64,000 nt of DNA from Phytohabitans maris (GTDB lineage: Bacteria > Actinomycetota > Actinomycetes > Mycobacteriales > Micromonosporaceae): positions 62,001 to 126,000 of the forward strand of contig NZ_JAVHUY010000002.1 in NCBI RefSeq assembly GCF_031085175.1, read 5' to 3'. Below, piece after piece: positions 1-64,000 of the stretch (the stretch's first letter is position 1; the number at the start of each line of letters is the position of its first letter). The notes under the pieces were generated by a model that saw only the letters and a program-made list of their open reading frames with translations, had not been told where the DNA came from and did no database searches. Made by a program: the position numbers and the translations under genes.

Positions 1-234
1 GATCCGCTGGATGCCGAAGCAGCCCAGTGCGGGGGCCCAGAGGAAGCGGCGGGCGCGCCACGAGGTCTGCGGAAACTCGCCGTCCGCGAAGCGCCGCCCG
101 GCCTCCAGCACAGCGACCGAGTAGCCCTTCTCCGCGAGGCGCAGCGCGGCGACGCTCCCGCCGAAACCGGAGCCGATCACCACGACGTCGTAGCGCTCAG
201 CCGCATCAAGGCCCATGGACGCATCATTACTCAT
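1..234 (-). CDS. choD: GMC-family FAD oxidoreductase, ChoD-like (C-terminus outside window)
   Basis: Only the first 78 codons are present; the gene runs off the left edge. The reading begins [20 protein letters not shown] and continues into [18 protein letters not shown], a Rossmann dinucleotide-binding fingerprint for FAD near residues 21-26, then VLEAGRRF and a segment ending LGCFGIQRI. These features match the N-terminus of actinobacterial GMC oxidoreductases annotated as cholesterol oxidase ChoD. The neighbourhood with guaB3 and guaB also matches the choD locus of M. tuberculosis as I recall it. A second in-frame ATG lies six codons in, so the start could be at 216. Substrate cannot be judged from this fragment, and true cholesterol oxidase activity of ChoD-type proteins is not certain. 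Confidence 0.8.
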
Positions 235-278
235 GAGTAGCTAGCACACCAGAGCACGACCGGGCACGATGCCACTCT

Positions 279-1391
279 ATGACGCGGCGACGTTGGATCA
301 TGCTCGGCGCGGCGGCCCTTGCGGCCGTCGTGCTGCTCGGCGGCGGCGCGTTGGCCGTGGGCTACGCCCTGCGCGACCGGTACGAGGTGCCGACCGCCGA
401 CCTCTTCGGCACGCCCACGCCGTCGATCTCCATCTCTCCCTCGGCCACGCCCAGCCCGACGCCGCCGCCCGGCGCCGACATCACCGGCCCGCTCAACCTG
501 CTCATCGTCGGCGTCGACACCCGCGAGGACGACCCGACCTGGGAGCCGCACGCGGACGCCGTGACGATCCTGCACGTGCCACGGGGGCTCAAGACGGGGT
601 ACATGTTTTCGCTCCCCCGCGACCTCGTGGTCGACATCCCGAGGTTTCCCAAGTCCGGGTACCGGGGCGGGCGCACCAAGCTCACCCACGCGATGAGCGA
701 GGGGAGCCGGCGCGGCGACGCCAAGCCCGACGTCGCGCAGGGTTTCCAGCTGCTGGCGCAGACGGTCAGCCGGTACACCGGGATCAAGCGTTTCGACGCG
801 GGCGCGGTGCTCACGTTCACCGGCTTCCGCAAGCTCGTGGACGCGCTCGGCGGCGTGGACATCTACGTCGACCAGCGCACCCCGTCGCAGCACCTGCGCC
901 CCGACGGGCGCGGCCGCTCGGCCGGCGGCGGGCCGGCCGGATACGGCGGCCCCCAGATGGTGTACGAGGTGGGGATGCGCCACCTCGTCGGCTGGCAGGC
1001 GCTGGACTACTCGCGGCAGCGCTACCTGCCCGGCGGCGACTACACCCGGCAGCGGCACCACCAGCAGCTCATCCGCGCGGTGCTGGCGAAGGCGTTCAGC
1101 CTCGACGTCGCCCGCAACCCGCTGGAGGTCGACCGGGTGCTGCGCGCGCTCGGCCAGACGCTGACGTTCGACGGGCGGGGGCGGCCGGCCCTCGACTACG
1201 CGTACGCGCTGAGCGGCCTGCGCCCCGCGGCGCTCACGCTGGTGACCCTGCCCGGCTCGGGCGTGGGCCGCGGCTCCGGGTACCAGGGCGAGCAGCTCAC
1301 GGCGGAGAGCCGCAAGTTCATCTCCGAGCTGGTGGCCGGCCGGGCGGACGCGTACCTGCGCGGCCACCCGGCCCTCGTCGTGCGTAAGTGA
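279..1391 (+). CDS. LytR-CpsA-Psr (LCP) family protein
   Basis: The 370-residue protein has one N-terminal membrane segment (about residues 7-29), a Ser/Thr/Pro-rich linker (45-65) and an extracellular LCP domain. The domain begins LNLLIVGVDTRED, with the FSLPRDLVVDIP strand near residue 110 and LVDALGGVDIYVD further on. LCP proteins transfer lipid-linked polymers onto peptidoglycan at the outer face of the membrane; in actinomycetes the acceptor reaction usually joins arabinogalactan or teichoic-type glycans. The usual arginine in the strand before the phosphate site is not obvious here (EPHADAVTIL). The gene is divergent from the ChoD-like gene with about 45 bp between starts, and its stop lies 7 bp from the end of the convergent peptidase gene. 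Confidence 0.85.
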   Translation: MTRRRWIMLGAAALAAVVLLGGGALAVGYALRDRYEVPTADLFGTPTPSISISPSATPSPTPPPGADITGPLNLLIVGVDTREDDPTWEPHADAVTILHVPRGLKTGYMFSLPRDLVVDIPRFPKSGYRGGRTKLTHAMSEGSRRGDAKPDVAQGFQLLAQTVSRYTGIKRFDAGAVLTFTGFRKLVDALGGVDIYVDQRTPSQHLRPDGRGRSAGGGPAGYGGPQMVYEVGMRHLVGWQALDYSRQRYLPGGDYTRQRHHQQLIRAVLAKAFSLDVARNPLEVDRVLRALGQTLTFDGRGRPALDYAYALSGLRPAALTLVTLPGSGVGRGSGYQGEQLTAESRKFISELVAGRADAYLRGHPALVVRK

Positions 1392-1397
1392 TCGAGG

Positions 1398-2819
1398 TCA
1401 GCGGGGGATCGACGGGGCGGACGTCCCGATCAGCCAGTCGTCGAAGAAGCTGTCCAGCGACTCGCCGGAGACCCGCTCGGCGACGGTGATGAAGTCGGCG
1501 GTGGTGGCGTTGCCGTTGCGCTTTTCCGCGGTCCAGGTCTTGAGGATGCGGAAGAAGTCGCTGTCGCCGACCTCCAGCCGCAGCGCGTGCACGGCCAGCG
1601 CGCCGCGCTTGTACACCGCACGGCCGAAGAGACCCGCGCGGCCGGGGTCGGCGGTCGGGTTCTCCCAGTCCGTGTCGTCGTACTCGCGCTGGAAGCTCTC
1701 CCGCACCGAGAGCCCGCCACTCTCCTCGGTCCACAGCCACTCCGCGTAGCTGGCGAAGCCCTCGTTGAGCCAGATGTCCCGCCACTGCGCGATCGAGACG
1801 CTGTCGCCGAACCACTGGTGCGCCAACTCGTGCGCGACCACCTCGGTGAACGGGCCCTGGTTGAAGAAGATGCCGCCGTAGACCGGCCGGGACTGGGTCT
1901 CCAGCGCGTACCGGATGCGGTCGTCGTCGACCACCACGCCGCCGTACGCCTCGAACGGGTACGGGCCGAACTGGGTCTCCAGGAAGTCGGCGATCCGGGC
2001 GGTCTGCGCCATCGCCTGGTCGGCCGAGCCGCCCTTGGCGAGCGTCGACTGGACCGCGGTGAACAGCGGCTTGCCCTTGTGCTCGCCGGTCTCCACCCGG
2101 AACTTGCCGACCACCAGGAAGGCCAGGTAGCTGGCCATCGGCACCTTCTCCGACCACTTCCAGGTGGTCCAGCCACCGTCGTCGGCGCTGCCGCCGGGCA
2201 CGCCGTTGCTGAGCGCGCTCAGCCCGTCCGGCACGGTCGCCTCGACCTCGTACGTGGCCTTGTCGATCGGGTGGTCGTTGACCGGAAACCAGGTGCTCGC
2301 CGACTCGGGCTGGCCGAGCGCGATCGCGCCGTCGGCGGTGTGCAGAAACCCGCCCTCGCCGAAGTCGGGGCTCTGGATCGCCTGCGGCTTGCCCGAGTAT
2401 CCGATCTCGACGGTGAACTCGGCGTCCTTGACGATCCCGTCCGCCGGCGTGATCACGAGCTCGGCGTCGTCGCGCCGGTCGTCCGCGTCGCTGCCGTTGA
2501 CCTTGACCGAGTCGACGGAGAGGCCGACGAAGTCGAGGTTGAAGCTGGACAGGTCATCCGTGGCGGCCGCGGTGATCGTGGCGGTGCCGGTGAGCTCGTC
2601 GGTGCCCGGGTCGTACCGCACCACCAGCTTGTAGTGGCGCACGTCGTAGCCGCCGTTGCCGTACGTCGGGAAGTACGGGTCGCCGACGCCCTCCTCGCCC
2701 GGCTGGAAGTCGACCTTCGCCGCCGGCGGCGACCCGGGGCCCGGCGCAGGTGACGGGTCGGTGCATGCGGGAACGACCAGGAGCGCGGCGAGAGCAGCGG
2801 CCAGGAGCCTGCGATTCAC
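1398..2819 (-). CDS. M1-family metallopeptidase lipoprotein
   Basis: The 473-residue product starts with GTG. It has a lipoprotein signal ending LLVVPAC at Cys19, so it should be anchored on the outer face of the membrane. The zinc site is HELAH near residue 329, followed about 18 residues later by the third ligand in WLNEGFASY, which is the M1/gluzincin arrangement. The segment YALETQSRP takes the place of the usual GxMEN exopeptidase motif. At 473 residues it holds the N-terminal beta domain and catalytic domain but lacks the long C-terminal helical domain of PepN-type enzymes, as is common for secreted bacterial M1 proteins. It probably trims peptides outside the cell; no specific substrate is indicated. 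Confidence 0.85.
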   Translation of the reverse strand: MNRRLLAAALAALLVVPACTDPSPAPGPGSPPAAKVDFQPGEEGVGDPYFPTYGNGGYDVRHYKLVVRYDPGTDELTGTATITAAATDDLSSFNLDFVGLSVDSVKVNGSDADDRRDDAELVITPADGIVKDAEFTVEIGYSGKPQAIQSPDFGEGGFLHTADGAIALGQPESASTWFPVNDHPIDKATYEVEATVPDGLSALSNGVPGGSADDGGWTTWKWSEKVPMASYLAFLVVGKFRVETGEHKGKPLFTAVQSTLAKGGSADQAMAQTARIADFLETQFGPYPFEAYGGVVVDDDRIRYALETQSRPVYGGIFFNQGPFTEVVAHELAHQWFGDSVSIAQWRDIWLNEGFASYAEWLWTEESGGLSVRESFQREYDDTDWENPTADPGRAGLFGRAVYKRGALAVHALRLEVGDSDFFRILKTWTAEKRNGNATTADFITVAERVSGESLDSFFDDWLIGTSAPSIPR

Positions 2820-2864
2820 GTAGGGAGCGTCCTCTCTCGCGCCGAAAACGACACGAAAATACCG

Positions 2865-3983
2865 CTACCTGTCGAGGACGAGGCCGACCCGCTGGAACTC
2901 CTTGACGTCGCGGTAGCCGCACTTGGCCATCGCCCGCTTGAGGCCGCCGAAGAGGTTGAGCTGCCCGTCCGGCGCGTCGGCCGGCCCGTACAGCACCTTT
3001 TCCAGGGAGCCGAGCGGCTCGTCGGCCACCCCGAACGCGCCACGCGGCAGGTTGGGGTGGCTGGCGGCCGAGTGCCACCAGGCGCCCATCGCCGGCGCCT
3101 CCTCGCTGAGCGAGAGCGGCTCGCCGAGCATCACCGCGTCGGCACCGCAGCCGAGCGCCTTGGCGATGTCGCCCGAGGTCTGGATGTCGCCGTCGGCGAT
3201 CAGGTGGACGTAGCGCCCGCCGGTCTCGTCGAGGTAGTCCCGCCGGGCCGCGGCCGCGTCGGCGATCGCGGTGGCCATCGGCACCCGGATGCCGAGCACG
3301 GTGTCGGTCGTGGACCACTCGTCGGCACCGACGCCCACGATCACGCCGGCGGCGCCGGTGCGCATGAGGTGCAGCGCGGTCTTGTAGTCGGTGCAGCCGC
3401 CCGCGATCACCGGCAGGTCGAGGTCGGCGATGAACTCCTTGAGGTTGAGCGGCTCGTCCGTCGTGGAGACGTGCTCGGCGGAGACCAGCGTGCCCTGGAT
3501 GACCAGGATGTCGACGCCGGCGTCGAGGATCACCGGGGCGAGCGCGAGGGTGTGCTGCGGCGACACCCGTACGGCCACGGTCACCCCGCCCTCGCGGATG
3601 GCGCGCACCCGCTCGGCGATCAGCTCCGGGCGGATGGGCTCCGCGTACACCTCCTGGAGCCGCCGCGTGGCGGGTGCCTCGTCGTCGAGCGAGGCCAGCT
3701 CCTCCAGGAGCTTGGTCGGGTCTTCGTAGCGGGTCCACAGGCCTTCGACGTTGAGCACGCCGAGGCCGCCGAGGCGGCCCAGGGCCACCGCCGTCGCCGG
3801 GCTCATGGTGGCGTCGGACGGGTGCGCCACACAGGGGATGTCGAAGGGGTACGCGTCGAGCTGCCAGGCGGTGGAGACGTCGTCGACGTCCCGGGTGCGG
3901 CGGCTGGGCACGATCGCAATATCGTCGAGGTGGTATCCGCGCTGTGCGGTCTTACCCAACCCGATCTCCACCACGTCACGCAC
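2865..3983 (-). CDS. guaB3: GuaB3 family IMP dehydrogenase-related protein
   Basis: The 372-residue protein starts with GTG and reads VEIGLGKTAQRGYHLDDIA, the recognisable N-terminus of the actinobacterial GuaB3 family. It folds as an IMPDH/GMPR-type TIM barrel but has no CBS pair. Phosphate-site glycine loops are visible (VIAGGCTDYK and [15 protein letters not shown]). The loop that carries the catalytic cysteine in GuaB reads GVGADEWSTTDTV here, so the cysteine is absent and ordinary IMP dehydrogenase chemistry is doubtful. Some GuaB3 proteins have been reported as GMP reductases, but the role here is not settled by sequence. It lies 9 bp downstream of guaB in the same direction and is almost certainly cotranscribed. 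Confidence 0.9.
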   Translation of the reverse strand: MRDVVEIGLGKTAQRGYHLDDIAIVPSRRTRDVDDVSTAWQLDAYPFDIPCVAHPSDATMSPATAVALGRLGGLGVLNVEGLWTRYEDPTKLLEELASLDDEAPATRRLQEVYAEPIRPELIAERVRAIREGGVTVAVRVSPQHTLALAPVILDAGVDILVIQGTLVSAEHVSTTDEPLNLKEFIADLDLPVIAGGCTDYKTALHLMRTGAAGVIVGVGADEWSTTDTVLGIRVPMATAIADAAAARRDYLDETGGRYVHLIADGDIQTSGDIAKALGCGADAVMLGEPLSLSEEAPAMGAWWHSAASHPNLPRGAFGVADEPLGSLEKVLYGPADAPDGQLNLFGGLKRAMAKCGYRDVKEFQRVGLVLDR

Positions 3984-3992
3984 GGGTCGCTC

Positions 3993-5657
<1,665 letters not shown>

Positions 5658-5670
5658 CTACGGTGGAGGG

Positions 5671-6069
5671 GTGCAGCACGACGAGCCGATCGACCCGTTC
5701 AACGGCGATCCCGCTGACCCGTCCGCGGGCCTGGAGGACCTCGGTGAGGACCCCCAGCTCGACCCGCTGTCCGACGCGGAGCGGCAGGACGTGCTGGAGG
5801 ACCTGGCCGACCTCGAGATCTACCAGGCTCTGCTGAGCCCCATCGGCATCCGTGGGCTCGTGATCGAGTGCGAAGACTGCCACGAGCCGCACTACTTCGA
5901 CTGGGATCTGCTCCGGGGCAACCTGCGTCACCTGCTCAACTCGGGCCGCCCCCGCGTGCACGAGCCGGCGTACGACCCGGACCCCGACCACTACGTGACC
6001 TGGGAGTACGCCCGGGGGTACGCCGACGGCGTGCACGACACCCTCTCCGAAGGCACCGACGAGGACTAG
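5671..6069 (+). CDS. DUF5319 family protein
   Basis: The 132-residue acidic protein begins VQHDEPIDPFNGDPADP, the characteristic start of the DUF5319 family found beside guaB throughout Actinobacteria (Rv3412 in M. tuberculosis, from memory). A CxxC pair (ECEDCHEPHYFDWDLL) near residues 66-69 suggests metal or thiol chemistry, but no function is known to me. The GTG at 5671 directly follows a GGTGGAGGG stretch, so the ribosome site is unusually close; a leaderless or slightly different start is possible. The stop codon overlaps that of the convergent LuxR-type regulator by four bases. Confidence 0.8.
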   Translation: MQHDEPIDPFNGDPADPSAGLEDLGEDPQLDPLSDAERQDVLEDLADLEIYQALLSPIGIRGLVIECEDCHEPHYFDWDLLRGNLRHLLNSGRPRVHEPAYDPDPDHYVTWEYARGYADGVHDTLSEGTDED

Positions 6070-6923
6070 GCCACCAGCCCGGCGCGAAAGCCCGCGGCCA
6101 CCGCGTGGGCCCGGTCACGCGCGCCCAGCTTGCGAAACAGCCGGCGGGCGTGGGTCTTGACGGTGTCCTCGGAGACGAAGAGCTCGCGGCCGATCTCCGC
6201 GTTGCTCTTGCCGTCCGCCATGCCGCGCAGCACCTGCAGCTCGCGCTCGGTCAGCGTCATGCGCCGGGCCACCCCGTCGGGCCGGTCGCCGGCGCGGGGG
6301 CCGACCCGCCAGCTCGGGCCGGTGTTGGGGCTCCCGCCGGGAGGTCTGCCCGCGCCGCCCGGGCCCACGTCGAGCTGGTCGCCGCGCTGCACCGGCACCA
6401 TCGAGGGCGGCTGGGTGCGGGAGATCGGGCCGTTGGTCTGGCGGGTGGCCGGGGCACCGGCGGGGAGCACCGCCTCGGCGACGGGTTCGCCGGCCACGGC
6501 CATCGCCTCGCCGGACCGCGACACCGCGGGCCGGGCGGCGGCCGGGCGGGCGGGTTCGGGCAGGCAGAGCAGCAGCGCCTTGGCGACGATGCTCACCAGG
6601 TCGTGGTCACCGCCGCCGCGCAGCACGCCGCGGGCGCCGGCGGCGATCGTGGCAGCCGCCACGCGGGGGTCTTCGGCGCCGAAGAGAATGATCACCGCCC
6701 CGGGCGCCCGTACTAAGGCTCGCCGGGTGAAGCCGACGCTGTCCCGCCTGGTCAGCGCGGTATCCGCGAGGATTATGTCGGCGGGGCGCTCGGCCAGCCG
6801 GAGTAGGGCTTCGGACTCCGACACGGCGGTACGCACGGCGCCGCTCATCCCGAGGCGGGCTGCGGCGGCCGCGACGGTCTGCGCCGCGAGCGGTGTCCGG
6901 ACACACACGAGGACGGTACGCAC
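6066..6923 (-). CDS. BldM-like orphan response regulator (LuxR/NarL type)
   Basis: The 285-residue regulator has a receiver-like N-terminal half (about 1-120), a long Pro/Gly/Arg-rich linker (about 130-215) and a C-terminal helix-turn-helix. The latter contains LTERELQVLRGMADGKSNAE and GRELFVSEDTVKTHARRLF, which closely resembles Streptomyces BldM as I remember it. The receiver is atypical: the acidic pair after strand 1 is replaced (LVCVRTP) and the strand-5 lysine is not evident (GVLRGGG), though ILADTAL keeps an aspartate. Phosphorylation-independent or ligand control is therefore plausible. The GTG at 6923 has a GAGGAGG site 7 nt upstream. It is divergent from the WhiB gene across about 170 bp. 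Confidence 0.75.
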   Translation of the reverse strand: MRTVLVCVRTPLAAQTVAAAAARLGMSGAVRTAVSESEALLRLAERPADIILADTALTRRDSVGFTRRALVRAPGAVIILFGAEDPRVAAATIAAGARGVLRGGGDHDLVSIVAKALLLCLPEPARPAAARPAVSRSGEAMAVAGEPVAEAVLPAGAPATRQTNGPISRTQPPSMVPVQRGDQLDVGPGGAGRPPGGSPNTGPSWRVGPRAGDRPDGVARRMTLTERELQVLRGMADGKSNAEIGRELFVSEDTVKTHARRLFRKLGARDRAHAVAAGFRAGLVA

Positions 6924-7093
6924 TGTGATCCTCCTCTTCCTCTGAGGAGGAGACCACGGAACCAACTGATCATTACGGGCTTTCGGACGAAAGAAGTTGA
7001 AAGTTCCCGACAGTAGACACGCCGGTTTCCCTACGAGCGCTCGCGGGTAATTCGTGATTCGCGTGGCCGGAGCGCCTCGTGGGAGGAGTGTCG

Positions 7094-7513
7094 ATGTCGA
7101 ACGTGAGCAGACTGCCCGGTCCCATCGCCGACATCTGGGACTGGCAGCGGCTGGGCGCCTGCCGGGGCAGAGACAGCGCACAGTTCTTCCACCCGGACGG
7201 CGAGCGCGGTTCGTCGCGCAACCGCCGGGAGGCGAAGGCGAAGTCCTTCTGCCACGCCTGTCCCGTGCGGCCGGAGTGCGCCGCGCACGCGCTCTCGGTC
7301 CGCGAGCCGTACGGCGTGTGGGGTGGCTTCAGCGAGTCCGAGCGGCTGCGGCTGCTCGCCGTCGGCTGGGAAGACCTCGCCGACCGGCACCAGACCCGGG
7401 TCGACGTGGCCCGGCTGGAAGCGCGGCTCGGGCGGCCGCACAAGGCCGTACCGGCTGTGCCTACCCAGCTCCGTCGCTCGGCGCTCGTGCGCCGTCGTGA
7501 TCAAGGCCCGTAG
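7094..7513 (+). CDS. WhiB-family transcriptional regulator, WhiB3-type by position
   Basis: The 139-residue Wbl protein has the four iron-sulfur cysteines at 23, 53, 56 and 62 (GACRG, FCHACPVRPEC) and the turn motif GVWGG at 74-78, followed by a basic C-terminal region. Wbl proteins carry an O2- and NO-sensitive [4Fe-4S] cluster and act by binding the primary sigma factor. Its place between guaB/DUF5319 and groEL1 matches whiB3 of M. tuberculosis, so orthology to WhiB3 is likely but inferred from context. The ATG at 7094 has GGGAGGAG 5 nt upstream. It ends convergent with the molybdopterin oxidoreductase gene. Confidence 0.85.
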   Translation: MSNVSRLPGPIADIWDWQRLGACRGRDSAQFFHPDGERGSSRNRREAKAKSFCHACPVRPECAAHALSVREPYGVWGGFSESERLRLLAVGWEDLADRHQTRVDVARLEARLGRPHKAVPAVPTQLRRSALVRRRDQGP

Positions 7514-7540
7514 CCTCGCGACTGCACCCCACGCCGCCTG

Positions 7541-9043
7541 CTATCCGACTTCAACGTCGACCGAGTGCCACCCGGTAGCGCCGTCCGGGTCCGGTGGCCG
7601 CTCCTGCTCCGGCTGCACCTCCCCGGTCGCGTCGGTGGCCCGCACCTGTAGCCGGTGCCGGCCCGGCGTCGCCTCCCACCGCCAGGACCACTGCACCCAG
7701 GTGTCGATCGAGACCGAGCGGGCCAGCGTGGCCTCCTGCCACGGCCCGCCGTCGACGCGTACCTCCACCCTGCGGATGCCCCGGTGCTGGGCCCAGGCCA
7801 CCCCGGCGACGGTCACCGGGCCGGCCGAGAGGTTGTTGCTCGACCGGGGCGCGTCGATCCTGGACTGGGTCTTGATCGGTCCCTGGGCCGACCAGCCGCG
7901 CGGCACCCAGTACGCGTCGAAGTCGGCGAAGCTGGTCAGCTCCAGCTCGGTGACCCACTTGCAGGCCGACACGTAGCCGTACAGCCCGGGCACCACCATG
8001 CGCACGGGGAAGCCGTGCTGGACCGGGAGGGGCTCCCCGTTCATGCCGACGGCCAGCAGGGCGTCGCGGCCGTCGCGGAGCACCGCGGTGGGCGTGCCGC
8101 AGGTCCAGCCGTCGGCTGAGCGGCCCACGACCTGGTCGGCGCCGTCGAGCGGCTGGGCCTCGTCGAGCAGCTCCTTCACCGGTACGCCCAGCCAGCGCGC
8201 GTTGCCGATCAGGTCGCCGCCCACCTCGTTGGAGACGCAGGCGAGCGTCACGTACCGCTCGACCATCGGCCGGGCCAGCAGCTGGTCGAAGGTGAGCGTG
8301 ATCGGGTTGCGTACCCGGCCGTGGATCCGCAGCGTCCAGGTCTCCGGGTCGACCTGCGGAAGTACGAGCGCGGTGTCGATGCGGTAGAAGGAGCGGTTCG
8401 AGGTGACGTACGGCGCGAGCTGGGTGACGCCGAGCTCGGCCCCGGCGGGAACGGCCGGCGCGGGGCTGGTCGGGACCGGCAGCCGCACCGCCTTGCGCGC
8501 CTCGGAGACGGTCCGCCGGGTGCTCAGCCAGCGCCCGCCCAGCCCGCTGACCGCCGCCGCGCCGGCCACCACCGCCACGCCGGTGAGGAAGCGCCGCCGG
8601 TCGGCCGCGTCGCCCAGCTCGGTGGGACCGGAGGTCAGGCGCCAGAGCACCACGCCGGCCACCGCCGCGCCGAGCAGCGCCGGCACCGCGGCCTCGGCAC
8701 CCGCGTCCGGCCTGGTCAGGGCGGATGCGACACCGATCGCGCCGAAGAGGGCGATGCCGGCCACGCCGTACCAGATGTTGCGGAGCGAAAGCCAGCCGAT
8801 CAGCGCGGCGAACGCGGCGAGCAGCACCACCGTGCCGACCATGAGGGCGGTCTTGTCATGGGTGCCGAAGGTGTCGATCGCGAACTGCTTGATCGGCCCC
8901 GGCACGTGGTCGACGACGACCCCGCCGACCGCCACCAGTGGGGCCGAGCGGGCGCCGGTGAACACCGCCACGAACTCCGCCAGCCCGAGGGCCACCGCGG
9001 CCGCGGCGATCCCCGCCAGCGCACCGCGCACGCCATTTCGCAT
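7541..9043 (-). CDS. Membrane-anchored sulfite-oxidase-type molybdopterin oxidoreductase
   Basis: The 500-residue protein has an N-terminal membrane region with about four to five hydrophobic segments (roughly residues 5-130), then DRRRFLTGV, then an extracytoplasmic SUOX-fold catalytic domain (about 210-390) and a C-terminal Ig-like Mo-cofactor dimerisation domain. The molybdenum-ligating cysteine is in VTLACVSNEVGG near residue 267, and PVRMVVPGLYGYVSACKWV is typical of the family. The electron donor is unknown; the family includes sulfite oxidases and protein-methionine-sulfoxide reductases. The ATG at 9043 was taken because the membrane segment begins there, although the frame is open further upstream. 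A perfect hairpin separates it from groEL. Confidence 0.85.
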   Translation of the reverse strand: MRNGVRGALAGIAAAAVALGLAEFVAVFTGARSAPLVAVGGVVVDHVPGPIKQFAIDTFGTHDKTALMVGTVVLLAAFAALIGWLSLRNIWYGVAGIALFGAIGVASALTRPDAGAEAAVPALLGAAVAGVVLWRLTSGPTELGDAADRRRFLTGVAVVAGAAAVSGLGGRWLSTRRTVSEARKAVRLPVPTSPAPAVPAGAELGVTQLAPYVTSNRSFYRIDTALVLPQVDPETWTLRIHGRVRNPITLTFDQLLARPMVERYVTLACVSNEVGGDLIGNARWLGVPVKELLDEAQPLDGADQVVGRSADGWTCGTPTAVLRDGRDALLAVGMNGEPLPVQHGFPVRMVVPGLYGYVSACKWVTELELTSFADFDAYWVPRGWSAQGPIKTQSRIDAPRSSNNLSAGPVTVAGVAWAQHRGIRRVEVRVDGGPWQEATLARSVSIDTWVQWSWRWEATPGRHRLQVRATDATGEVQPEQERPPDPDGATGWHSVDVEVG

Positions 9044-9126
9044 GGGCCCAAGTCTGCCGCGCCGCCGGCCGCGGCAGGAGCCCACGTAAGGCACCCGTAA
9101 TGGCGGGGGCCGCCGTCGACTCAGGA

Positions 9127-9178
9127 TGATCAAAGCTCCCCTCAAGCCGTTCTAACGACTTGAGGGGAGCTTTGATCA
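9127..9178. terminator. Perfect 20-bp hairpin downstream of groEL
   Basis: Two perfect 20-nt arms (TGATCAAAGCTCCCCTCAAG and its complement) enclose a 12-nt loop. It lies 6 bp beyond the groEL stop and ahead of the oxidoreductase gene, so it should terminate the leftward groES-groEL transcript. A related hairpin with changed arm bases occurs at 23261-23311, so this is a small repeat family. Confidence 0.75.
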
Positions 9179-9184
9179 CAGGCT

Positions 9185-10825
<1,641 letters not shown>

Positions 10826-10895
10826 TTAAGTCCCTTCAGGGCAGCACGCCCCGGACCGTGGAACCGGCCCGGGGCGGTGTCAGCGGTTCAGTCAG

Positions 10896-11204
10896 TCACT
10901 TCTCGATGACAGCGAGGACGTCGCGGGCGGAGAGCACCAGGTACTCCTCGCCGGCGTACTTGACCTCGGTGCCACCGTACTTCGAGTAGATGACCGTGTC
11001 GCCGACCTTGACGTCAACCGGAATCCGGTTGCCCTTGTCGTCGACGCGGCCGGGGCCGACAGCGAGGACGGTGCCCTCCTGCGGCTTCTCCTTGGCGGTG
11101 TCGGGGATCACGATGCCCGACGCCGTGGTGGTCTCAGCCTCATTCGCCTGGACCAGAATGCGGTCCTCGAGCGGCTTGATCGCAACCTTGGTCGCGGTAG
11201 TCAC
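10896..11204 (-). CDS. groES: Co-chaperonin GroES
   Basis: The 102-residue heptameric lid subunit of the GroEL chaperonin reads [19 protein letters not shown], contains [15 protein letters not shown] and the mobile-loop region, and ends [13 protein letters not shown]. The GTG at 11204 was preferred over the ATG at 11210 because AGGAGGG sits 7 nt before the GTG but only 1 nt before the ATG, and because homologues start with MTT. It is the first gene of the groES-groEL1 operon and is preceded by two CIRCE-type operators. An 8-bp GC stem lies in the gap to groEL at about 10847-10876. Confidence 0.95.
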
Positions 11205-11323
11205 GGGCATACCCTCCTGGGGTACTGGTCTGGTAGCCACCCGGATCACTCCGGATGGCGGTCATACTGATGCCTCATGCCACCGGGCGGTGCCGTCGTC
11301 GCGGGTGCCGGCGTGCCCGAGAG

Positions 11324-11350
11324 CTGGCACCCTCAGTTTGAGAGTGCTAA
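11324..11350. promoter_or_regulatory. CIRCE operator 1 (HrcA site) upstream of groES
   Basis: The pattern is CTGGCACCC, nine bases, then GAGTGCTAA. The right arm matches the CIRCE consensus perfectly; the left arm agrees with TTAGCACTC at 6 of 9 positions. The nine-base spacer is exact. HrcA, the heat-shock repressor, binds such sites; its gene is not in this window. Confidence 0.8.
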
Positions 11351-11357
11351 CCCGCAG

Positions 11358-11385
11358 GTTATGCCGGTGGCTAGCACTCCGTCAA
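11358..11385 (-). promoter_or_regulatory. Candidate groES promoter between the two CIRCE sites
   Basis: On the minus strand TTGACG lies at 11385-11380 and CATAAC at 11363-11358, 16 bp apart. The -35 hexamer falls in the spacer of CIRCE 2, and CIRCE 1 follows just downstream of the -10, so repressor on either site would block RNA polymerase. The -10 match is weak. Confidence 0.5.
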
Positions 11386-11397
11386 GGAGAGTGCCAG
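11371..11397. promoter_or_regulatory. CIRCE operator 2 (HrcA site) upstream of groES
   Basis: CTAGCACTC, nine bases, GAGTGCCAG. The left arm matches the consensus at 8 of 9 and the right at 7 of 9 positions, with an exact nine-base spacer. Together with CIRCE 1 it brackets the probable promoter. Confidence 0.8.
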
Positions 11398-11484
11398 CGT
11401 GCCCCCGAACCAATGGCGCGCCGGCGCGATTTGCGGCATGGTCGGGGGGAGTACCCCGCAGCCCAACCGCGCGGAGGCGATGAC

Positions 11485-11673
11485 ATGCAGGCCACAGTCG
11501 GTGACCGCTTGCACGTGCACAGCAACACGGTCGGCGCCAGCGACCGGATCGCCGAGATCGTCGAGGTCCGCGGTGACGACGGCCAGCCGCCCTACCTCGT
11601 CCGCTTCCCGGACGGCCACGAGAGCCTGGTCTTCCCCGGCCCGGATTGCGTGGTCGAGCCCACCGCACACTGA
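11485..11673 (+). CDS. DUF1918 domain protein
   Basis: This 62-residue protein reads MQATVGDRLHVHSNTVGASD and ends with HESLVFPGPDCVVEPTAH. The pattern (opening strand with GDRL, central IVEVRGDDGQPPYLVRF, closing PDGH) is the small beta-barrel-like DUF1918 family of actinobacteria, whose function is unknown to me. GGAGG lies about 8 nt before the ATG. It is divergent from groES and only 27 bp ahead of the methyltransferase-like gene, so the two are probably cotranscribed. Confidence 0.8.
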   Translation: MQATVGDRLHVHSNTVGASDRIAEIVEVRGDDGQPPYLVRFPDGHESLVFPGPDCVVEPTAH

Positions 11674-11700
11674 CCGGCGGCCACGGCCGACAATCGGGCG

Positions 11701-12882
11701 GTGCACGCTGGACAGCTCGCCGCTCTGCGTACCCCCGACGGGGTGAAGGCCCTGACCACGGCGGCCGAGCTGGCCGGCGGCGATCCACTGGCCGCGGCGG
11801 CCGCGCTCCGCTCCTCCGGCGTGCCCGCCGGCCTGGCCGCCGCCGCGCTCACCCAGGCCGACCTGCGGCGGCGGGCGGCCGGCAAGTTCGGCGCGGACGC
11901 CGGCCGGATGTTCTTCACCCGCGCGGGGCTGGAGCAGGCGACGCGGTCCGCGGTGGCCACGCGCCGCGCCGCCCGGCTGCGCGCCGCCGGGGTGCGCACG
12001 CTCGCCGACCTTGGTTGCGGCATCGGCGCGGACGCGATCGCCGCCGCGCGCTCCGGCATCACCGTGTACGCCTGGGAAGCCGACCCGGGCACCGCGGCGG
12101 TGGCCGCCGCGAACGCCGAGGTGCTGGGGCTGGCCGGGATCACGGTGACAGCCGGCGACGCCACGGCGGCCGACCTGTCCGGCGTGGACGCGGTCTTCTG
12201 CGACCCGGCGCGGCGGCGGGACGGGCGGCGGGTCTTCGACCCCGCGGCCTACTCGCCGCCGTGGGACTTCGTCGCGGCGCTGCCCGCACGCGTGGCGCGC
12301 ACGGTGCTCAAGCTGGCGCCCGGGATCGACCACGCGCTGATCCCGCCCGGTGCGGAGGCGGAGTGGGTGAGCGTGCGGGCCGAGGTGGTGGAGGCGGCGT
12401 TCTGGTGCGGGCCGCTCGCCGAGGTGCCGCGCCGGGCCACGCTGGTCGGGGCCGGCGAGCTCACCGGCACGGGCGACGCGCGGGCGCCGGTGGGTCCGGT
12501 GGGTCGCTACCTCTTCGACCCGGACGGGGCGGTGGTGCGGGCGCACCTGGTCGCTGAGTTCGCGGCGCTCATCGGCGGCCACCTCGCCGACCCGGAGATC
12601 GCCTATGTCTACGCCGACACGCCCGTGCCGACCCCCTACGCCCGGTGCATCGAGATCGAAGAAGTGCTGCCCTTCTCCCTGAAACGCTTGCGGGCCCTGC
12701 TCCGCGCCCGGGGCGTCGGCCGCCTGGAGATCCTCAAGCGCGGCTCCGCTCTGGACCCCGACCGGCTCCGCCGCGACCTGCGCCTCTCCGGCCCGGCGGC
12801 GGCGTCCCTGGTCCTCACCCGGGTCGCCGGCGCCCCGGTAGCGTTGATCGGCTCACCCACCAGCGGTACCACAAGTACCTAA
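11701..12882 (+). CDS. Class I SAM-dependent methyltransferase with THUMP-like domain
   Basis: The 393-residue protein starts with GTG. After an alpha-helical N-terminal region it carries a Rossmann methyltransferase core with LADLGCGIGADAIAAA near residue 102 (the SAM loop), VYAWEADPGT (acidic ribose contact) and DAVFCDPARR in the catalytic position. A C-terminal THUMP-like region ends in LEILKRGSALDPDRLRRDL and SLVLTRVAGAPVALI. Proteins of this architecture are thought to act on RNA, but no substrate is established. The last codons overlap the palindromic repeat at 12859-12917, which supplies the sequence around the stop codon. Confidence 0.75.
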   Translation: MHAGQLAALRTPDGVKALTTAAELAGGDPLAAAAALRSSGVPAGLAAAALTQADLRRRAAGKFGADAGRMFFTRAGLEQATRSAVATRRAARLRAAGVRTLADLGCGIGADAIAAARSGITVYAWEADPGTAAVAAANAEVLGLAGITVTAGDATAADLSGVDAVFCDPARRRDGRRVFDPAAYSPPWDFVAALPARVARTVLKLAPGIDHALIPPGAEAEWVSVRAEVVEAAFWCGPLAEVPRRATLVGAGELTGTGDARAPVGPVGRYLFDPDGAVVRAHLVAEFAALIGGHLADPEIAYVYADTPVPTPYARCIEIEEVLPFSLKRLRALLRARGVGRLEILKRGSALDPDRLRRDLRLSGPAAASLVLTRVAGAPVALIGSPTSGTTST

Positions 12883-12917
12883 TGGCGGCGCCATAAGGTA
12901 TCTGTGGTACCGCTGGT
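12859..12917. repeat. Palindromic repeat, family CCAGCGGTACC, copy 1
   Basis: Arms ACCAGCGGTACCAC and GTGGTACCGCTGGT are perfect complements 31 nt apart, and the centre (TAATGGCGGCGCCATAAGG) is also roughly symmetric. It overlaps the 3' end of the methyltransferase gene and lies before the DUF559 gene. A second copy with the same arms and centre is at 26901-26957. Confidence 0.75.
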
Positions 12918-12960
12918 CGAAGGGGCAGCGCCGGGCGGCGGGATCGGGCATCATCTCGCC

Positions 12961-13857
12961 GTGGTTCGGCTGCCGCGCGTGCCCGCGCAGTTGCGCTATT
13001 CGCCGTTTCGTGGGCGCGACGCCGTGGCGGCCGGCCTGGTGACCCGCCGGATGCTCGCGGGTCCGGCCTGGCAGCCGATGCTGCCCGACGTCTACGTCCA
13101 CGTCGACGCCTTCCAGCGGGCCGACCACGGCACGTGGTGCGACGCGGCCGCGCTGCTGCTGCCGGAAGGCGGCGCGATCGGCGGGCTGAGCGCGGCATAT
13201 CTCTGGGGCGCCGGGCTCGTCGACGCGCATGAGCCCGTCACGATGGTCCTGCCCCGTGCGATCAGGCCGAAGCCACATCCGCGGCTGCGGATCGTCCGGT
13301 CGAACCTGCCGCCGGACGACGTCGCCCGGCTTGACGGCCTGGCGGTCACCACACCGCTGCGCACCGCCTTCGACGTCGCCCGCTCACTGCCCCGCGTGGA
13401 AGCCGTCGTGGCGGTGGATGCCCTGCTGGGCAAGCAGATGGTGACGCTGCCGAAACTGATCGACTACGCCGCCGGACGGTCCAGATGGCGCGGCATGCCG
13501 CGACTGCGCGAGGTGCTGGCGCTGGCCGAGCCGCTGACCGAGTCGCCGATGGAGAGCCGGCTGCGGCTGCTGATCGTCGATGCCGGCCTCCCCCGTCCCG
13601 TGGCTCAGCACGAGATCTTCAACTCGAAAGGGCGCCTACTCGGCCGCGCCGACCTGGCGTACCCGGGGTGGCGCATCGCGATCGAGTACGAGGGCGACCA
13701 TCACCGCGAGCGCGACCGCTTCCGGCAGGACGTCCACCGTCTCAACGCGCTGCGCGCCGCGGGCTGGCTGGTCCTGCGGTTTACGGCGGACGACGTGCTG
13801 CGCCATCCCGACCGGACCGCGCGGCAGGTCGCCCACGCCATCCGGGAGCGGCGGTAG
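12961..13857 (+). CDS. DUF559 (Vsr-like endonuclease) domain protein
   Basis: The 298-residue protein has an N-terminal region (YSPFRGRDAVAAGLVTRRML and WQPMLPDVYV) resembling the winged-helix start of AbiEi-type proteins. Its C-terminal domain contains AIEYEGDHHRERDRFRQDV and GWLVLRFTADDVL, the restriction-endonuclease-like core of the DUF559 family with its acidic/histidine cluster. Such proteins are frequent in actinomycetes and have no settled role; DNA cleavage is an inference from fold. An earlier GTG at 12904 lies inside the palindromic repeat, so the GTG at 12961 was preferred. The next gene starts 11 bp downstream. Confidence 0.7.
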   Translation: MVRLPRVPAQLRYSPFRGRDAVAAGLVTRRMLAGPAWQPMLPDVYVHVDAFQRADHGTWCDAAALLLPEGGAIGGLSAAYLWGAGLVDAHEPVTMVLPRAIRPKPHPRLRIVRSNLPPDDVARLDGLAVTTPLRTAFDVARSLPRVEAVVAVDALLGKQMVTLPKLIDYAAGRSRWRGMPRLREVLALAEPLTESPMESRLRLLIVDAGLPRPVAQHEIFNSKGRLLGRADLAYPGWRIAIEYEGDHHRERDRFRQDVHRLNALRAAGWLVLRFTADDVLRHPDRTARQVAHAIRERR

Positions 13858-13868
13858 TCTTCGCAGTC

Positions 13869-14345
13869 GTGGCAGGTCAGGGCACACCGGCGACGTCGCT
13901 TCTGCACAAGCGGAAGGTCGCGCACACCACCCATCCGTACTCGGTGTCGCCCGACTCGCCCAACTACGGTGCCGAGGTGGCGGCCGCGCTCGGCGTACCG
14001 GCGGAGCGGGTCTTCAAGACGCTGGTCACCGAGGTGGACGGCGCGCTGACCGTGGCGGTCGTACCGGTCACCGGCGACCTCGACCTCAAGGCACTCGCCG
14101 CCGCGGCCGGTGGCAAGCGGGCCGTACTGGCCGACCGGGCGGTGGCCGAGCGCACCACGGGATACGTGCGGGGCGGGATCAGCCCGCTCGGGCAGCGCAA
14201 GCGCCTCCCCACGGTCGTCGACGCGACCGCCACCGACCACGAGACGATCTACGTTTCCGCAGGTCGGAGGGGCCTTCAGGTGGAGCTTTCGCCGCACGAC
14301 CTGGTGCGGCTCACCGCGGCCACCGTCGCCACCATCCGCGACTGA
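13869..14345 (+). CDS. ybaK: Cys-tRNA(Pro) deacylase YbaK/EbsC
   Basis: The 158-residue protein reads VAGQGTPATSLLHKRKVAHT and contains ALGVPAERVFKTLV, GDLDLKALAAAAGGKRA and TTGYVRGGISPLGQ, the signature order of the YbaK editing domain, with the essential lysine in the FKTL strand. It hydrolyses Cys-tRNA(Pro) formed by misacylation. The GTG start lies 11 bp after the DUF559 gene, so the two may share a transcript. A small GCCCC/GGGGC hairpin follows at 14363-14378. Confidence 0.88.
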   Translation: MAGQGTPATSLLHKRKVAHTTHPYSVSPDSPNYGAEVAAALGVPAERVFKTLVTEVDGALTVAVVPVTGDLDLKALAAAAGGKRAVLADRAVAERTTGYVRGGISPLGQRKRLPTVVDATATDHETIYVSAGRRGLQVELSPHDLVRLTAATVATIRD

Positions 14346-14362
14346 TCGGATTTGCCCCTTTT

Positions 14363-14378
14363 GCCCCAGTAGTGGGGC
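14363..14378 (+). terminator. Short GC hairpin after ybaK
   Basis: GCCCC and GGGGC pair across a 6-nt loop, flanked by T-rich and A-rich bases. It lies 18 bp beyond the ybaK stop. The stem is short, so termination is a weak inference. Confidence 0.35.
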
Positions 14379-14443
14379 TAAAGTGGCTGATGATCAAGTC
14401 GGACATGATCGGCGAACGGGCACATGTCGATCGCGTTGCTGAA

Positions 14444-14462
14444 TTGTTATCGCCGCCAACAA
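14444..14462. promoter_or_regulatory. Candidate operator upstream of the xylose-type ABC genes
   Basis: TTGTT and AACAA form an inverted repeat with a 9-bp spacer, about 145 bp before the start of the solute-binding gene, in an otherwise gene-free leader of 260 bp. ROK repressors bind AT-rich dyads of this general kind, and a ROK gene ends this cluster, so it is a candidate site. There is no direct proof. Confidence 0.35.
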
Positions 14463-14606
14463 ACTCGTGACGTCGGCGGTCTTGTGCGATCACGCTGTGC
14501 CGCAATACGTTGCCGGGCACAACAAAAGTACGTGCCCACGACGCTCACCGCGCCTCGACGCGCGAAAACCCACCACACCCACTTTTTCGATGAAAGGGCC
14601 CATGCA

Positions 14607-15713
14607 ATGCGCAAAGGGATCCTCTCCATCGCCACCGCCAGCGTCCTGGCACTGGGGTCGCTCGCCGCGTGTGGCGACGACTCCGGCAGTGACGCGGGCT
14701 CCGGCAGCAACGGTGGCGGCAAGACTCCGAAGATCGGCGTGATCCTGCCCGACAGCGCGTCCTCGGACCGCTGGGAGACGGCTGACCGCAAGTACCTCGA
14801 AGAGGCCTTCAAGGCCGCCAACGTGCAGTACGACATCCAGAACGCCCAGGGCGACAAGAACACGTTCCAGACCCTGGCCGACCAGATGATCACCAACGGC
14901 GCGACGGTCCTCATGATCGTCAACCTCGACTCCGGCACCGGCAAGGCCGTTCTCGACAAGGCCAAGTCGCAGGGTGTCGCCACGATCGACTACGACCGGC
15001 TGACGCTGGGCGGCTCCGCCGAGTACTACGTCAGCTTCGACAACGTGGCCGTCGGCAAGCTCCAGGGCGAGGGCCTGGTCAACTGCCTGACCGCCGCCAA
15101 CGCGCAGAAGCCGGTCGTGGCCGAGCTCAACGGCTCGCAGACCGACAACAACGCGACCCTCTTCAAGCAGGGGTACGACTCGGTCCTCAAGCCGAAGTAC
15201 GACGCCGGCGAGTACACGCAGGGTCCGGACCAGTGGGTGCCCGACTGGAACAACACCCAGGCCGGCACGATCTTCGAGCAGATGCTGACCCAGACCGGCG
15301 GCAAGATCAACGGCGTGCTGGCCGCCAACGACGGCCTCGGCAACGCGGTGATCTCCATCCTCAAGAAGAACAAGCTGAACGGTAAGGTCCCGGTCACCGG
15401 CCAGGACGCCACCGTGCAGGGCCTGCAGAACATCCTCGCGGGCGACCAGTGCATGACCGTCTACAAGGCGATCAAGAAGGAGGCCGACGCGGCCGCCGAG
15501 CTGGCGATCGGCCTGGCCAAGGGCGAGAAGAAGACCACCTCGCAGACGGTCAAGGACCCCGAGGGTGGCCGGGACGTGCCGTCGGTGCTGCTGACCCCGG
15601 TCGCGATCACCAAGGAAAACGTGAAGGACGTCGTCGCCGACGGCTTCGTCACCAAGGAAGAGCTGTGCACGGGCAGCTTCGCCGCCGCCTGCACGCAGGC
15701 CGGTATCAGCTGA
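14607..15713 (+). CDS. xylF: Xylose-type sugar ABC transporter substrate-binding lipoprotein
   Basis: The 368-residue protein has a lipoprotein signal ending GSLAAC at Cys22 and a periplasmic-binding-protein type 1 fold. Segments such as SDRWETADRKYLEEAF, DYDRLTLGGSAEYYVSFDN, DQWVPDWNNTQA and GKVPVTGQDATVQGLQNILA follow the E. coli XylF sequence closely as I recall it, so D-xylose or a related pentose is the best guess. It delivers sugar to the permease encoded downstream. The ATG at 14607 has GAAAGGG upstream. A strong hairpin at 15728-15781 separates it from the ATPase gene, a common way to keep binding-protein mRNA in excess. Confidence 0.85.
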   Translation: MRKGILSIATASVLALGSLAACGDDSGSDAGSGSNGGGKTPKIGVILPDSASSDRWETADRKYLEEAFKAANVQYDIQNAQGDKNTFQTLADQMITNGATVLMIVNLDSGTGKAVLDKAKSQGVATIDYDRLTLGGSAEYYVSFDNVAVGKLQGEGLVNCLTAANAQKPVVAELNGSQTDNNATLFKQGYDSVLKPKYDAGEYTQGPDQWVPDWNNTQAGTIFEQMLTQTGGKINGVLAANDGLGNAVISILKKNKLNGKVPVTGQDATVQGLQNILAGDQCMTVYKAIKKEADAAAELAIGLAKGEKKTTSQTVKDPEGGRDVPSVLLTPVAITKENVKDVVADGFVTKEELCTGSFAAACTQAGIS

Positions 15714-15727
15714 CCTGAGATACGGTC

Positions 15728-15781
15728 GATCTAGGGCATATCGACGCCACCCAATCGGTCGGCGCCGGTATGCCCTAGGTC
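15728..15781 (+). terminator. Intra-operon stem-loop between binding protein and ATPase genes
   Basis: Arms GATCTAGGGCATA and TATGCCCTAGGTC pair with one mismatch across about 28 nt that contains further GC pairing. It lies 15 bp past the binding-protein stop and just before the AAGGAG site of the next gene. No T-tract follows, so partial termination or mRNA stabilisation is more likely than full termination. Confidence 0.5.
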
Positions 15782-15800
15782 AAGCTAAGGAGATGGCACC

Positions 15801-16604
15801 GTGACACCGCTGCTTGAAGCGCGCGGGATCGTGAAGCGGTTCGGCCCCGTACAGGTCCTGCAAGACGTGGATTTTTCCGTACCGCCCGGCGAGGTCACCG
15901 CGCTCGTCGGTGACAACGGCGCCGGCAAGTCGACGCTGGTGAAGTGCATCAGCGGGATCTATCCGAGCGACGAGGGCGAGTTCCTCTTCGAGGGCAACCC
16001 GGTCCACATCCACGGTCCGCGGGACGCCGCCACGCTCGGCATCGAGGTCGTCTACCAGGACCTGGCACTCTGCGACAACCTCGACATCGTGCAAAACATG
16101 TTCCTGGGGCGGGAAAAGCGCTCCGGCCTCGTGCTGGACGAGCCGACCATGGAGCAGATGGCGGCCGAGACCCTCGCCGGCCTCTCCGTGCGTACGGTGA
16201 AGTCGCTGCGCCAGCTCGTCGCCAGCCTCTCCGGCGGCCAGCGGCAGACGGTGGCGATCGCCAAGGCCGTGCTCTGGAACAGCAAGCTGGTCATCCTGGA
16301 CGAGCCGACCGCGGCGCTCGGCGTGGCACAGACCGCCCAGGTGCTCGAGCTGGTCCGGCGGCTGGCCGACCACGGCCTCGCCGTCGTCCTGATCTCGCAC
16401 AACATGAACGACGTCTTCGCGGTCTCGGACAACATCGCTGCCCTCTACCTCGGCCGCATGGTCGCCCAGGTACGCACGACCGACGTGACGCACGCGCAGG
16501 TGGTCGAGCTGATCACCGCCGGGCGCAGCGGCAACCTCGGCACGCCCCCGGCGGAAAACGGCGCCGAGCTCATGGAACCGACCATCCCGGGAGCCAAGGA
16601 ATGA
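15801..16604 (+). CDS. xylG: Sugar ABC transporter ATP-binding protein (single domain)
   Basis: The 267-residue ATPase has Walker A GDNGAGKST near residues 35-43, Q-loop VVYQDLALCDN, signature LSGGQRQ, Walker B KLVILDEPT and H-loop LISHN. It powers uptake of the sugar bound by the upstream lipoprotein. E. coli XylG is a double-length protein with two ATPase halves; here only one domain is encoded, as in many actinobacterial and frc-type systems, so it should act as a homodimer. GTG start with AAGGAG 8 nt upstream; its stop overlaps the permease start as ATGA. Confidence 0.85.
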   Translation: MTPLLEARGIVKRFGPVQVLQDVDFSVPPGEVTALVGDNGAGKSTLVKCISGIYPSDEGEFLFEGNPVHIHGPRDAATLGIEVVYQDLALCDNLDIVQNMFLGREKRSGLVLDEPTMEQMAAETLAGLSVRTVKSLRQLVASLSGGQRQTVAIAKAVLWNSKLVILDEPTAALGVAQTAQVLELVRRLADHGLAVVLISHNMNDVFAVSDNIAALYLGRMVAQVRTTDVTHAQVVELITAGRSGNLGTPPAENGAELMEPTIPGAKE

Positions 16605-17860
16605 CCACCATCACGGCGCAACATATAGAGCCGGCGGCCGTGACGCCCAAGCCGACGGTGACGAGCATCGTCCGGGACTACTTCGCACGGATCCGCGGCG
16701 GGGATCTGGGCGCGCTGCCCGCGGTGCTCGGCCTGGTCGTTCTCTGTGTCTTCTTCGGCATCATGCGGCCGGCGTTCTTCTCCGCCGGCAACTTCGCCAA
16801 CCTGTTCACCCAGGGTGCGGCGGTCGCGGTGATCGCCATGGGCCTGATCTTCGTGCTGCTGCTCGGCGAGATCGACCTCTCGGCCGGGTTCGCCAGCGGC
16901 GTCTGCGCGGCGGTGCTCGCCCAGCTCGTCTCCATCCACGGCTACCCGTGGTACATGGCGGTCATCGCCGCGCTCGTCACCGGCGTCGTGATCGGCACCG
17001 TGCTCGGCTTCCTGGTCGCCAAGGTCGGCATCCCGTCCTTCGTCGTGACGCTCGCCGCGTTCCTCGCGTTCCAGGGCACGGTGCTGCTGCTCATCAAGGG
17101 CGGCACCAACGTCTCGATCGGCGACGAAGTGATCGTGGCGATCGAAAACCGCAACCTCCCGCCCTGGCTGGGCTGGCTGCTCGTGCTGCTGATCGCCGGC
17201 GGGTACGCGGTGGTCCAGCTGATGAGCCTGCGCCGGCGGCAGCAGCGAAACCTCGTCACCGAACCGGTGCTCGTGGTGCTCGGCAGGATCGCCGGGCTGG
17301 CCCTCATCCTCGCCCTCGCCGTGTACTTCCTGAACATCGAGCGCAGCGTCAACCCGGCGTTCAACTCGCTCAAGGGCGTGCCGATCGTGGTGCCGATCAT
17401 CGCGGTCCTGCTGATCGTGTGGACGTTCGTGCTGCGGCGCACCGCGTACGGCCGGCACATCTACGCCGTGGGCGGCAACCGCGAGGCGGCGCGCCGGGCC
17501 GGCATCAACGTCGACCGGATCCGCATTTCGGTCTTCATGATCTGCTCGTTCATGGCGGCGATCGGCGGCATCATCGCGGCCAGCCGGGCCCGCTCGGTCG
17601 ACCCCAACACCGGCGGCAGCAGCGTGCTGCTCTACGCCGTCGGCGCGGCCGTCATCGGCGGTACGAGCCTCTTCGGCGGCAAGGGCCGGGTGCTCGACGC
17701 GGTCCTCGGCGGCGCGGTAATCGCCGTGATCGACAATGGCATGGGCCTGATGAACCTCAGCTCCGGGCAGAAGTTCGTCTTCACCGGTTCGGTCCTGCTG
17801 CTGGCCGCCGGTGTGGACGCCCTGTCCCGCAGGCGAGCGGCGGCCACAGGCATCAGGTAA
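16601..17860 (+). CDS. xylH: Sugar ABC transporter permease (XylH-type)
   Basis: The 419-residue membrane protein has about ten hydrophobic segments and belongs to the ribose/xylose BPD_transp_2 family. Typical segments include AMGLIFVLLLGEIDLSAGF, GIPSFVVTLAAFLAFQG, YAVGGNREAARRAGINV and GAAVIGGTSLFGGKG. A cytoplasmic basic stretch (SLRRRQQRNLV) sits mid-protein, near the position where XylH is longer than RbsC. It forms the channel for the sugar imported with the two genes upstream. Start overlaps the ATPase stop by four bases. Confidence 0.88.
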   Translation: MTTITAQHIEPAAVTPKPTVTSIVRDYFARIRGGDLGALPAVLGLVVLCVFFGIMRPAFFSAGNFANLFTQGAAVAVIAMGLIFVLLLGEIDLSAGFASGVCAAVLAQLVSIHGYPWYMAVIAALVTGVVIGTVLGFLVAKVGIPSFVVTLAAFLAFQGTVLLLIKGGTNVSIGDEVIVAIENRNLPPWLGWLLVLLIAGGYAVVQLMSLRRRQQRNLVTEPVLVVLGRIAGLALILALAVYFLNIERSVNPAFNSLKGVPIVVPIIAVLLIVWTFVLRRTAYGRHIYAVGGNREAARRAGINVDRIRISVFMICSFMAAIGGIIAASRARSVDPNTGGSSVLLYAVGAAVIGGTSLFGGKGRVLDAVLGGAVIAVIDNGMGLMNLSSGQKFVFTGSVLLLAAGVDALSRRRAAATGIR

Positions 17861-17893
17861 CGCCGTACGTCGTCGGGGAGGGCTGGGCAACGG

Positions 17894-19078
17894 ATGCGCA
17901 CGGGACCAAGCCAGGAGGAGGTACGCCGGCAAAACCTCGGTGCGCTCCTGCGGTACGTGCACATCCACGGCCCCACCTCGCGTGCCGAGCTCACCTCTGA
18001 GCTGGGCCTCAACCGCAGCACGATCGGGGCGCTGACCGCCGACCTGGCCGCCGCCGGCCTGGTGACGGAGGCGGCGCCCCGGGAGACCGGCCGGGCCGGA
18101 CGACCGTCGCTGGTCGTCCGGCCGGAGTCGGAGCGGGTGTACGCCTACGCGTTCAGCATCGAGGTGGACCAGTTGCAGGCGGCCCGGGTGGGGCTCGGCG
18201 GCGAGGTGCTCGACCACCGGTCGGACGACCGCCCCTCCGGGCTACCGGCGGTGGAGGCGGTGCCGCTGCTCGCCGAGTTCGTCAAGGACCTGCAGCAGGC
18301 CGTGCCGGACACCGCCGTGTATGTCGGCGGCGGCGTCTCGGTGTCCCGGATGATGCGGCGGGCCGACGGCACGGCCGGGCTGAGCGGGGGCACCGACCGG
18401 GCCGCGGTGGCCGAGCCGCTGGGCGCGGTGCTCAGCGCCGAGCTCGGTGCCGAGCGGCCGCTCGTCGTCGGCAACGCGGCCGACGTGGCGGCGCTGGCGG
18501 AGCACGCCAGAGGCGCGGCGGTGGGTTGCGACAACGTTATCTACCTGCACCGTGATGCCGGCGTCGACGCCGGCATCATCGTCGGTGGGCGCCGGCTGAC
18601 CGGCCACGCCGGGCACGGCGGCCAGGTCGGCCACATGGTGGTACTGCCCGGTGGGCGGCCGTGCAGCTGCGGCTCGCGCGGCTGCTGGGAGACCGAGATC
18701 GGCGACCGCGCGCTGCTCAACGCCGCTGGGCGAGACGGTGACGGCGGCCGGGGCGCGGCGCTGGCGGTGGTCGACGCGGCCTCCCGGGGCGACGCGAGCG
18801 CCCAGGCGGCGGTACGGCAGGTCGGCGACTGGCTCGGCTTCGGCCTGGCCAACCTGGTCAACATCTTCGACCCCGAGATGGTCATCTTCGGTGGCACGCT
18901 CCGCGACGTGTACCTCGCCGCCGCGGCCCAGGTGCGCAGCCGGCTCAACTCGATGGCCCTCACCGTCGCGCGCGAGCACGTCCGCCTGCGTACCCCGCAA
19001 CTGGGCGAGGACGCCACGCTGATCGGCGCCGCCGAGCTGGCGTTCGAGCGCCTGCTGGCGGATCCCCTTTCCAGCTGA
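17894..19078 (+). CDS. ROK family transcriptional regulator
   Basis: The 394-residue protein has an N-terminal winged helix (GALLRYVHIHGPTSRAELTS and LGLNRSTIGALTADLAAAGL, residues about 17-60) followed by an ROK sugar-kinase-like domain. The zinc-binding motif is CSCGSRGCWE near residue 256, and GVDAGIIVGGRRLTGHAGHG forms the sugar/phosphate region. XylR-type ROK repressors release DNA on binding the sugar, so this is the likely local repressor of the xylFGH-type genes 33 bp upstream. The catalytic glycines of true ROK kinases are not intact, which fits a regulator. Confidence 0.88.
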   Translation: MRTGPSQEEVRRQNLGALLRYVHIHGPTSRAELTSELGLNRSTIGALTADLAAAGLVTEAAPRETGRAGRPSLVVRPESERVYAYAFSIEVDQLQAARVGLGGEVLDHRSDDRPSGLPAVEAVPLLAEFVKDLQQAVPDTAVYVGGGVSVSRMMRRADGTAGLSGGTDRAAVAEPLGAVLSAELGAERPLVVGNAADVAALAEHARGAAVGCDNVIYLHRDAGVDAGIIVGGRRLTGHAGHGGQVGHMVVLPGGRPCSCGSRGCWETEIGDRALLNAAGRDGDGGRGAALAVVDAASRGDASAQAAVRQVGDWLGFGLANLVNIFDPEMVIFGGTLRDVYLAAAAQVRSRLNSMALTVAREHVRLRTPQLGEDATLIGAAELAFERLLADPLSS

Positions 19079-19101
19079 CCGGGTCTACCCTGAGCGGCGT
19101 G

Positions 19102-19256
19102 AGCGAGCGAACCATCAGGCACAGCGCGCTTGGAGTCTCGCGGTCGCCCGCAGCGAAGCGAGGACGGCCGTGAGCGAGCGTAGCGAGCGAACCATCAGGC
19201 ACAGCGCGCTTGGAGTCTCGCGGTCGCCCGCAGCGAAGCGAGGACGGCCGTGAGCG
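19102..19256. repeat. Tandem pair of 75-bp direct repeats before the DUF1707 gene
   Basis: Bases 19102-19176 and 19182-19256 are identical over 75 bp, with a period of 80 bp. The unit contains GAGCGAGCGAACCATCAGGC and AGCGAAGCGAGGACGGCCGT and ends at a GTGAGCG start-like sequence. The second copy supplies the leader and first bases of the DUF1707 gene. Short GAGCGAGCG-type repeats are common near gene starts in Micromonosporaceae. Confidence 0.85.
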
Positions 19257-19543
19257 GCGAGCTGCGGGCGTCCGACGAAGACCGGCACCGCGTCGTGGAT
19301 GCCCTGCACCGGCACACCGAGGCGGGGCGGCTCTCGCTCGACGAGTTCACCGAGCGGGTCGACAGCGCCTACGCGGCTCGTACGCTCGCCGAGCTCGCCG
19401 CGGTGACCCGCGACCTACCCGCCGAGTCCGCCCGCACCGCCCCGGCCGCTCCGGACACCGGCCGCCGGGACCTGCTGGTCATCTTCGCCGTCGCCGGGGT
19501 CGCGCTCGTCCTGCTCCTGGCCTTCATGGCCCTGACCCGCTGA
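19250..19543 (+). CDS. DUF1707 domain membrane protein
   Basis: The 97-residue protein opens SGELRASDEDRHRVVDALHR and continues EAGRLSLDEFTERVDSAYAA and LAELAAVTRDLP, the standard DUF1707 (SHOCT-like) module. A single C-terminal membrane segment (about residues 72-93) follows. Such proteins are small membrane-associated factors without a defined function. The start GTG at 19250 lies inside the second copy of the 75-bp repeat; the earlier GTGAGC copies run into a stop, so this start is the only workable one. Confidence 0.85.
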   Translation: MSGELRASDEDRHRVVDALHRHTEAGRLSLDEFTERVDSAYAARTLAELAAVTRDLPAESARTAPAAPDTGRRDLLVIFAVAGVALVLLLAFMALTR

Positions 19544-19670
19544 GCCGCTCCGCCGCTTCCGTCGCCCGCCCGCACGAGGCGAATCCGCCACCACCGGCGG
19601 GTCGAGCACGGCCGCGCCGGACCCGCCCGCCGGACCCGCCGGACCCGGCCGCCGGACGGGGCGAAGGGCT

Positions 19671-19770
19671 ATTGCGGTGGCCACCAACGTTCACCGGGTG
19701 ACCGGTGGCCTTCGGCCGCTGGTCACCCGGGCCCGGCGAAGCCGGCAAAGGTTAGTGGCCACCGCACTAT
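19671..19770. terminator. Nested palindrome between convergent genes
   Basis: An outer pair (GCGGTGGCCACCAAC and GTTAGTGGCCACCGC, nearly complementary) encloses an inner perfect 10-bp pair CCGGGTGACC/GGTCACCCGG, which in turn holds GGCC/GGCC around TTC. It fills the gap between the convergent DUF1707 and ABC exporter genes and touches the exporter stop codon. A bidirectional terminator is the simplest reading. Confidence 0.55.
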
Positions 19771-21506
19771 GAGCCGTGCCAGCTGCGCCACAGCGCGGCG
19801 TACGAGCCACCGGCCGCCACCAGCTCGGCGTGCGAGCCCAGCTCGGTGATCCGGCCGTCCTCCACCACGGCCACCCGGTCGGCGTCGTGGGCGGAGAAGA
19901 GCCGGTGCGCGATCGCGATGACCGTGCGCCCTTCCAGCACCGCGGCCAGCGAGCGCTCCAGGTGACGGGCGGCCCGCGGGTCGATCAGCGAGGTCGCCTC
20001 GTCGAGCACCAGCGTGTGCGGGTCGGCCAGGACCAGCCGGGCGAGCGCCAGCTGCTGCGCCTGAGCGGGTGAGAGCGGGTGGCCGCTGGCGCCCACGACC
20101 GTGTCCAGCCCGTCCGGCAGGGCGTCGGTCCACTCCAGCGCGTCGACCGCGGCCAGCGCGGCCCGTACCCCCTCGTCGGTGGCGGAGGGCCGGGCCAGCA
20201 CCAGGTTTTCCCGGAGCGTACCGATGAAGACGTGGTGCTCCTGGGTGACCAGCGCGACGTGCGAACGCAGCTCGTCCAGCGGCAGCTCGACCAGCGGCGC
20301 GCCGCCCACGGTGACCGAGCCGGAACGCGGCCCGTGTATGCCGGCGAGCAGCCGGCCGAGCGTGGACTTGCCCGCGCCGGACGGCCCCACCATGGCCAGC
20401 CGCTCCCCCGGCGCCACCGCGAGCGAGACGCCGTGCAGCACGTCGCGTCCCTCCACATAGGAGTACCGGACGTCGCGCGCGGCGATCCCCTCGCCGGCGG
20501 GCCGTACGCCGGACGGGGAGCGGTCTTCCGGCACCTCGGAGACGCCGAGGATCCGGGCCAGCGAGGCGCCGCCCACCTGGAGCTCGTCGAGCCAGGAGAG
20601 GAAGCGGTCGAGCGGGTCGACGAGCAGCTGCACGTACAGTGTCGCGGCGGTCACCTCGCCGAGCGTGACCCACCCCTCCAGGTAGAACCAGCCGCCCATG
20701 ACGAGCGTGGCGACGACCGGCACCACGTACGCCACCTCGGTCAGCGGCCACCACACCGTGCGCAGCCGCAGCGTGTACCGCTCGGCCGCGTACTGCCGGC
20801 GGATGTCCTCGTCCGTGCGGCGCCGGCGGCGCTCCTGCCGGCCCAGCGCCTCGGTGGTGCGCGAGCCCTCCACGGTCTCGGTGATGCCGTCGGTGATGTC
20901 CGAGTACGCCGCGTTCTCCCGCAGGTAGCCCTCGGGCGCGTAGCGCAGGTACCACCGCGTGCCCACCCAGAGGATCGGCACCACGATCAGGCAGGGCAGG
21001 CCGAGCAGCGGGTCGACCAGCAGCAGCGCGCCGACCGCGAAGGCGCCCGTGGCGAGCGCGATCAGCGTCTCCGGCACCGCGAAGCGCACCGACTCCGACA
21101 GCGCCGCGACGTCGCGGGAGGTACGGGTCAGCAGGTCGCCCGTGCCGGCACGCTCCACAGTAGAGAGTGGGATGGCGAGGATCCGGTCGACGAAGTCCTC
21201 GCGCAGCTCGGCCAGCACCCGCTCGCCAAGCCGCGCGGAGGCCATGTGCGCGAACCGGGTGACGACCGCCTGCACCACCACGAAGCCCGCGATGACCAGC
21301 GCGATCCGGTCGACGGTCAGCGCGGTGGTGCCCCGCTCGATCGCCTCCACCAGGTCGCCGATGAGGCGGGGTGCGGCCAGGCCGGCGACCGCGGCGAACA
21401 CGTGCAGACCGATCGCACCGGCCAGCGCGCCGGGGTGCCGGCGCATCAGCGCGCGGGCGTACCGCCGCACCTGCCGCGCGTCCGCGACCGGCAGCGCCCC
21501 ACTCAC
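19767..21506 (-). CDS. ABC exporter half-transporter, subunit with functional Walker motifs
   Basis: The 579-residue type IV ABC exporter half has about six membrane segments (residues 25-310) and an ATPase domain. Walker A is GPSGAGKST, Walker B HTLVLDEATSLID and the switch histidine AIAHRL; all are intact. The signature motif is altered to LSPAQAQQLAL instead of LSGGQ. The GTG at 21506 follows GGGGAGGA and overlaps the stop of the upstream exporter gene by four bases. Pairing with the upstream subunit, which has the reverse pattern of defects, gives one canonical and one dead ATP site. The substrate is unknown. Confidence 0.88.
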   Translation of the reverse strand: MSGALPVADARQVRRYARALMRRHPGALAGAIGLHVFAAVAGLAAPRLIGDLVEAIERGTTALTVDRIALVIAGFVVVQAVVTRFAHMASARLGERVLAELREDFVDRILAIPLSTVERAGTGDLLTRTSRDVAALSESVRFAVPETLIALATGAFAVGALLLVDPLLGLPCLIVVPILWVGTRWYLRYAPEGYLRENAAYSDITDGITETVEGSRTTEALGRQERRRRRTDEDIRRQYAAERYTLRLRTVWWPLTEVAYVVPVVATLVMGGWFYLEGWVTLGEVTAATLYVQLLVDPLDRFLSWLDELQVGGASLARILGVSEVPEDRSPSGVRPAGEGIAARDVRYSYVEGRDVLHGVSLAVAPGERLAMVGPSGAGKSTLGRLLAGIHGPRSGSVTVGGAPLVELPLDELRSHVALVTQEHHVFIGTLRENLVLARPSATDEGVRAALAAVDALEWTDALPDGLDTVVGASGHPLSPAQAQQLALARLVLADPHTLVLDEATSLIDPRAARHLERSLAAVLEGRTVIAIAHRLFSAHDADRVAVVEDGRITELGSHAELVAAGGSYAALWRSWHGS

Positions 21507-23197
21507 GATTCCTCCCCTCGGGTCACCAGCGCGGCGTACCGCGGCTCGGTCTCCAGCAGCTCGCGGTGGCCACCCTCGGCGGCCACCTTCCCGTCCTCGA
21601 CGAACAGCACGTGGTCGGCGCGGTCCAGCACCAGCGGGCTGGTCGTGCAGACCACCGTGGCCCGCCCGGCCCGCGCCGCGCCCAGCCGCTCGGCGATCCG
21701 CGCCTCGGTGTGCGCGTCGACCGCGCTGGTCGGCTCGACCAGCACCAGCACCGGCGGGTCGGCCAGCAGCGCCCGGACCAGCCGCAGCCGCTGCTGCTGC
21801 CCGCCGGAGAACTCCCGGCCCCGCTCGGCCACCACCGTGTCCAGCCCGTCGGGCAGCGCGTCCACGATGTCGGTCGCGCTCGCGACCGCCAGCGCGGCGC
21901 CGATCCGCTCGTCGTCGCCGCCCAGCTCCGCGCGGAGCGGTCCGGAGAAGAGGCGCCCGTCGTTGTCGGCCACCAGGATCCGCTCGCGCACGGTCGCCAG
22001 CGGCAGCTCCCGCAGCGGTACGCCGGAGAGCGTCACCTCGCCGTCCACGTAGCGGCCGAGGCGGTCGGCGATGGCGGTCGCGTCTTCGGGCGTGTTGGCG
22101 GCGATGGCGGTGAGCCGGCCGGGGCGGACCACCACGCCGGACTCCCCGTCGACGAGGTCGCCCGCGCCGCCGGGCAACGCCGCCGGGTGGGCCGGCTCGG
22201 CCAGGTCGCGCCGCAGCGCCAGCATCGCCACCACCCGGCGGGCGGCCACGTGCCCGCGGGTCACCTTGTCGATCGTCTCCGTGATCGTCCTCAGTGGAAA
22301 CATCAGGAACGAGGCGTACCCGTAGAACGACACGAGCTGGCCGGGCGTGATCTCGCCGCGCAGCGCGAACCGGGCGCCCAGCCACACGACCAGCACCACG
22401 AACGCGCCCGGTACGAACACCTGGGCCGCCTCCAGCACCGACTCGACCCGCGCCACCCGTACCCCGGCGGATCGCAGCGACTGGGACTCGGCCCGGTAGC
22501 GCGCCGCGAAGGTCGCCTCGCCACCCACGCCGCGCAGCACCCGCAGCCCGGTGACGATGTCGCCGGCCTGGGTGGTGAGCCTGGCCTGCTGGTCGCGATA
22601 CGCCTGCTGGCGGCGGTGCAGCGGCCGGATGAGCCCGCCCACGAGGGCCATGAGCAGCGGCACGCCGACGATGACGACGAGGCCGAGCGGCACCGAGGTG
22701 CTGAAGAGGATCACGGCGATCGTGACGATGGCGACCACCGCGCCGGAGCCGCGCGCGGTCACGTCCAGCGCGTTGCCGATATGGCTGATGTCGGCGGTGC
22801 CGATGCTGACCACCTCGCCGGTCGCCAGCCGCTTGGGCAGCGTGGCACCGAGGCGGTTGGCCTGGACGATGGTGAGCTGGATCGTCCGGTACGCCGCGGC
22901 GAGCCAGTTGAAGACGGCGACGCGGTGCCGCAGGATGCCGGTGGCCGCCTGGACCAGGCCGAGTCCGAGTAGGACGGTGCCCCAGGTGAGCAGCGCGCCG
23001 CGGTCGCGGTCGGCGAGTCCGGCGTCGACCGCCTTGCCGATCACCGCCGGCATCAGCGCCTGGCTGACCATCCAGACGACGCCCCAGCCGATGCCGGCCA
23101 CCATGGACGGCCACGTACGCACGGCCAGCCACCACAGGAATCGGGTGGCTGACCGGTGATCGGGCGTGCCGGGATCGGCGACCGGTAAGGAACGCAT
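21503..23197 (-). CDS. ABC exporter half-transporter, degenerate ATP-site subunit
   Basis: The 564-residue exporter half has six predicted membrane segments (to about residue 310) and an ATPase domain in which the P-loop is lost: the Walker A position reads LTAIAANTPEDATAIADRLG. Walker B is VLVLVEPTSAVD, with the usual aspartate replaced by valine but the glutamate kept. The signature FSGGQQQRLRL is intact and the switch histidine is replaced (VCTTSPL). It therefore supplies the good signature motif to the ATP bound by its partner and cannot itself bind nucleotide normally. It is first in a two-gene operon with the downstream half. Confidence 0.88.
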   Translation of the reverse strand: MRSLPVADPGTPDHRSATRFLWWLAVRTWPSMVAGIGWGVVWMVSQALMPAVIGKAVDAGLADRDRGALLTWGTVLLGLGLVQAATGILRHRVAVFNWLAAAYRTIQLTIVQANRLGATLPKRLATGEVVSIGTADISHIGNALDVTARGSGAVVAIVTIAVILFSTSVPLGLVVIVGVPLLMALVGGLIRPLHRRQQAYRDQQARLTTQAGDIVTGLRVLRGVGGEATFAARYRAESQSLRSAGVRVARVESVLEAAQVFVPGAFVVLVVWLGARFALRGEITPGQLVSFYGYASFLMFPLRTITETIDKVTRGHVAARRVVAMLALRRDLAEPAHPAALPGGAGDLVDGESGVVVRPGRLTAIAANTPEDATAIADRLGRYVDGEVTLSGVPLRELPLATVRERILVADNDGRLFSGPLRAELGGDDERIGAALAVASATDIVDALPDGLDTVVAERGREFSGGQQQRLRLVRALLADPPVLVLVEPTSAVDAHTEARIAERLGAARAGRATVVCTTSPLVLDRADHVLFVEDGKVAAEGGHRELLETEPRYAALVTRGEES

Positions 23198-23260
23198 AGT
23201 AACCGCGACATTACAAGATCAATTCGTTGCCACGCTACCGATTTACGCCGCTCCCCTTCG

Positions 23261-23311
23261 TGATCGAAGCTCCCCTCAAGCCGTTCTAGCGACGTGAGGG
23301 GAGCGTCGATC
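23261..23311. terminator. Hairpin downstream of the kinase gene, same family as 9127-9178
   Basis: Arms TGATCGAAGCTCCCCTCAAG and CGTGAGGGGAGCGTCGATCA pair with two mismatches around the loop CCGTTCTAGCGA, which differs by one base from the loop of the groEL hairpin. It lies 9 bp beyond the kinase stop and before the exporter operon, so it should end the leftward kinase transcript. Confidence 0.7.
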
Positions 23312-23319
23312 ACGGGGGG

Positions 23320-24750
23320 TCAGCCGACGCAGCCCGCCGTGGGTACGCCGACCACGCGCCAGCGGTTGTCGGTCCAGTCGAGGCTCACCATGCAGTTGGC
23401 GACGGTCAGCCCGGGCAGGCTGTCGCGCTCCACGCCGGTACGGTCGAGCGTGGCCCGCGGGCTGCGGTCCACCGTCGCCTCGTAGATCGGGTTGTCGAGC
23501 GTGAAGAGCCCGTTGGTGGCCACGTCACGCACCACGTACACGCCACCGCGCATCGAGCCGCCGTCGTCGTACGCGGTGTCGATCGCCTCCACCACCACGT
23601 CGCACTCGCGGCAGCCCGGGCCGGCAGCCGCCTTCACCGGCGAGGTGTCACCGGTCTGCTGGGCGTGGTTGAGCAGCGTGAACCAGTACCGGACGTACGC
23701 CACCCCGCCGTCCCGGTCGTGCGCGCCGGCGGCGGCCGGCAGGGGTGGCGCCTTCGACGTGCCGGTCGCGGACGCAGCGCCACCGGGCGACCCGCTGGGC
23801 GTACGGGTGCCCTCGCCACCCTGGTCGCTCGCCGGTTCCCAGGCGCGGGTCACCGCGAACGCGCCGAGCACCAGCGCCAGCGCCACGCCGAACACGATCG
23901 CCATCCGGCCCGGGCTGCCGAAGAGCCAGGCCGGTCCCCGCCGACCGGGCCGGCCACGGGTCCGGGCCGGCCCGGCACCGATCGCCGCGCGCGCCGGCGG
24001 CCCCACCGGTACCGGCTCCGACTCCAGCCGGGCGGCCAGCGCGCCGAGCTCGTGGCCGAGCTCCGCCGCCGAGGGGCGCGAGCCCGGGTCGGCGCGCATG
24101 CACTCGTCGGCGATCATCCGCAGCCGCGCCGGCGAGTTGCCGGGCAGCATCTCGGCGAGCATCGCGCCGAGCGCGTACACGTCACTGGGCGGCACCGGCA
24201 CCGCACCGTCCGTCACCTCCGGCGCCCGGTACTTGAGCCGCTCGAAGGGCTCCGGATAGCGGCGCCCCGCGCGTACCAGGAGCATCACGGAGAAGTCGGT
24301 GACGCGGGCCGGACCCTGCCCGCGCGCCGGAACCACCACATTGGACGGTTTGACGTCGCCGTGCACGACGCCGAGCTGATGCGCGGCGCTCAGCGCCTCC
24401 GCCACCGCGGCCCCCACCGCGGATGCGCTGCCGGCGTCGAGCGGGCCTTCCCGCGCGAGCCGGCGGCCCAGGTCGACCCCGGGCACCAGGTCCGTCACCA
24501 GGGCCAGCGTCCCCTCTTCCACCACGATGTCGAGCAGCCGGGCGATGCTCGGATGCCACAACATGGTGAGCTGGCCACGTGCGCGCACGAACCGGTCAAC
24601 CAGCCGCGGGTCCGCGGCCAGGTCGGGATACAGCAGCTTGACGGCGACGGTACGGTCAGTGCCAAGATCGAGCGCCTGCCACACCTCACCGGTATCCCCA
24701 CCCGCCACGAACTCATACAGCCGGTAACGGCCTCCCACCGTTCGAGTCAC
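23320..24750 (-). CDS. Membrane Ser/Thr protein kinase-like protein, atypical active site
   Basis: The 476-residue protein has a PknB-like kinase domain (about 5-255), a basic Pro/Arg linker, one membrane segment (about 280-303) and an extracytoplasmic domain with a CRECD cysteine pair. The ATP lysine is in TVAVKLL and the catalytic loop is VVHGDVKPSN. The DFG motif is DFS (VTDFSVML), the glycine loop is altered (VAGGDTGEVW) and the expected C-helix glutamate is not seen in FVRARGQL. APE is kept (KYRAPEV). Activity is therefore uncertain. The GTG at 24750 has GGGGGA 8 nt upstream; another GTG two codons earlier (24756) is possible. It is divergent from the VWA gene. Confidence 0.8.
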   Translation of the reverse strand: MTRTVGGRYRLYEFVAGGDTGEVWQALDLGTDRTVAVKLLYPDLAADPRLVDRFVRARGQLTMLWHPSIARLLDIVVEEGTLALVTDLVPGVDLGRRLAREGPLDAGSASAVGAAVAEALSAAHQLGVVHGDVKPSNVVVPARGQGPARVTDFSVMLLVRAGRRYPEPFERLKYRAPEVTDGAVPVPPSDVYALGAMLAEMLPGNSPARLRMIADECMRADPGSRPSAAELGHELGALAARLESEPVPVGPPARAAIGAGPARTRGRPGRRGPAWLFGSPGRMAIVFGVALALVLGAFAVTRAWEPASDQGGEGTRTPSGSPGGAASATGTSKAPPLPAAAGAHDRDGGVAYVRYWFTLLNHAQQTGDTSPVKAAAGPGCRECDVVVEAIDTAYDDGGSMRGGVYVVRDVATNGLFTLDNPIYEATVDRSPRATLDRTGVERDSLPGLTVANCMVSLDWTDNRWRVVGVPTAGCVG

Positions 24751-24931
24751 GTACACCGTCCCCCAATATGACCATTGGCCTGCAGGATTGTGACCGTCAT
24801 GGTCACCAACCCAACCCCCCGGGACCGTATGTTCGTATCACTGTGCAACCAACCCGGCGATAAGTCATCTATCTGTACGCAGGGCGATGGCCGCCTCGCT
24901 GGGCGTCATCGCAAAGTGGGGGTGAACAGTC

Positions 24932-26701
24932 ATGGCGGACTCCGTTCTGCGGCACCGGCGCTCCGCCCGTAGCGGCCGGATGGCCGTGACCGCGGGTGCC
25001 GTAGCGCTCGCCGTCGGTGGTGGCACGGTCGGCTACTTCCAGCTGACCGGTGGCGAGGAGGGCTGCACCGGCGCGCCCGTCGAGATCAGCGTCGTGGCCT
25101 CACCCGACCACTACCCCATCCTCAACGAGCTCACCGACCAGTGGAGCGACGCCAAGCCGTCCGTCGGCGGCCACTGCGTCACCGCGACGGTGCGCGCGAT
25201 GCCGTCCAGCGCGGTGGCCGCCTCGATCGGACCGGGTTGGGACGACGCCCGCGACGGACCCCGCCCCGACGTGTGGGCCCCGGACTTCAGCGCCTGGCTC
25301 TCGCTCGCCGCGGGGCGGCCGGACGCCGCCGAGGTACTGCCGCAGGAGAAGCCGCCGAGCCTCGCCACCTCGCCGACCGTCATCGCGATGCAGCGGCCGA
25401 TGGCCGAGGCGCTCGGCTGGCCCAAGCGGGCACTCGGCTGGACCGACCTGATCGGCGCGTTTTCGGCGGGCAAGACCTGGGCCGACTACGGCCACCAGGA
25501 GTGGGGCGCGATGCGGCTGGGCATGGCCGACCCGACCCGTTCCGGTGCCGGACTGGCCGCCGCGATGACCATCATGGACCCCGACAACGACCAGCAGCAG
25601 ACCAACGACGAGCTGTACGTCGCGCTCTCCGCCTCGCAGCTGACCACCGCGACCGCCGAGGACCCGGCGGCGCTGCTGCGCCAGTACAACGACGCGGGTA
25701 CCGACGACGTGCCGACGCTGCCGGCCGCGATCCCCGTGCTGGAGCGGGAGCTCGCCGCGTACGCGGACGACTCGCCGCGCGTGCCGCTCGTGCCGATCTA
25801 CCCCAAGGAGGGCGCGGCGTACGCGGACTACCCGTTCGCGGTCCTGCGCGCGCCCTGGGTCGACGACGTACGCCGGCAGGCCGCCGCCGACCTGCTCGCC
25901 CACCTGCGGGAGGCGGAGAGCCGGCGGGCGTACGAGGCGGCCGGCTTCCGGGACACCGACCACACCACCGGCGACACCGGGCTGCTCAGCGCCGACCACG
26001 GTTTCCAGACCGCGGTCGCCGGCCCCGAGCGCACGCCCACCGCGCAGGCGCTCACCCAGATGCTCGCCGTGTGGGGCGTGCTGCAGCGCTCCAACAACGC
26101 CCTGCTGCTGCTCGACGTCTCCGGCTCGATGAACGACGTGGTGCCCGGCACCAACCAGACCCGCCTGCAGCTCATCCAGAATGCCGCGATCGCCGGCGCC
26201 GGGCTGCTCAACAACGGCACGGTGATCGGGCTGTGGGCGTTCGCGACCGAGCTGACCCCGACCACCGACTACCGCGAGCTCGTCGCGCCCGGCCCGGCCG
26301 GCGGCATCGTCGGCGGCGTACCGCGCCGGGTCGCCGTGGCCGGCGCGGTGCAGGGCCTGCGCGCCGCCGGCGGGACCGGCCTCTACGACACGATCGGCGC
26401 GGCGTACGACCGGATGCAGAAGGCCTGGAAGCCGAACGCGCAGAACATGGTCGTCGTCATGACCGACGGCAAGAACGAGGACGAGTCCGGCCTGTCGCTC
26501 CAGCAGCTGCTCGCCAAGCTCAAGGCCTCAGCCCGCCCCGACCGCCCGCTGCCGATCCTGGCCATCGCGGTCGGCCCGAAGGCGGACGCGTCGGCCCTGG
26601 AGCAGATCACCAAGGCGACCGGTGGCCGGACCTTCGTCGAACGCAACGACGTCAGCGCGATCCAGCAGATCATCCTCGCCTTCGCGGGCCGCGTCTCCTG
26701 A
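24932..26701 (+). CDS. Extracellular solute-binding and VWA domain protein
   Basis: The 589-residue protein has an N-terminal membrane anchor or signal (about 15-37), then a type 2 solute-binding-like domain (VEISVVASPDHYPILNELT, DVWAPDFSAWLSLA) and a C-terminal von Willebrand A domain. The metal site MIDAS motif DVSGSMND is near residue 395, with TGLYDT and VVMTDGKNED supplying the other ligands. Similar two-domain proteins occur in many actinomycetes, often beside kinase genes; the ligand is unknown. ATG start. The adjacent divergent kinase gene could form a functional pair, but that is only context. Confidence 0.85.
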   Translation: MADSVLRHRRSARSGRMAVTAGAVALAVGGGTVGYFQLTGGEEGCTGAPVEISVVASPDHYPILNELTDQWSDAKPSVGGHCVTATVRAMPSSAVAASIGPGWDDARDGPRPDVWAPDFSAWLSLAAGRPDAAEVLPQEKPPSLATSPTVIAMQRPMAEALGWPKRALGWTDLIGAFSAGKTWADYGHQEWGAMRLGMADPTRSGAGLAAAMTIMDPDNDQQQTNDELYVALSASQLTTATAEDPAALLRQYNDAGTDDVPTLPAAIPVLERELAAYADDSPRVPLVPIYPKEGAAYADYPFAVLRAPWVDDVRRQAAADLLAHLREAESRRAYEAAGFRDTDHTTGDTGLLSADHGFQTAVAGPERTPTAQALTQMLAVWGVLQRSNNALLLLDVSGSMNDVVPGTNQTRLQLIQNAAIAGAGLLNNGTVIGLWAFATELTPTTDYRELVAPGPAGGIVGGVPRRVAVAGAVQGLRAAGGTGLYDTIGAAYDRMQKAWKPNAQNMVVVMTDGKNEDESGLSLQQLLAKLKASARPDRPLPILAIAVGPKADASALEQITKATGGRTFVERNDVSAIQQIILAFAGRVS

Positions 26702-26740
26702 CTCATATGCCCCGGTCCGCCCCAGTCGCAGGCCGTTTGC

Positions 26741-26816
26741 TCCCGCGGGCACCGCGGAGGTCGGCGGCGAGCTGGCGCTCGCCGAAACCCCCGACCTCCG
26801 CTGCCGGGTCCGCGGC
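26741..26816 (+). repeat. Structured 3'-end repeat, copy A (after the VWA gene)
   Basis: Begins TCCCGCGGGC and carries nested stems: outer GCGGAGGTCGG with CCGACCTCCGC, inner GGCGAGC with GCTCGCC around TGGC. It starts 39 bp after the VWA stop. Its core GGCGAGCTGGCGCTCGCCGA is identical to the copy downstream of the toxin gene near 44.4 kb read on the minus strand. Confidence 0.7.
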
Positions 26817-26900
26817 TCAAGCCCTCAGGTGGCCAGCCCTTCGGGGACGGCAGTGACCCGTTGCGGAAGCTCCGGGCCGCGCGGTTTGGATACCTCCGGT

Positions 26901-26957
26901 CCAGCGGTACCAGGTGTACGTTATGGCGGCCTCATAAGGTACCTGGGGTACCGCTGG
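26901..26957. repeat. Palindromic repeat, family CCAGCGGTACC, copy 2
   Basis: CCAGCGGTACC and GGTACCGCTGG are perfect complements 35 nt apart. The centre (TTATGGCGGCCTCATAAGG) resembles the centre of copy 1 at 12859-12917. Its symmetric form suits a bidirectional terminator between the convergent genes. Confidence 0.75.
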
Positions 26958-27046
26958 CCAAAGACTCGGCTTGATCCACGGCCGGCGCGCCCCTGACCCA
27001 CGCCGCCGGCCCGGCGGGCGCCGGCAGAGGTGGCGCCGGTTGGGCC

Positions 27047-27117
27047 TTGACCGGCGGGCCTGGCAGCGGGGGTCGGGGTTTCGGCGAGCGTCCACGCGAG
27101 CCGCCGACCTCCGCGGT
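27047..27117 (-). repeat. Structured 3'-end repeat, copy B (after the tsaD operon)
   Basis: Read on the minus strand it goes ACCGCGGAGGTCGGCGG, then CGCTCGCCGAAACCCCGAC, then CGCTGCC, parallel to copy A. The inner left stem is diverged here. It lies about 55 bp beyond the last gene of the leftward tsaB-rimI-tsaD transcript, the same relative position and orientation as copies A and C. Confidence 0.65.
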
Positions 27118-27171
27118 CTCCGGCGGGAGCGGCGGTCCGCAGGTGACGCGGACCCGGGAAATGGCTATGGC

Positions 27172-27438
27172 TCAGCGGTCGACCTGGGTGAAGTCCCACG
27201 AGTGCGGTGGGCGGGCGGTCAGCTCCTTGGGCGGGTCGGGGAGCGGGAGCGGGAAGCTGCGCCACTTCGAGACGACCACGACGCGGTGGTCGGTGGAGGA
27301 GAAGACCTCGCTGGAGATGTGGAGCGGCTCGACCTCGATCCGGGGCACGGCCGTGTCGCACACCCACGCGATCAGGTCGGCGAACTTCGCGGGCTCGCCG
27401 CGTACCTCCCACATCCGGACGATCACGTCGCCGGACAC
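27172..27438 (-). CDS. Small hypothetical protein coupled to tsaD
   Basis: The 88-residue protein reads [20 protein letters not shown] and includes EVFSSTDHRVVVVSKWRSF and PHSWDFTQVDR. The alternation of strands (VIVRMWEVRG, RVVVVSKWRS) and a helix (KFADLIAWVCD) recalls small ferredoxin-like alpha/beta proteins such as antibiotic-biosynthesis-monooxygenase folds, but I do not recognise the family. The GTG at 27438 shares its first base with the last base of the tsaD stop (TAGTG), so translation is probably coupled. The frame is open further upstream inside tsaD, but that start is the natural one. Confidence 0.6.
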   Translation of the reverse strand: MSGDVIVRMWEVRGEPAKFADLIAWVCDTAVPRIEVEPLHISSEVFSSTDHRVVVVSKWRSFPLPLPDPPKELTARPPHSWDFTQVDR

Positions 27439-28481
27439 TACACGCTCACAATCGTCAGTGGCATGGCCGAGTCGGCGGGAAGGTCCAGCCGGCTCGGGGC
27501 GACGCCGCGGGCGACCAGGTGGGCGCCGAGTGCGGCCACCATCGCACCGTTGTCGGTGCAGAGCTTCGGGCGCGGCGCGCGGACGGTGATGCCGCGCCGG
27601 GCGCAGCGCTCCTCGGCCAGCGCACGCAGCCGCGAGTTGGCGGCGACACCACCGCCGATCACCAGGGTCTCGATGCCGCGGTCGCGGCACGCGTCGACCG
27701 CCTTGGTCACCAGCACGTCGCAGACCGCCTCCTGGAACGATGCCGCCACGTCCGCGACCGGCACCGGCTCGCCGAGGCGTTCGCGCGCCTCCACCCACCG
27801 GGCCACCGCGGTCTTCAGTCCGGAGAACGAGAAGTCGAAGCGGTGCGCGGCCAGGTCCTTCGGCGCGGTGAGCCCGCGCGGGAACGGGATCGCGCCCGGG
27901 TCACCCTCGCGCGCCGCCCGGTCGATCGGCGGCCCACCCGGAAACGGCATGCCCAGCAGCCGCGCCACCTTGTCGAACGCCTCGCCGGCCGCGTCGTCGA
28001 TCGTCGCGCCCAGCGGGGTCACGCCGGTGGCGAGGTCGTCCACCTCCAGCAGCGACGAGTGGCCACCGGAGACGAGCAGCGCGATCGCCGGCTCGGGCAG
28101 CGGCCCGTGCTCCAGCGTGTCGACCGCCACGTGCGCGGCCAGGTGGTTGACGCCGTAGATGGGCTTCTCGGCCGCCAGCGCGTACCCCTTGGCGGCGGCG
28201 ACCCCGACGAGCAGCGCGCCGGCCAGGCCCGGCCCAGCGGTCACGGCGATCGCGTCGACGTCGGCGAGCGTGACCCCGGCCTCCTTCAGCGCCCGCTCCA
28301 TTGTGGGCACGATGGCCTCGAGATGAGCGCGGCTGGCCACTTCCGGCACCACGCCGCCGAAGCGCGCGTGCTCGTCCACACTGGACGCCAGCGCGTCGGC
28401 GAGGAGCGTGTGGCCGCGCACGACACCCACTCCGGTCTCGTCGCACGAGGTCTCGATTCCCAGTACCAGCGGCTCAGTCAT
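27438..28481 (-). CDS. tsaD: tRNA N6-threonylcarbamoyladenosine synthase TsaD
   Basis: The 347-residue ASKHA-fold protein transfers threonylcarbamoyl from TC-AMP to A37 of ANN-decoding tRNAs, working with TsaB and TsaE encoded nearby. It begins [17 protein letters not shown], carries the metal-binding HLAAH motif near residue 112, and has [15 protein letters not shown] and [11 protein letters not shown] in the nucleotide fold. Length is normal for the family. Its start overlaps the end of rimI by eight bases, and a small hypothetical gene starts within its stop codon. Confidence 0.96.
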
Positions 28482-28917
28482 CGTGTCTCATCATCACCAG
28501 GGCGTCGGTGTTGCTCGGTTGGTAGTACCCGCGGCGAAGGCCCACCGCCTCGAATCCGTAGGCGCCGTAAAGCTTTTGCGCGGGTCCATTGTCGACAGCC
28601 ACTTCGAGCAGCACCTTGCGTACGCCGCGCCGGGTGGCCTCGGCGAGCAGCGCCTCCAGCAAGGTACGCCCGATGCCGCGCCGCTGGGCGTCACGGCGCA
28701 CCGCGATGTTTTGCACCCACGCCTCGTCGGGCGGTTGTACGGCGAGCCCCGCGTACCCGAGGATCTCGCCTTGGTCGCCGGTGGCCACGAGGTAGTACTG
28801 GCCGTTGGCCAGCTCGTTCCAGAACATGGCCGCCGACCACTGCTCGAGGCCGAAGAGGTCGGCCTCGATCGCCAGCACCTCGTCGATCTGCCACCAGCGG
28901 AGCGGCTCGATCCTCAT
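28474..28917 (-). CDS. rimI: Ribosomal protein S18-alanine N-acetyltransferase RimI
   Basis: The 147-residue GNAT acetyltransferase has the acetyl-CoA motif [19 protein letters not shown] and the C-terminal [20 protein letters not shown], typical of RimI. It is expected to acetylate the N-terminus of ribosomal protein S18, though actinobacterial RimI can act more widely. The segment [19 protein letters not shown] is the substrate-side region. It sits between tsaB and tsaD with four- and eight-base overlaps, the standard order of this operon. Confidence 0.93.
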
Positions 28918-29630
28918 CGCAGTACCGGTTTGCGCCCCGCCGCCGCCACCGCGTCCGGCCGCCGCAGGTAGAGCGGGGTGAGCCGCTCGCCCGGCCCCTT
29001 TGCGAGGACCCGCTGCGCGGCCAGCTCGGCGAGCGCGACCGCCGGCGGGTACCGCGGCTCGTCGCGCACCGGGAGACCGAGCACGTCCGCGTACTTGTGT
29101 GCCCCCTCACCCACCGCGGCGGTCACGCCGAGCCCGGCGATCCGCTCGGCGACCGCGGCGGGCAGGTCGACGTCGGGCTCGGTGACCGGCACACCACCGT
29201 CGTACACGGCCCAGTAGATCTCCTTGCGCCGCGCGTCGGTGGCGGCGAGGACCCGACCTTTCCGGCCGGCGTTGTCGCCCTGGCCGGCGTTGTCGCCCTG
29301 GCCGGCGTCGTCGCCCTGGGCGAGCGCGTCGAGCGAGCAGACGCCGTACGTGGGGATGCCGAGGGTCTGTCCCATGCTGGCCGCGGTGACCAGCCCGACC
29401 CGCAGCCCGGTGAACGGCCCCGGCCCGACCCCGGCCACGACCGCGTCAAGGTCGCGCGGCTGGACACCGGCCTCGCCGAGGACCTCGACGACGGCGGGCG
29501 CGAGCAGCTCCCCGTGCGCTTTGGCGTCGACGGCCTGCCGCTCCGCGCGCACGGCGACGCCGTGGTCGGCCACCTCCACGAGCGCGGCCGTCACCGCCGG
29601 AGTCGACGAGTCCACCACGAGTACCAGCAC
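28914..29630 (-). CDS. tsaB: tRNA t6A modification dimerisation protein TsaB
   Basis: The 238-residue protein begins with GTG and reads VLVVDSSTPAVTAAL, then GVGPGPFTGLRVGLVTAASM, the conserved glycine-rich loop of TsaB. It is the non-catalytic partner that holds TsaD in the t6A complex. An 18-nt tandem repeat at 29264-29317 inserts GDDAGQGDNAGQGDNAG between the two subdomains. The GTG at 29630 has AGGG 8 nt upstream; an alternative GTG at 29639 would add three residues. The stop overlaps the rimI start by four bases. Confidence 0.93.
   Translation of the reverse strand: MLVLVVDSSTPAVTAALVEVADHGVAVRAERQAVDAKAHGELLAPAVVEVLGEAGVQPRDLDAVVAGVGPGPFTGLRVGLVTAASMGQTLGIPTYGVCSLDALAQGDDAGQGDNAGQGDNAGRKGRVLAATDARRKEIYWAVYDGGVPVTEPDVDLPAAVAERIAGLGVTAAVGEGAHKYADVLGLPVRDEPRYPPAVALAELAAQRVLAKGPGERLTPLYLRRPDAVAAAGRKPVLR
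29264..29317. repeat. 18-nt tandem repeat (three units) inside tsaB
   Basis: Three consecutive 18-bp units, GGCCGGCGTTGTCGCCCT and its near-identical copies (the third differs by one base), encode AGQGDN/D repeats in the minus-strand frame. The length is a multiple of three, so copy-number change would keep the frame. Confidence 0.85.
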
Positions 29631-29797
29631 GATATGCACCCTATCCGGGCGCGGCTCACTCCGTGCCGCCAGCCATTACCACGCAACCGTGCATATGACA
29701 GTTGTCGATCATAGCCAAATCGCTGCCCAGGGGGTCAGGAGGGCATCGCGGAGCGGGATCCTTCGGTAGCTTGACGGCGTCTTCGAGAGGTCGCCGA

Positions 29798-30238
29798 ATG
29801 GGAAAGACGAAGAGTCGCCCCGAAAAGGGTCGGCTTGCCGACATGACCATCTACCCCTTGGCGGATGACGACTGTTACCAGCCGCCGCCTGACCACGAGT
29901 GTGAGGAGTTCCAGCACCACATCGACCTGGCACCCGGCCACCGCATGGGATTTCGACAGGTCTATCGGCGAGGGACCAGCCAGATGGTCTATTTCGCCAT
30001 CTGGCAGGCCGTCCGGCAGGACGAGGAATGGCACCCGGTAGCGCGAATCGACTGCTCGCACGGCACAGTCCATCGACACCAGTTCACTCAGTTGGGCGAA
30101 AACCACCGCATCGTGCTGGTTGAGATTCCAGTTGAGCGCGGTCGCGAGGTCGTGGATCGTTGGTATGAGCCGGCGGAGGCGATGATGCAGAATGATTGGG
30201 TGGACAACATCCGGAGGTGGCACGGTGACCAGGAGTGA
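29798..30238 (+). CDS. Hypothetical protein, first gene of an uncharacterised pair
   Basis: The 146-residue protein starts MGKTKSRPEKGRLADMTIYP after GAGAGG 8 nt upstream. Its middle reads HIDLAPGHRMGFRQVYRRG and QMVYFAIWQAVRQDEEWHPV, followed by ARIDCSHGTVHRHQF and EIPVERGREVVDRWY. The pattern of strands suggests a compact alpha/beta protein; possibly one of the DUF7718-like families, but I cannot assign it. Codon use is visibly less GC-rich than in the flanking housekeeping genes, suggesting acquisition. It overlaps the second gene by 14 bp, so both are made together. Confidence 0.65.
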   Translation: MGKTKSRPEKGRLADMTIYPLADDDCYQPPPDHECEEFQHHIDLAPGHRMGFRQVYRRGTSQMVYFAIWQAVRQDEEWHPVARIDCSHGTVHRHQFTQLGENHRIVLVEIPVERGREVVDRWYEPAEAMMQNDWVDNIRRWHGDQE

Positions 30239-30647
30239 AGAGAGGCCGGCGACACTCGCCAGCACCTTCGACTTCGCCCGCCGGCAGCGTGACCCTGGGT
30301 TTCGCCGATACCTGCACGATATCGGAGTGACGTCCCAGCACGACATCGTGATCGCGTTCGACGACGAGCCGGTCGTGTCGGTCGTAGCGCGCATCATCCA
30401 CAATCACACAAGCTCGCCCTGCCTGATCGCGATCCCCCACCCCGACGAGCCGTACGGCTTCCGGATGATGTTCGCCGAGGCGGGGGCGGCTAGGACGCAC
30501 TGGCCGGCCAAGCGCCCCGACCCAGTCCAGCTCGGCAAGGACGCGAGCATCGGCATGCTCTATTCGGCGCTGGCCAGCAGCGGCGAGTTCGTGCCCGGCG
30601 AGTGGGTCCGTCCCGTGGTGTTCAAGCAGGTGCCCGCGCAGGCGTAG
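30225..30647 (+). CDS. Hypothetical protein, second gene of an uncharacterised pair
   Basis: The 140-residue protein begins VTRSEERPATLASTFDFARR after GGAGG 8 nt upstream. It continues RDPGFRRYLHDIGVTSQHDI and CLIAIPHPDEPYGFRMMFAE and ends GEWVRPVVFKQVPAQA. No family is recognised. The overlapping arrangement with the gene before it, the small sizes and the isolated position inside a conserved tRNA-modification locus suggest a functional unit such as a two-component toxin-antitoxin or defence module, but nothing in the residues proves that. Confidence 0.65.
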   Translation: MTRSEERPATLASTFDFARRQRDPGFRRYLHDIGVTSQHDIVIAFDDEPVVSVVARIIHNHTSSPCLIAIPHPDEPYGFRMMFAEAGAARTHWPAKRPDPVQLGKDASIGMLYSALASSGEFVPGEWVRPVVFKQVPAQA

Positions 30648-30657
30648 CGCCGCCTCG

Positions 30658-31338
30658 TCAGAGGCGGGACCAGTCGATCGGGGTGAGGCCGGCGTCGGCC
30701 AGGGCCTTGTTCGTGGCGCTGAACGGGCGGGTGCCCAGAAAGCCGCGCGGGTTCATCGGGCTGGGGTGGCCGGCCTCCAGCACGACGTGGGTCGGGTTGG
30801 TGATCAGCGCGCTCTTCTTGCGGGCGTAGCCGCCCCAGAGCAGAAACACCACCCGCTCCGCGCGGTCGTTCAGCGCGCGGATCGTGGCGTCGGTGAAGTC
30901 TTCCCAGCCGTGGTTGGCGTGCGAGCCGGGCGTGCCGGCGCGGACGGTGAGCACCGCGTTGAGCAGGAGGACGCCCTGGGCGGCCCAGCCGGTGAGGTCG
31001 CCGGAGCGGGACGGTGGCACGCCCAGGTCGGCGGCGAGCTCCTTGTAGACGTTGCGCAGCGACGGGGGCACCGACACGCCGGGGCGGACGCTGAAGCTCA
31101 GCCCGTGCGCCTGGCCGGCCTTGTGGTACGGGTCCTGGCCCAGGATCAGCACGCGGCAGGCCTCGGGAGCGCAGAGCCGGTACGCGGAGAAGAGGTCCTC
31201 CAGGGGCGGGAAGCAGGGGCCGCCCTGGTACTCGGCATCGACGAAAGCGGCCAGCTCCGCCACCCGGGCCGGGTCCACGTACCCGGCGACCGCCTCACGC
31301 CACCCCGCGGGCAGCAGCTCCATCAGGTCGAGCGTCAC
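30658..31338 (-). CDS. ung: Uracil-DNA glycosylase (family 1)
   Basis: The 226-residue enzyme removes uracil from DNA in base-excision repair. It has the catalytic motif LGQDPYHKAGQAHGLSFSV (Asp in GQDPYH near residue 68), the uracil-binding NAVLTVR region and the DNA-intercalation motif GHPSPMNPRGF, where the family usually has HPSPLS. The GTG at 31338 follows GGAGGAACT and overlaps the tsaE stop by four bases, so it is part of the same leftward operon. Length is normal for Ung. Confidence 0.95.
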   Translation of the reverse strand: MTLDLMELLPAGWREAVAGYVDPARVAELAAFVDAEYQGGPCFPPLEDLFSAYRLCAPEACRVLILGQDPYHKAGQAHGLSFSVRPGVSVPPSLRNVYKELAADLGVPPSRSGDLTGWAAQGVLLLNAVLTVRAGTPGSHANHGWEDFTDATIRALNDRAERVVFLLWGGYARKKSALITNPTHVVLEAGHPSPMNPRGFLGTRPFSATNKALADAGLTPIDWSRL

Positions 31339-31805
31339 AGTTCCTCCACGCGTGCCGTCCAGTCCCCACCGTGGGGCACCAAGCTGACCTCGCGGGAGTC
31401 GTCGTCTCGGCGGTCGATGCGGACCTGGAGGTGCGTGTCGGACAGCTGCTCCACCACGCCCTCGCCCCACTCCACCACGGTGACCGAGTCGTCCACCGAG
31501 GCGTCCAGGTCGAGGTCGTCGATCTCCGCCCGCGGGTCGATCGCCGAGCCTAGCCGGTACGCGTCGGCGTGTACGAGAGCGACGCGGCCACCCTTCGCCG
31601 GGTCGGGCCGGTGCACGCGGGCGATCACGAACGTCGGCGAGGTGACGTCACCGCGTACGCCCAGGCCGGCGCCGATGCCGCGGACCAGCGCGGTCTTGCC
31701 GGCGCCGAGCGGGCCGGTGAGCACGACCAGGTCACCGGCGCGCAGGATGGCGGCGAGGTGCCGGCCGAAGTCTTCCGTATCCGAGACAGTGGGGAGCGTC
31801 GTCAC
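31335..31805 (-). CDS. tsaE: tRNA t6A biosynthesis ATPase TsaE
   Basis: The 156-residue P-loop ATPase has Walker A LTGPLGAGKTALVRGIG near residues 35-45, the family segment VTSPTFVIARVH and the acidic VVEWGEGV near residue 112. It drives turnover of the TsaB-TsaD complex in t6A synthesis. GTG start, overlapping the hydrolase stop by four bases; the stop overlaps ung. The operon order alr, hydrolase, tsaE, ung, then tsaB, rimI, tsaD is interrupted by the hypothetical pair between ung and tsaB. Confidence 0.94.
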   Translation of the reverse strand: MTTLPTVSDTEDFGRHLAAILRAGDLVVLTGPLGAGKTALVRGIGAGLGVRGDVTSPTFVIARVHRPDPAKGGRVALVHADAYRLGSAIDPRAEIDDLDLDASVDDSVTVVEWGEGVVEQLSDTHLQVRIDRRDDDSREVSLVPHGGDWTARVEEL

Positions 31806-32938
31806 GCGGTCAGCTTCTCCAGAAACGCGACCAGCACGGCGTTGACCTCGTCGGCGTGCTCCAGCATCACCACGTGCCCGCTGTCGGGCACCTGGACGAA
31901 CTCGGCGTCCGGCACGTGCCGCAGGATCTCCTCGGAGTGGGTGACCGGCGTGATCATGTCCTTGTCGCCGACGATGACCAGCGCGGGCGCGGAGCGCAGC
32001 GCCTTGAGCGCCGGGTACCGGGCGTGGGTGTAGAGGGTGCGCAGGTAGCGGGCGACGGTCTCGGTGGAGGTGCGGGCGTTCATCTCCTCCACGTAGGAGA
32101 CGAGCGCGGGGCTGGGCTTGGGGTCGCCGAAGCCGTACCGCCGGGTGAGCAGCCAGGCCAGGTCGGACGAGGCGTGCCGGGCCCGGTCGATCACGCCGCC
32201 GCTGAGCCGGGTGGCGCTGTTGACCAGCGGCATCAGCGGCGAGCCGGCCTTGGCGATCAGCGCGGGCAGCCCGAACTTCGTCTCCTCCAGCCGCCCGCCC
32301 GAGGTGGACATCAACACGGTCGCCACGACCCGGCCGCCGAAGTACTCCGGGTGCTGCTCGGCGAAGGCCATGATGGTCATGCCGCCCATCGAGTGGCCGA
32401 TCAGCACGATCGGGCCCTCGGGCACGGTCTCGTCGAGCACCGTCCGGAGCGCCTCGCCGAGCGCGGGCAGCTCGTACTCGCCGGACTCCAGCTTTCCGGA
32501 GCGGCCGTGCCCGGGCTGGTCGTAGAAGACCATCCGGTAGTCGCCGCGGCGGGTCAGCTCCTTGCGCTGGAAGTGGAACGTGCCCATGTCGAGGGCGAAG
32601 CCGTGCACGAAGACGAGCGTCGGCTCCAGCGAGGTCATCGCGCCGGTCACCTCGGCGACGAACTCGGCGTCCAGCTCCACGCCGTCGGTCGGCTCGACGA
32701 TCTCCACGTAGAGGTCGGTGCCGTCCGCGGTGGTGACGGTGAGCGCCTCGTCGTACGCGAGGTTGCCGAAGTCCTCGTCGTCGTAAGGGTCGTCGGACGC
32801 GCGCTTGGAGCGGCGCACCAGGGCACGCTCGGCCACCACACCGGCCGCCACGCCGACGGCGGCCACCCCCACGACCGCCCCGAGCAGCCCGGCGCGCTTG
32901 CGCATCGACCGGCTGGCCAGCCCTTCGCTCCGGCTCAT
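31802..32938 (-). CDS. Alpha/beta-fold hydrolase with N-terminal membrane segment
   Basis: The 378-residue protein has a membrane or signal-anchor segment at about residues 17-38 followed by an alpha/beta hydrolase domain. The nucleophile elbow is LIGHSMGGMT (Ser near residue 185), the acid is in VGDKDMITP and the histidine in VPDSGHVVMLEH. FVHGFALDMGTFHFQR supplies the oxyanion region. Such proteins sit between alr and tsaE in many actinobacteria and are thought to be lipases or esterases, with no defined substrate. ATGA overlap with alr and GTGA overlap with tsaE place it firmly in the operon. Confidence 0.85.
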   Translation of the reverse strand: MSRSEGLASRSMRKRAGLLGAVVGVAAVGVAAGVVAERALVRRSKRASDDPYDDEDFGNLAYDEALTVTTADGTDLYVEIVEPTDGVELDAEFVAEVTGAMTSLEPTLVFVHGFALDMGTFHFQRKELTRRGDYRMVFYDQPGHGRSGKLESGEYELPALGEALRTVLDETVPEGPIVLIGHSMGGMTIMAFAEQHPEYFGGRVVATVLMSTSGGRLEETKFGLPALIAKAGSPLMPLVNSATRLSGGVIDRARHASSDLAWLLTRRYGFGDPKPSPALVSYVEEMNARTSTETVARYLRTLYTHARYPALKALRSAPALVIVGDKDMITPVTHSEEILRHVPDAEFVQVPDSGHVVMLEHADEVNAVLVAFLEKLTA

Positions 32939-34053
32939 GCGCGCTCTCCGTCGTACACGCGGGGCACCCGGACGCCGCCGAAGCGGGTCACGATCTCGTA
33001 GTTGATCGTGCCGACCGCCTCGGCCCAGTCGTCGGCGGTGGGCTCGCCACCGGCGCCGCTGCCGAAGAGGGTCGCCACGTCGCCGGCGGCCACCGGGTCG
33101 TCGCCGCAGTCGAGCACCACCTGGTCCATGCAGACCCGCCCGGCGATCCGCCGCACCTTGCCGCCGAGCTGGACGGGGCCGGAGTTGGAGGCGTGGCGGG
33201 GGACGCCGTCCGCGTACCCGAGGGGGACGACCGCGAGCGTGGTCTCCCGCCCGGTGCGGTACGTGTGGCCGTACGACACGCCCTGCCCGGCCGGCACCCG
33301 CTTGGTGAGCATGACCCGGGCGCGGGCGGTCATGGCCGGCCGCAGCCCGTGGCGCTCCCCGGCGATCGGCGAGAGCCCGTAGACCGCGATGCCCGGGCGG
33401 ACCAGGTCGAAGTGGGCGTCGGGGCGGGTGAGGGTGGCGGCCGAGTTGGCGATGTGCTTGTAAGGGGCGTCCACCCCGAGGCGCTCGGCGGTCGCCACGC
33501 CCTCCCGGAAGGCGTCGAGCTGGCGGTCGATCGTCTCGTGGCCGGGCTCGTCCGCGTACACGAAATGGCTCCACACCCCGACGACCTCGACCAGCCCGTC
33601 GGCCTCGGCCTTCGCGGCGGCCTCGACCAGCGCCGGCCAGTCGGCCGGCGTCGCGCCGCCGCGCGCCAGGCCGGTGTCGATCTTCAGATGTACGCGCGCC
33701 GGGCGCCCGGCGACGCGCGCGGCGGTGATCATCTCGCCGAGCTGCGCGAGGCTGCCGGCGCCCAGGTCGATCCCGGCCGTGACACCCTCGTGCAGCGGCA
33801 GCCCGGGCGCGAACAGCCAGGCCAGCACCGGCGCGGTGATGCCGCCCCGGCGCAGCGTGAGCGCCTCGTCGAGCGTGCAGACGCCGAGCCAGCTCGCGCC
33901 CGACTCGAGGGCCGCCCGAGCCACCGGCAGCATGCCGTGCCCGTATGCGTCCGCCTTGACCACCGCCATGACTTCGGCGGTGGTGCCGGCGCGCAACAGG
34001 GCCACGTTGTCGCGTATCGCGTCCAGGTCGACGCGGACCTCGGCCTGCCACAT
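32935..34053 (-). CDS. alr: Alanine racemase
   Basis: The 372-residue PLP enzyme interconverts L- and D-alanine for peptidoglycan. The PLP lysine is in VMAVVKADAYGHG near residue 33, and the second catalytic base, a tyrosine, is in GVSYGHTYRTG. The C-terminal domain contains RIAGRVCMDQVVLDCGDD. Length is standard. It ends by overlapping the hydrolase gene (ATGA). The 47-bp gap to nnr upstream could hold a promoter. Confidence 0.95.
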   Translation of the reverse strand: MWQAEVRVDLDAIRDNVALLRAGTTAEVMAVVKADAYGHGMLPVARAALESGASWLGVCTLDEALTLRRGGITAPVLAWLFAPGLPLHEGVTAGIDLGAGSLAQLGEMITAARVAGRPARVHLKIDTGLARGGATPADWPALVEAAAKAEADGLVEVVGVWSHFVYADEPGHETIDRQLDAFREGVATAERLGVDAPYKHIANSAATLTRPDAHFDLVRPGIAVYGLSPIAGERHGLRPAMTARARVMLTKRVPAGQGVSYGHTYRTGRETTLAVVPLGYADGVPRHASNSGPVQLGGKVRRIAGRVCMDQVVLDCGDDPVAAGDVATLFGSGAGGEPTADDWAEAVGTINYEIVTRFGGVRVPRVYDGERA

Positions 34054-34100
34054 GCGGATCAGCCTACTGGCCCGCCAGCCGGCGACATCCTGTACACACG

Positions 34101-35534
34101 TCAGAACGACGCGGGCACGACCTCGCGCAGCGCGGCGGCGACGTCGGGCGCGGTCACCGGGCCGCTCCGGGCGGCCGCCCGTCCGGCCAGCCCGTGCAGG
34201 TACGCGGCCGCGACCGCCGCCCGCTCCGGCGCGACCCGGGCGGCCAGCAGCGAGCCGAGCAGCCCGGCCAGCACGTCGCCGGTGCCGCCGGTGGCCAGCG
34301 CCGGCGTGCCGGTCGGGTTGGCCCAGGCGCGGCCGGCCGGTGTGGCGACGACCGTGCGGTCACCCTTGAGCAGCACGACCGCGTTCATCCAGGAGGCCAG
34401 CCGGAGCGCGGCGCCGACCCGGTCGTCGCCGGGCTCGCCACCGGCCAGGCGGGCGAACTCGCGGTCGTGCGGGGTCACCACGATCGGCGCGTCGCGCCCC
34501 CGCAGCTGGTCGGCCATCGAGCCGTCGACCAGCAGGGTCAGCGCGTCCGCGTCGAGCACGGCCGGGAGGGAGGTGGCCAGCACGGTACGCAGCTCGGTGG
34601 CGGCCGCCTCGTCGGTGCCCAGCCCGGAGCCGCAGACCCAGGCCTGCACCCGCCCCGCCTCGGCCACCCGCTGGGTCGCGATCACGGACGGGTGATGGCG
34701 CAGCACCTGGGTGGCGGCGCCGCCCGCGTACCGGACCATGCCCGCCGGGCCGGCCAGCGCACCGCCCACGGAGAGGACCGCCGCGCCCGGGTACATCGCC
34801 GAGCCGGTCGCGATGCCGACCACGCCCCGGGTGTACTTCTCCGAGGCGGCGTCCAGGCGGGGCCACCACTGCTCGATGTCCGGCCACTCCGGTACGGCCA
34901 GCGCGGCGTCCGCCCGCAGCCACGGCCCGAGCCCGATGTCGACCAGCTCGACCTCACCGGCGTACGGCGCGGCCGGCCCCACCACCAGCGCCGGCTTGAG
35001 GCAGCCGAACGTCACGGTCACGTCGGCCCGTACCGCCGGCCCGCTGAGCCCGCCGGTGTCGACCTCGACGCCGCTGGGGATGTCGACCGCCACGATCGTG
35101 GTGCCCCGGGCCCGTAGCAGCCGTACGGCGGCCTCGGCGGCGGGGCGCAGGCCACCCGAGCCACCCAGCCCGACGATGCCGTCGACGGCGAGATCCAGGT
35201 CGCGCGGGACCGCGTCGACGACCCGGCCGCCGGCTGCCCGGAGCGCCGCCAGCCCGCCCTGGTGTACCCGCTCCGGCACGAGCAGCAGCGCGGAGACGGC
35301 GACGCCCCGGCGGGCCAGGAACGCGCCGGCGTAGAGCGCGTCACCGCCGTTGTTGCCGGCGCCGGCGAGCAGCAGGACCCGGGAGCCGTACACGCCGCCC
35401 CGCTCGGCGAGCAGGAGCGCGCAGCGGCGGGCGAGCCCGGCCGCGGCCCGCCGCATGAGCGAGCCCTCGGGCACGGTGCGCATCAGCGCTTCCTCGGCCG
35501 CGCGCACGTCGCTGACCCGCCAGGCCCGCCTCAT
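34101..35534 (-). CDS. nnr: Bifunctional NAD(P)H-hydrate epimerase/dehydratase
   Basis: The 477-residue protein fuses an N-terminal YjeF epimerase domain (about 1-210; LAGAGNNGGDALYAGAFLA and AVDIPSGVEVDTGG) to a C-terminal ribokinase-like dehydratase domain (about 225-470; VVTPHDREFARL and GGTGDVLAGLLGSLLA). Together they repair hydrated NADH and NADPH, using ADP or ATP in the second step. Both domains look complete. The gene commonly sits between acpS and alr in actinobacteria, as here. Confidence 0.94.
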   Translation of the reverse strand: MRRAWRVSDVRAAEEALMRTVPEGSLMRRAAAGLARRCALLLAERGGVYGSRVLLLAGAGNNGGDALYAGAFLARRGVAVSALLLVPERVHQGGLAALRAAGGRVVDAVPRDLDLAVDGIVGLGGSGGLRPAAEAAVRLLRARGTTIVAVDIPSGVEVDTGGLSGPAVRADVTVTFGCLKPALVVGPAAPYAGEVELVDIGLGPWLRADAALAVPEWPDIEQWWPRLDAASEKYTRGVVGIATGSAMYPGAAVLSVGGALAGPAGMVRYAGGAATQVLRHHPSVIATQRVAEAGRVQAWVCGSGLGTDEAAATELRTVLATSLPAVLDADALTLLVDGSMADQLRGRDAPIVVTPHDREFARLAGGEPGDDRVGAALRLASWMNAVVLLKGDRTVVATPAGRAWANPTGTPALATGGTGDVLAGLLGSLLAARVAPERAAVAAAYLHGLAGRAAARSGPVTAPDVAAALREVVPASF

Positions 35535-35595
35535 CGCCTGACCTTCGATCGGTCGCTCAGCGCCGCTGTGCGCGGCCGCCGCTTCTCCCGCTCCC

Positions 35596-35988
35596 TCACG
35601 AGGCAGCCACCTCTTCCGCCAGTCGCTCCGCTACCACCATGGCGGACGCGATCCCCCCGTCGTGCGACAACGACAGATGCCAGCGGGTGATCCCCCGCTC
35701 GGTGGCCACGGCGGCGACCGTGCCGGCGACGGTCAGCCAGGGGCGGCCGTCCGGGTCGGTCACGATCTCGCAGTCGTGCCAGCGCAACCCGACCGGCGCG
35801 CCCAGCGCCTTCGCCACCGCCTCCTTGGCCGCGAAGCGGGCGGCGAGCGACTCCGCCGAGCGCGGGTTGCCCGACGCCGTGTGCCGCTCCGCCTCGGTGA
35901 AGAGGCGGTCGGCCAGCAGCGGGGTGCGGGCCAGCGCGCCGGTGAACCGCTCGACCAGGACGACGTCGATGCCGACAGCCACGATCAC
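35596..35988 (-). CDS. acpS: Holo-[acyl-carrier-protein] synthase
   Basis: The 130-residue phosphopantetheinyl transferase has the magnesium-binding aspartate in [10 protein letters not shown] (residue 8), the second acidic residue in [14 protein letters not shown], and [18 protein letters not shown] near the C-terminus. It attaches 4'-phosphopantetheine to acyl carrier protein for fatty acid synthesis. It lies 24 bp downstream of glmS and 61 bp before nnr in the same direction. Confidence 0.95.
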
Positions 35989-36012
35989 GCCGCTAACCCT
36001 AGCGGCGGGAAC

Positions 36013-37884
36013 TCACTCGACCGTGACGGACTTCGCGAGGTTGCGGGGCTGGTCGACGTCGTGGCCGCGGGCGGCGGCGATCTCGCAGGCGAGCACCTGC
36101 AACGGCACGGTGGTCACCAGCGGGGCGAGGAGCGTCGGCGTGCGGGGCACCCGGACCAGGTGATCCGCGTACGGCAGGACGGCGTCGTCGCCCTCCTCGG
36201 CGATCACGATGGTCTGCGCGCCGCGGGCCCGTACCTCCTGGATGTTGGAGACGATCTTGTCGTGGAGCACGCCCCGGCCGGCCGGCGAGGGCACCACGCA
36301 CACCACCGGACAGCCCTCGTCGATCAACGCGATCGGGCCGTGCTTGAGCTCGCCGGCCGCGAAGCCCTCGGCGTGCATGTACGCCAGCTCCTTGAGCTTC
36401 AGCGCGCCCTCCAGGGCCACCGGGTAGCCCACGTGGCGGCCGATGAACAGCACGCTCTTCGCCTCGGCCAGCGACCGGGCCAGCGCGCGCACCGGCTCCA
36501 TCGTGCCGAGGACCTCCTGCAGCTTGCCCGGCATCTCCTGGAGCTGGGCGACGACCGCGGCGACCTCGTCCGCGTACTTGATCCCGCGCACCTGGGCCAG
36601 GTGGAGCCCGACCAGGTAGCAGGCGACGAGCTGGGTCAGGAACGCCTTGGTCGAGGCGACCGCGATCTCCGGCCCGGCGTGCGTGTAGAGCACGGCGTCG
36701 GACTCGCGCGGGATCGTCGAGCCGTTGGTGTTGCAGATCGCGAGCACGCGCGCCTTTTGCTCCTTGGCGTGGCGCAGCGCCATCAGCGTGTCCATCGTCT
36801 CGCCGGACTGGCTGATCGCCACCACCAGCGTGGACCGGTCGAGCACCGGGTCGCGGTAGCGGAACTCGCTGGCCAGCTCGACCTCGCAGGGGATGCGGGT
36901 CCAGTGCTCGATCGCGTACTTGGCGACGAGGCCGGCGTGGTAGGCCGTGCCGCAGGCGACGATGAAGACCTTGTCGACGTCGCGCAGGTCCTGGTCGGTG
37001 AGGCGGACCTCGTCGAGGACGATCTCGCCGCTCTCGGTCAGGCGGCCGAGCAGCGTGTCGCCGACCGCCTGCGGCTGCTCGGCGATCTCCTTGAGCATGA
37101 AGTAGTCGTAGCCGCCCTTTTCCGCGGCGGAGGCGTCCCAGTCGATGTGAAAGTCCTTGCCGCTCGCGGGCTGGCCGGTGAAGTCGGTGATCTCGATGCC
37201 CTCGGGAGTGATCAGCACAACCTGGTCCTGCCCCAGCTCGACCGCCTCGCAGGTGTGCTCGATGAAGGCGGACACGTCGCTGGCCAGGTAATTCTCCCCC
37301 GAGCCGCGGCCCACCACCAGCGGCGAGTTGCGCCGGGCGCCGACCACCGCGCCGGGCACGGCCGAGTCGACGGCGAGCAGGGTGAACGCGCCCTCCAGCC
37401 GCTGGCAGACCCGGCGCATCGCGGCGGCCAGCCCTTCCGCGCTGGGCGCGCCCTCCAGGCCCAGCTCGGTGGCGAGCAGGTGGGCGGCGCACTCGGTGTC
37501 GGTGTCGCTGGCGAACTCGACGCCGTCGGCCTCCAGCTCGGCGCGGAGCTTGGCGAAGTTTTCGATGATGCCGTTGTGGATCACGGCGACGCGGCCGTCG
37601 CGGGACAGGTGCGGGTGGGCGTTACGGTCGGTGGGGCCGCCGTGGGTGGCCCAGCGGGTGTGCCCGATCGCGGTGCTGCCGTCGCCGATGCCGGCGGTGG
37701 GCGCCTCGGCCAGGCTCTTTTCCAGGTTGGCCAGCTTGCCGGCCCGCTTTTCGGTCAGGAGGCGGTCACCGGTCACCACGGCGACCCCCGCCGAGTCATA
37801 CCCGCGGTATTCCAACCGGCGCAGCCCGTCCAGCACGATGCCCAACGCCGGCCGGGCACCGACGTAGCCCACGATTCCACACAT
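36013..37884 (-). CDS. glmS: Glutamine-fructose-6-phosphate aminotransferase (isomerising)
   Basis: The 623-residue enzyme makes glucosamine-6-phosphate, the entry to UDP-GlcNAc and cell-wall synthesis. The glutaminase domain starts with the N-terminal nucleophile MCGIVGYVG (Cys2, free after Met removal) and includes HTRWATHGGPTDRNAHPH. Two SIS domains follow (about 300-430 and 475-610), with SQSGETMDTLMALRHAKEQ and a C-terminal NLAKSVTVE ending, which is the conserved tail. No ribozyme-type leader was recognised upstream. It precedes acpS and nnr in the same direction. Confidence 0.96.
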   Translation of the reverse strand: MCGIVGYVGARPALGIVLDGLRRLEYRGYDSAGVAVVTGDRLLTEKRAGKLANLEKSLAEAPTAGIGDGSTAIGHTRWATHGGPTDRNAHPHLSRDGRVAVIHNGIIENFAKLRAELEADGVEFASDTDTECAAHLLATELGLEGAPSAEGLAAAMRRVCQRLEGAFTLLAVDSAVPGAVVGARRNSPLVVGRGSGENYLASDVSAFIEHTCEAVELGQDQVVLITPEGIEITDFTGQPASGKDFHIDWDASAAEKGGYDYFMLKEIAEQPQAVGDTLLGRLTESGEIVLDEVRLTDQDLRDVDKVFIVACGTAYHAGLVAKYAIEHWTRIPCEVELASEFRYRDPVLDRSTLVVAISQSGETMDTLMALRHAKEQKARVLAICNTNGSTIPRESDAVLYTHAGPEIAVASTKAFLTQLVACYLVGLHLAQVRGIKYADEVAAVVAQLQEMPGKLQEVLGTMEPVRALARSLAEAKSVLFIGRHVGYPVALEGALKLKELAYMHAEGFAAGELKHGPIALIDEGCPVVCVVPSPAGRGVLHDKIVSNIQEVRARGAQTIVIAEEGDDAVLPYADHLVRVPRTPTLLAPLVTTVPLQVLACEIAAARGHDVDQPRNLAKSVTVE

Positions 37885-38059
37885 GGTCCGCAGCGTAGCC
37901 CACTTTCGCTCACGATGCCTGCTCGAAAGCCCCGGTATCGCTCATCCGACATGAGCGTTTGCGGCAATCGGGGGAAGAATCGGACACCGGACTTGCCCAG
38001 CGGGGCAATCGTGGAACACCGTGACTCGCCGCAGTCTTCATCCGGGGGGATAACGCTCG

Positions 38060-38692
38060 ATGACCTACCCGCCGCCGTACGAGCAGCAGCCCGGCGCCCA
38101 GCCGACCCAGCCGGTCTCGCCGCATCCGCCGTCCTCGTCGCCGCCGACCGCGCCGTACCCCTCGTACCTCGGCGCGCCCACGCCACCGCGCCGCTCCAAC
38201 GGGCCGATCCTCGCCGTGGTGGTCGCGCTGGCCGTGCTGCTGGTGGGTGGCACCGTGACCGCCGGCGTGCTGCTGGTCAACCGGGGCGACGACCCGGGCC
38301 GGGTCACCGCCGACCCCACCCGGGACGCCGAGACGCCGCGGGTGGAGCGGACGACACCGGAGACGGAGCCCACCGGCGACGACGACGGCGGCTACGGCAA
38401 CGAGGGCGGTGGCGGCAAGGTCGTGTACGAGGTCACCGGCGACGGCCCGGTGAGCATCGTCTACCTCAAGGAGGACGGTGTCACCCCGGAGCGAGCCAGC
38501 GACACCGACCTGCCCTGGCGCAAGGAGGTGACCATGACCGAGGACGCGGCCCTGGTCACGGTCACCGCCATCCGCAGCGGAGGCGGCAAGGGCACCATCC
38601 AGTGCCGGATCACGATCGACGGCGAGGAGGTGGCGAAGAAGGAGGCCAGCGGCACCTTCGCCACCGCCACGTGCACAAAATTGATCTTGTAG
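38060..38692 (+). CDS. MmpS-like membrane protein
   Basis: The 210-residue protein has a Pro-rich cytoplasmic N-terminus, one membrane segment (about residues 49-73), an acidic Gly-rich linker and an extracytoplasmic beta domain. The domain, KVVYEVTGDGPVSIVYLKED to SGTFATATC, resembles the MmpS accessory domain of mycobacteria. In mycobacteria MmpS proteins assist MmpL exporters, but no MmpL gene is nearby, so the link is weak. It is divergent from glmS and followed after 21 bp by the aminotransferase gene. Confidence 0.65.
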   Translation: MTYPPPYEQQPGAQPTQPVSPHPPSSSPPTAPYPSYLGAPTPPRRSNGPILAVVVALAVLLVGGTVTAGVLLVNRGDDPGRVTADPTRDAETPRVERTTPETEPTGDDDGGYGNEGGGGKVVYEVTGDGPVSIVYLKEDGVTPERASDTDLPWRKEVTMTEDAALVTVTAIRSGGGKGTIQCRITIDGEEVAKKEASGTFATATCTKLIL

Positions 38693-38713
38693 TCGCGCGG
38701 TTAGGCTGACCCG

Positions 38714-40738
38714 GTGACCACCATCGACAGCGATCCCGGCGTACGCCGCATGCGCTCCTTCGGCACCACGATCTTCGCCGAGATGTCCGCGCTGGCCGTA
38801 CGCACCGGGGCGGTCAACCTGGGGCAGGGCTTCCCGGACACCGACGGTCCGGCCGAGATGCTGGCGGCGGCCGCCGAGGCGCTGCGCGGCGGGCACAACC
38901 AGTACCCACCCGGGCCCGGCATCCCCGCGCTGCGGGCCGCGGTCGCCCAGCACCAGCGGCGGTTCTGGGGCCTGGAGTACGACCCGGACGGCGAGGTGCT
39001 GATCACCGCCGGCGCGACCGAGGCCGTCGCGGCGGCGATCCTCGGGCTCTGCGAGCCGGGTGACGAGGTGGTCTGCTTCGAGCCCTACTACGACTCGTAC
39101 GCGGCCTCGATCGCGCTCGCCGGCGCGGTGCGGCGCCCGGTCACCCTCCGCCCCGGGGCCGGTGACCGCCGGTCCGAGGAGCGGAGCGACGAGGGCGGCG
39201 GAAGCCGGCTGCCCGGGGCGGCCAGCGAGCGAAGCGAGCGCAGTCAGCAGAGCCCCGGGGCTGACGGGCGGTACGGCTTCGACCCGGCCGAACTGCGCGC
39301 GGCGTTCGGCCCGCGGACCCGGCTGGTGCTGCTCAACTCGCCGCACAACCCGACCGGCAAGGTCTTCACCCGGGCCGAGCTCACCCAGGTCGCCGAGCTG
39401 TGCCAGGAGTACGGCGCCTACGCGGTGACCGACGAGGTCTACGAGCACCTGGTCTTCTCCGATGCCAGCGATGCGCACATACCGCTCGCCACGCTGCCCG
39501 GCATGCGCGAGCGTACGGTCCGCATCTCCTCGGCCGGCAAGACGTTCTCCTGCACCGGCTGGAAGATCGGCTGGGCGAGCGGCCCGGCCGCGCTGGTGAC
39601 GGCCGTGCTGCGGGTCAAGCAGTTCCTGACCTTCGTCAACGGCGCACCGCTCCAGCCCGCGGTCGCGGTGGCGCTGGGCCTGCCGGACAGCTACTACGAG
39701 GGCTTCCGGGCCGGGCTGGAGGCGCGGCGGGACCAGCTCATGGCCGGGCTGGCCGACGCCGGCTTCGGCGTGCTGCCGTCCGAGGGCACGTACTTCGTGA
39801 CCACCGACATCACCCCGCTGGGCGGGACGGACGGGATGGAGTTCTGCCGCTCGCTGCCCCAACGCTGCGGGGTGGTGGCCGTGCCGACCGAGGTGTTCTA
39901 CGACGACCCGGAGGCGGGCAAGCGGCTGGTCCGGTTCGCGTTCTGCAAGCGCCCCGAGGTGATCGACGAGGCGGCGGGGCTCGCCTCGCGTACCGCCGCG
40001 GCGATCCGCTCGGCCACCGACCGGGCGATCTCCACCGTGGCCGCCTCGACCATGACCCGTACCAGCGGCTCGGTGCCGGAGGGGCGCAGCAGCACCCGCC
40101 CGGTCTCGCCCAGCTCGGCCTCGGCCGCGGCGGTCGCCGCCAGCACCGCCGGCGCGCTGGCCCCCGCCGCACGGTCGCCGACCGGCACGTTGACCAGCAC
40201 CTGGGGCAGCTTGGTGACCACGGAGGCGAGGTCGGCGAGCGAACGGCCGGTGGCGGCCATCCGGGACATGAGGTGCAGGCCGGTGAGGACGCCGTCGCCG
40301 GTCGTCGCGTACGCCGGCATCACGATGTGCCCGCTCTGCTCACCGCCGAGCGCGAGGGCCGAGGCGCGCAGCTCCTCCAGCACGTACCGGTCGCCGACCT
40401 TGGTCTCGACCAGCCGGATGTCCTCCCGCGACATGGCCAGGCGCAGGCCGAGGTTGCTCATCACGGTGGCGACCAGCGTGTCGGCGGTCAGCGCGCCGCT
40501 CTCCCGCATGGCCAGGGCGAGGATCGCCATGATCTCGTCGCCGTCGACCTCCACCCCGTCGGCCGTGACGGCCAGGCAGCGGTCGGCGTCGCCGTCGTGC
40601 GCGATACCCAGGGCGGCGCCGTGCTCCAGGACCGCGGCCTTGATCGGCTCCAGGTGGGTCGAGCCGCAGCCGTCGTTGATGTTGAGGCCGTCGGGCTCGG
40701 CGTGGATGGCGATCACCTCGGCGCCGGCCTCGCGGTAG
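38714..40738 (+). CDS. PLP-dependent aminotransferase (DapC-like) with insertion and overlong antisense tail
   Basis: The recognisable enzyme spans about residues 1-425: [49 protein letters not shown], and the PLP lysine in [16 protein letters not shown]. It resembles actinobacterial DapC-type succinyldiaminopimelate aminotransferases (fold type I). Two oddities are visible. A 34-residue stretch rich in RSEERSDE and [10 protein letters not shown], encoded at 39160-39261, interrupts the normal sequence. After [14 protein letters not shown] near 39980 no stop occurs until 40738, so about 250 extra residues are simply antisense of glmM. The true C-terminus is uncertain; a lost stop or a sequence error is possible. 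GTG start. Confidence 0.7.
39160..39261. repeat. 102-bp in-frame repeat insertion in the aminotransferase gene
   Basis: The 9-mer CCCCGGGGC occurs at 39151-39159 and again at 39253-39261, exactly 102 bp apart, bounding a stretch rich in GAGCGGAGCGACGAG and GCGAGCGAAGCGAGCG. Such GAGCGAGCG arrays are intergenic repeats elsewhere in the window (19102-19256). Removing the 102 bp restores the expected aminotransferase sequence. Confidence 0.7.
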
Positions 40739-41316
40739 GCCAGCGGCGCGACGTCGGAGGCCGCGCCGTTGGCGCAGTCGACCACGACCTTCAGCCCGTC
40801 GAGGCGGTGCGGCACGGTGCCGACCAGGTGCTGCACGTAGTGCTCGGCGCCGTCGAGAAGGTCGTGCACGCGGCCGACCCCGCCGCCGGTGGGACGGGCC
40901 CACGAGGCGCCAGCCGCGACGGCGGCCTCGATCTTGTGCTCGACGTCGTCGGGCAGCTTGTGCCCGCCCGCGGCGAAGAGCTTGATCCCGTTGTCGGGCA
41001 TCGGGTTGTGCGAGGCGGAGAGCATCACGCCGAGGTCGGCCTTGGCCTCACCCACGAGGAAGGCCACGCCGGGCGTCGGGAGCACCCCGACCCGCACCAC
41101 GTTGGCGCCGGCGCTGGCGAGGCCGGCCACCACGGCCGACTCGAGCATCTCGCCACTGGCCCGCGGGTCGCGGCCGACGACCGCGAGCGGCGGGTGGCTG
41201 CGGTCGGACTCAGCCAGCGTGCGGGCGGCGGCGACGGCCACCGCCATCGCGAGCTCAGGCGTGAGGTCGGCGTTGGCCCGCCCGCGTACGCCATCGGTGC
41301 CGAAGAGACGAGCCAT
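39898..41316 (-). CDS. glmM: Phosphoglucosamine mutase
   Basis: The 472-residue enzyme converts glucosamine-6-phosphate to glucosamine-1-phosphate, following GlmS. It begins [14 protein letters not shown], has the phosphoserine loop [16 protein letters not shown] near residue 100, the metal loop HDGDADRC and the phosphate-binding [15 protein letters not shown]. The family core ends near residue 445 (nt about 39982); the last 27 residues ([20 protein letters not shown] onward) are unlike other GlmM and are antisense to the 3' part of the aminotransferase gene. The ATG at 41316 was taken over upstream codons because MARLFGTDG is the standard start. Confidence 0.93.
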
Positions 41317-41342
41317 GAGCCCCACTTTCGAGAGCAAACAGA

Positions 41343-41384
41343 ACGGCCGGTGCCGCCCACTTTTCCACAGGGCGGCCCGGCCGT
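41343..41384 (-). terminator. Terminator after rpsI
   Basis: On the minus strand ACGGCCGG plus GCCGCCC pairs with GGGCGGC plus CCGGCCGT, giving a 15-bp stem with one bulged base, around an 11-nt loop, followed by TTCTGTTTG. It lies between the rpsI stop and glmM start and should end the rplM-rpsI transcript, perhaps incompletely. Confidence 0.65.
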
Positions 41385-41405
41385 CTTTCAGCAGTACAAA
41401 ACGCG

Positions 41406-41873
41406 TCAGCGCTTGGAGTACTGAGGAGCCTTACGGGCCTTCTTGAGACCGTACTTCTTGCTCTCCTTGACGCGGGCGTCACGGGTGAGGAAGCCGGCCT
41501 TCTTGAGCGCCGGGCGGTCGTCGATATCGTTGGCGCAGAGCGCGCGGGCGATGCCCAGCCGCAGCGCGCCGGCCTGGCCCGTGATGCCGCCGCCACGCAG
41601 GTTGGCGATGACGTCGAAGGCCTCGACCTTTTCGGCGGTCACCAGCGGCTCCTTGATGAGCTGCTGGTGCACCTTGCTCGGGAAGTACTCCTCGAGCTCG
41701 CGACCGTTGCAGGTGATCTTGCCGGTGCCGGGCACGATGCGCACCCGGACGATGGCCTCCTTGCGGCGGCCCACGGTCTGGATGGGACGGTCACCACGGG
41801 GCACGCGGGCGGCGGGCACCGGGGCGGTCTCGACGGCCGGCGGCGCCGGGGTCGGGACGATGGTGTCGGTCAT
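41406..41873 (-). CDS. rpsI: 30S ribosomal protein S9
   Basis: The 155-residue protein has a variable Pro/Ala-rich N-terminal extension (about 40 residues) and then the conserved S9 body [37 protein letters not shown] and the basic tail [16 protein letters not shown] that reaches the ribosomal P site. The ATG at 41873 follows GAAGGAAC; an upstream extension to 41897 lacks a good ribosome site. It is the second gene of the rplM-rpsI operon, 20 bp after rplM. Confidence 0.97.
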
Positions 41874-41893
41874 GCTTGTTCCTTCGCCCGCGC

Positions 41894-42337
41894 TCACTGC
41901 GCGATCTGCTTGATCTCGAACGGCACCGGCTTCTGCGCGGCGTGCGGGTGCTCGGCGCCGGCGTAGACCTTCAGCTTCTTGATGAGCTTTCGACCCAGAC
42001 GGTTGTGCGGCAGCATGCCCTTGACCGCCAGCTCGATGGCGCGCTCCGGGCGCTTGGTGAGCAGCTCGTCGTAGCCCACCTGCTTGAGACCACCCGGGTA
42101 GCCGGAGTGCCGGTAGGCGACCTTGGTGTGCCGCTTGTTGCCGGTCAGCGCGACCTTGCCAGCGTTGACGATCACCACGAAGTCACCGGTGTCGACGTGC
42201 GGCGCGAAGGTCGGCTTGTGCTTGCCGCGCAGCAGCGTGGCGGCGTGGGTCGCCAGACGGCCCAGCACGACGTCAGAGGCGTCGATGACGTGCCACTGAC
42301 GCTCGATCTCACCCGGCTTCGGGCTGTACGTACGCAC
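41894..42337 (-). CDS. rplM: 50S ribosomal protein L13
   Basis: The 147-residue protein starts [19 protein letters not shown] (GTG) and contains [35 protein letters not shown] and [20 protein letters not shown], all standard for L13. It initiates assembly of the large subunit. It is the first gene of the leftward rplM-rpsI operon, and its promoter should lie in 42338-42567, shared with the divergent transporter gene. Confidence 0.97.
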
Positions 42338-42567
42338 AGGTTTACCTTGTCTCGTCGTCGGTCTGGGGGCGCACGCCGAGGCCGCCGCTCACTGGCAGCG
42401 CGTCCGGCATTAGCACAACAGCAGGCAACGATACCCGGTCGCCCGTGTCCGATGCAAAACGGCCCCCAACCTCACAACGGCCGCCGCCGCCGTGGTGCGG
42501 CGCGCTTTACCGCCGGGGTACGCCGAGCGGAATCCTCCGGCAAAGTCGCGTCCGTAACTTCCCCGCC

Positions 42568-43932
42568 ATGAGTACGACACTGACCCCCACCGTGGCCGCC
42601 GCCGCGGCTGCCCCGGCCGGTAAGGGCCGGTGGCTCACCCACTGGGAGCCGGAGAACGAGGAGTTCTGGGCCACCACCGGCCGCCGGGTCGCCCGGCGCA
42701 ACCTGGTGTTCTCGATCTTCGCGGAGCACCTCGGCTTCTCCGTCTGGACCATCTGGAGCGTCGTGGTCGTAGCGCTCCCGCAGACCCTCTTCCCCTACTC
42801 CGTGGACCAGCGCTTCTGGCTGGTCGCGCTCCCCAACCTCATCGGCGCGCTGATGCGCATCCCGTACACGTTCGCGGTCACCCGCTTCGGCGGCCGCACC
42901 TGGACCATGATCAGCGCGCTCCTGCTGCTCATCCCGCTCGCCGGCCTCATGTACGCGGTGACCGCCCGGCCGCCGTACTGGGTGGTGCTGGTCTGCGCGG
43001 CCACGGCCGGCTTCGGCGGGGGCAACTTCGCCTCGTCCATGACCAACATCTCCTTCTTCTACCCGGAGCGGAAGAAGGGCACGGCACTCGGCCTCAACGC
43101 GGCCGGCGGCAACATCGGCATCAGCACGATGCAGCTGTTCGTACCCGTGGTGATCGCCGCCGGCCTGGTCTACGGCGGGCTGATGTGGGTGCCGCTCGTG
43201 CTGGCGGCCTCCGTCGGGGCGTACCTGTACATGAACAACCTCTCCGTGGCCAAGACGCCGTTCCGGGCCCAGTTCGCCACCGTCAGGCGGCCGCACACCT
43301 GGGTCATGTCCTTCCTGTACATCGGCACGTTCGGGTCGTTCCTCGGCTACTCGGCGGCGTTCCCGCTGGTGCTCAAGCTGCAGTTCCCGGACGCGCCGAC
43401 CGCGCACTGGGGCGCGGCCACGATCACGCTCGCGTTCACCGGGCCGCTGATCGGCTCGCTGGCCCGGCCGTTCGGCGGCTGGCTCTCCGACCGGATCGGC
43501 GGGGCGCGGGTCACCGCCGCCTGCTTCACGCTCATGGCCCTCGGGTCGTACGGCGTGGTCACGGCCGCCGGCAGCAAGAACATGGGGCTGTTCCTCGCCT
43601 CGTTCTGGCTGCTCTTCACGGCGGCCGGCGCGGGCAACGGCTCGACCTACCGGATGATCCCGGCGATCTTCGCGGCGAAGTCGCCGGACCTGACCGTCGC
43701 CAAGCGCGAGTCGGCGGCGACCCTCGGCATCGCCGGCGCGGTCGGCGCGATGGGTGGCTTCTACCTGCCCCGCGCGATCAGCGACTCCTACACCGCGACC
43801 GGCGGCATCTCGACCGCTTTCACCTGGTTTGGCGTGATGTACGCCGCCTGCCTCGCCGTCACCTGGTGGTGCTACCTGCGCCGCCGCGTCCTGATCAGCC
43901 AGCTGCCGAGCCTGGCCCACGCGTCCATCTGA
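42568..43932 (+). CDS. narK: NarK-type nitrate/nitrite MFS transporter
   Basis: The 454-residue transporter has twelve predicted membrane segments. NNP-family signatures are visible in the first half (GFGGGNFASSMTNISFFYPE) and in the second (AGAGNGSTYRMIPAIFAAK), with GLNAAGGNIGISTMQLF between, the nitrate signatures of NarK. The N-terminus GRWLTHWEPENEEFWATTGR is typical of actinobacterial NarK. It probably imports nitrate for the assimilatory reductase encoded 3.5 kb downstream in the same direction. The ATG at 42568 was chosen because homologues begin there; it lacks a strong ribosome site. Confidence 0.9.
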   Translation: MSTTLTPTVAAAAAAPAGKGRWLTHWEPENEEFWATTGRRVARRNLVFSIFAEHLGFSVWTIWSVVVVALPQTLFPYSVDQRFWLVALPNLIGALMRIPYTFAVTRFGGRTWTMISALLLLIPLAGLMYAVTARPPYWVVLVCAATAGFGGGNFASSMTNISFFYPERKKGTALGLNAAGGNIGISTMQLFVPVVIAAGLVYGGLMWVPLVLAASVGAYLYMNNLSVAKTPFRAQFATVRRPHTWVMSFLYIGTFGSFLGYSAAFPLVLKLQFPDAPTAHWGAATITLAFTGPLIGSLARPFGGWLSDRIGGARVTAACFTLMALGSYGVVTAAGSKNMGLFLASFWLLFTAAGAGNGSTYRMIPAIFAAKSPDLTVAKRESAATLGIAGAVGAMGGFYLPRAISDSYTATGGISTAFTWFGVMYAACLAVTWWCYLRRRVLISQLPSLAHASI

Positions 43933-43942
43933 CCCGCTCACC

Positions 43943-43978
43943 GATCTGGGGGTGTCGCCGCCGCGGCACCCCCAGATC
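43943..43978 (+). terminator. Terminator hairpin after narK
   Basis: GATCTGGGGGTG and CACCCCCAGATC are perfect 12-nt complements around a 12-nt loop, 10 bp after the narK stop. No long T-tract follows, as is usual in actinomycetes. Confidence 0.75.
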
Positions 43979-44182
43979 CACAAACACAGAGACTTCGAGC
44001 TACCGCGACGCCCGCCGTGGTCCGGACCGTCGCTCCCGCGGCCTCACCCTCCGCGGTCCAACGACCCTGGCCCGGGCCGACGGCCCGGCACGCACGGTGC
44101 CCACGTCTCGCTCGCCAGCCCTCGCTCGACGCCACACAGTGGGCGATGTCCGGGACGTCGCCAGCCGTGCCCGCCGGTGAAT

Positions 44183-44235
44183 GTAGATCTAGAACGTTTA
44201 GGGCTCTATATCAGCCCTAGATGTTCTAGATCTAC
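44183..44235. repeat. AT-rich long palindrome between convergent genes
   Basis: GTAGATCTAGAAC then GTTTAGGGCT pairs with AGCCCTAGATGTTCTAGATCTAC, a 23-bp stem with two mismatches and a 7-nt loop CTATATC. Its base composition is markedly lower in GC than the surroundings. It could be a bidirectional terminator or a mobile-element relic. Confidence 0.6.
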
Positions 44236-44352
44236 TTCGATCCGGTCGTACGCGGCGGAGTTGACGGACAGCGGGCCCGGCCCTCCTCACACTGCCGCGG
44301 CGTTCGGGCCTGGACGGGCGGTAGGCGGTCCAGGCGTTGGGCTGGTCGCGCG

Positions 44353-44423
44353 GAGCCGGCAGCGGAGGCCGGGGAACTCGGCGAGCGCCAGCTCGCCGAC
44401 GGCCGCAGCGGGGGCCCGCGGGA
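44353..44423 (-). repeat. Structured 3'-end repeat, copy C (after the toxin gene)
   Basis: Read on the minus strand it begins TCCCGCGGGC and contains GGCGAGCTGGCGCTCGCCGA, identical to copy A, followed by CCTCCGCTGCCGG. It lies about 100 bp downstream of the leftward toxin gene, the same relative position and orientation as copies A and B. Confidence 0.65.
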
Positions 44424-44521
44424 AAGCACCCCAAGAAAACGCTCCGCTGCGCTCCACGTTTCCCCGGGGACCCCGCGCATGCGGTCCGCAGCTGATGCGG
44501 GCCTGGGCAAATCCGCCTAAA

Positions 44522-44815
44522 TCAGAGGTCCTGGATGATGCGGAGCGCGCGGGAGACGCGCTGCATGGTGTCGGTGTCGGCGTAGTCGACGCACTCGGTG
44601 AACCACTTCTTCATCGGCGACGAGAGGCGGTCGGGCATCACCACGTACTGGCCCATCGAGACGGCGAGCGGGGAGTCACGCAGCAGCTCCTCTTCCACCA
44701 CCTCGGCGACGAGGACGATGGGCACGTCGGTGCTGTTGTAGACGTCTGAGCTGATCACCAGGCCCAGCCGCTCGCGGGCACCCTCGACGCGCCAGATCTC
44801 GCCCCTACGCAGCAC
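44522..44815 (-). CDS. PemK/MazF-like endoribonuclease toxin
   Basis: The 97-residue protein reads LRRGEIWRVEGARERLGLVI, then SSDVYNSTDVPIVLVAEVVE, and later LSSPMKKWFTECVDYADTDT. The opening RRGEIW strand and the later strand order match the MazF/PemK fold, whose members cut mRNA at short sequences. GTG start. It overlaps the upstream ribbon-helix-helix gene by 11 bp, the antitoxin-first order. The usual RPVLV motif is replaced by RLGLVIS, so activity is likely but not certain. Confidence 0.75.
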   Translation of the reverse strand: MLRRGEIWRVEGARERLGLVISSDVYNSTDVPIVLVAEVVEEELLRDSPLAVSMGQYVVMPDRLSSPMKKWFTECVDYADTDTMQRVSRALRIIQDL

Positions 44816-45050
44816 GGAAGATCGCTGCGTCCACCATCGCCACCTCGCGCTCGTCGGCCAGCGCCGCGGCCTCCAGGTCGAAGCCGGCGCGCTGCACGGC
44901 GGCGGCGTGCGCGGCGAACACCTCGCGCAGCGCCTTTTCCCGGGCGGCCTGGTCCATCCAGGCGGAGAGCGTCAGGCCGTCGCGCTCGGCGAACCGTCGG
45001 GCCTCCTCGATCGTGTCGTCGGGGAACGACAGGGTCACCTTCTTGGTCAT
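44805..45050 (-). CDS. Ribbon-helix-helix antitoxin
   Basis: The 81-residue protein starts TKKVTLSFPDDTIEEARRFA and continues ERDGLTLSAWMDQAAREKAL, a ribbon-helix-helix DNA-binding pattern. The acidic C-terminal half (FDLEAAALADEREVAMVDAA) would wrap the toxin. It is the expected antitoxin and autorepressor of the MazF-like toxin, whose start it overlaps by 11 bp. The ATG at 45050 was chosen because the fold begins there; the frame is open upstream. Confidence 0.75.
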   Translation of the reverse strand: MTKKVTLSFPDDTIEEARRFAERDGLTLSAWMDQAAREKALREVFAAHAAAVQRAGFDLEAAALADEREVAMVDAAIFRAA

Positions 45051-45416
45051 GCGCAAGAGCATACCCGCGGTATGACCAGCGGACCTCCGCACAGTAGGGC
45101 CTCCCGCACCTATCGCCGATGGGTACGCTCCCATCGATATCGGCCATGCCGGACGTAGCATGACGCGCGTCGCATAGGTCACTACAGCACCTCCAGCCAT
45201 CACACAACCCATCGTGATGGGCAAAATTTCGGTGCTCGGTCAAGCCTTGACTGACTCCTCAGACAGTATTCGGCGCGGCTGGTGCGTGAAGCCGATCACC
45301 GTGCGAGATTTCGGTGGAACCGGCGTCAGGCCGACCGCCGCCCCGGGCACCACTACTACTCGCCGGGGCCGCGGTGACGCTCTCAAACACTTGCGAAGCA
45401 CCGGAGGCAATGACTC
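45051..45416. other. Divergent promoter region, no gene seen
   Basis: This 366-bp region separates the leftward toxin-antitoxin pair from the rightward Roadblock array. It is less GC-rich than the genes. ATTTCGGTG occurs twice, near 45227 and 45308. A GGAGG ribosome site for the first Roadblock gene ends the region. No confident promoter hexamers were identified. Confidence 0.6.
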
Positions 45417-45788
45417 ATGGCTGCACTGGACACCGCCCTGAAAGACGCGATGAGCATCGAGGGCGCGATCGGCGCCGCACTCGTCGACTACTCCAGCGGC
45501 ATGACCCTCGGCATCGCCGGCGGCTCCCCCGAACTGGACCTCGGCATGGCCGCGGCGGGCAACACCGACGTGGTCAGGGCGAAGATGCGCACGCTGGAGA
45601 TGCTCAAGATCGAAGACTCGATCGAGGACGTCCTGATCACGCTGGACACCCAGTACCACCTGATCCGCCCGCTCAGCTCGCGTGCCGGCAAGGGCCTCTT
45701 CCTCTACCTCGCGCTGAACAAGTCGCGGGCCAACCTCGGCCTGGCGCGGCACCAGCTGCGCCTGATCGAGTCCTCGATCGAGATCTGA
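45417..45788 (+). CDS. Roadblock/LC7-like protein, array member 1
   Basis: The 123-residue protein reads LDTALKDAMSIEGAIGAALV, then DYSSGMTLGIAGGSPELD, and ends KSRANLGLARHQLRLIESSI. This is the compact Roadblock/LC7 strand-helix pattern (helix, then a strand with DYSSGM, then a closing helix with an asparagine-leucine motif). Roadblock proteins regulate small GTPases such as MglA or CvnD. ATG start after GGAGG. It is 5 bp ahead of member 2 and starts a four-gene run. Confidence 0.75.
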   Translation: MAALDTALKDAMSIEGAIGAALVDYSSGMTLGIAGGSPELDLGMAAAGNTDVVRAKMRTLEMLKIEDSIEDVLITLDTQYHLIRPLSSRAGKGLFLYLALNKSRANLGLARHQLRLIESSIEI

Positions 45789-45793
45789 CGCCG

Positions 45794-46222
45794 ATGACCG
45801 ACATCAGCATCAGCCAAGCCGTCACCAACGTGGTGAAGGACTTCCGGCAGACCGTGCCCGACTGCGTCGCCGCCGGCATCGTGGACATGTCGACCGGCAT
45901 GCTCCTCGCCGTCGACACCGTCGACTCGCACCCCTCCGAGGTGCTCGACCTGCTCGCCGCCGCGACCTTCGACATGTTCCAGGGGCGCAACGTGGTGATG
46001 ATCGAGGACATCTTCAAGAAGCGGCGCGGGATCGAGCGGTCCGGGCACTACTTCCGGGAGATCCTGGTCAACAGCGAAAACCTGGTGCACCTTTTCATGC
46101 GCAGCGCGGTGACGGAAGACATGGTGGCCGTCGTCGTGTGCCGGCGGACGGTCAACATCGGCATGCTGTTTGCCCAGGCCCGGCTGGTGATGCGGACCCT
46201 GGACACCAGCTTCGGTGGCTGA
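45794..46222 (+). CDS. Roadblock/LC7-like protein, array member 2
   Basis: The 142-residue protein reads DISISQAVTNVVKDFRQTVP, DCVAAGIVDMSTGMLLAVDT and later EILVNSENLVHLFMRSA with MVAVVVCRRTVNIGMLFAQA. The GIVDMSTGMLL strand and closing N-I-G helix align with member 1 (ALVDYSSGMTL; RANLGLARHQL). The family is unassigned beyond a Roadblock-like fold. It follows member 1 by 5 bp and lies 25 bp before member 3. Confidence 0.7.
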   Translation: MTDISISQAVTNVVKDFRQTVPDCVAAGIVDMSTGMLLAVDTVDSHPSEVLDLLAAATFDMFQGRNVVMIEDIFKKRRGIERSGHYFREILVNSENLVHLFMRSAVTEDMVAVVVCRRTVNIGMLFAQARLVMRTLDTSFGG

Positions 46223-46247
46223 TGCCTCGGCGGGGCGGCCGTAGGTC

Positions 46248-46829
46248 ATGTCGATCGAGGACGTCATCTGGGGGGATGCGCTACGGATAACCGGCGCGCG
46301 TGCCGTGATCGTGACCGCCATCGACACCCGCAAGCCGCTGCGGACGGCGACCATCGAGGCGTTCCCCGATGGGGAGAGCATCGCGGAGATGGCCGCCGCC
46401 ATGGCCGAGACGGCGGTGGAGTTGGTGCGGCTGACCGACGCGGACACGGCGATGGACGACCTGCTGGTGACCAGCCACCGCTGGTTTCACGTGCTGCGGA
46501 TCGTCGACGGCGAGGGGCCCGGTGGGTGCGTCGCCCATCTGCTGCTCGACCGGCGGCAGGCCAACCTGGCGATGGCGCGCCGCGAGTTCCGGGAGCTGAC
46601 CGTCGGGGTGGAACCGGCCGGTGGGCCCGTCCCGCAAGCGGCGGCACCGGCGGTGGAGCTGGCCGGCGCGCTGCCCCGGCGGACGCCCTCGGCGACCGGG
46701 CCGTGGGACCGCGGTACCTCGGGGGAGGATCCGGCGGCCGCCTGGTTCGGCGGGTTCGACGGGCACCCGTTCGCGGCGGACGGCCGGACGGTGGAGCGGG
46801 TGCGGGACGGCCTGCACCGGCTGGGCTGA
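46248..46829 (+). CDS. Roadblock-like protein with Pro-rich tail, array member 3
   Basis: The 193-residue protein begins SIEDVIWGDALRITGARAVI. Residues to about 122 follow the same plan as member 1: MDDLLVTSHRWFHVLRIV against IEDVLITLDTQYHLIRPL, and RRQANLAMARREFRELT against KSRANLGLARHQLRLIE. The C-terminal 70 residues are a Pro/Gly/Ala-rich tail unique to this member. The DYSSGM-type strand is replaced (VIVTAIDTRKPLRTATI). Function unknown; it is probably a diverged paralogue. ATG start, 27 bp before member 4. Confidence 0.65.
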   Translation: MSIEDVIWGDALRITGARAVIVTAIDTRKPLRTATIEAFPDGESIAEMAAAMAETAVELVRLTDADTAMDDLLVTSHRWFHVLRIVDGEGPGGCVAHLLLDRRQANLAMARREFRELTVGVEPAGGPVPQAAAPAVELAGALPRRTPSATGPWDRGTSGEDPAAAWFGGFDGHPFAADGRTVERVRDGLHRLG

Positions 46830-46856
46830 CACAGCTATTCACAGAGGGGGACAGGG

Positions 46857-47270
46857 ATGGCGGAGACCTCCGAGGAGGAGGCGTACGGGGCGGCGTACGC
46901 CGAGATGGCGGCGCTGAAGCAGGCGGTCAGCGGCGTCGTCGGCTCGGTCATCGCCGGCGTGGACGGGCTGCTGCTCATCCACGACCTCAACAGCGGGCCG
47001 GAGCCGCACGACATCGCGGCGCTGGCCGCGGCGACGTTCGGCCTGGGCCGGCAGACCGGCTTGGCGCTGCGGCAGGGCCCGTTTCGGGAGTCGACGGTCC
47101 GCAGCCACCGCGGCTACTTCTCGGTGTACGCGGTCGGCGACTCCGCACTTCTCGCCGTGCTCGGCGGTGAGGGGCTCAACATCGCCCGCCTGCACCTGGA
47201 GGCCCGCCAGGTGACGGCGCGACTGATCACAATGCTGGACGTACACGTCGCCGCCCAGGCCCGCCTCTAG
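46857..47270 (+). CDS. Roadblock/LC7-like protein, array member 4
   Basis: The 137-residue protein starts AETSEEEAYGAAYAEMAALK and has VVGSVIAGVDGLLLIHDL (the Roadblock strand with DGLLL), SHRGYFSVYAVGDSALLAVL and GLNIARLHLEARQVTARL. It is closer to classical bacterial Roadblock/LC7 proteins than the other three. ATG start follows a GGGGGACAGGG stretch. It ends 126 bp before the nitrate reductase gene, with the candidate GlnR site between. Confidence 0.75.
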   Translation: MAETSEEEAYGAAYAEMAALKQAVSGVVGSVIAGVDGLLLIHDLNSGPEPHDIAALAAATFGLGRQTGLALRQGPFRESTVRSHRGYFSVYAVGDSALLAVLGGEGLNIARLHLEARQVTARLITMLDVHVAAQARL

Positions 47271-47335
47271 GGCAGTCCACCAGCGGTGATCAAGCCGCCA
47301 CCTGTCCCTCTTCCGAGGAGTGGAGTGAACGCCTC

Positions 47336-47373
47336 TTAGCAGGCCCGAAACAATCGGGACCCGACTGCGAAAC
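47336..47373 (+). promoter_or_regulatory. Candidate GlnR box upstream of the nitrate reductase gene
   Basis: GAAAC at 47347 and 47369 are spaced by 22 bp, with GACCC placed six bases from each, giving GAAAC-n6-GACCC-n6-GAAAC. This follows the actinomycete GlnR pattern of alternating GTNAC and GAAAC separated by six bases; a fourth element (TTAGC at 47336) is poor. It lies 24 bp before the start codon. Confidence 0.5.
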
Positions 47374-47396
47374 GGCCCGTCGGCACGCTTTCCGGC

Positions 47397-49478
47397 ATGG
47401 CAGGCGCGGTGGAGAGTCTCGTGGTGACCCGGGAGGTCGCCACGCACTGTCCCTACTGCGCGCTTCAGTGTGGCATGACCCTCCGGGCGGCGCCGGAGGG
47501 TCGTGTCGAGGTGACGCCGCGCCAGTTTCCGACCAACCGCGGCGGCCTGTGCCAAAAGGGCTGGACCGCGGCCGAGCTGCTCGACCACCCCGACCGGCTG
47601 ACCACACCGCTGGTCCGGGAGGGTGCCGAGCTCCGCCCGGCCACCTGGGCGGAGGCGCTCGACCGGGTCACCGAGGGCATCCGGGCCACCCAGTCGGCGC
47701 ACGGGCGCGACGCGGTGGCGGTCTTCGGCGGCGGTGGCCTGACCAACGAAAAGGCGTACGCGCTGGGCAAGTTCGCGCGGGTCGCGCTCCGCACCAAAAA
47801 CATCGACTACAACGGCCGCTTCTGCATGTCGTCGGCGGCCGCGGCGGGCATGCGGGCGTTCGGCGTCGACCGGGGGCTCCCCTTTCCCCTCGCCGACATC
47901 GGCAAGGCGGACACGCTGCTGCTCGTCGGGGCCAACGTGGCCGAGACGATGCCACCGTTCGCCCGATACCTCACCGAGCAGAAGGCGCGCGGCGGCACGC
48001 TGATCGTGGTCGACCCGCGGGCCACCGCGACCGCCCGGCAGGCCACGCTCCACCTGCAGCCCACGCCCGGCACCGACCTGGCACTGGCCAACGCGCTGCT
48101 GCACATCGCGCTCGGCGAGGGTTGGGCCGACGAGGCGTACGTCTCGGCTCGCACCAGCGGCTTCGACGAGGTGCGGCGCACCGTGGCGAGCTACTGGCCG
48201 GCCCGGGTGGAGCGGATGACCGGCGTGCCGGTCGCCGACCTGGAGGCGGCCGCCCGCGCGCTGGCCACCGCGGAGACGGCGATCATCCTGACCGCGCGCG
48301 GCGCCGAGCAGCACGCCAAGGGTGTCGACACGGTCACCGCGTTCATCAACCTGGCGCTCGCGCTCGGCCTGCCCGGACGGCCGGGGTCCGGCTACGGCTG
48401 CCTCACCGGCCAGGGCAACGGGCAGGGCGGGCGCGAGCACGGGCAAAAGGCCGACCAGCTCCCCGGCTACCGCAAGATCGACGACCCGGCCGCCCGCGCG
48501 CACGTCGCCGGCGTCTGGGGCGTCGACCCCGACGACCTGCCCGGTCCCGGCCCCTCGGCGTACGAGTTGCTGACCGGCGACGAGATGCGGGCGCTGCTGG
48601 TCTTCGGCTCCAACCCGGTCGTCTCGGCCCCCCGCGCGGCGCGCGTCGAGGCCCGCCTCAGGAGCCTCGACCTGCTGGTCGTCTCCGACTTCGTGCTCTC
48701 CGAGACCGCGGCGATCGCCGACGTGGTCCTGCCCACCGCCCAGTGGGCCGAGGAAGACGGCACGATGACCAACCTGGAGGGCCGGGTGCTGCGGCGCCAC
48801 GCCTTCCGCGAGCCACCGCCAGATGTGAGGACGGATCTGGCGGTGATTGCCGAGCTGGCCTCCCGGCTCGGCGCCGGCACGCGGTTCACCACCGAGCCAC
48901 GAGCCGTGTTCGAGGAGCTGCGGCGTGCTTCTGCCGGGGGCGCGGCGGACTACGCAGGCGTGACGTGGGAGCGGGTCGACGCTGAGGACGGCGTGTTCTG
49001 GCCGTGCCCATCGGTGGACCGGCCGGGTACGCCGCGGCTTTTCCTCGACACCTTCGCCACCCCGGACGGGCGGGCCCGGTTTCTGCCGGTCGAGCACCGG
49101 CCGGTCGCCGAGGAGGTCGACGCGGAGTTCCCGCTCTACCTCACCACCGGCCGGGTCCTCGCGCAGTACCAGTCGGGCGCGCAGACCCGGCGGATCGAGC
49201 CGCTGCGCCGCACGGCGCCGAGCGCGTTCGTGGAGCTCCACCCCGACCTGGCCGCCCGCCTCGGCATCGAGGCCGGCGACGAGGTCGTGGTCACCAGCCG
49301 GCGCGGTGAGATGCGGGCGCCCGCCCGCCTGACCGAGACGATCCGGCCGGACACCGTTTTCGCGCCGTTCCACTGGGGCGGCGCCGCCCGGGCCAACTCA
49401 CTGACGAGCGATGCCCTCGACCCGACGTCTCGAATGCCGGAGTTCAAGGTGTGCGCAGTCAAGGTGCAAGCAGCATGA
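47397..49478 (+). CDS. nasA: Assimilatory nitrate reductase catalytic subunit
   Basis: The 693-residue molybdopterin protein belongs to the DMSO reductase superfamily. The N-terminal [4Fe-4S] site is HCPYCALQCG with a fourth cysteine in GGLCQKGW (Cys18, 21, 25 and 52). Bis-MGD-binding segments include NGRFCMSSAAAAGMRAFGVD, LLLVGANVAETMPP and GCLTGQGNGQGGREHGQKA, and the C-terminal dinucleotide domain ends FAPFHWGGAARANSLT. The cysteine in NGRFCMSS fits the molybdenum ligand of NasA/NarB-type enzymes. It reduces nitrate to nitrite in the cytoplasm. Its stop overlaps the next gene as ATGA, and all genes to nnaR appear to be one operon. Confidence 0.9.
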   Translation: MAGAVESLVVTREVATHCPYCALQCGMTLRAAPEGRVEVTPRQFPTNRGGLCQKGWTAAELLDHPDRLTTPLVREGAELRPATWAEALDRVTEGIRATQSAHGRDAVAVFGGGGLTNEKAYALGKFARVALRTKNIDYNGRFCMSSAAAAGMRAFGVDRGLPFPLADIGKADTLLLVGANVAETMPPFARYLTEQKARGGTLIVVDPRATATARQATLHLQPTPGTDLALANALLHIALGEGWADEAYVSARTSGFDEVRRTVASYWPARVERMTGVPVADLEAAARALATAETAIILTARGAEQHAKGVDTVTAFINLALALGLPGRPGSGYGCLTGQGNGQGGREHGQKADQLPGYRKIDDPAARAHVAGVWGVDPDDLPGPGPSAYELLTGDEMRALLVFGSNPVVSAPRAARVEARLRSLDLLVVSDFVLSETAAIADVVLPTAQWAEEDGTMTNLEGRVLRRHAFREPPPDVRTDLAVIAELASRLGAGTRFTTEPRAVFEELRRASAGGAADYAGVTWERVDAEDGVFWPCPSVDRPGTPRLFLDTFATPDGRARFLPVEHRPVAEEVDAEFPLYLTTGRVLAQYQSGAQTRRIEPLRRTAPSAFVELHPDLAARLGIEAGDEVVVTSRRGEMRAPARLTETIRPDTVFAPFHWGGAARANSLTSDALDPTSRMPEFKVCAVKVQAA

Positions 49479-50914
49479 ATGTCGTCGTCGTGGGCTACGG
49501 CATGGCCGGGTCCCGGCTCGCGGCCGAGCTACGCGACCGGGGTCCCCACATCAAGGTCACGGTGCTCGGCGCCGAGCCACACCGGGCGTACAACCGGATC
49601 ATGCTGTCGAGCGTGCTCGCCGGCAAGGTCCGCGAGCGCGACGTGGAGATCACCGAGGCGGCCGGGCACGGCATCGACCTGCGCCCCGGCGTGGCGGTCA
49701 CCGCGATCGACCGGGCCGCCCGGACGGTCACCACCGACGCCGGCGACCGCATCGAGTACCACCACCTGGTACTCGCCACCGGCAGCCGCGCGCTCATCCC
49801 GCCCCTGTCCGGCCTCGACCGCGAGCACCTGCCCGAGCGGGTCGCGGTGTTTCGCACGCTCGACGACTGCCGGCGCATCCTCGCCACCGCGTCGGGGGCG
49901 CGCACCGCGCTCGTACTCGGTGGGGGTCTTCTTGGTCTGGAGGCGGCGCGCGGGCTCGCGGCCCGCGGCATCGCCACCGAGGTCGTCCACGCGGTCGGCC
50001 ACCTCATGGAGCGCCAGCTCGACCCGGCCGCCAGCGCGGTCCTGGTCCGCACCCTGTCCAGCCTCGGCATCGCCGCGCACCTCGACGCGATGGCCGCCTC
50101 GGTGGCCGCCGACGCCGACGGGGTGACGCTCGGCCTGGCCGACGGGCGCGAGCTCCGCGCCGACCTGCTCGTGGTGGCCTGCGGTGTGCGGCCGGAGACC
50201 GGGCTGGCCACCGACGCCGGGCTCGCCGTCGAGCGGGGTGTCGTGGTCGACGACCACATGCGCACCAGCGACCGCCACATCTCCGCGATCGGCGACTGCG
50301 CGCAGCACGAGGGCGTGGTGAGTGGCCTGGTGGCGCCAGCCTGGGAGCAGGCCCGGATCGTCGCGCGGGTGCTCGGCGGGGAGGACCCGTTCGCGAAGTA
50401 CCGGCCGCTTCCGGTGGTCACGCGCCTCAAGGCCGCGGGCATCGACCTCGCCGCCATGGGTACCTCGGCACCGGTCGAGGGGGCCGAGGAGCTGAGCTTC
50501 GCCGACCCCGCTCGGGGCACCTACGCCAAGCTGACGATCGTCGGCGAACGGCTGACCGGCGCGATCATGCTCGGCGACAACCCGTCCGTCGGCGCGGTGA
50601 TCCAGCTCTTCGACCGCGGCACGCCCGTACCGACCGACCGGCGCGCGCTGCTGCTCGGCCGGGCGATCGGCGTACCAGCCACGACGCAGGCGGAGTCGCC
50701 GGCGCTCATGCCCGACGCCGCCACGGTCTGCCAGTGCAACACCGTCAGCAAGGGAGCACTGGTGCGCTGCTGGCGCGCCGGTGCCCGGTCCGTCGACGAC
50801 GTGGTCGCCGCGACCAGGGCCACGACCGGCTGCGGCACCTGCCGCGACGCGGTCGAGGGCATCGTCGATTGGCTATCCACAGTGGATTCTTCTGCGTCGG
50901 AGGTCGCCGCATGA
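49475..50914 (+). CDS. NAD(P)/FAD oxidoreductase with BFD-like [2Fe-2S] domain
   Basis: The 479-residue flavoprotein starts NVVVVGYGMAGSRLAAELRD (FAD fold) with an NAD site at ALVLGGGLLGLEAARGL and FAD-closing ISAIGDCAQHEG. A C-terminal BFD-like domain carries CQCNTVSKGALV and TGCGTCRD, a four-cysteine [2Fe-2S] site. It looks like the N-terminal reductase part of NirB as a separate protein and probably passes electrons from NAD(P)H to the nitrate reductase, like NasB/NasC partners. Both junctions are ATGA overlaps, so expression is coupled. Confidence 0.85.
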   Translation: MNVVVVGYGMAGSRLAAELRDRGPHIKVTVLGAEPHRAYNRIMLSSVLAGKVRERDVEITEAAGHGIDLRPGVAVTAIDRAARTVTTDAGDRIEYHHLVLATGSRALIPPLSGLDREHLPERVAVFRTLDDCRRILATASGARTALVLGGGLLGLEAARGLAARGIATEVVHAVGHLMERQLDPAASAVLVRTLSSLGIAAHLDAMAASVAADADGVTLGLADGRELRADLLVVACGVRPETGLATDAGLAVERGVVVDDHMRTSDRHISAIGDCAQHEGVVSGLVAPAWEQARIVARVLGGEDPFAKYRPLPVVTRLKAAGIDLAAMGTSAPVEGAEELSFADPARGTYAKLTIVGERLTGAIMLGDNPSVGAVIQLFDRGTPVPTDRRALLLGRAIGVPATTQAESPALMPDAATVCQCNTVSKGALVRCWRAGARSVDDVVAATRATTGCGTCRDAVEGIVDWLSTVDSSASEVAA

Positions 50915-53454
50915 AGCACCTCGTCGTCGTCGGCAACGGCATGGTCGGCCAGCGGTTCGTGGAGGCGCTGCGCTCGCGCGACACGAGCGGCGAGTGGCGG
51001 GTCACGGTGCTGGCCGAGGAGGGGCGCGCGGCGTACGACCGGGTGCGGCTCTCCGCGTTCTTCGACGGCGTCTCGGCCGAGGAGCTGAGCCTGCACACCG
51101 CCGACGACGGTGTCGACCTGCGGCTCGGCGAGCCGGTCGTCCGGGTCGACCGGGAGCGGCGGGTCGCGGTGACCGGCGGCGGCGAGTACCCGTACGACGC
51201 CCTGGTCTTCGCCACCGGCTCCTACCCGTTCGTGCCCCCGGTCGACGGCGCCGACCTGCGCGGTGTCTTCGTCTACCGCACGCTGGACGACCTGGAGGCG
51301 ATCCGCGACCACGCGAAGGGGCGGCGCACCGGCGCGGTCATCGGCGGCGGCCTGCTCGGGCTGGAGGCGGCCAACGCGCTGCGGCTGCTGGGCCTGTCGA
51401 CGCACGTGGTGGAGTTCGCGCCGCGGCTGATGCCGGTGCAGGTCGACGAGGCCGGCGGCGCCATGCTCCGGCGGTACGTCGAGGAGCTCGACGTCAAGGT
51501 GCACACCGGCACCGGCACGACGGCGATCCGGCCGCGCAACGACGGCGACTTCGGCCGGCAGGCCGACTCCAGAGGCTCTGTGTACGGGCTGGTCTTGTCT
51601 GACGGCTCGTGGATCCAGGCCGACGTCGTGGTGGTCGCGGCCGGCATCCGCCCCCGCGACGACGTGGCCCGCGCGGCCGGGCTCGACGTGGGCGAGCGCG
51701 GCGGCATCCTGGTCGACACCGCCTGCCGCACCTCCGACGAGCGGATCTGGGCGATCGGCGAGTGCGCGGCCGTCGAGGGGCGCTGCTACGGGCTGGTCGC
51801 ACCCGGATACGCGATGGCCGAGGTGGTGGCCGACCGGCTGCTCGGCGGCCAGGCGACGTTCCCCGGCGCGGACATGTCGACCAAGCTCAAGCTGCTCGGC
51901 GTCGACGTCGCCTCGTTCGGCGACGCGCACGGCACCGCCGAGGGCTGCCTCGACGTCACGTTCACCGACCCGGCCACCCGCGTGTACGCGAAGCTGGTCC
52001 TCTCCGACGACGCCAAGACGCTGCTCGGCGGCGTACTCGTCGGCGACGCCTCGGCCTACCCGACCCTCCGGGCCAGCGTCGGCGGCCCGCTGCCCGGGCC
52101 GCCGCTCGCGCTGCTCGCCCCCGAGTCCGGCGGCATGGGCACCGGCGCGGGTATCGCCGCACTCCCCGGCAGCGCGCAGGTCTGCTCCTGCAACGCCGTG
52201 ACCAAGGACCAGATCGTCGACGCGATCCACGAAGGCTGCACGGACGTACCGGCGATCAAGGCGTGCACCCGCGCGGGCACCAGCTGCGGCTCGTGCGTAC
52301 CGATGCTCAAGCAGCTGCTGGCGATCTCCGGCGTGCAGATGTCCAAGGCGCTGTGCGAGCACTTCGACCACAGCCGGCAGGAGCTCTTCGAGATCGTCCG
52401 GGTGCGGGGCATCCGCACGTTCTCGCAGCTGGTGACCGAGCACGGGCGCGGGCGCGGCTGCGACATCTGCAAGCCGGCGGTCGCCTCGATCCTCGCCTCG
52501 CTGGGCAACGGCTACGTGCTCGACGGCGAGCAGGCCGCGCTGCAGGACACCAACGACCACTTCCTGGCCAACATCCAGCGCGACGGCACGTACTCGGTGG
52601 TGCCGCGCATCCCCGGCGGGGAGATCACGCCGGACAAGCTCATCGTGATCGGCGAGGTAGCCCGCGACTTCAACCTGTACACGAAGATCACGGGCGGCCA
52701 GCGGATCGACCTTTTCGGCGCGCGCGTGGAGCAGCTGCCGCAGATCTGGCGCCGGCTGGTCGACGCCGGGTTCGAGTCCGGCCACGCGTACGGCAAGGCA
52801 CTGCGCACGGTCAAGTCCTGCGTCGGCTCCACCTGGTGCCGCTACGGGGTGCAGGACTCGGTCGGCCTGGCGGTAGCGCTGGAGCTGCGCTACCGCGGGC
52901 TGCGCGCGCCGCACAAAATCAAGTCGGCGGTCTCCGGGTGCGCCCGCGAGTGCGCCGAGGCGCGGAGCAAGGACTTCGGCATCATCGCCACCGACAAGGG
53001 CTGGAACCTCTACGTCGGTGGCAACGGCGGCTTCCGCCCGCGCCACGCCGACCTCTTCGCCAGCGATCTGTCCACAGAGGACCTGGTGCGGTACGTCGAC
53101 CGGTTCCTCATGTTCTACATCCGCACCGCCGACCGGCTGCAGCGAACCGCCGCCTGGATCGAGGCGATGGAGGGCGGTCTCGACCACCTGCGCGCGGTGA
53201 TCGTCGACGACTCGCTGGGCATCTGCGCGGAGCTCGACGCGGCCATGGCCCGCCACGTCGAGTCCTATGAGGACGAATGGCGGGCCACCGTCGAAGACCC
53301 GGAGCGGATGCGCCGGTTCACCTCCTTCGTCAACGCACCGGACACGCCCGACCCCTCGATCACCTTCGAGGTGGAGCGGGGGCAGCCGGTCCCGGCAATG
53401 GGCGAGCGCCGACCCGTGGTGCTCGGTCTACCGACCATGGGAGTACGCCAATGA
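50911..53454 (+). CDS. nirB: NADH nitrite reductase large subunit
   Basis: The 847-residue enzyme reduces nitrite to ammonia. It has an FAD domain (KHLVVVGNGMVGQRFVEAL), an NAD domain (AVIGGGLLGLEAANALRL), a BFD-like [2Fe-2S] domain (CSCNAVTKDQI and TSCGSCVPML) and a sulfite/nitrite reductase C-terminal half. The siroheme-[4Fe-4S] cysteines are in KSCVGSTWCRYGVQDS and SGCARECAEARS. All functional motifs are present and the length is normal. ATGA overlap upstream with the FAD gene and downstream with nirD. Confidence 0.95.
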   Translation: MKHLVVVGNGMVGQRFVEALRSRDTSGEWRVTVLAEEGRAAYDRVRLSAFFDGVSAEELSLHTADDGVDLRLGEPVVRVDRERRVAVTGGGEYPYDALVFATGSYPFVPPVDGADLRGVFVYRTLDDLEAIRDHAKGRRTGAVIGGGLLGLEAANALRLLGLSTHVVEFAPRLMPVQVDEAGGAMLRRYVEELDVKVHTGTGTTAIRPRNDGDFGRQADSRGSVYGLVLSDGSWIQADVVVVAAGIRPRDDVARAAGLDVGERGGILVDTACRTSDERIWAIGECAAVEGRCYGLVAPGYAMAEVVADRLLGGQATFPGADMSTKLKLLGVDVASFGDAHGTAEGCLDVTFTDPATRVYAKLVLSDDAKTLLGGVLVGDASAYPTLRASVGGPLPGPPLALLAPESGGMGTGAGIAALPGSAQVCSCNAVTKDQIVDAIHEGCTDVPAIKACTRAGTSCGSCVPMLKQLLAISGVQMSKALCEHFDHSRQELFEIVRVRGIRTFSQLVTEHGRGRGCDICKPAVASILASLGNGYVLDGEQAALQDTNDHFLANIQRDGTYSVVPRIPGGEITPDKLIVIGEVARDFNLYTKITGGQRIDLFGARVEQLPQIWRRLVDAGFESGHAYGKALRTVKSCVGSTWCRYGVQDSVGLAVALELRYRGLRAPHKIKSAVSGCARECAEARSKDFGIIATDKGWNLYVGGNGGFRPRHADLFASDLSTEDLVRYVDRFLMFYIRTADRLQRTAAWIEAMEGGLDHLRAVIVDDSLGICAELDAAMARHVESYEDEWRATVEDPERMRRFTSFVNAPDTPDPSITFEVERGQPVPAMGERRPVVLGLPTMGVRQ

Positions 53455-53792
53455 CGGACACTCTGACGGAGCGCTGGGAAGTGATCTGCCCGCAGCAGCG
53501 GGTGGAGCCCGAGCGGGGTGTGGCCGCGCTCGTCGGCGGGGCACAGGTCGCCATCTTCCGCACGTACGACGGCGGGCTCTTCGCGATCGACAACCGCGAC
53601 CCGATCGCCGGCGCGAACGTGATGTCGCGCGGCATCGTCGGCAGCCGCGGCGACGCGCCGACGGTCGCGTCGCCGCTACACAAGCAGGTGTACGACCTGC
53701 GCACCGGCGAGTGCCTCGACGTGCCCGGCGTGGCGGTGCGCACCTACCCGGTGCGGGTGCGGGACGGCATGGTCGAAGTGGGCGCCGGCTGA
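53451..53792 (+). CDS. nirD: Nitrite reductase small subunit
   Basis: The 113-residue protein has the Rieske-like fold of NirD: WEVICPQQRVEPERGVAALV, QVAIFRTYDGGLFAIDNRDP, then SPLHKQVYDLRTGECLDVPG. As usual for NirD, the cysteine/histidine ligands of real Rieske clusters are absent, so it binds no cluster. It supports the NirB active site. Start overlaps nirB by four bases; its stop overlaps the next start by one base (TGATG). Confidence 0.93.
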   Translation: MTDTLTERWEVICPQQRVEPERGVAALVGGAQVAIFRTYDGGLFAIDNRDPIAGANVMSRGIVGSRGDAPTVASPLHKQVYDLRTGECLDVPGVAVRTYPVRVRDGMVEVGAG

Positions 53793-54880
53793 TGTCGGAC
53801 GAACTCTCCGGCTTTACCGTCGGAGTGACCGCGGACCGGCGCCGCGACGAGCTGGCCGCCCTGCTCGAACGGCGCGGTGCCCGGGTCGTGCTCGCCCCGG
53901 CCCTGCGGATCGTGCCGCTCGCCGACGACACCGAGCTGCGCGCGGCCACCAGGGCCTGCCTGGAGCACCCGCCGGACGTGGTGATGGCCAACACCGGCAT
54001 CGGCATGCGCGGCTGGCTGGAAGCGGCCGAGGGCTGGGGGCTGGCCGAGCCGCTCCGCTCGGTGCTCGGCCACGCGTACATCGTGGCCCGCGGCCCCAAG
54101 GCCCGCGGCGCCATCCGCGCGGCCGGGCTGCACGACGAGTGGTCGCCGGCCTCGGAGAGCTGCGACGAGGTGATCGAGCACCTGCAGCGCCGGGGCGTCG
54201 AGGGTCAGGTGGTGGCCATGCAGCTGCACGGCGAACGCCAGCCCGAATGCACCGCCGCGCTGGAGGCCGCTGGCGCGACCGTCATCGAGGTGCCCGTGTA
54301 CCGCTGGGCGCCGCCCACCGATCCCGCCCCGCTGCACCGCCTGGTCGACCTGATCACCGGGCGGCTGGTCGACGCGGTCACGTTCACCTCGGCCCCCGCG
54401 GCGGGCGCTTTGCTGAGAGCCGCCGGCCCGAGCGGCGACGCGGTGCTGGACGCGCTCCGCTCGGACGTACTGGCCGCCTGTGTCGGCCCGGTCACCGCCG
54501 CCCCGCTGCGCCGCCACGGCGTACCGGTGGTGGCGCCCACCCGCGCGCGGCTGGGTGCCCTGGTCCGTACGATCGTCGACGAGCTGCCCCAGCGAGCGGT
54601 CAACCTGAAGGTGGCCGGCCACGTCCTCACCCTGCGCGGCCACGCGGCCGTGGTGGACGGCGAGCTGCGCCCGCTGGCGCCGGCACCGATGTCGGTGCTG
54701 CGCGCGCTGGCCGCGACCCCGGGCCGGGTGCTGTCCCGGGCGGCCCTGCTGCGCACCCTCCCCCGCGGCGCCGACGAGCACGCGGTGGAGATGGCCGTCG
54801 CCCGCCTCCGGGCCGGCCTGGGCGCGCCCGGCGTGGTGCAGACCGTGGTGAAGCGCGGCTACCGCCTCCCCGTCGACTAG
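53792..54880 (+). CDS. nnaR: NnaR-type regulator: uroporphyrinogen-III synthase-like plus winged helix
   Basis: The 362-residue protein joins a HemD-like domain (about 1-255; GFTVGVTADRRRDELAALLE, VVMANTGIGMRGW, AVTFTSAPAAGALLRAA) to an OmpR/PhoB-type winged helix (about 275-360; LRPLAPAPMSVLRALAATPG and VVQTVVKRGYRLP). This is the layout of NnaR, which activates nitrate/nitrite assimilation genes in Streptomyces. Being the last gene of the nitrate operon supports that role. The TAG stop at 54878-54880 is part of the 4-bp target duplication of the MITE that follows. Confidence 0.85.
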   Translation: MSDELSGFTVGVTADRRRDELAALLERRGARVVLAPALRIVPLADDTELRAATRACLEHPPDVVMANTGIGMRGWLEAAEGWGLAEPLRSVLGHAYIVARGPKARGAIRAAGLHDEWSPASESCDEVIEHLQRRGVEGQVVAMQLHGERQPECTAALEAAGATVIEVPVYRWAPPTDPAPLHRLVDLITGRLVDAVTFTSAPAAGALLRAAGPSGDAVLDALRSDVLAACVGPVTAAPLRRHGVPVVAPTRARLGALVRTIVDELPQRAVNLKVAGHVLTLRGHAAVVDGELRPLAPAPMSVLRALAATPGRVLSRAALLRTLPRGADEHAVEMAVARLRAGLGAPGVVQTVVKRGYRLPVD

Positions 54881-55113
54881 GCCCTGTTTCAAAAGAATTG
54901 TCGAGGCGAGCCGAGGTCCAGGGAGGCTACGAGCCAGCCGACTAGCCGGCACGTCCGTACGGGCTTCGTGCTCGCGCGGCGCCGGCGACTCGGCAAGCTC
55001 GCCGGCAAGTCGGGCGCAAGGTCGCATACCGGTGTTGTATGCGGCCTTACGCCCGACGCCGCCGGTCGTCGTCTGGACCCGGCGCAGCCCGGCAAGGATT
55101 TTCGAAACAGGGC
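54881..55113. mobile_element. MITE-like element, IS5-type ends, 4-bp CTAG target duplication
   Basis: The 233-bp element starts GCCCTGTTTC and ends GAAACAGGGC, with similarity between its ends continuing imperfectly for about 45 bp inward. CTAG precedes (54877-54880) and follows it (55114-55117). A central hairpin of two 21-nt arms (55009-55029 and 55037-55057, two mismatches) fills the middle. No transposase frame is present. The CTAG duplication fits IS5-related elements with YTAR targets; the parent element is not in the window. Confidence 0.7.
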
Positions 55114-55174
55114 CTAGCCGGTCACGACGGCGCGCGACCAGGATGCTGGGGCGCGCGCCGCGTGCTGAGCCGGA

Positions 55175-55801
55175 TCAGCCGACCGGGGTGGGGCGGCGAC
55201 CGCCGCCACGCTCGGCGCGGAGGGTCATCATCGCGTGTTCAACGACGTTGACCAGCACGTGCTTGACCGAGTCGCGGTGCCGGGCGTCGCACAGCACGAG
55301 CGGCACGTGGGGTGCGATGGCCAGGGCCTCGCGGATCTCCTCCACCTCGTACTGCGGGGAGCCGTCGAAGACGTTCAGCGCCACCACGTACGGCAGGTGC
55401 CGGTTTTCGAAGTAGTCCAGCGGGGCGAAAGCGTCCGCGATACGGCGGGTGTCGACCAGGACGGCCGCGCCCACAGCGCCACGGATGATCTCGTCCCACA
55501 TGAACCAGAAGCGGGTCTGGCCGGGCGTGCCGAAGAGGTACAGGATCAGGTCTTCGGCCATGGTGATACGGCCGAAGTCCATCGCCACCGTGGTGGTCTC
55601 CTTGCCCGGCACCTTCGAGGGATCGTCGATACCCACGCCGGCCGCGGTCATGACCGCTTCGGTGGTCAGCGGGGTGATCTCGGAAACCGCGCCTACGAGC
55701 GTCGTCTTGCCGACGCCGAAGCCTCCCGCGATCACGATCTTGGCAGACGTGATCCCTCGGTTTCGGCGCGCCCCTGCGGCGTTATAGCCTGCGAAGTCCA
55801 C
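55175..55801 (-). CDS. Conservon GTPase (CvnD-type)
   Basis: The 208-residue small GTPase has the P-loop IAGGFGVGKTTLVGAVSE, DFGRITM and FGTPGQTRFWFM (switch II region) and ALNVFDG in place of NKxD. It is the CvnD member of a four-gene conservon: the GTPase, DUF742 protein, Roadblock protein and sensor kinase act as a membrane-associated switch complex. GTG start. The gene overlaps the end of the DUF742 gene by 20 bp. It is the last gene of the leftward operon; the MITE lies just beyond it. Confidence 0.9.
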   Translation of the reverse strand: MDFAGYNAAGARRNRGITSAKIVIAGGFGVGKTTLVGAVSEITPLTTEAVMTAAGVGIDDPSKVPGKETTTVAMDFGRITMAEDLILYLFGTPGQTRFWFMWDEIIRGAVGAAVLVDTRRIADAFAPLDYFENRHLPYVVALNVFDGSPQYEVEEIREALAIAPHVPLVLCDARHRDSVKHVLVNVVEHAMMTLRAERGGGRRPTPVG

Positions 55802-56150
55802 TCAGCACCCTCTCAAGCAGTTCCATCCGCTCCTCATAGGCTTCGACCGGAGCGGCACTGTGCAGCGTCAGCAAGCCCTCCGCCACCATGTCGGCGACGA
55901 GCACCCGGGCAACGCCCAACGGGAGCCGGGTATAGGCCGCTATCTCCGCCAGCGACTGCGCACGGTTTTCGCAGACGGTGGCGATGCGGTGCTTGTCGTG
56001 GCCCGCGAACCGTGACTCCTGCACGGCGGCCGGGTCCGCCACGAGCACCGCCTCCAGGGCGATGTCGCGGCGTGGTTCGGTGCGCCCACGGGTGACCGCG
56101 TACGGCCGGACCAGCGCACCTCTCGGGTCTTCTCGTGGTTGGTCCACCAT
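55782..56150 (-). CDS. DUF742 protein (CvnC-type)
   Basis: The 122-residue protein reads VRPYAVTRGRTEPRRDIALE and has a winged-helix-like second half: SLAEIAAYTRLPLGVARVLV and ADMVAEGLLTLHSA. This is the DUF742 module of conservons (CvnC). Its partners are the GTPase and Roadblock proteins encoded on either side. ATG start; it follows the Roadblock gene by 57 bp and overlaps the GTPase gene by 20 bp. Confidence 0.9.
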   Translation of the reverse strand: MVDQPREDPRGALVRPYAVTRGRTEPRRDIALEAVLVADPAAVQESRFAGHDKHRIATVCENRAQSLAEIAAYTRLPLGVARVLVADMVAEGLLTLHSAAPVEAYEERMELLERVLSGLRRL

Positions 56151-56207
56151 GACGCGGTCACCTCCTTCCGTTGTCGTAGCGGCGGCACTGTCATTATCTA
56201 CTTAGGA

Positions 56208-56615
56208 CTAGCGGGTGACGGCCTCTCGGGTCGCCGGCGACAGGGCCGCACCGACCCGCTCGACGAGCAGCGCCATCTCGTACCCCACCTGACCCACGTC
56301 ACAGCTGCGCGCGGCCAGTACGGCCATCGACGAGCCGTCGCTGATCGACATGAGGAAGAGGTAGCCGCTGTCCATCTCGATGACCGTCTGGAGCACCCCA
56401 CCAGCGCTGAACATCCGCGAGGCGCCGTCGGTGAGGCTGACCACACCCGACGTGATCGCGGCGAGCTGGTCTGCCCGGTCGGCCGGCAGGTCCCGCGACG
56501 ACGCGAGGAGCAGGCCGTCGGCCGACACCGCGACGACGTGGGCGATCCCGGCCACGCTGTCGGCGAAGTTGCTGAGCAGCCAACCCATGTCCTGCATCGC
56601 TGCTGGCCTCGTCAT
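56208..56615 (-). CDS. Roadblock/LC7 protein (CvnB-type)
   Basis: The 135-residue protein reads DMGWLLSNFADSVAGIAHVV, then AVSADGLLLASSRDLPADRA and YLFLMSISDGSSMAVLAARS, a typical Roadblock/LC7 domain. In conservons this protein bridges the sensor kinase and the GTPase. The ATG at 56615 overlaps the kinase stop by one base. It is distinct from the four Roadblock-like proteins at 45-47 kb, being closer to the canonical family. Confidence 0.9.
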   Translation of the reverse strand: MTRPAAMQDMGWLLSNFADSVAGIAHVVAVSADGLLLASSRDLPADRADQLAAITSGVVSLTDGASRMFSAGGVLQTVIEMDSGYLFLMSISDGSSMAVLAARSCDVGQVGYEMALLVERVGAALSPATREAVTR

Positions 56616-59600
56616 CAACTGGTCTCCTTGGTAGAGGTGCTCCCGTTTTCCTGCATGCCGGCCGAGCGGCCCCGCTGCACGCCCCGGTGGTACGCGGAGA
56701 GCAGGCCGCGGACCTCGTCGGGCGTACGGCGGGCGCGCTCGCGGGTGGTCGAGGTGTCGACCCCACCAGGCACGAGCTGAGCCTGCGGAACGCGCTTGGG
56801 CAGGCCGGAACGCGTCTTGCCGCCGTTCACCGGCTCAGCGGCCCGCTCAGCGCGCCGCCAGCCCTCGTCAGCGGCCGTACGCCAGCTGTCTTCGGCGGCG
56901 CTGCGCGGGCGCGGCACGGCACCCGCGCCGGAGTCGCCACCCTGGGTGGCGGCGGGCGGGACCACCGGCGGCGCGTACGCGGCCGGAGGCGGCGCGGCCG
57001 CGGGCGGCGGCGTACGGCTCGGGAGTGAACCACCCCCGCCGAGGCCGGAGCCGCCGCCGAGCCCGCCGTTGCCGAGGCTCGGGCCGGTGGAGAGTCCGGA
57101 GGACCCGCCGGAGAGTCCCGAGGAGCCGCCGGAGAGTCCGGAAGAGCCGCTGGAAAGCCCGGACGACCCGGGGTAGCCCGACGAGCCGCCGGAGAGGCTG
57201 GAGGCGGCCGGTGCGCTGGACGACGTGTAGCTGCCGGTCGAGCTCGCCGCGGCGCTGGGTGCGGCGGCGCTGGGGCTCACCGTGGAGAAGATCTGCGTCG
57301 ACGCCTGGCCGTGCGACCGGAACCAGACCGCCTCCATCTCCCGGTAGATCGGAACCTCGCCGCCGTCGTCGGGGCGCGGCGAGACACCCGGTGAACCGGC
57401 GACCGGCCCGGCCGGCAGGCCGGAGGGGGGCAGCACGGCGGGCGTCATCGGGTGGGCGGTCGCCGGGATCGCGGCGTTCTGGCCGCGCTGCGGCAGCGAC
57501 GCGGGCTGGACGGTCGGGTACGCCACCGTGGGCGAACCCATGCCCTGCGGCTGGCCCAGCGTGCCGCCGGCCGACTGGCCGACCGTCGGGAACGCGCTGG
57601 TCGCGGCCGTCGCGTTGACCGGTACCGCGGACGTGTCCCAGGACGGTGTCTGGCTGCTCGGCCAGGGGTCGGAGAGCGTGGCGGCCGAGGAGCGCGCGGC
57701 CGGCTGCGACGACCACCCGCCGGACACCGGTCCGGCCGCGGCCGGGCTGGTCTCCACCGCGAGCGGCGAGCGCGGGCGGGTGAGCACCTGCTCGCGGGTA
57801 CGCGGCTTGGGCAGCACCACGATGCCGCTCGGCAGCGTCACCTGGGCCACCGTGCCGCCCTCGACGTTGGGGCGCAGCTCGACCCGGATGCCGTACCGGG
57901 AGGCGAGGCGACCGACGACCGCCAGACCCATCAGCCGGAACGCGGCCACGTCGACCGCGGGCGGCTGGCTGAGCCGGTGGTTGAGCGCCTCCAGCTGGTC
58001 TTCGGTGAGGCCCAGACCGCGGTCTTCGATCTGGATCAGCACGTAGTCGCGGATGCGCCGGGCGTCCGCGACGACCACCGTGTTGGGCGGCGAGAACCGG
58101 GTGGCGTTGTCGAGCAGCTCGGCGACGAGCCGGACCACGTCGTTGACCGCGTGCGCCGCGATCGAGATGTCGGTGTCGACGGTGCCGAACTCGATGCGGT
58201 TGTAGAGCTCCACCTCGGACTGGGCCGCGCGGAGCGCGTCGACCAGCAGCGCGTCGTCGCGCCGCGGCGCGGTGGAGTCGGCGCCCGCGAGCACCAGCAG
58301 GTTTTCGTCGTTGCGGCGCATTCGAGTGGCCAGGTGGTCCAGCTGGAAGAGCTGGGCCAGCCGCTTCGGGTCCTCCTCGCCGCGCTCGATCATGTCGAGC
58401 TCGCCGATCATGCGGTCGACCAGCGCCTGGCTTCGGCGGGCCAGGTTGAGGAACATCGCCGAGACGCTCGTCCGCAGCGCGGCCTGCTCGGCCGCGATCC
58501 GGACCGCCTCCCGGTGTACGACGTTGAACGCCTGGGCCACCTGACCGACCTCGTCGCGGTTGGGCAACCGGATCGCGTCGCGCACTTGTCGCACGATCTC
58601 GTCCGGCCCGCCCTCACCGATGCTGCGCACGTCGCGCAGCTGGGCGACGGCGTCGGGCAGGTCGCGGTTGGCCACCGCGAGCGCGCCTTCCCGGAGGCGG
58701 CGCAGCGAGCGGTTGAGCGAGCGGGCCAGGACCACGGCGAGCGCGACGGCGATGAAGAGCGTGATGAGCACGAGGATCGACTCGACGACCGCCTGGCGGA
58801 CCACGGCCGCCCGGACGTCGTCGGCCTCGGTGAGCGCCCGCTCCTCCAGCTTGACCTCGGCGAAGCGCATGAGGTCGACCACCGCGCCGATCGAGCGCTG
58901 AGCGTCGACGGCCTGTGTGGCGCCGGGCCGCTGGCCGACGGTGCGGGTCACCTCCGCCTCGCTGGACTGGGCCAGGTTGACCGCGTCGCCGGTGACCGTG
59001 GCGTCCGCGATGGCCTGCTGCTCACTGCTCGCGACCAGCTCGAACGCCTGCTGCGCGGACTCCTGGCTGGTGAGCGTGCTGAGGAACGAGTTGAGCTGCT
59101 CCTGGCCCAGGGCCTCGCCGCTGATCAGGGCGGCGTAGACGACCGCCTCCTCCTCGGCCTTGGCCGCCTTGGCCTTGGCGAACGCGGCGACCGCGCGCAA
59201 CTCTTCGGCCAGGTCACCCTCGCCGGCGAGCTGGCCGAGCACGTCGCCGTACGCCACGAGGTCGGTGAGGATGTTGCCGTAGCGGAGCACCGACTCGGCG
59301 ACCGAGCGCTGCTGGCGGGCGAGCATGTCCTGGCGGGTGATGTTGAGCGTGGCCAGGTGCTCGTCGATCCGGGCGAGCCGGGCCTCGACCGAGCCGGGCA
59401 CGTCGCCGATCGACTGCCGCTCGGCCGTGTACGCCGCGACCCGCTCGTCGGTGACGTTCACAGCCTGGTTGTAGAGGTCCTTGTAGTCGACCCTCTGCGC
59501 CCCCTGGGGCGGATCGGCCAGGTAGACCGCGGCGGCCATCCGCTCCTTGTGCAGATCCTGCGTCAACGCCGAGACGTTGGCGGACAGAGAGGTCAGATCG

Positions 59601-59803
59601 CGAATCAGGCTCGCGTCGAGGGCGTCGCGACCGACGTCGACCAGCCGGACCGTGGCGAGCGCGAGCACCGCCGCGACCGGCACGACGAGGATGAGCGCCA
59701 GCTTGGACCTGATCCGCGCGTCACGCAGGCGCGGAAACCAACGGCGCGCAGCACGGCGGGCCTGCGCACCTTTTTCGGGCAGGGTCGTAGGTCCCGTGCT
59801 CAC
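56615..59803 (-). CDS. Conservon sensor histidine kinase with nitrate-sensing NIT domain (CvnA-type)
   Basis: The 1062-residue protein has a first membrane segment (about 33-53), a long extracytoplasmic NIT-type sensing domain (about 55-335; LTQDLHKERMAAAVYLADPP), a second membrane segment (about 340-360), a HAMP region, an AAEQAALRTSVSAMF helix and an ATPase domain (VAELLDNATRFSPPNTVVV, EDRGLGLTEDQL). A classical phospho-accepting histidine is not evident, as is common in CvnA. The C-terminal 400 residues are low-complexity Pro/Ser/Gly, including SSGLSGG repeats. It starts the conservon operon. A NIT domain so close to the nitrate genes suggests a nitrogen link. Confidence 0.88.
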   Translation of the reverse strand: MSTGPTTLPEKGAQARRAARRWFPRLRDARIRSKLALILVVPVAAVLALATVRLVDVGRDALDASLIRDLTSLSANVSALTQDLHKERMAAAVYLADPPQGAQRVDYKDLYNQAVNVTDERVAAYTAERQSIGDVPGSVEARLARIDEHLATLNITRQDMLARQQRSVAESVLRYGNILTDLVAYGDVLGQLAGEGDLAEELRAVAAFAKAKAAKAEEEAVVYAALISGEALGQEQLNSFLSTLTSQESAQQAFELVASSEQQAIADATVTGDAVNLAQSSEAEVTRTVGQRPGATQAVDAQRSIGAVVDLMRFAEVKLEERALTEADDVRAAVVRQAVVESILVLITLFIAVALAVVLARSLNRSLRRLREGALAVANRDLPDAVAQLRDVRSIGEGGPDEIVRQVRDAIRLPNRDEVGQVAQAFNVVHREAVRIAAEQAALRTSVSAMFLNLARRSQALVDRMIGELDMIERGEEDPKRLAQLFQLDHLATRMRRNDENLLVLAGADSTAPRRDDALLVDALRAAQSEVELYNRIEFGTVDTDISIAAHAVNDVVRLVAELLDNATRFSPPNTVVVADARRIRDYVLIQIEDRGLGLTEDQLEALNHRLSQPPAVDVAAFRLMGLAVVGRLASRYGIRVELRPNVEGGTVAQVTLPSGIVVLPKPRTREQVLTRPRSPLAVETSPAAAGPVSGGWSSQPAARSSAATLSDPWPSSQTPSWDTSAVPVNATAATSAFPTVGQSAGGTLGQPQGMGSPTVAYPTVQPASLPQRGQNAAIPATAHPMTPAVLPPSGLPAGPVAGSPGVSPRPDDGGEVPIYREMEAVWFRSHGQASTQIFSTVSPSAAAPSAAASSTGSYTSSSAPAASSLSGGSSGYPGSSGLSSGSSGLSGGSSGLSGGSSGLSTGPSLGNGGLGGGSGLGGGGSLPSRTPPPAAAPPPAAYAPPVVPPAATQGGDSGAGAVPRPRSAAEDSWRTAADEGWRRAERAAEPVNGGKTRSGLPKRVPQAQLVPGGVDTSTTRERARRTPDEVRGLLSAYHRGVQRGRSAGMQENGSTSTKETS
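57089..57172. repeat. 21-nt tandem repeat (four units) in the sensor kinase gene
   Basis: Four units of 21 bp, based on GGAGAGTCCGGAGGACCCGC, encode SSGLSGG heptads in the minus-strand frame. The units differ by a few bases. The repeat sits in the disordered C-terminal region. Confidence 0.8.
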
Positions 59804-60273
59804 GACATCGCCTCCGTCGTCGTCTCCGCGTGCGACCCGCTCGACCGACGCCTGGGTGCATCGGTTGGCGCCGCACGCGGCACGGCCGCGATTTCACCAG
59901 AAACGGCACCCACTTGGGAAGCCTCAGTCCGGCAGGAAACGGTCGCACCATCCCCAATACAAACTCCGCGCACTCCGCCCCTTCCCAGAAATGTGCCCCT
60001 GACCTGCACAAACAGCAGTCTGTAAGGCATTGATGTCAATAAAGTTAACGGGTGCAAACTTCTTCGCAAACCACTATGTGGGATAGCTGTCCCGTGGAAC
60101 AGGTACTCTCCCGCTTGACCCTGGCGTCCGCCGTTGGCATGGTTTTCCAGGTTCGAACGACTGCGCGTTCACACCGTACGGCAGGCCGGTCCGCGTCGCT
60201 CCACAGGGGACGGACAGCGGTCTCCAGCCCTTAAAACACCAGCTCTGCTGGGCCGTCCACATGGAGGACCACA
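59804..60273. other. Divergent intergenic region with a possible kinase promoter
   Basis: This 470-bp stretch separates the leftward conservon from the rightward solute-binding gene. It is AT-richer than average around 59950-60060. On the minus strand TTGACA (60039-60034) is followed after about 17 bp by a weak GCTGTT; on the plus strand TTGACC occurs near 60115. No coding frame with family features was found. ATGGAGG at 60261 provides the ribosome site for the next gene. Confidence 0.5.
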
Positions 60274-61443
60274 TTGAGGCCCATACGCTCCGTGACGCTG
60301 TCTGCGCTCACCGCAGCCGCGCTGGTTCTGTCGGCGTCCGCCTGCCAATCGGGCGAGGACGCGGGAGACGTCGAGGAAGTCATCATCGGCGCCGACCTTG
60401 AGCTGTCCGGGCCCACAGCGGCCATCGGAGAGGCGTACCGGCGCGCTCTCGAGCTGAAAATCAGCCAGGTCAACGACTCCGGCATCCTCGGCAACCGAAA
60501 GCTCCGGCTGGACCCGAAGGACAACCGCTCCGACTCCAGCCGGTCCCTGACCAACGTGGGAGCGTTCGCAAACAACCCCAATGTCGCGGCGGTCGTCATG
60601 GGCACCTGCGCCGAGTGCGTCGAGCGGGTGGCGGAGACCGTCAAGGACCGGCGGGTACCCACCATCGCGCTGGCCCCGGCCGGCGGCGTCGTGGCACCGG
60701 TGAAGGACCGGCAGTGGGTCTTCAAGATCGGGCCGAACGCGGCCGACAACGCCGCCGCGCTCGCCCGCGAGATCAACGCCGCCAAGAAGAAGCGGGTCGG
60801 CCTGCTCTACACCAACGACCTGTACGGCAAGGAGGGCCTGGCCGCCATCCGCGGCGCGCTGGGCGAGTCGAACGTGACGGCCACGGCCGTCCGCCCCACC
60901 GACACCGACGTGAGCCAGGCGATGGAGACACTCCTGGCGGAAAGCGCCGAGCCGGTCGAGGCGATCGTCGTGTGGACGTTCGCCGAGCAGGCGGCGCTGG
61001 CGGCGGCGAGCGCGCAGCAGGCCGGCTTCAAGGGCCCGATCTACTTCGACGGGGCGGCCGCCGGCGACCTCTTCCTCGCCGGCCAGAAGGCCACCAACGG
61101 CGCCACGATGGTCTTCACCCAGACGATGGTCATCGACGACGTCATCGCCACCACGCCAGCCACGGCGGCCCGCAAGCAGTGGTTCCGTGACTACACCGCC
61201 AAGTACGGCAGCTACTACGGCTTCTCGTCCTTCGCCGCCGACGCGGTCCAGATGGTCGCCAACGCGTTGCAGCAAAGCTCCACGGTGAGCCGCGACAGCA
61301 TCCGGTCCATTGTGGAGACGTCACAGTTCGACGGGTTGTCCGGGCCGATCCGGATCACCCCGGACAACCATTCCGGCCTGATGCCGCAGGCACTCACCGT
61401 GCTCGTGGCCCGCAACGGCCGCTGGCGGCTGGCCACCGGCTGA
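60274..61443 (+). CDS. Branched-chain-amino-acid-type ABC substrate-binding lipoprotein
   Basis: The 389-residue protein has a TTG start with GGAGG 6 nt upstream and a lipoprotein signal ending LVLSASAC at Cys24. It belongs to the Peripla_BP_6 (LivJ) type: IGADLELSGPTAAIGEAYRR, VGLLYTNDLYGKEGLAAIRG, PIYFDGAAAGDLFLAG. No permease or ATPase of the Liv type follows, so it may serve a remote transporter or work with the adjacent conservon sensor; that is context only. It is divergent from the conservon and ends at a bidirectional hairpin. Confidence 0.82.
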   Translation: MRPIRSVTLSALTAAALVLSASACQSGEDAGDVEEVIIGADLELSGPTAAIGEAYRRALELKISQVNDSGILGNRKLRLDPKDNRSDSSRSLTNVGAFANNPNVAAVVMGTCAECVERVAETVKDRRVPTIALAPAGGVVAPVKDRQWVFKIGPNAADNAAALAREINAAKKKRVGLLYTNDLYGKEGLAAIRGALGESNVTATAVRPTDTDVSQAMETLLAESAEPVEAIVVWTFAEQAALAAASAQQAGFKGPIYFDGAAAGDLFLAGQKATNGATMVFTQTMVIDDVIATTPATAARKQWFRDYTAKYGSYYGFSSFAADAVQMVANALQQSSTVSRDSIRSIVETSQFDGLSGPIRITPDNHSGLMPQALTVLVARNGRWRLATG

Positions 61444-61453
61444 AAACCCATCT

Positions 61454-61484
61454 GGTACGGCGCCGGCACCGCCGGCGCCGTACC
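61454..61484. terminator. Bidirectional terminator hairpin
   Basis: GGTACGGCGCCGGC and GCCGGCGCCGTACC are perfect 14-nt complements around ACC. It lies between the convergent substrate-binding gene and permease gene, within 20 bp of both stops. Confidence 0.8.
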
Positions 61485-61501
61485 GGGCGATCCTTCGGGG
61501 T

Positions 61502-62326
61502 TCAGCGGTCGGTGGTGGCGCGCACCCACGGAAGCAGCAGGCGCTCCAGGCCGACCAGCAGGTAGTAGAACACGATCGTCGTGGCGGCGATCAGGACGAA
61601 TGCGGCGAAGGCCGTCGCCGACATCCCCTGGCCCAGCGTCTGCACGATGATCGAGCCGAGGCCTGGCCGCTCCGCGTCACCGGCCTGGAACTCGCCGATG
61701 ATCGCGCCCACCGCGGCCAGCGGCAGCGCCAGCTTGAGGCCGACGAAGACCTGCGGCAGCGCGGCGGGCAGCCGAACCTTGAGAAACATCTTGGCGCGCG
61801 ACGCGTCGAGCGACCGCGCCATCTCGGCGAGCTCCGCCGGCGTACGGGTCAGCCCCGTCACCGTGGAGAGCACGACCGGGAAGAAACACATCACGAAAAT
61901 CATGAACTGGATGGGCGGCTGGCCCCAGCCGAGCCAGGCGACCAGCATCGGCCCGAAGGCGATCTTCGGCACCGCGTTGACGGCCACCAGCAGCGGCGAG
62001 AACATCCGCTCCAGCAGCGCCGAGCTGGCCAGCACCAGTCCGATCAGGAAGCCGACGACCGAGGAGACGATGAAGCCCACCAGCGTCTCCAGGGAGGTCA
62101 CCAGCATGCCCTCGAGGATGAACTCCCGATTGTCGAAGAAGCCGCGCACCACGTCCTGTGGCGGCGGCAGCACGACCGGGTGGGCCAGGCCGAACACGCT
62201 GGTGATGAGCCACCAGGTGAAGACCGTCACGGCGAAGCCGGCGATGGGATAGACGAAGACCGGCATCCGTATCTGGGACCGGTCGGCGACCGCGACGGGC
62301 GGCGCGGCGACGGACGTCTCGCTCAT
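61502..62326 (-). CDS. ABC transporter permease (SsuC/ThiX type)
   Basis: The 274-residue permease has about six membrane segments and a BPD_transp_1 domain; the EAA-like loop is MARSLDASRAKMFLKVRLPA followed by ALPQVFVGLKLALPLAAVGA. It matches the SsuC/TauC/ThiX group that carries sulfonates, nitrate or pyrimidines. The ATG at 62326 follows AGGAG. It lies 75 bp downstream of its binding-protein gene. No ATPase gene is found in this operon. Confidence 0.85.
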   Translation of the reverse strand: MSETSVAAPPVAVADRSQIRMPVFVYPIAGFAVTVFTWWLITSVFGLAHPVVLPPPQDVVRGFFDNREFILEGMLVTSLETLVGFIVSSVVGFLIGLVLASSALLERMFSPLLVAVNAVPKIAFGPMLVAWLGWGQPPIQFMIFVMCFFPVVLSTVTGLTRTPAELAEMARSLDASRAKMFLKVRLPAALPQVFVGLKLALPLAAVGAIIGEFQAGDAERPGLGSIIVQTLGQGMSATAFAAFVLIAATTIVFYYLLVGLERLLLPWVRATTDR

Positions 62327-62401
62327 TTTGTCTGGCTCCTTGCGCGTCTGTTCGGGTGTGGTGGCCCGGCCGGCCACCACACCCGTCGCTCTCCTAGCGA
62401 A

Positions 62402-63427
62402 TCAGACCTTCGGCAGCAGGTCGACGGAGATGATCTGCTCCGGCGTGATGCCCTGCGGGAGCTGACCCGCGCCCTGCAGGATCGCGATGCTCCGGGCCAC
62501 CCGCTGGGTGTCGATCGTGCCAATCTTCTCGCCGCTGCCCGCGGAGCGGACGAACGAGGCCATCAGCTCGAGCTCGGCCTTGGCGGCCGCGGGGTTCGCC
62601 GTGTTGTCCTTGCTCTGCAGGATCTTCCCGGCCTCCTCCGGGTTGGCCAGCGAGTACTCCAAGCCCTTGAGCAGCGCCTGGGTGAACCGCTTGACCTCCT
62701 CCGGCTTCTCCTTGGCGTTCTTGGTCGAGGTGATCAGCACGTTGCCGTACAGGTCGGTCAGGTAGTCGCTGTACGGCAGGAAGGTCGGCGTCTTCTTGGT
62801 CACCGCCTCGATCGTCGGCCGGCCGACCACGAACTGGCCGATGCCGTCGACCTTGCCCGAGCCGAGCGTGGCGATCAGCGTCGCGGCCTCGCCGTCCTGC
62901 CACTTCACCTTGTTGTAATCGACGTTCGCCAGCTTCGCGTACGTCGGGAACAGGTTGCGCACGACGGAGCCGGGAGTGTCGGCGAGGGTCTTGCCCTCCA
63001 GGTCCTTCGGCGTGGTGATCTTCTTGTCCGACGTGGACGCGATGGCGGCCATCGTGCGCTGCTGGATCGCGGCGACCGCGGTGAAGTCCTTCGTGCCCTT
63101 GCCGAACGTGAGCAGGCCACCAGTCAGGTCGATCGGGGTGTAGTCGGCCTTACCGGAAACGATGGTGGTGATGTTTCCGCCGGTACCCTGACCTTTCTGG
63201 ATAGTCACGTCAAAGCCGGCTTCACGGAAGAAACCCTTTTCAAGTGCGACCCAGCCATACGCGTCACGACCGAAGTTGCCGAACGACGTGAGGTACGTCA
63301 CCTTTGCCAGTTCACCGCCGGAGCCGGCGTTGGTGGTGTCTTCAGGTTCGTCGGAGCTGCAACCGGTCACGACGGCCAGAGCCGTGGCCAGGGCGGCTAC
63401 CGCGAACGTACGGGTAACCCTTCTCAT
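62402..63427 (-). CDS. NMT1/SsuA-type ABC substrate-binding lipoprotein
   Basis: The 341-residue protein has a lipoprotein signal ending VVTGC at Cys23. The NMT1/THI5-like fold shows in YLTSFGNFGRDAYGWVALEK, GFFREAGFDVTIQKGQGTGG, VSGKADYTPIDLTGG and GQFVVGRPTIEAVTKK. The group binds thiamine precursors, sulfonates or nitrate; the ligand cannot be told here. ATG start after GGAAGGAATC. It is followed by the permease gene 75 bp downstream, with no ATPase gene between or after. Confidence 0.85.
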   Translation of the reverse strand: MRRVTRTFAVAALATALAVVTGCSSDEPEDTTNAGSGGELAKVTYLTSFGNFGRDAYGWVALEKGFFREAGFDVTIQKGQGTGGNITTIVSGKADYTPIDLTGGLLTFGKGTKDFTAVAAIQQRTMAAIASTSDKKITTPKDLEGKTLADTPGSVVRNLFPTYAKLANVDYNKVKWQDGEAATLIATLGSGKVDGIGQFVVGRPTIEAVTKKTPTFLPYSDYLTDLYGNVLITSTKNAKEKPEEVKRFTQALLKGLEYSLANPEEAGKILQSKDNTANPAAAKAELELMASFVRSAGSGEKIGTIDTQRVARSIAILQGAGQLPQGITPEQIISVDLLPKV

Positions 63428-63656
63428 GAACAGATTCCTTCCAACTGGAGGGGGCGTTGGAGCGACGGCGTCGAGATCGAGGGGTGACCACGAAGCCGGT
63501 CATGAATGTCGCGCCACAGCGTAGGCGAAAGCCCGGTTTGCGACGCAAGGCGTATCGGGTTACGAACCGATCCCGGCTGGGGTATCGCGGCGTAACAGGA
63601 TCCGGCTAACCTGACCGCGACCAATCACCCCCATCACCTTGAGACAGGCGGTTACT

Positions 63657-64000
63657 GTGCGGGTCTGCGTCTTCACAGAGCCACACCGCGGCGCGACGTA
63701 CGAGGATCAGCTGCGCCTCGCCCGGCTCGCCGAGGACGCCGGCTTCGAGGGCTACCTGCGCGCCGATCACTACCAGGCGATGGGGCTCGAGTCCGGGCTC
63801 CCCGGGCCCACCGACGCCTGGATCACGCTGGCCGGACTCGCCCGCGAGACGTCCCGCATCCGGCTCGGCACGCTGGTCACGTCGGTGACGTTCCGGCTGC
63901 CCGCACCGCTCGCGATCGCCGTGGCCCAGGTCGACCAGATGAGCGGCGGCCGCGTCGAGCTCGGCATGGGCACGGGGTGGTACCAGCGCGAGCACGTCTC
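63657..64000 (+). CDS. LLM-class flavin (F420-dependent type) oxidoreductase, 3' end outside window
   Basis: The fragment encodes 114 residues from a GTG start: VRVCVFTEPHRGATYEDQLR, ARLAEDAGFEGYLRADHYQA, then RIRLGTLVTSVTFRLPAPLA and SGGRVELGMGTGWYQREH. The TIM-barrel start, TSV/LGT strand and GGR.ELGMGTGW motif identify the luciferase-like monooxygenase family, with the F420-dependent branch likely in actinomycetes. The substrate is unknown. The gene continues past the right edge, and no ribosome site is obvious before the GTG. Confidence 0.85.
   Translation, partial: MRVCVFTEPHRGATYEDQLRLARLAEDAGFEGYLRADHYQAMGLESGLPGPTDAWITLAGLARETSRIRLGTLVTSVTFRLPAPLAIAVAQVDQMSGGRVELGMGTGWYQREHV

Follow-up and report, generated by a model that had tools for sequence, protein, structure and literature searches.

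The four consecutive small genes M1 to M4, located on the plus strand at positions 45417-47270 of the window (the whole stretch of 64,000 nucleotides of Phytohabitans maris DNA that was analysed; Table 1), are one form of a widespread, unnamed actinomycete family of such arrays, for which the lack of a nearby GTPase gene is the rule. Overall, the array seems to be explained best as a GTPase-less Roadblock module that would descend from an MglA/MglB-type ancestor, would be docked by a tail and would act on a conservon in trans, a reading to which we assign a probability of roughly 0.47. The gaps between M1 and M2, M2 and M3, and M3 and M4 are 5, 25, and 27 nt. As an earlier note on this DNA had claimed, the genes are adjacent, and neither open reading frames nor Pfam searches reveal a GTPase, kinase, or CvnC/DUF742 gene within 45417-47270. 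The same note had placed the array between narK and nitrate reductase, and indeed narK flanks it on one side and a gene of the molybdopterin nitrate reductase type on the other, two minus-strand genes, for a PemK-like toxin and for the partner of this toxin, intervening on the narK side; the conservon announced at some 8 kb starts about 7.9 kb downstream. A scan yielded no promoters or terminators, the sigma-70 consensus employed being one that may not fit this host.

Table 1. Features of the four-gene array and of the neighbouring conservon (positions in the window).
Feature	Positions	Strand	Remarks
M1	45417..45788	+	123 aa; Roadblock-like (probable), unnamed family; weak LAMTOR5 similarity; relatives in several phyla
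M2	45794..46222	+	142 aa; MglB-like by profile comparison; no Pfam match
M3	46248-46829	+	193 aa
M3 N-terminal domain, M1 family	46248..46607	+	boundary approximate
M3 tail motif LPRRTP	46671..46688	+	LPxR type, shared with the tails of conservon CvnA kinases
M3 C-terminal conserved segment	46779..46826	+	GRTVERVRDGLHRL; possible amphipathic helix; resembles C-terminus of PATAN protein F20
M4	46857..47270	+	137 aa; Roadblock/LC7 (MglB-like), not CvnB clade
CvnA sensor kinase, NIT domain	56615..59683	-	NIT E 5e-31; tail motif LPKRVPQAQLVP; comparison and possible partner
CvnB (Robl_LC7)	56208..56597	-	clade separate from M4
CvnC (DUF742)	55782..56042	-	E 1.5e-18
CvnD GTPase	55175..55801	-	among the five MglA-type GTPases detected in the genome

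The array very probably consists of two kinds of proteins, M1 and M3 belonging to an unnamed family and M2 and M4 being MglB-like. M4 matches Robl_LC7 of Pfam with 45.7 bits (cut-off 23), while M1, M2, and M3 give no Robl_LC7 match above the cut-off; M2 and M3 have no Pfam match, and M1 has a sub-threshold match to LAMTOR5 (E 0.042). Among 53 members of the M1 family, one matches Robl_LC7 (E 0.025), and the member counts for LAMTOR5 and DUF4388 comprise matches accepted at E values up to 1. Profile-profile comparisons link M2, M1, and M3 stepwise to Robl_LC7 and indicate that M1 and M3 form one family. M3 aligns with M1 (E 8e-16 and 1.7e-13 in two runs), M2 with M4 (E 6e-7 and 1.8e-4 in two runs), M1 with M2 (E 5e-4 and 1.9e-3, or 1.6e-5 over 113 columns with a broad M1 profile), and M3 with M4 (E 0.002 to 0.013); the direct comparison of M1 with M4 was not significant (E 0.024, 0.33, and 0.022). 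None of 100 control comparisons fell below 1e-3 and one fell below 1e-2, over 27 columns, and the best E value of a further 20 controls was 0.019. Searched against the PDB, the broad M1 profile had a Roadblock chain as its top match at E 0.17, the first M1 profile matched adenosylhomocysteinase alone (E 0.21 or worse) and no Roadblock chain, and M2 had no matches. MglC is represented in the PDB, and none of its chains came up with either M1 profile; searches of M1 against NCBIfam had no consistent outcome. We regard the M1 family as probably Roadblock-like. From the earlier view of four Roadblock-like paralogues, the Roadblock relation stands for M4 by Pfam and is probable for the others via profiles, but the members are of two kinds and not four equals. 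M2 and M3, for which membership of an unrelated family had been considered, match no such family and lead by profiles to M4 and M1, respectively. The strand motif of the proposed common plan is clear in M1 (IEDVLI) and M3 (MDDLLV), but in these two only.

Of 121 Micromonosporaceae genomes, at least 65 have M1 homologues, in a few recurrent units, the loci taken from this search being the strong matches among the matches listed. Eighty named loci, the best 80 of at least 560 relatives, overlap the unnamed family set, so that some of the 186 units tallied may be near-copies. All tallied loci were picked by similarity to M1, exact duplicates among proteins, units, or tails were reduced to one, and genes in the fetched loci were called by a GC3-based script with approximate starts (short ones for the L075 GTPase, L274, and L281). 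The window-type order of four genes is kept in 14 distinct arrays; other types are M1p-F20-M4-M1 units (65), two-gene M1-M4 units (34), and 5 rare units, and solitary M1 genes are found at 29 loci. In the loci read and in an M2-specific search within the genus, M2 occurs only after the M1 gene of window-type arrays. A tail-only gene of 66 aa in the M3 slot of locus L098 was rejected, as the open frame holds a full M3. The M1 family extends over Actinomycetota, Pseudomonadota, Deinococcota, and Bacteroidota, and its relatives are named "hypothetical protein" in annotated plasmid records (25 of 28 among the records listed); order-level searches around two genomes (G350 and G366) found no further M1 genomes. 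That the array belongs to an undescribed system agrees with the open literature searched, which includes few subscription journals and in which no description of the array or of the M1 family was found, but the array is no isolated case, related ones being widespread in actinomycetes.

Beyond its domain, M3 continues with a variable linker, the LPxR motif, and finally a short segment that is conserved. LP[RKQ]R is present in the tails of all 16 distinct M3 proteins; in M3 of L038, where the loose pattern matched first inside the domain, the tail motif was read separately. A matrix was built from 16 CvnA tails that fit a loose pattern, originating from the CvnA-like frames of 30 loci and with the window CvnA held out. 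It matches M3 (11/16), F20 (PATAN) proteins (48/99), M4 (36/137), and CvnA (9/9), and hardly or not at all M1 (0/168), M1p (1/83), M2 (0/18), CvnB (0/13), and CvnD (0/12), with 15 matches among 1557 other genes; composition shuffles gave on average 0.2 matches for M3, 3.0 for F20, and 1.8 for M4. The tail of the window M3 scores 20.3 at a threshold of 11.4. The carrier of the motif varies, being M3 in 14/14 window-type arrays and an N-terminal extension of M4 in 24/34 two-gene units, and the strict motif is carried by 21 of 1140 other proteins (100-400 aa) and by 4 of 114 gene products from the surroundings of the 29 solitary M1 genes. No carrier exists in 12/65 M1p-F20-M4-M1 units, 10/34 M1-M4 units, and 5/5 rare units, and the motif is thus dispensable for some units; LPxR is also absent from the last 70 residues of 12/16 PATAN proteins from Streptomyces, Kitasatospora and allied or Actinomadura loci. 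The top-scoring unclassified protein (L146, 919 aa), encoded beside a conservon, has the motif and no Pfam domain, for which reason it was rejected as a kinase and the motif seems not to be confined to kinases and Roadblock partners. For the C-terminal helix the result is moderate in M3, 8/16 proteins exceeding the 95th percentile of other genes, and negative in CvnA (0/9). We see an even chance that the tail is a Roadblock-docking element.

A small P-loop GTPase was found by scan within four genes of 5 of the 186 units, and one more, at L075, was seen later. An M1 orthologue accompanied by genes for a GTPase and a Roadblock protein is encoded at 5 of 12 further Actinomycetota loci (L274, L278, L279, L280, and L281), L278 and L280 having a PATAN gene as well, and in 2 of 10 plasmid regions of Pseudomonadota (Comamonas L288 and Agarilytica L289). 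As a GTPase beside M1 is absent from 7 of the 12 genome loci (the script called no M1 in L277 and L282) and from 8 of the 10 plasmid regions, an ancestral GTPase linkage is not obvious. In at least three Actinoplanes-type loci, M1 adjoins CvnB and CvnD, and hence a GTPase association can also be gained. In the M1 tree, which like the Roadblock tree is midpoint-rooted and based on few columns, a branch (96/97) separates the M1 orthologues, with actinomycete M1 (96/94) nested among them, from M1p and M3. In the Roadblock tree, M4 groups with the Roadblocks of the GTPase-linked loci L278 and L280 (91/72) and is separate from CvnB (97/91), whereas those of the GTPase-linked L274, L281, L288, and L289 and an Acinetobacter row fall not with M4 but with CvnB, at whose side the tool warned of long branches meeting. 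No literature was found on Roadblock with Acinetobacter. We think it somewhat probable that the array descends from an MglA/MglB-type module that lost its GTPase gene in most actinomycetes, an estimate that is not set higher because four GTPase-linked Roadblocks are on the CvnB side and many M1 relatives have no GTPase near them.

The conservon CvnA-D of Streptomyces coelicolor resembles the array in its Roadblock protein and in the LPxR tail, there on the CvnA kinase. In contrast to it, the array has no kinase, CvnC, or GTPase, M4 is outside the CvnB clade, and no counterpart of M1, M2, or M3 was found. Because of this position of M4, the array was rejected as a truncated conservon, nor is it an extension of a conservon with its own GTPase, which had been envisaged before. 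Ragulator (LAMTOR1-5) is a eukaryotic complex that serves Rag GTPases and contains several Roadblock-fold subunits and a strap-like partner. By analogy, the multiple Roadblock-type subunits, the strap-like tail, and the weak LAMTOR5 similarity of M1 are reminiscent of it. It is conceivable, if rather unlikely, that the arrays encode GTPase-free, Ragulator-like bacterial platforms in which M1/M3 and M2/M4 types would be held by a disordered LPxR/terminal-helix strap, the same strap linking conservon kinases to Roadblock; LPxR would then be a general Roadblock-binding motif and not a GTPase arginine finger, and the arrays would join conservon signalling in trans.

With the MglA/MglB modules, as they appear in the accessible part of a survey (Wuichet and Sogaard-Andersen, 2014; PMC4316618), the array has in common an MglB-type Roadblock and, in some relatives, a GTPase, a Roadblock, and a PATAN or winged-helix partner, but it differs by the missing GTPase and by the extra M1/M3 family, which is unrecognised by Pfam. 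That part of the survey describes an exclusively orphan actinobacterial MglB clade, the partners of which it does not explain, and it leaves open the role of the LPxR motif of conservon kinases (PMC4316618). Most M4 units are orphan in the same sense, and M4 is perhaps this clade, to judge from its description and not from those sequences. According to the portion available of a study on Myxococcus xanthus (PMC10329633), MglC is a second Roadblock protein devoid of GAP activity that is sandwiched, with MglB on one side and the helical C-terminal portion of RomR on the other; this system uses MglA and the C-terminus of RomR is acidic, whereas the tails of the array family are basic. Snodgrassella and other group 3 mgl operons contain two or three mglB genes, as stated in the part of PMC11112851 at hand.

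In the mechanism that we favour, an ancestral module would have consisted of M1 and a Roadblock protein together with an MglA-type GTPase, in some cases also with a PATAN or winged-helix input protein, as trees and gene order suggest, and the GTPase gene would then have been lost in most actinomycetes. The Roadblock-fold subunits would associate to a hetero-oligomeric platform, with the M3 tail docking like a strap onto a Roadblock surface, a manner of binding that would also apply to conservon kinase tails. Such a platform would serve as scaffold or competitor and would not itself be a GTP switch, with an output likely exerted in trans on CvnB/CvnD of a conservon, because one query found five MglA-type GTPases in this genome, each of them located at a conservon. 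A partnership with the conservon gains support from this location and from the tail motif that M3 shares with CvnA, and we tentatively consider the conservon as one possible target of the array.

Alternatively, the array might be a self-contained, GTPase-independent regulator, the platform sensing or scaffolding a metabolic or transcriptional partner, which in sister units would be the PATAN/winged-helix protein. With this would agree that 181 of the 186 units had no small P-loop GTPase nearby in the scan (L075 was added later), that some F20 members show weak winged-helix matches, and that M1 of G125 (L275), for which the CvnA-region query gave no strong match, has no GTPase or Roadblock gene called beside it. 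However, relatives in several lineages retain the GTPase, and the other description of the LPxR tail, in the accessible part of PMC4316618, concerns a GTPase system, and we hold such independence to be possible but on the unlikely side. A role as decoy or antagonist of the adjoining NIT conservon, M3 competing with CvnA for CvnB by means of the common tail motif and thereby tuning nitrate-linked signalling, would suit the NIT domain of CvnA and the position of this conservon next to a nitrite/nitrate cluster, which is the same in P. suffuscus. Yet the nitrate setting of the array is seen in the genus Phytohabitans alone, and nitrate was rejected as its general business on these grounds. Even within the genus, 2 of 5 genomes, those of P. 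suffuscus and P. flavus, have kept the array with a mere nasA remnant next to it or with no nasA detected there, and the window-type loci read from other genera showed no nasA near the array. Since nitrate binding is not obligatory for NIT domains either (in the part available of PMC13343842), a decoy of this kind appears improbable. Far less probable still is a decaying remainder of a GTPase operon with little function, although two congeners possess a second array copy with M2 in two pieces and no M3 was called in the copy of P. suffuscus; 11 M1 sequences from other genomes of the class share 61-83% identity with the window M1, M2 columns are on average 77% identical (14 sequences), and the four-gene order persists in the 14 distinct arrays.

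Reading the array as a GTPase-less, tail-docked Roadblock module, two loose ends may be tested together, namely the partners of the orphan actinobacterial MglB and the role of LPxR in conservon kinases. Since motif and Roadblock protein are retained in the arrays and both kinase and GTPase are missing, candidate functions of LPxR would become separable. They also expose the unnamed, Pfam-less M1 family, which in several lineages is encoded with Roadblock and GTPase genes, and the tail motif common to M3 and conservon kinases would provide a concrete lead to the binding partner of the orphan regulators.

The four-gene array claimed by the earlier note is present in the window as M1 to M4, four plus-strand genes with narK on one side and the nitrate/nitrite assimilation cluster on the other, and the canonical conservon claimed nearby, i.e., CvnD, CvnC (DUF742), CvnB and CvnA, is found downstream of the nitrate/nitrite genes. 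The names narK, nasA, nirB, and nirD are labels given here by family and gene order. The conservon, whose CvnA carries a NIT domain, directly adjoins the nitrate/nitrite cluster, and a CvnD end lies at the equivalent place in Phytohabitans suffuscus (L033). The toxin gene and its partner also occur at two congener loci, L033 and L038.

Features of the array and its surroundings (window positions)
Feature	Position	Strand	Remark
PemK/MazF-like toxin gene and overlapping DUF6364-like partner	44522-45062	opposite to array	between narK and array
M1	45417-45788	+	
M2	45794-46222	+	5 nt after M1
M3	46248-46829	+	25 nt after M2
M4	46857-47270	+	27 nt after M3
Nitrate reductase-type molybdopterin oxidoreductase			downstream of array, in the order listed
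FAD reductase			downstream
nirB-type nitrite reductase			downstream
Rieske-type nirD			further downstream
HemD-regulator fusion			further downstream
CvnD, CvnC (DUF742), CvnB, CvnA with NIT domain	55175-59683		after the fusion

The four genes had been taken for Roadblock-like paralogues; in Pfam this holds for M4, while M1, M2, and M3 stay under threshold. In the PDB, the M4 profile picks out Roadblock chains, CvnB5 and MglB among them. Profile-profile comparisons, in two runs each, connect M3 with the M1 family (E 8e-16 and 1.7e-13), M2 with M4 (6e-7 and 1.8e-4), and M1 with M2 (5e-4 and 1.9e-3), and because of these links a Roadblock identity of M1 and M3, by way of M2, is probable, short of proof. 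A broad M1 profile matches M2 with an E of 1.6e-5 over 113 columns, and M1 compared directly with M4 reached significance in none of the runs. Among 100 controls against unrelated local families, none fell below 1e-3 and one below 1e-2 (27 columns); 20 extra controls with the broad M1 profile gave a best E of 0.019. LAMTOR5, a Ragulator subunit of Roadblock fold, is the commonest weak Pfam match (E up to 1) of single M1 sequences (29/53 members, best E 0.0051) and is matched equally weakly by 11/32 of the broad M1 set (best 0.0019). A Roadblock protein is the best PDB chain for the broad M1 profile; the alignment spans nearly the full length, but at an E of 0.17.

Within the bacterial family, 65 of 121 genomes (22/44 genera) encode M1 homologues, and a phylum-wide search with the A1 profile finds them in 21 of 396 genomes. 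Around the homologues among the matches listed, 186 units were read, identical ones being counted once. The four-gene order recurs (18/186), the array being one form of a larger family. Commonest is M1p-F20-M4-M1 (69/186), in which M1p is a relative of M1 and F20 a PATAN (DUF4388) protein, followed by M1-M4 (36), M1 without a recognised partner in its block (35, a few with CvnB further on), units with an additional F20 in front (17), and other types (11). Arrays with M3 number 14 when counted by distinct Roadblock tail. With E up to 1 allowed, 29/35 F20 members match PATAN (best 5.7e-12), and some show weak winged-helix matches. In a second array copy in P. suffuscus (L034 5814-6999, also L165), M2 is split over two frames and M3 was not called, and genome G031 has, at a second site, an M2 in two pieces that overlap.

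A scan of the units found a small P-loop GTPase within four genes of just 5/186, and therefore lack of a nearby GTPase is the rule for the array family. Three of the five are M1-CvnB-CvnD loci, and two owe their GTPase to an adjoining conservon; L075, a fourth M1-CvnB-CvnD locus whose GTPase start is called short, falls outside this count. Among 12 further M1 loci, from genomes mostly outside the bacterial family, a GTPase and a Roadblock gene adjoin M1 in five and seven are without. The orders are PATAN, GTPase, one more protein, Roadblock, M1 (L278, L280); M1, GTPase, Roadblock (L279); and a GTPase-like frame with P-loop and TPGQ motif, Roadblock, M1 (L274, L281), the Roadblock match of L274 lying under the Pfam cut-off. 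M1 relatives are also encoded in 28 of 72,556 plasmid records searched, with hosts including Comamonas, Agarilytica, Acinetobacter, Deinococcus, and Hymenobacter; those outside Actinomycetota are 34-54% identical among the matches listed, and where annotated they are hypothetical proteins. Ten plasmid regions were read. The Comamonas operon (L288 3226-5360) runs winged-helix protein, GTPase, Roadblock, M1, and in this order it resembles the MglA systems that Wuichet and Sogaard-Andersen (PMC4316618) call group 3. Agarilytica (L289 5001-7072) has M1, BLUF, GTPase, Roadblock, and this operon with a BLUF input protein is possibly a light-input GTPase module. Both hosts belong to the Pseudomonadota, and in Comamonas the input protein is the winged-helix one. 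Acinetobacter has Roadblock, unknown, M1, and one Deinococcus plasmid DUF4388, M1. By annotation, the regions of Deinococcus gobiensis, Diaphorobacter, Methylomagnum, Hymenobacter, and Tsukamurella contain none of these partners; the Nocardia stretch is unannotated.

In the midpoint-rooted M1 tree, the orthologues from the further loci and plasmids lie together with the actinomycete M1 on the same side of a branch (96/97); the actinomycete M1 is nested within that side (96/94), and M1p and M3 form separate branches. In the Roadblock tree, also midpoint-rooted, M4 (97/82, including one long-branch GTPase-linked row) joins the L278/L280 Roadblocks (91/72), and these together with M2 are parted from CvnB (97/91). 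Loss of the GTPase is the simplest reading of these trees for the array family, short of demonstration. Against one simple origin count the Roadblocks of L274, L281, Comamonas, Agarilytica, and Acinetobacter, which fall on the CvnB side, where a long-branch warning applies.

M3 consists of an M1-like domain, a linker, an LPxR motif, and a conserved C-terminal segment, and the linker is so variable that M3 lengths run from less than 200 aa to more than 1000 aa. LP[RKQ]R lies within the final 110 residues of 16/16 distinct M3, and the tail is the sole part of M3 that aligns with F20 (P 6.4e-4). According to Wuichet and Sogaard-Andersen (PMC4316618), conservon kinases bear an LPxR of unknown function in a C-terminal extension, and these authors did not find the motif among the proteins that accompany MglA groups 3-5. 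A 12-position tail matrix was trained on 16 CvnA tails taken from other genomes, leaving out the window CvnA, and the M1 and conservon loci were scanned with it at a threshold that 15/1557 other proteins pass. It matches 11/16 M3, 48/99 F20, 36/137 M4, and 9/9 CvnA, compared with mean matches in composition shuffles of 0.2 for M3, 3.0 for F20, and 1.8 for M4; M1 (0/168), M1p (1/83), M2 (0/18), CvnB (0/13), and CvnD (0/12) are practically free of it. The window M3 tail scores 20.3 against the threshold of 11.4. The top scorer among the other proteins, a 919-aa minus-strand ORF (L146 7298-10057) without a domain in the Pfam search, has a near-perfect CvnA-type tail motif and adjoins a conservon of the same genome.

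The motif carrier is M3 in window-type arrays (14/14), an N-terminal extension of M4 in two-gene units (24/34), and F20, often also M4, in PATAN units, whose counts use a loose pattern (matched by 114/1140 other proteins; strict pattern 21/1140). Where M1 stands without a Roadblock partner (29 genes), 4/114 neighbours carry the strict motif, close to background, and thus the motif appears to track the MglB-type Roadblock rather than M1. A universal role is counted against by PATAN proteins lacking LPxR in their last 70 residues (12/16, from Streptomyces, Kitasatospora, Actinacidiphila, and Actinomadura loci) and by units without any carrier (12/65 M1p-F20-M4-M1, 10/34 M1-M4, and 5/5 rare units). 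The terminal segment shows a high helical moment, above the 95th percentile of other genes, in 8/16 M3 (p 0.003) and 24/81 F20 (p 7e-25), and in 0/9 CvnA.

The closeness of the array to nitrate genes and a NIT-type conservon is suggestive in this genus only. In both P. suffuscus and P. flavus the array still adjoins nirB, although nasA is either shrunk to an 81-residue match (P. suffuscus, L033 4806-5048) or not found in the stretch read (P. flavus, L052), and in other genera the window-type loci showed no nasA.

According to one account (PMC10329633), Myxococcus MglC is a Roadblock protein without GAP activity that sits with one side on MglB and binds the C-terminal helical part of RomR with the other. 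By analogy, M1/M3 and M2/M4 may assemble into a Roadblock platform, for which the M3 tail would be a docking strap. With the L278 GTPase as query (E up to 0.01), five MglA-type GTPases are found in the window genome, all five at conservon loci, and therefore CvnD of a conservon is the first candidate target, if the array acts on any GTPase.

No description of the array was found in the literature searched, in line with the earlier suspicion of an undescribed grouping. It is of a known kind, the MglA/MglB-type Roadblock module, here in a variant without GTPase that has an unnamed additional family, M1/M3, and a tail motif in common with conservon kinases.
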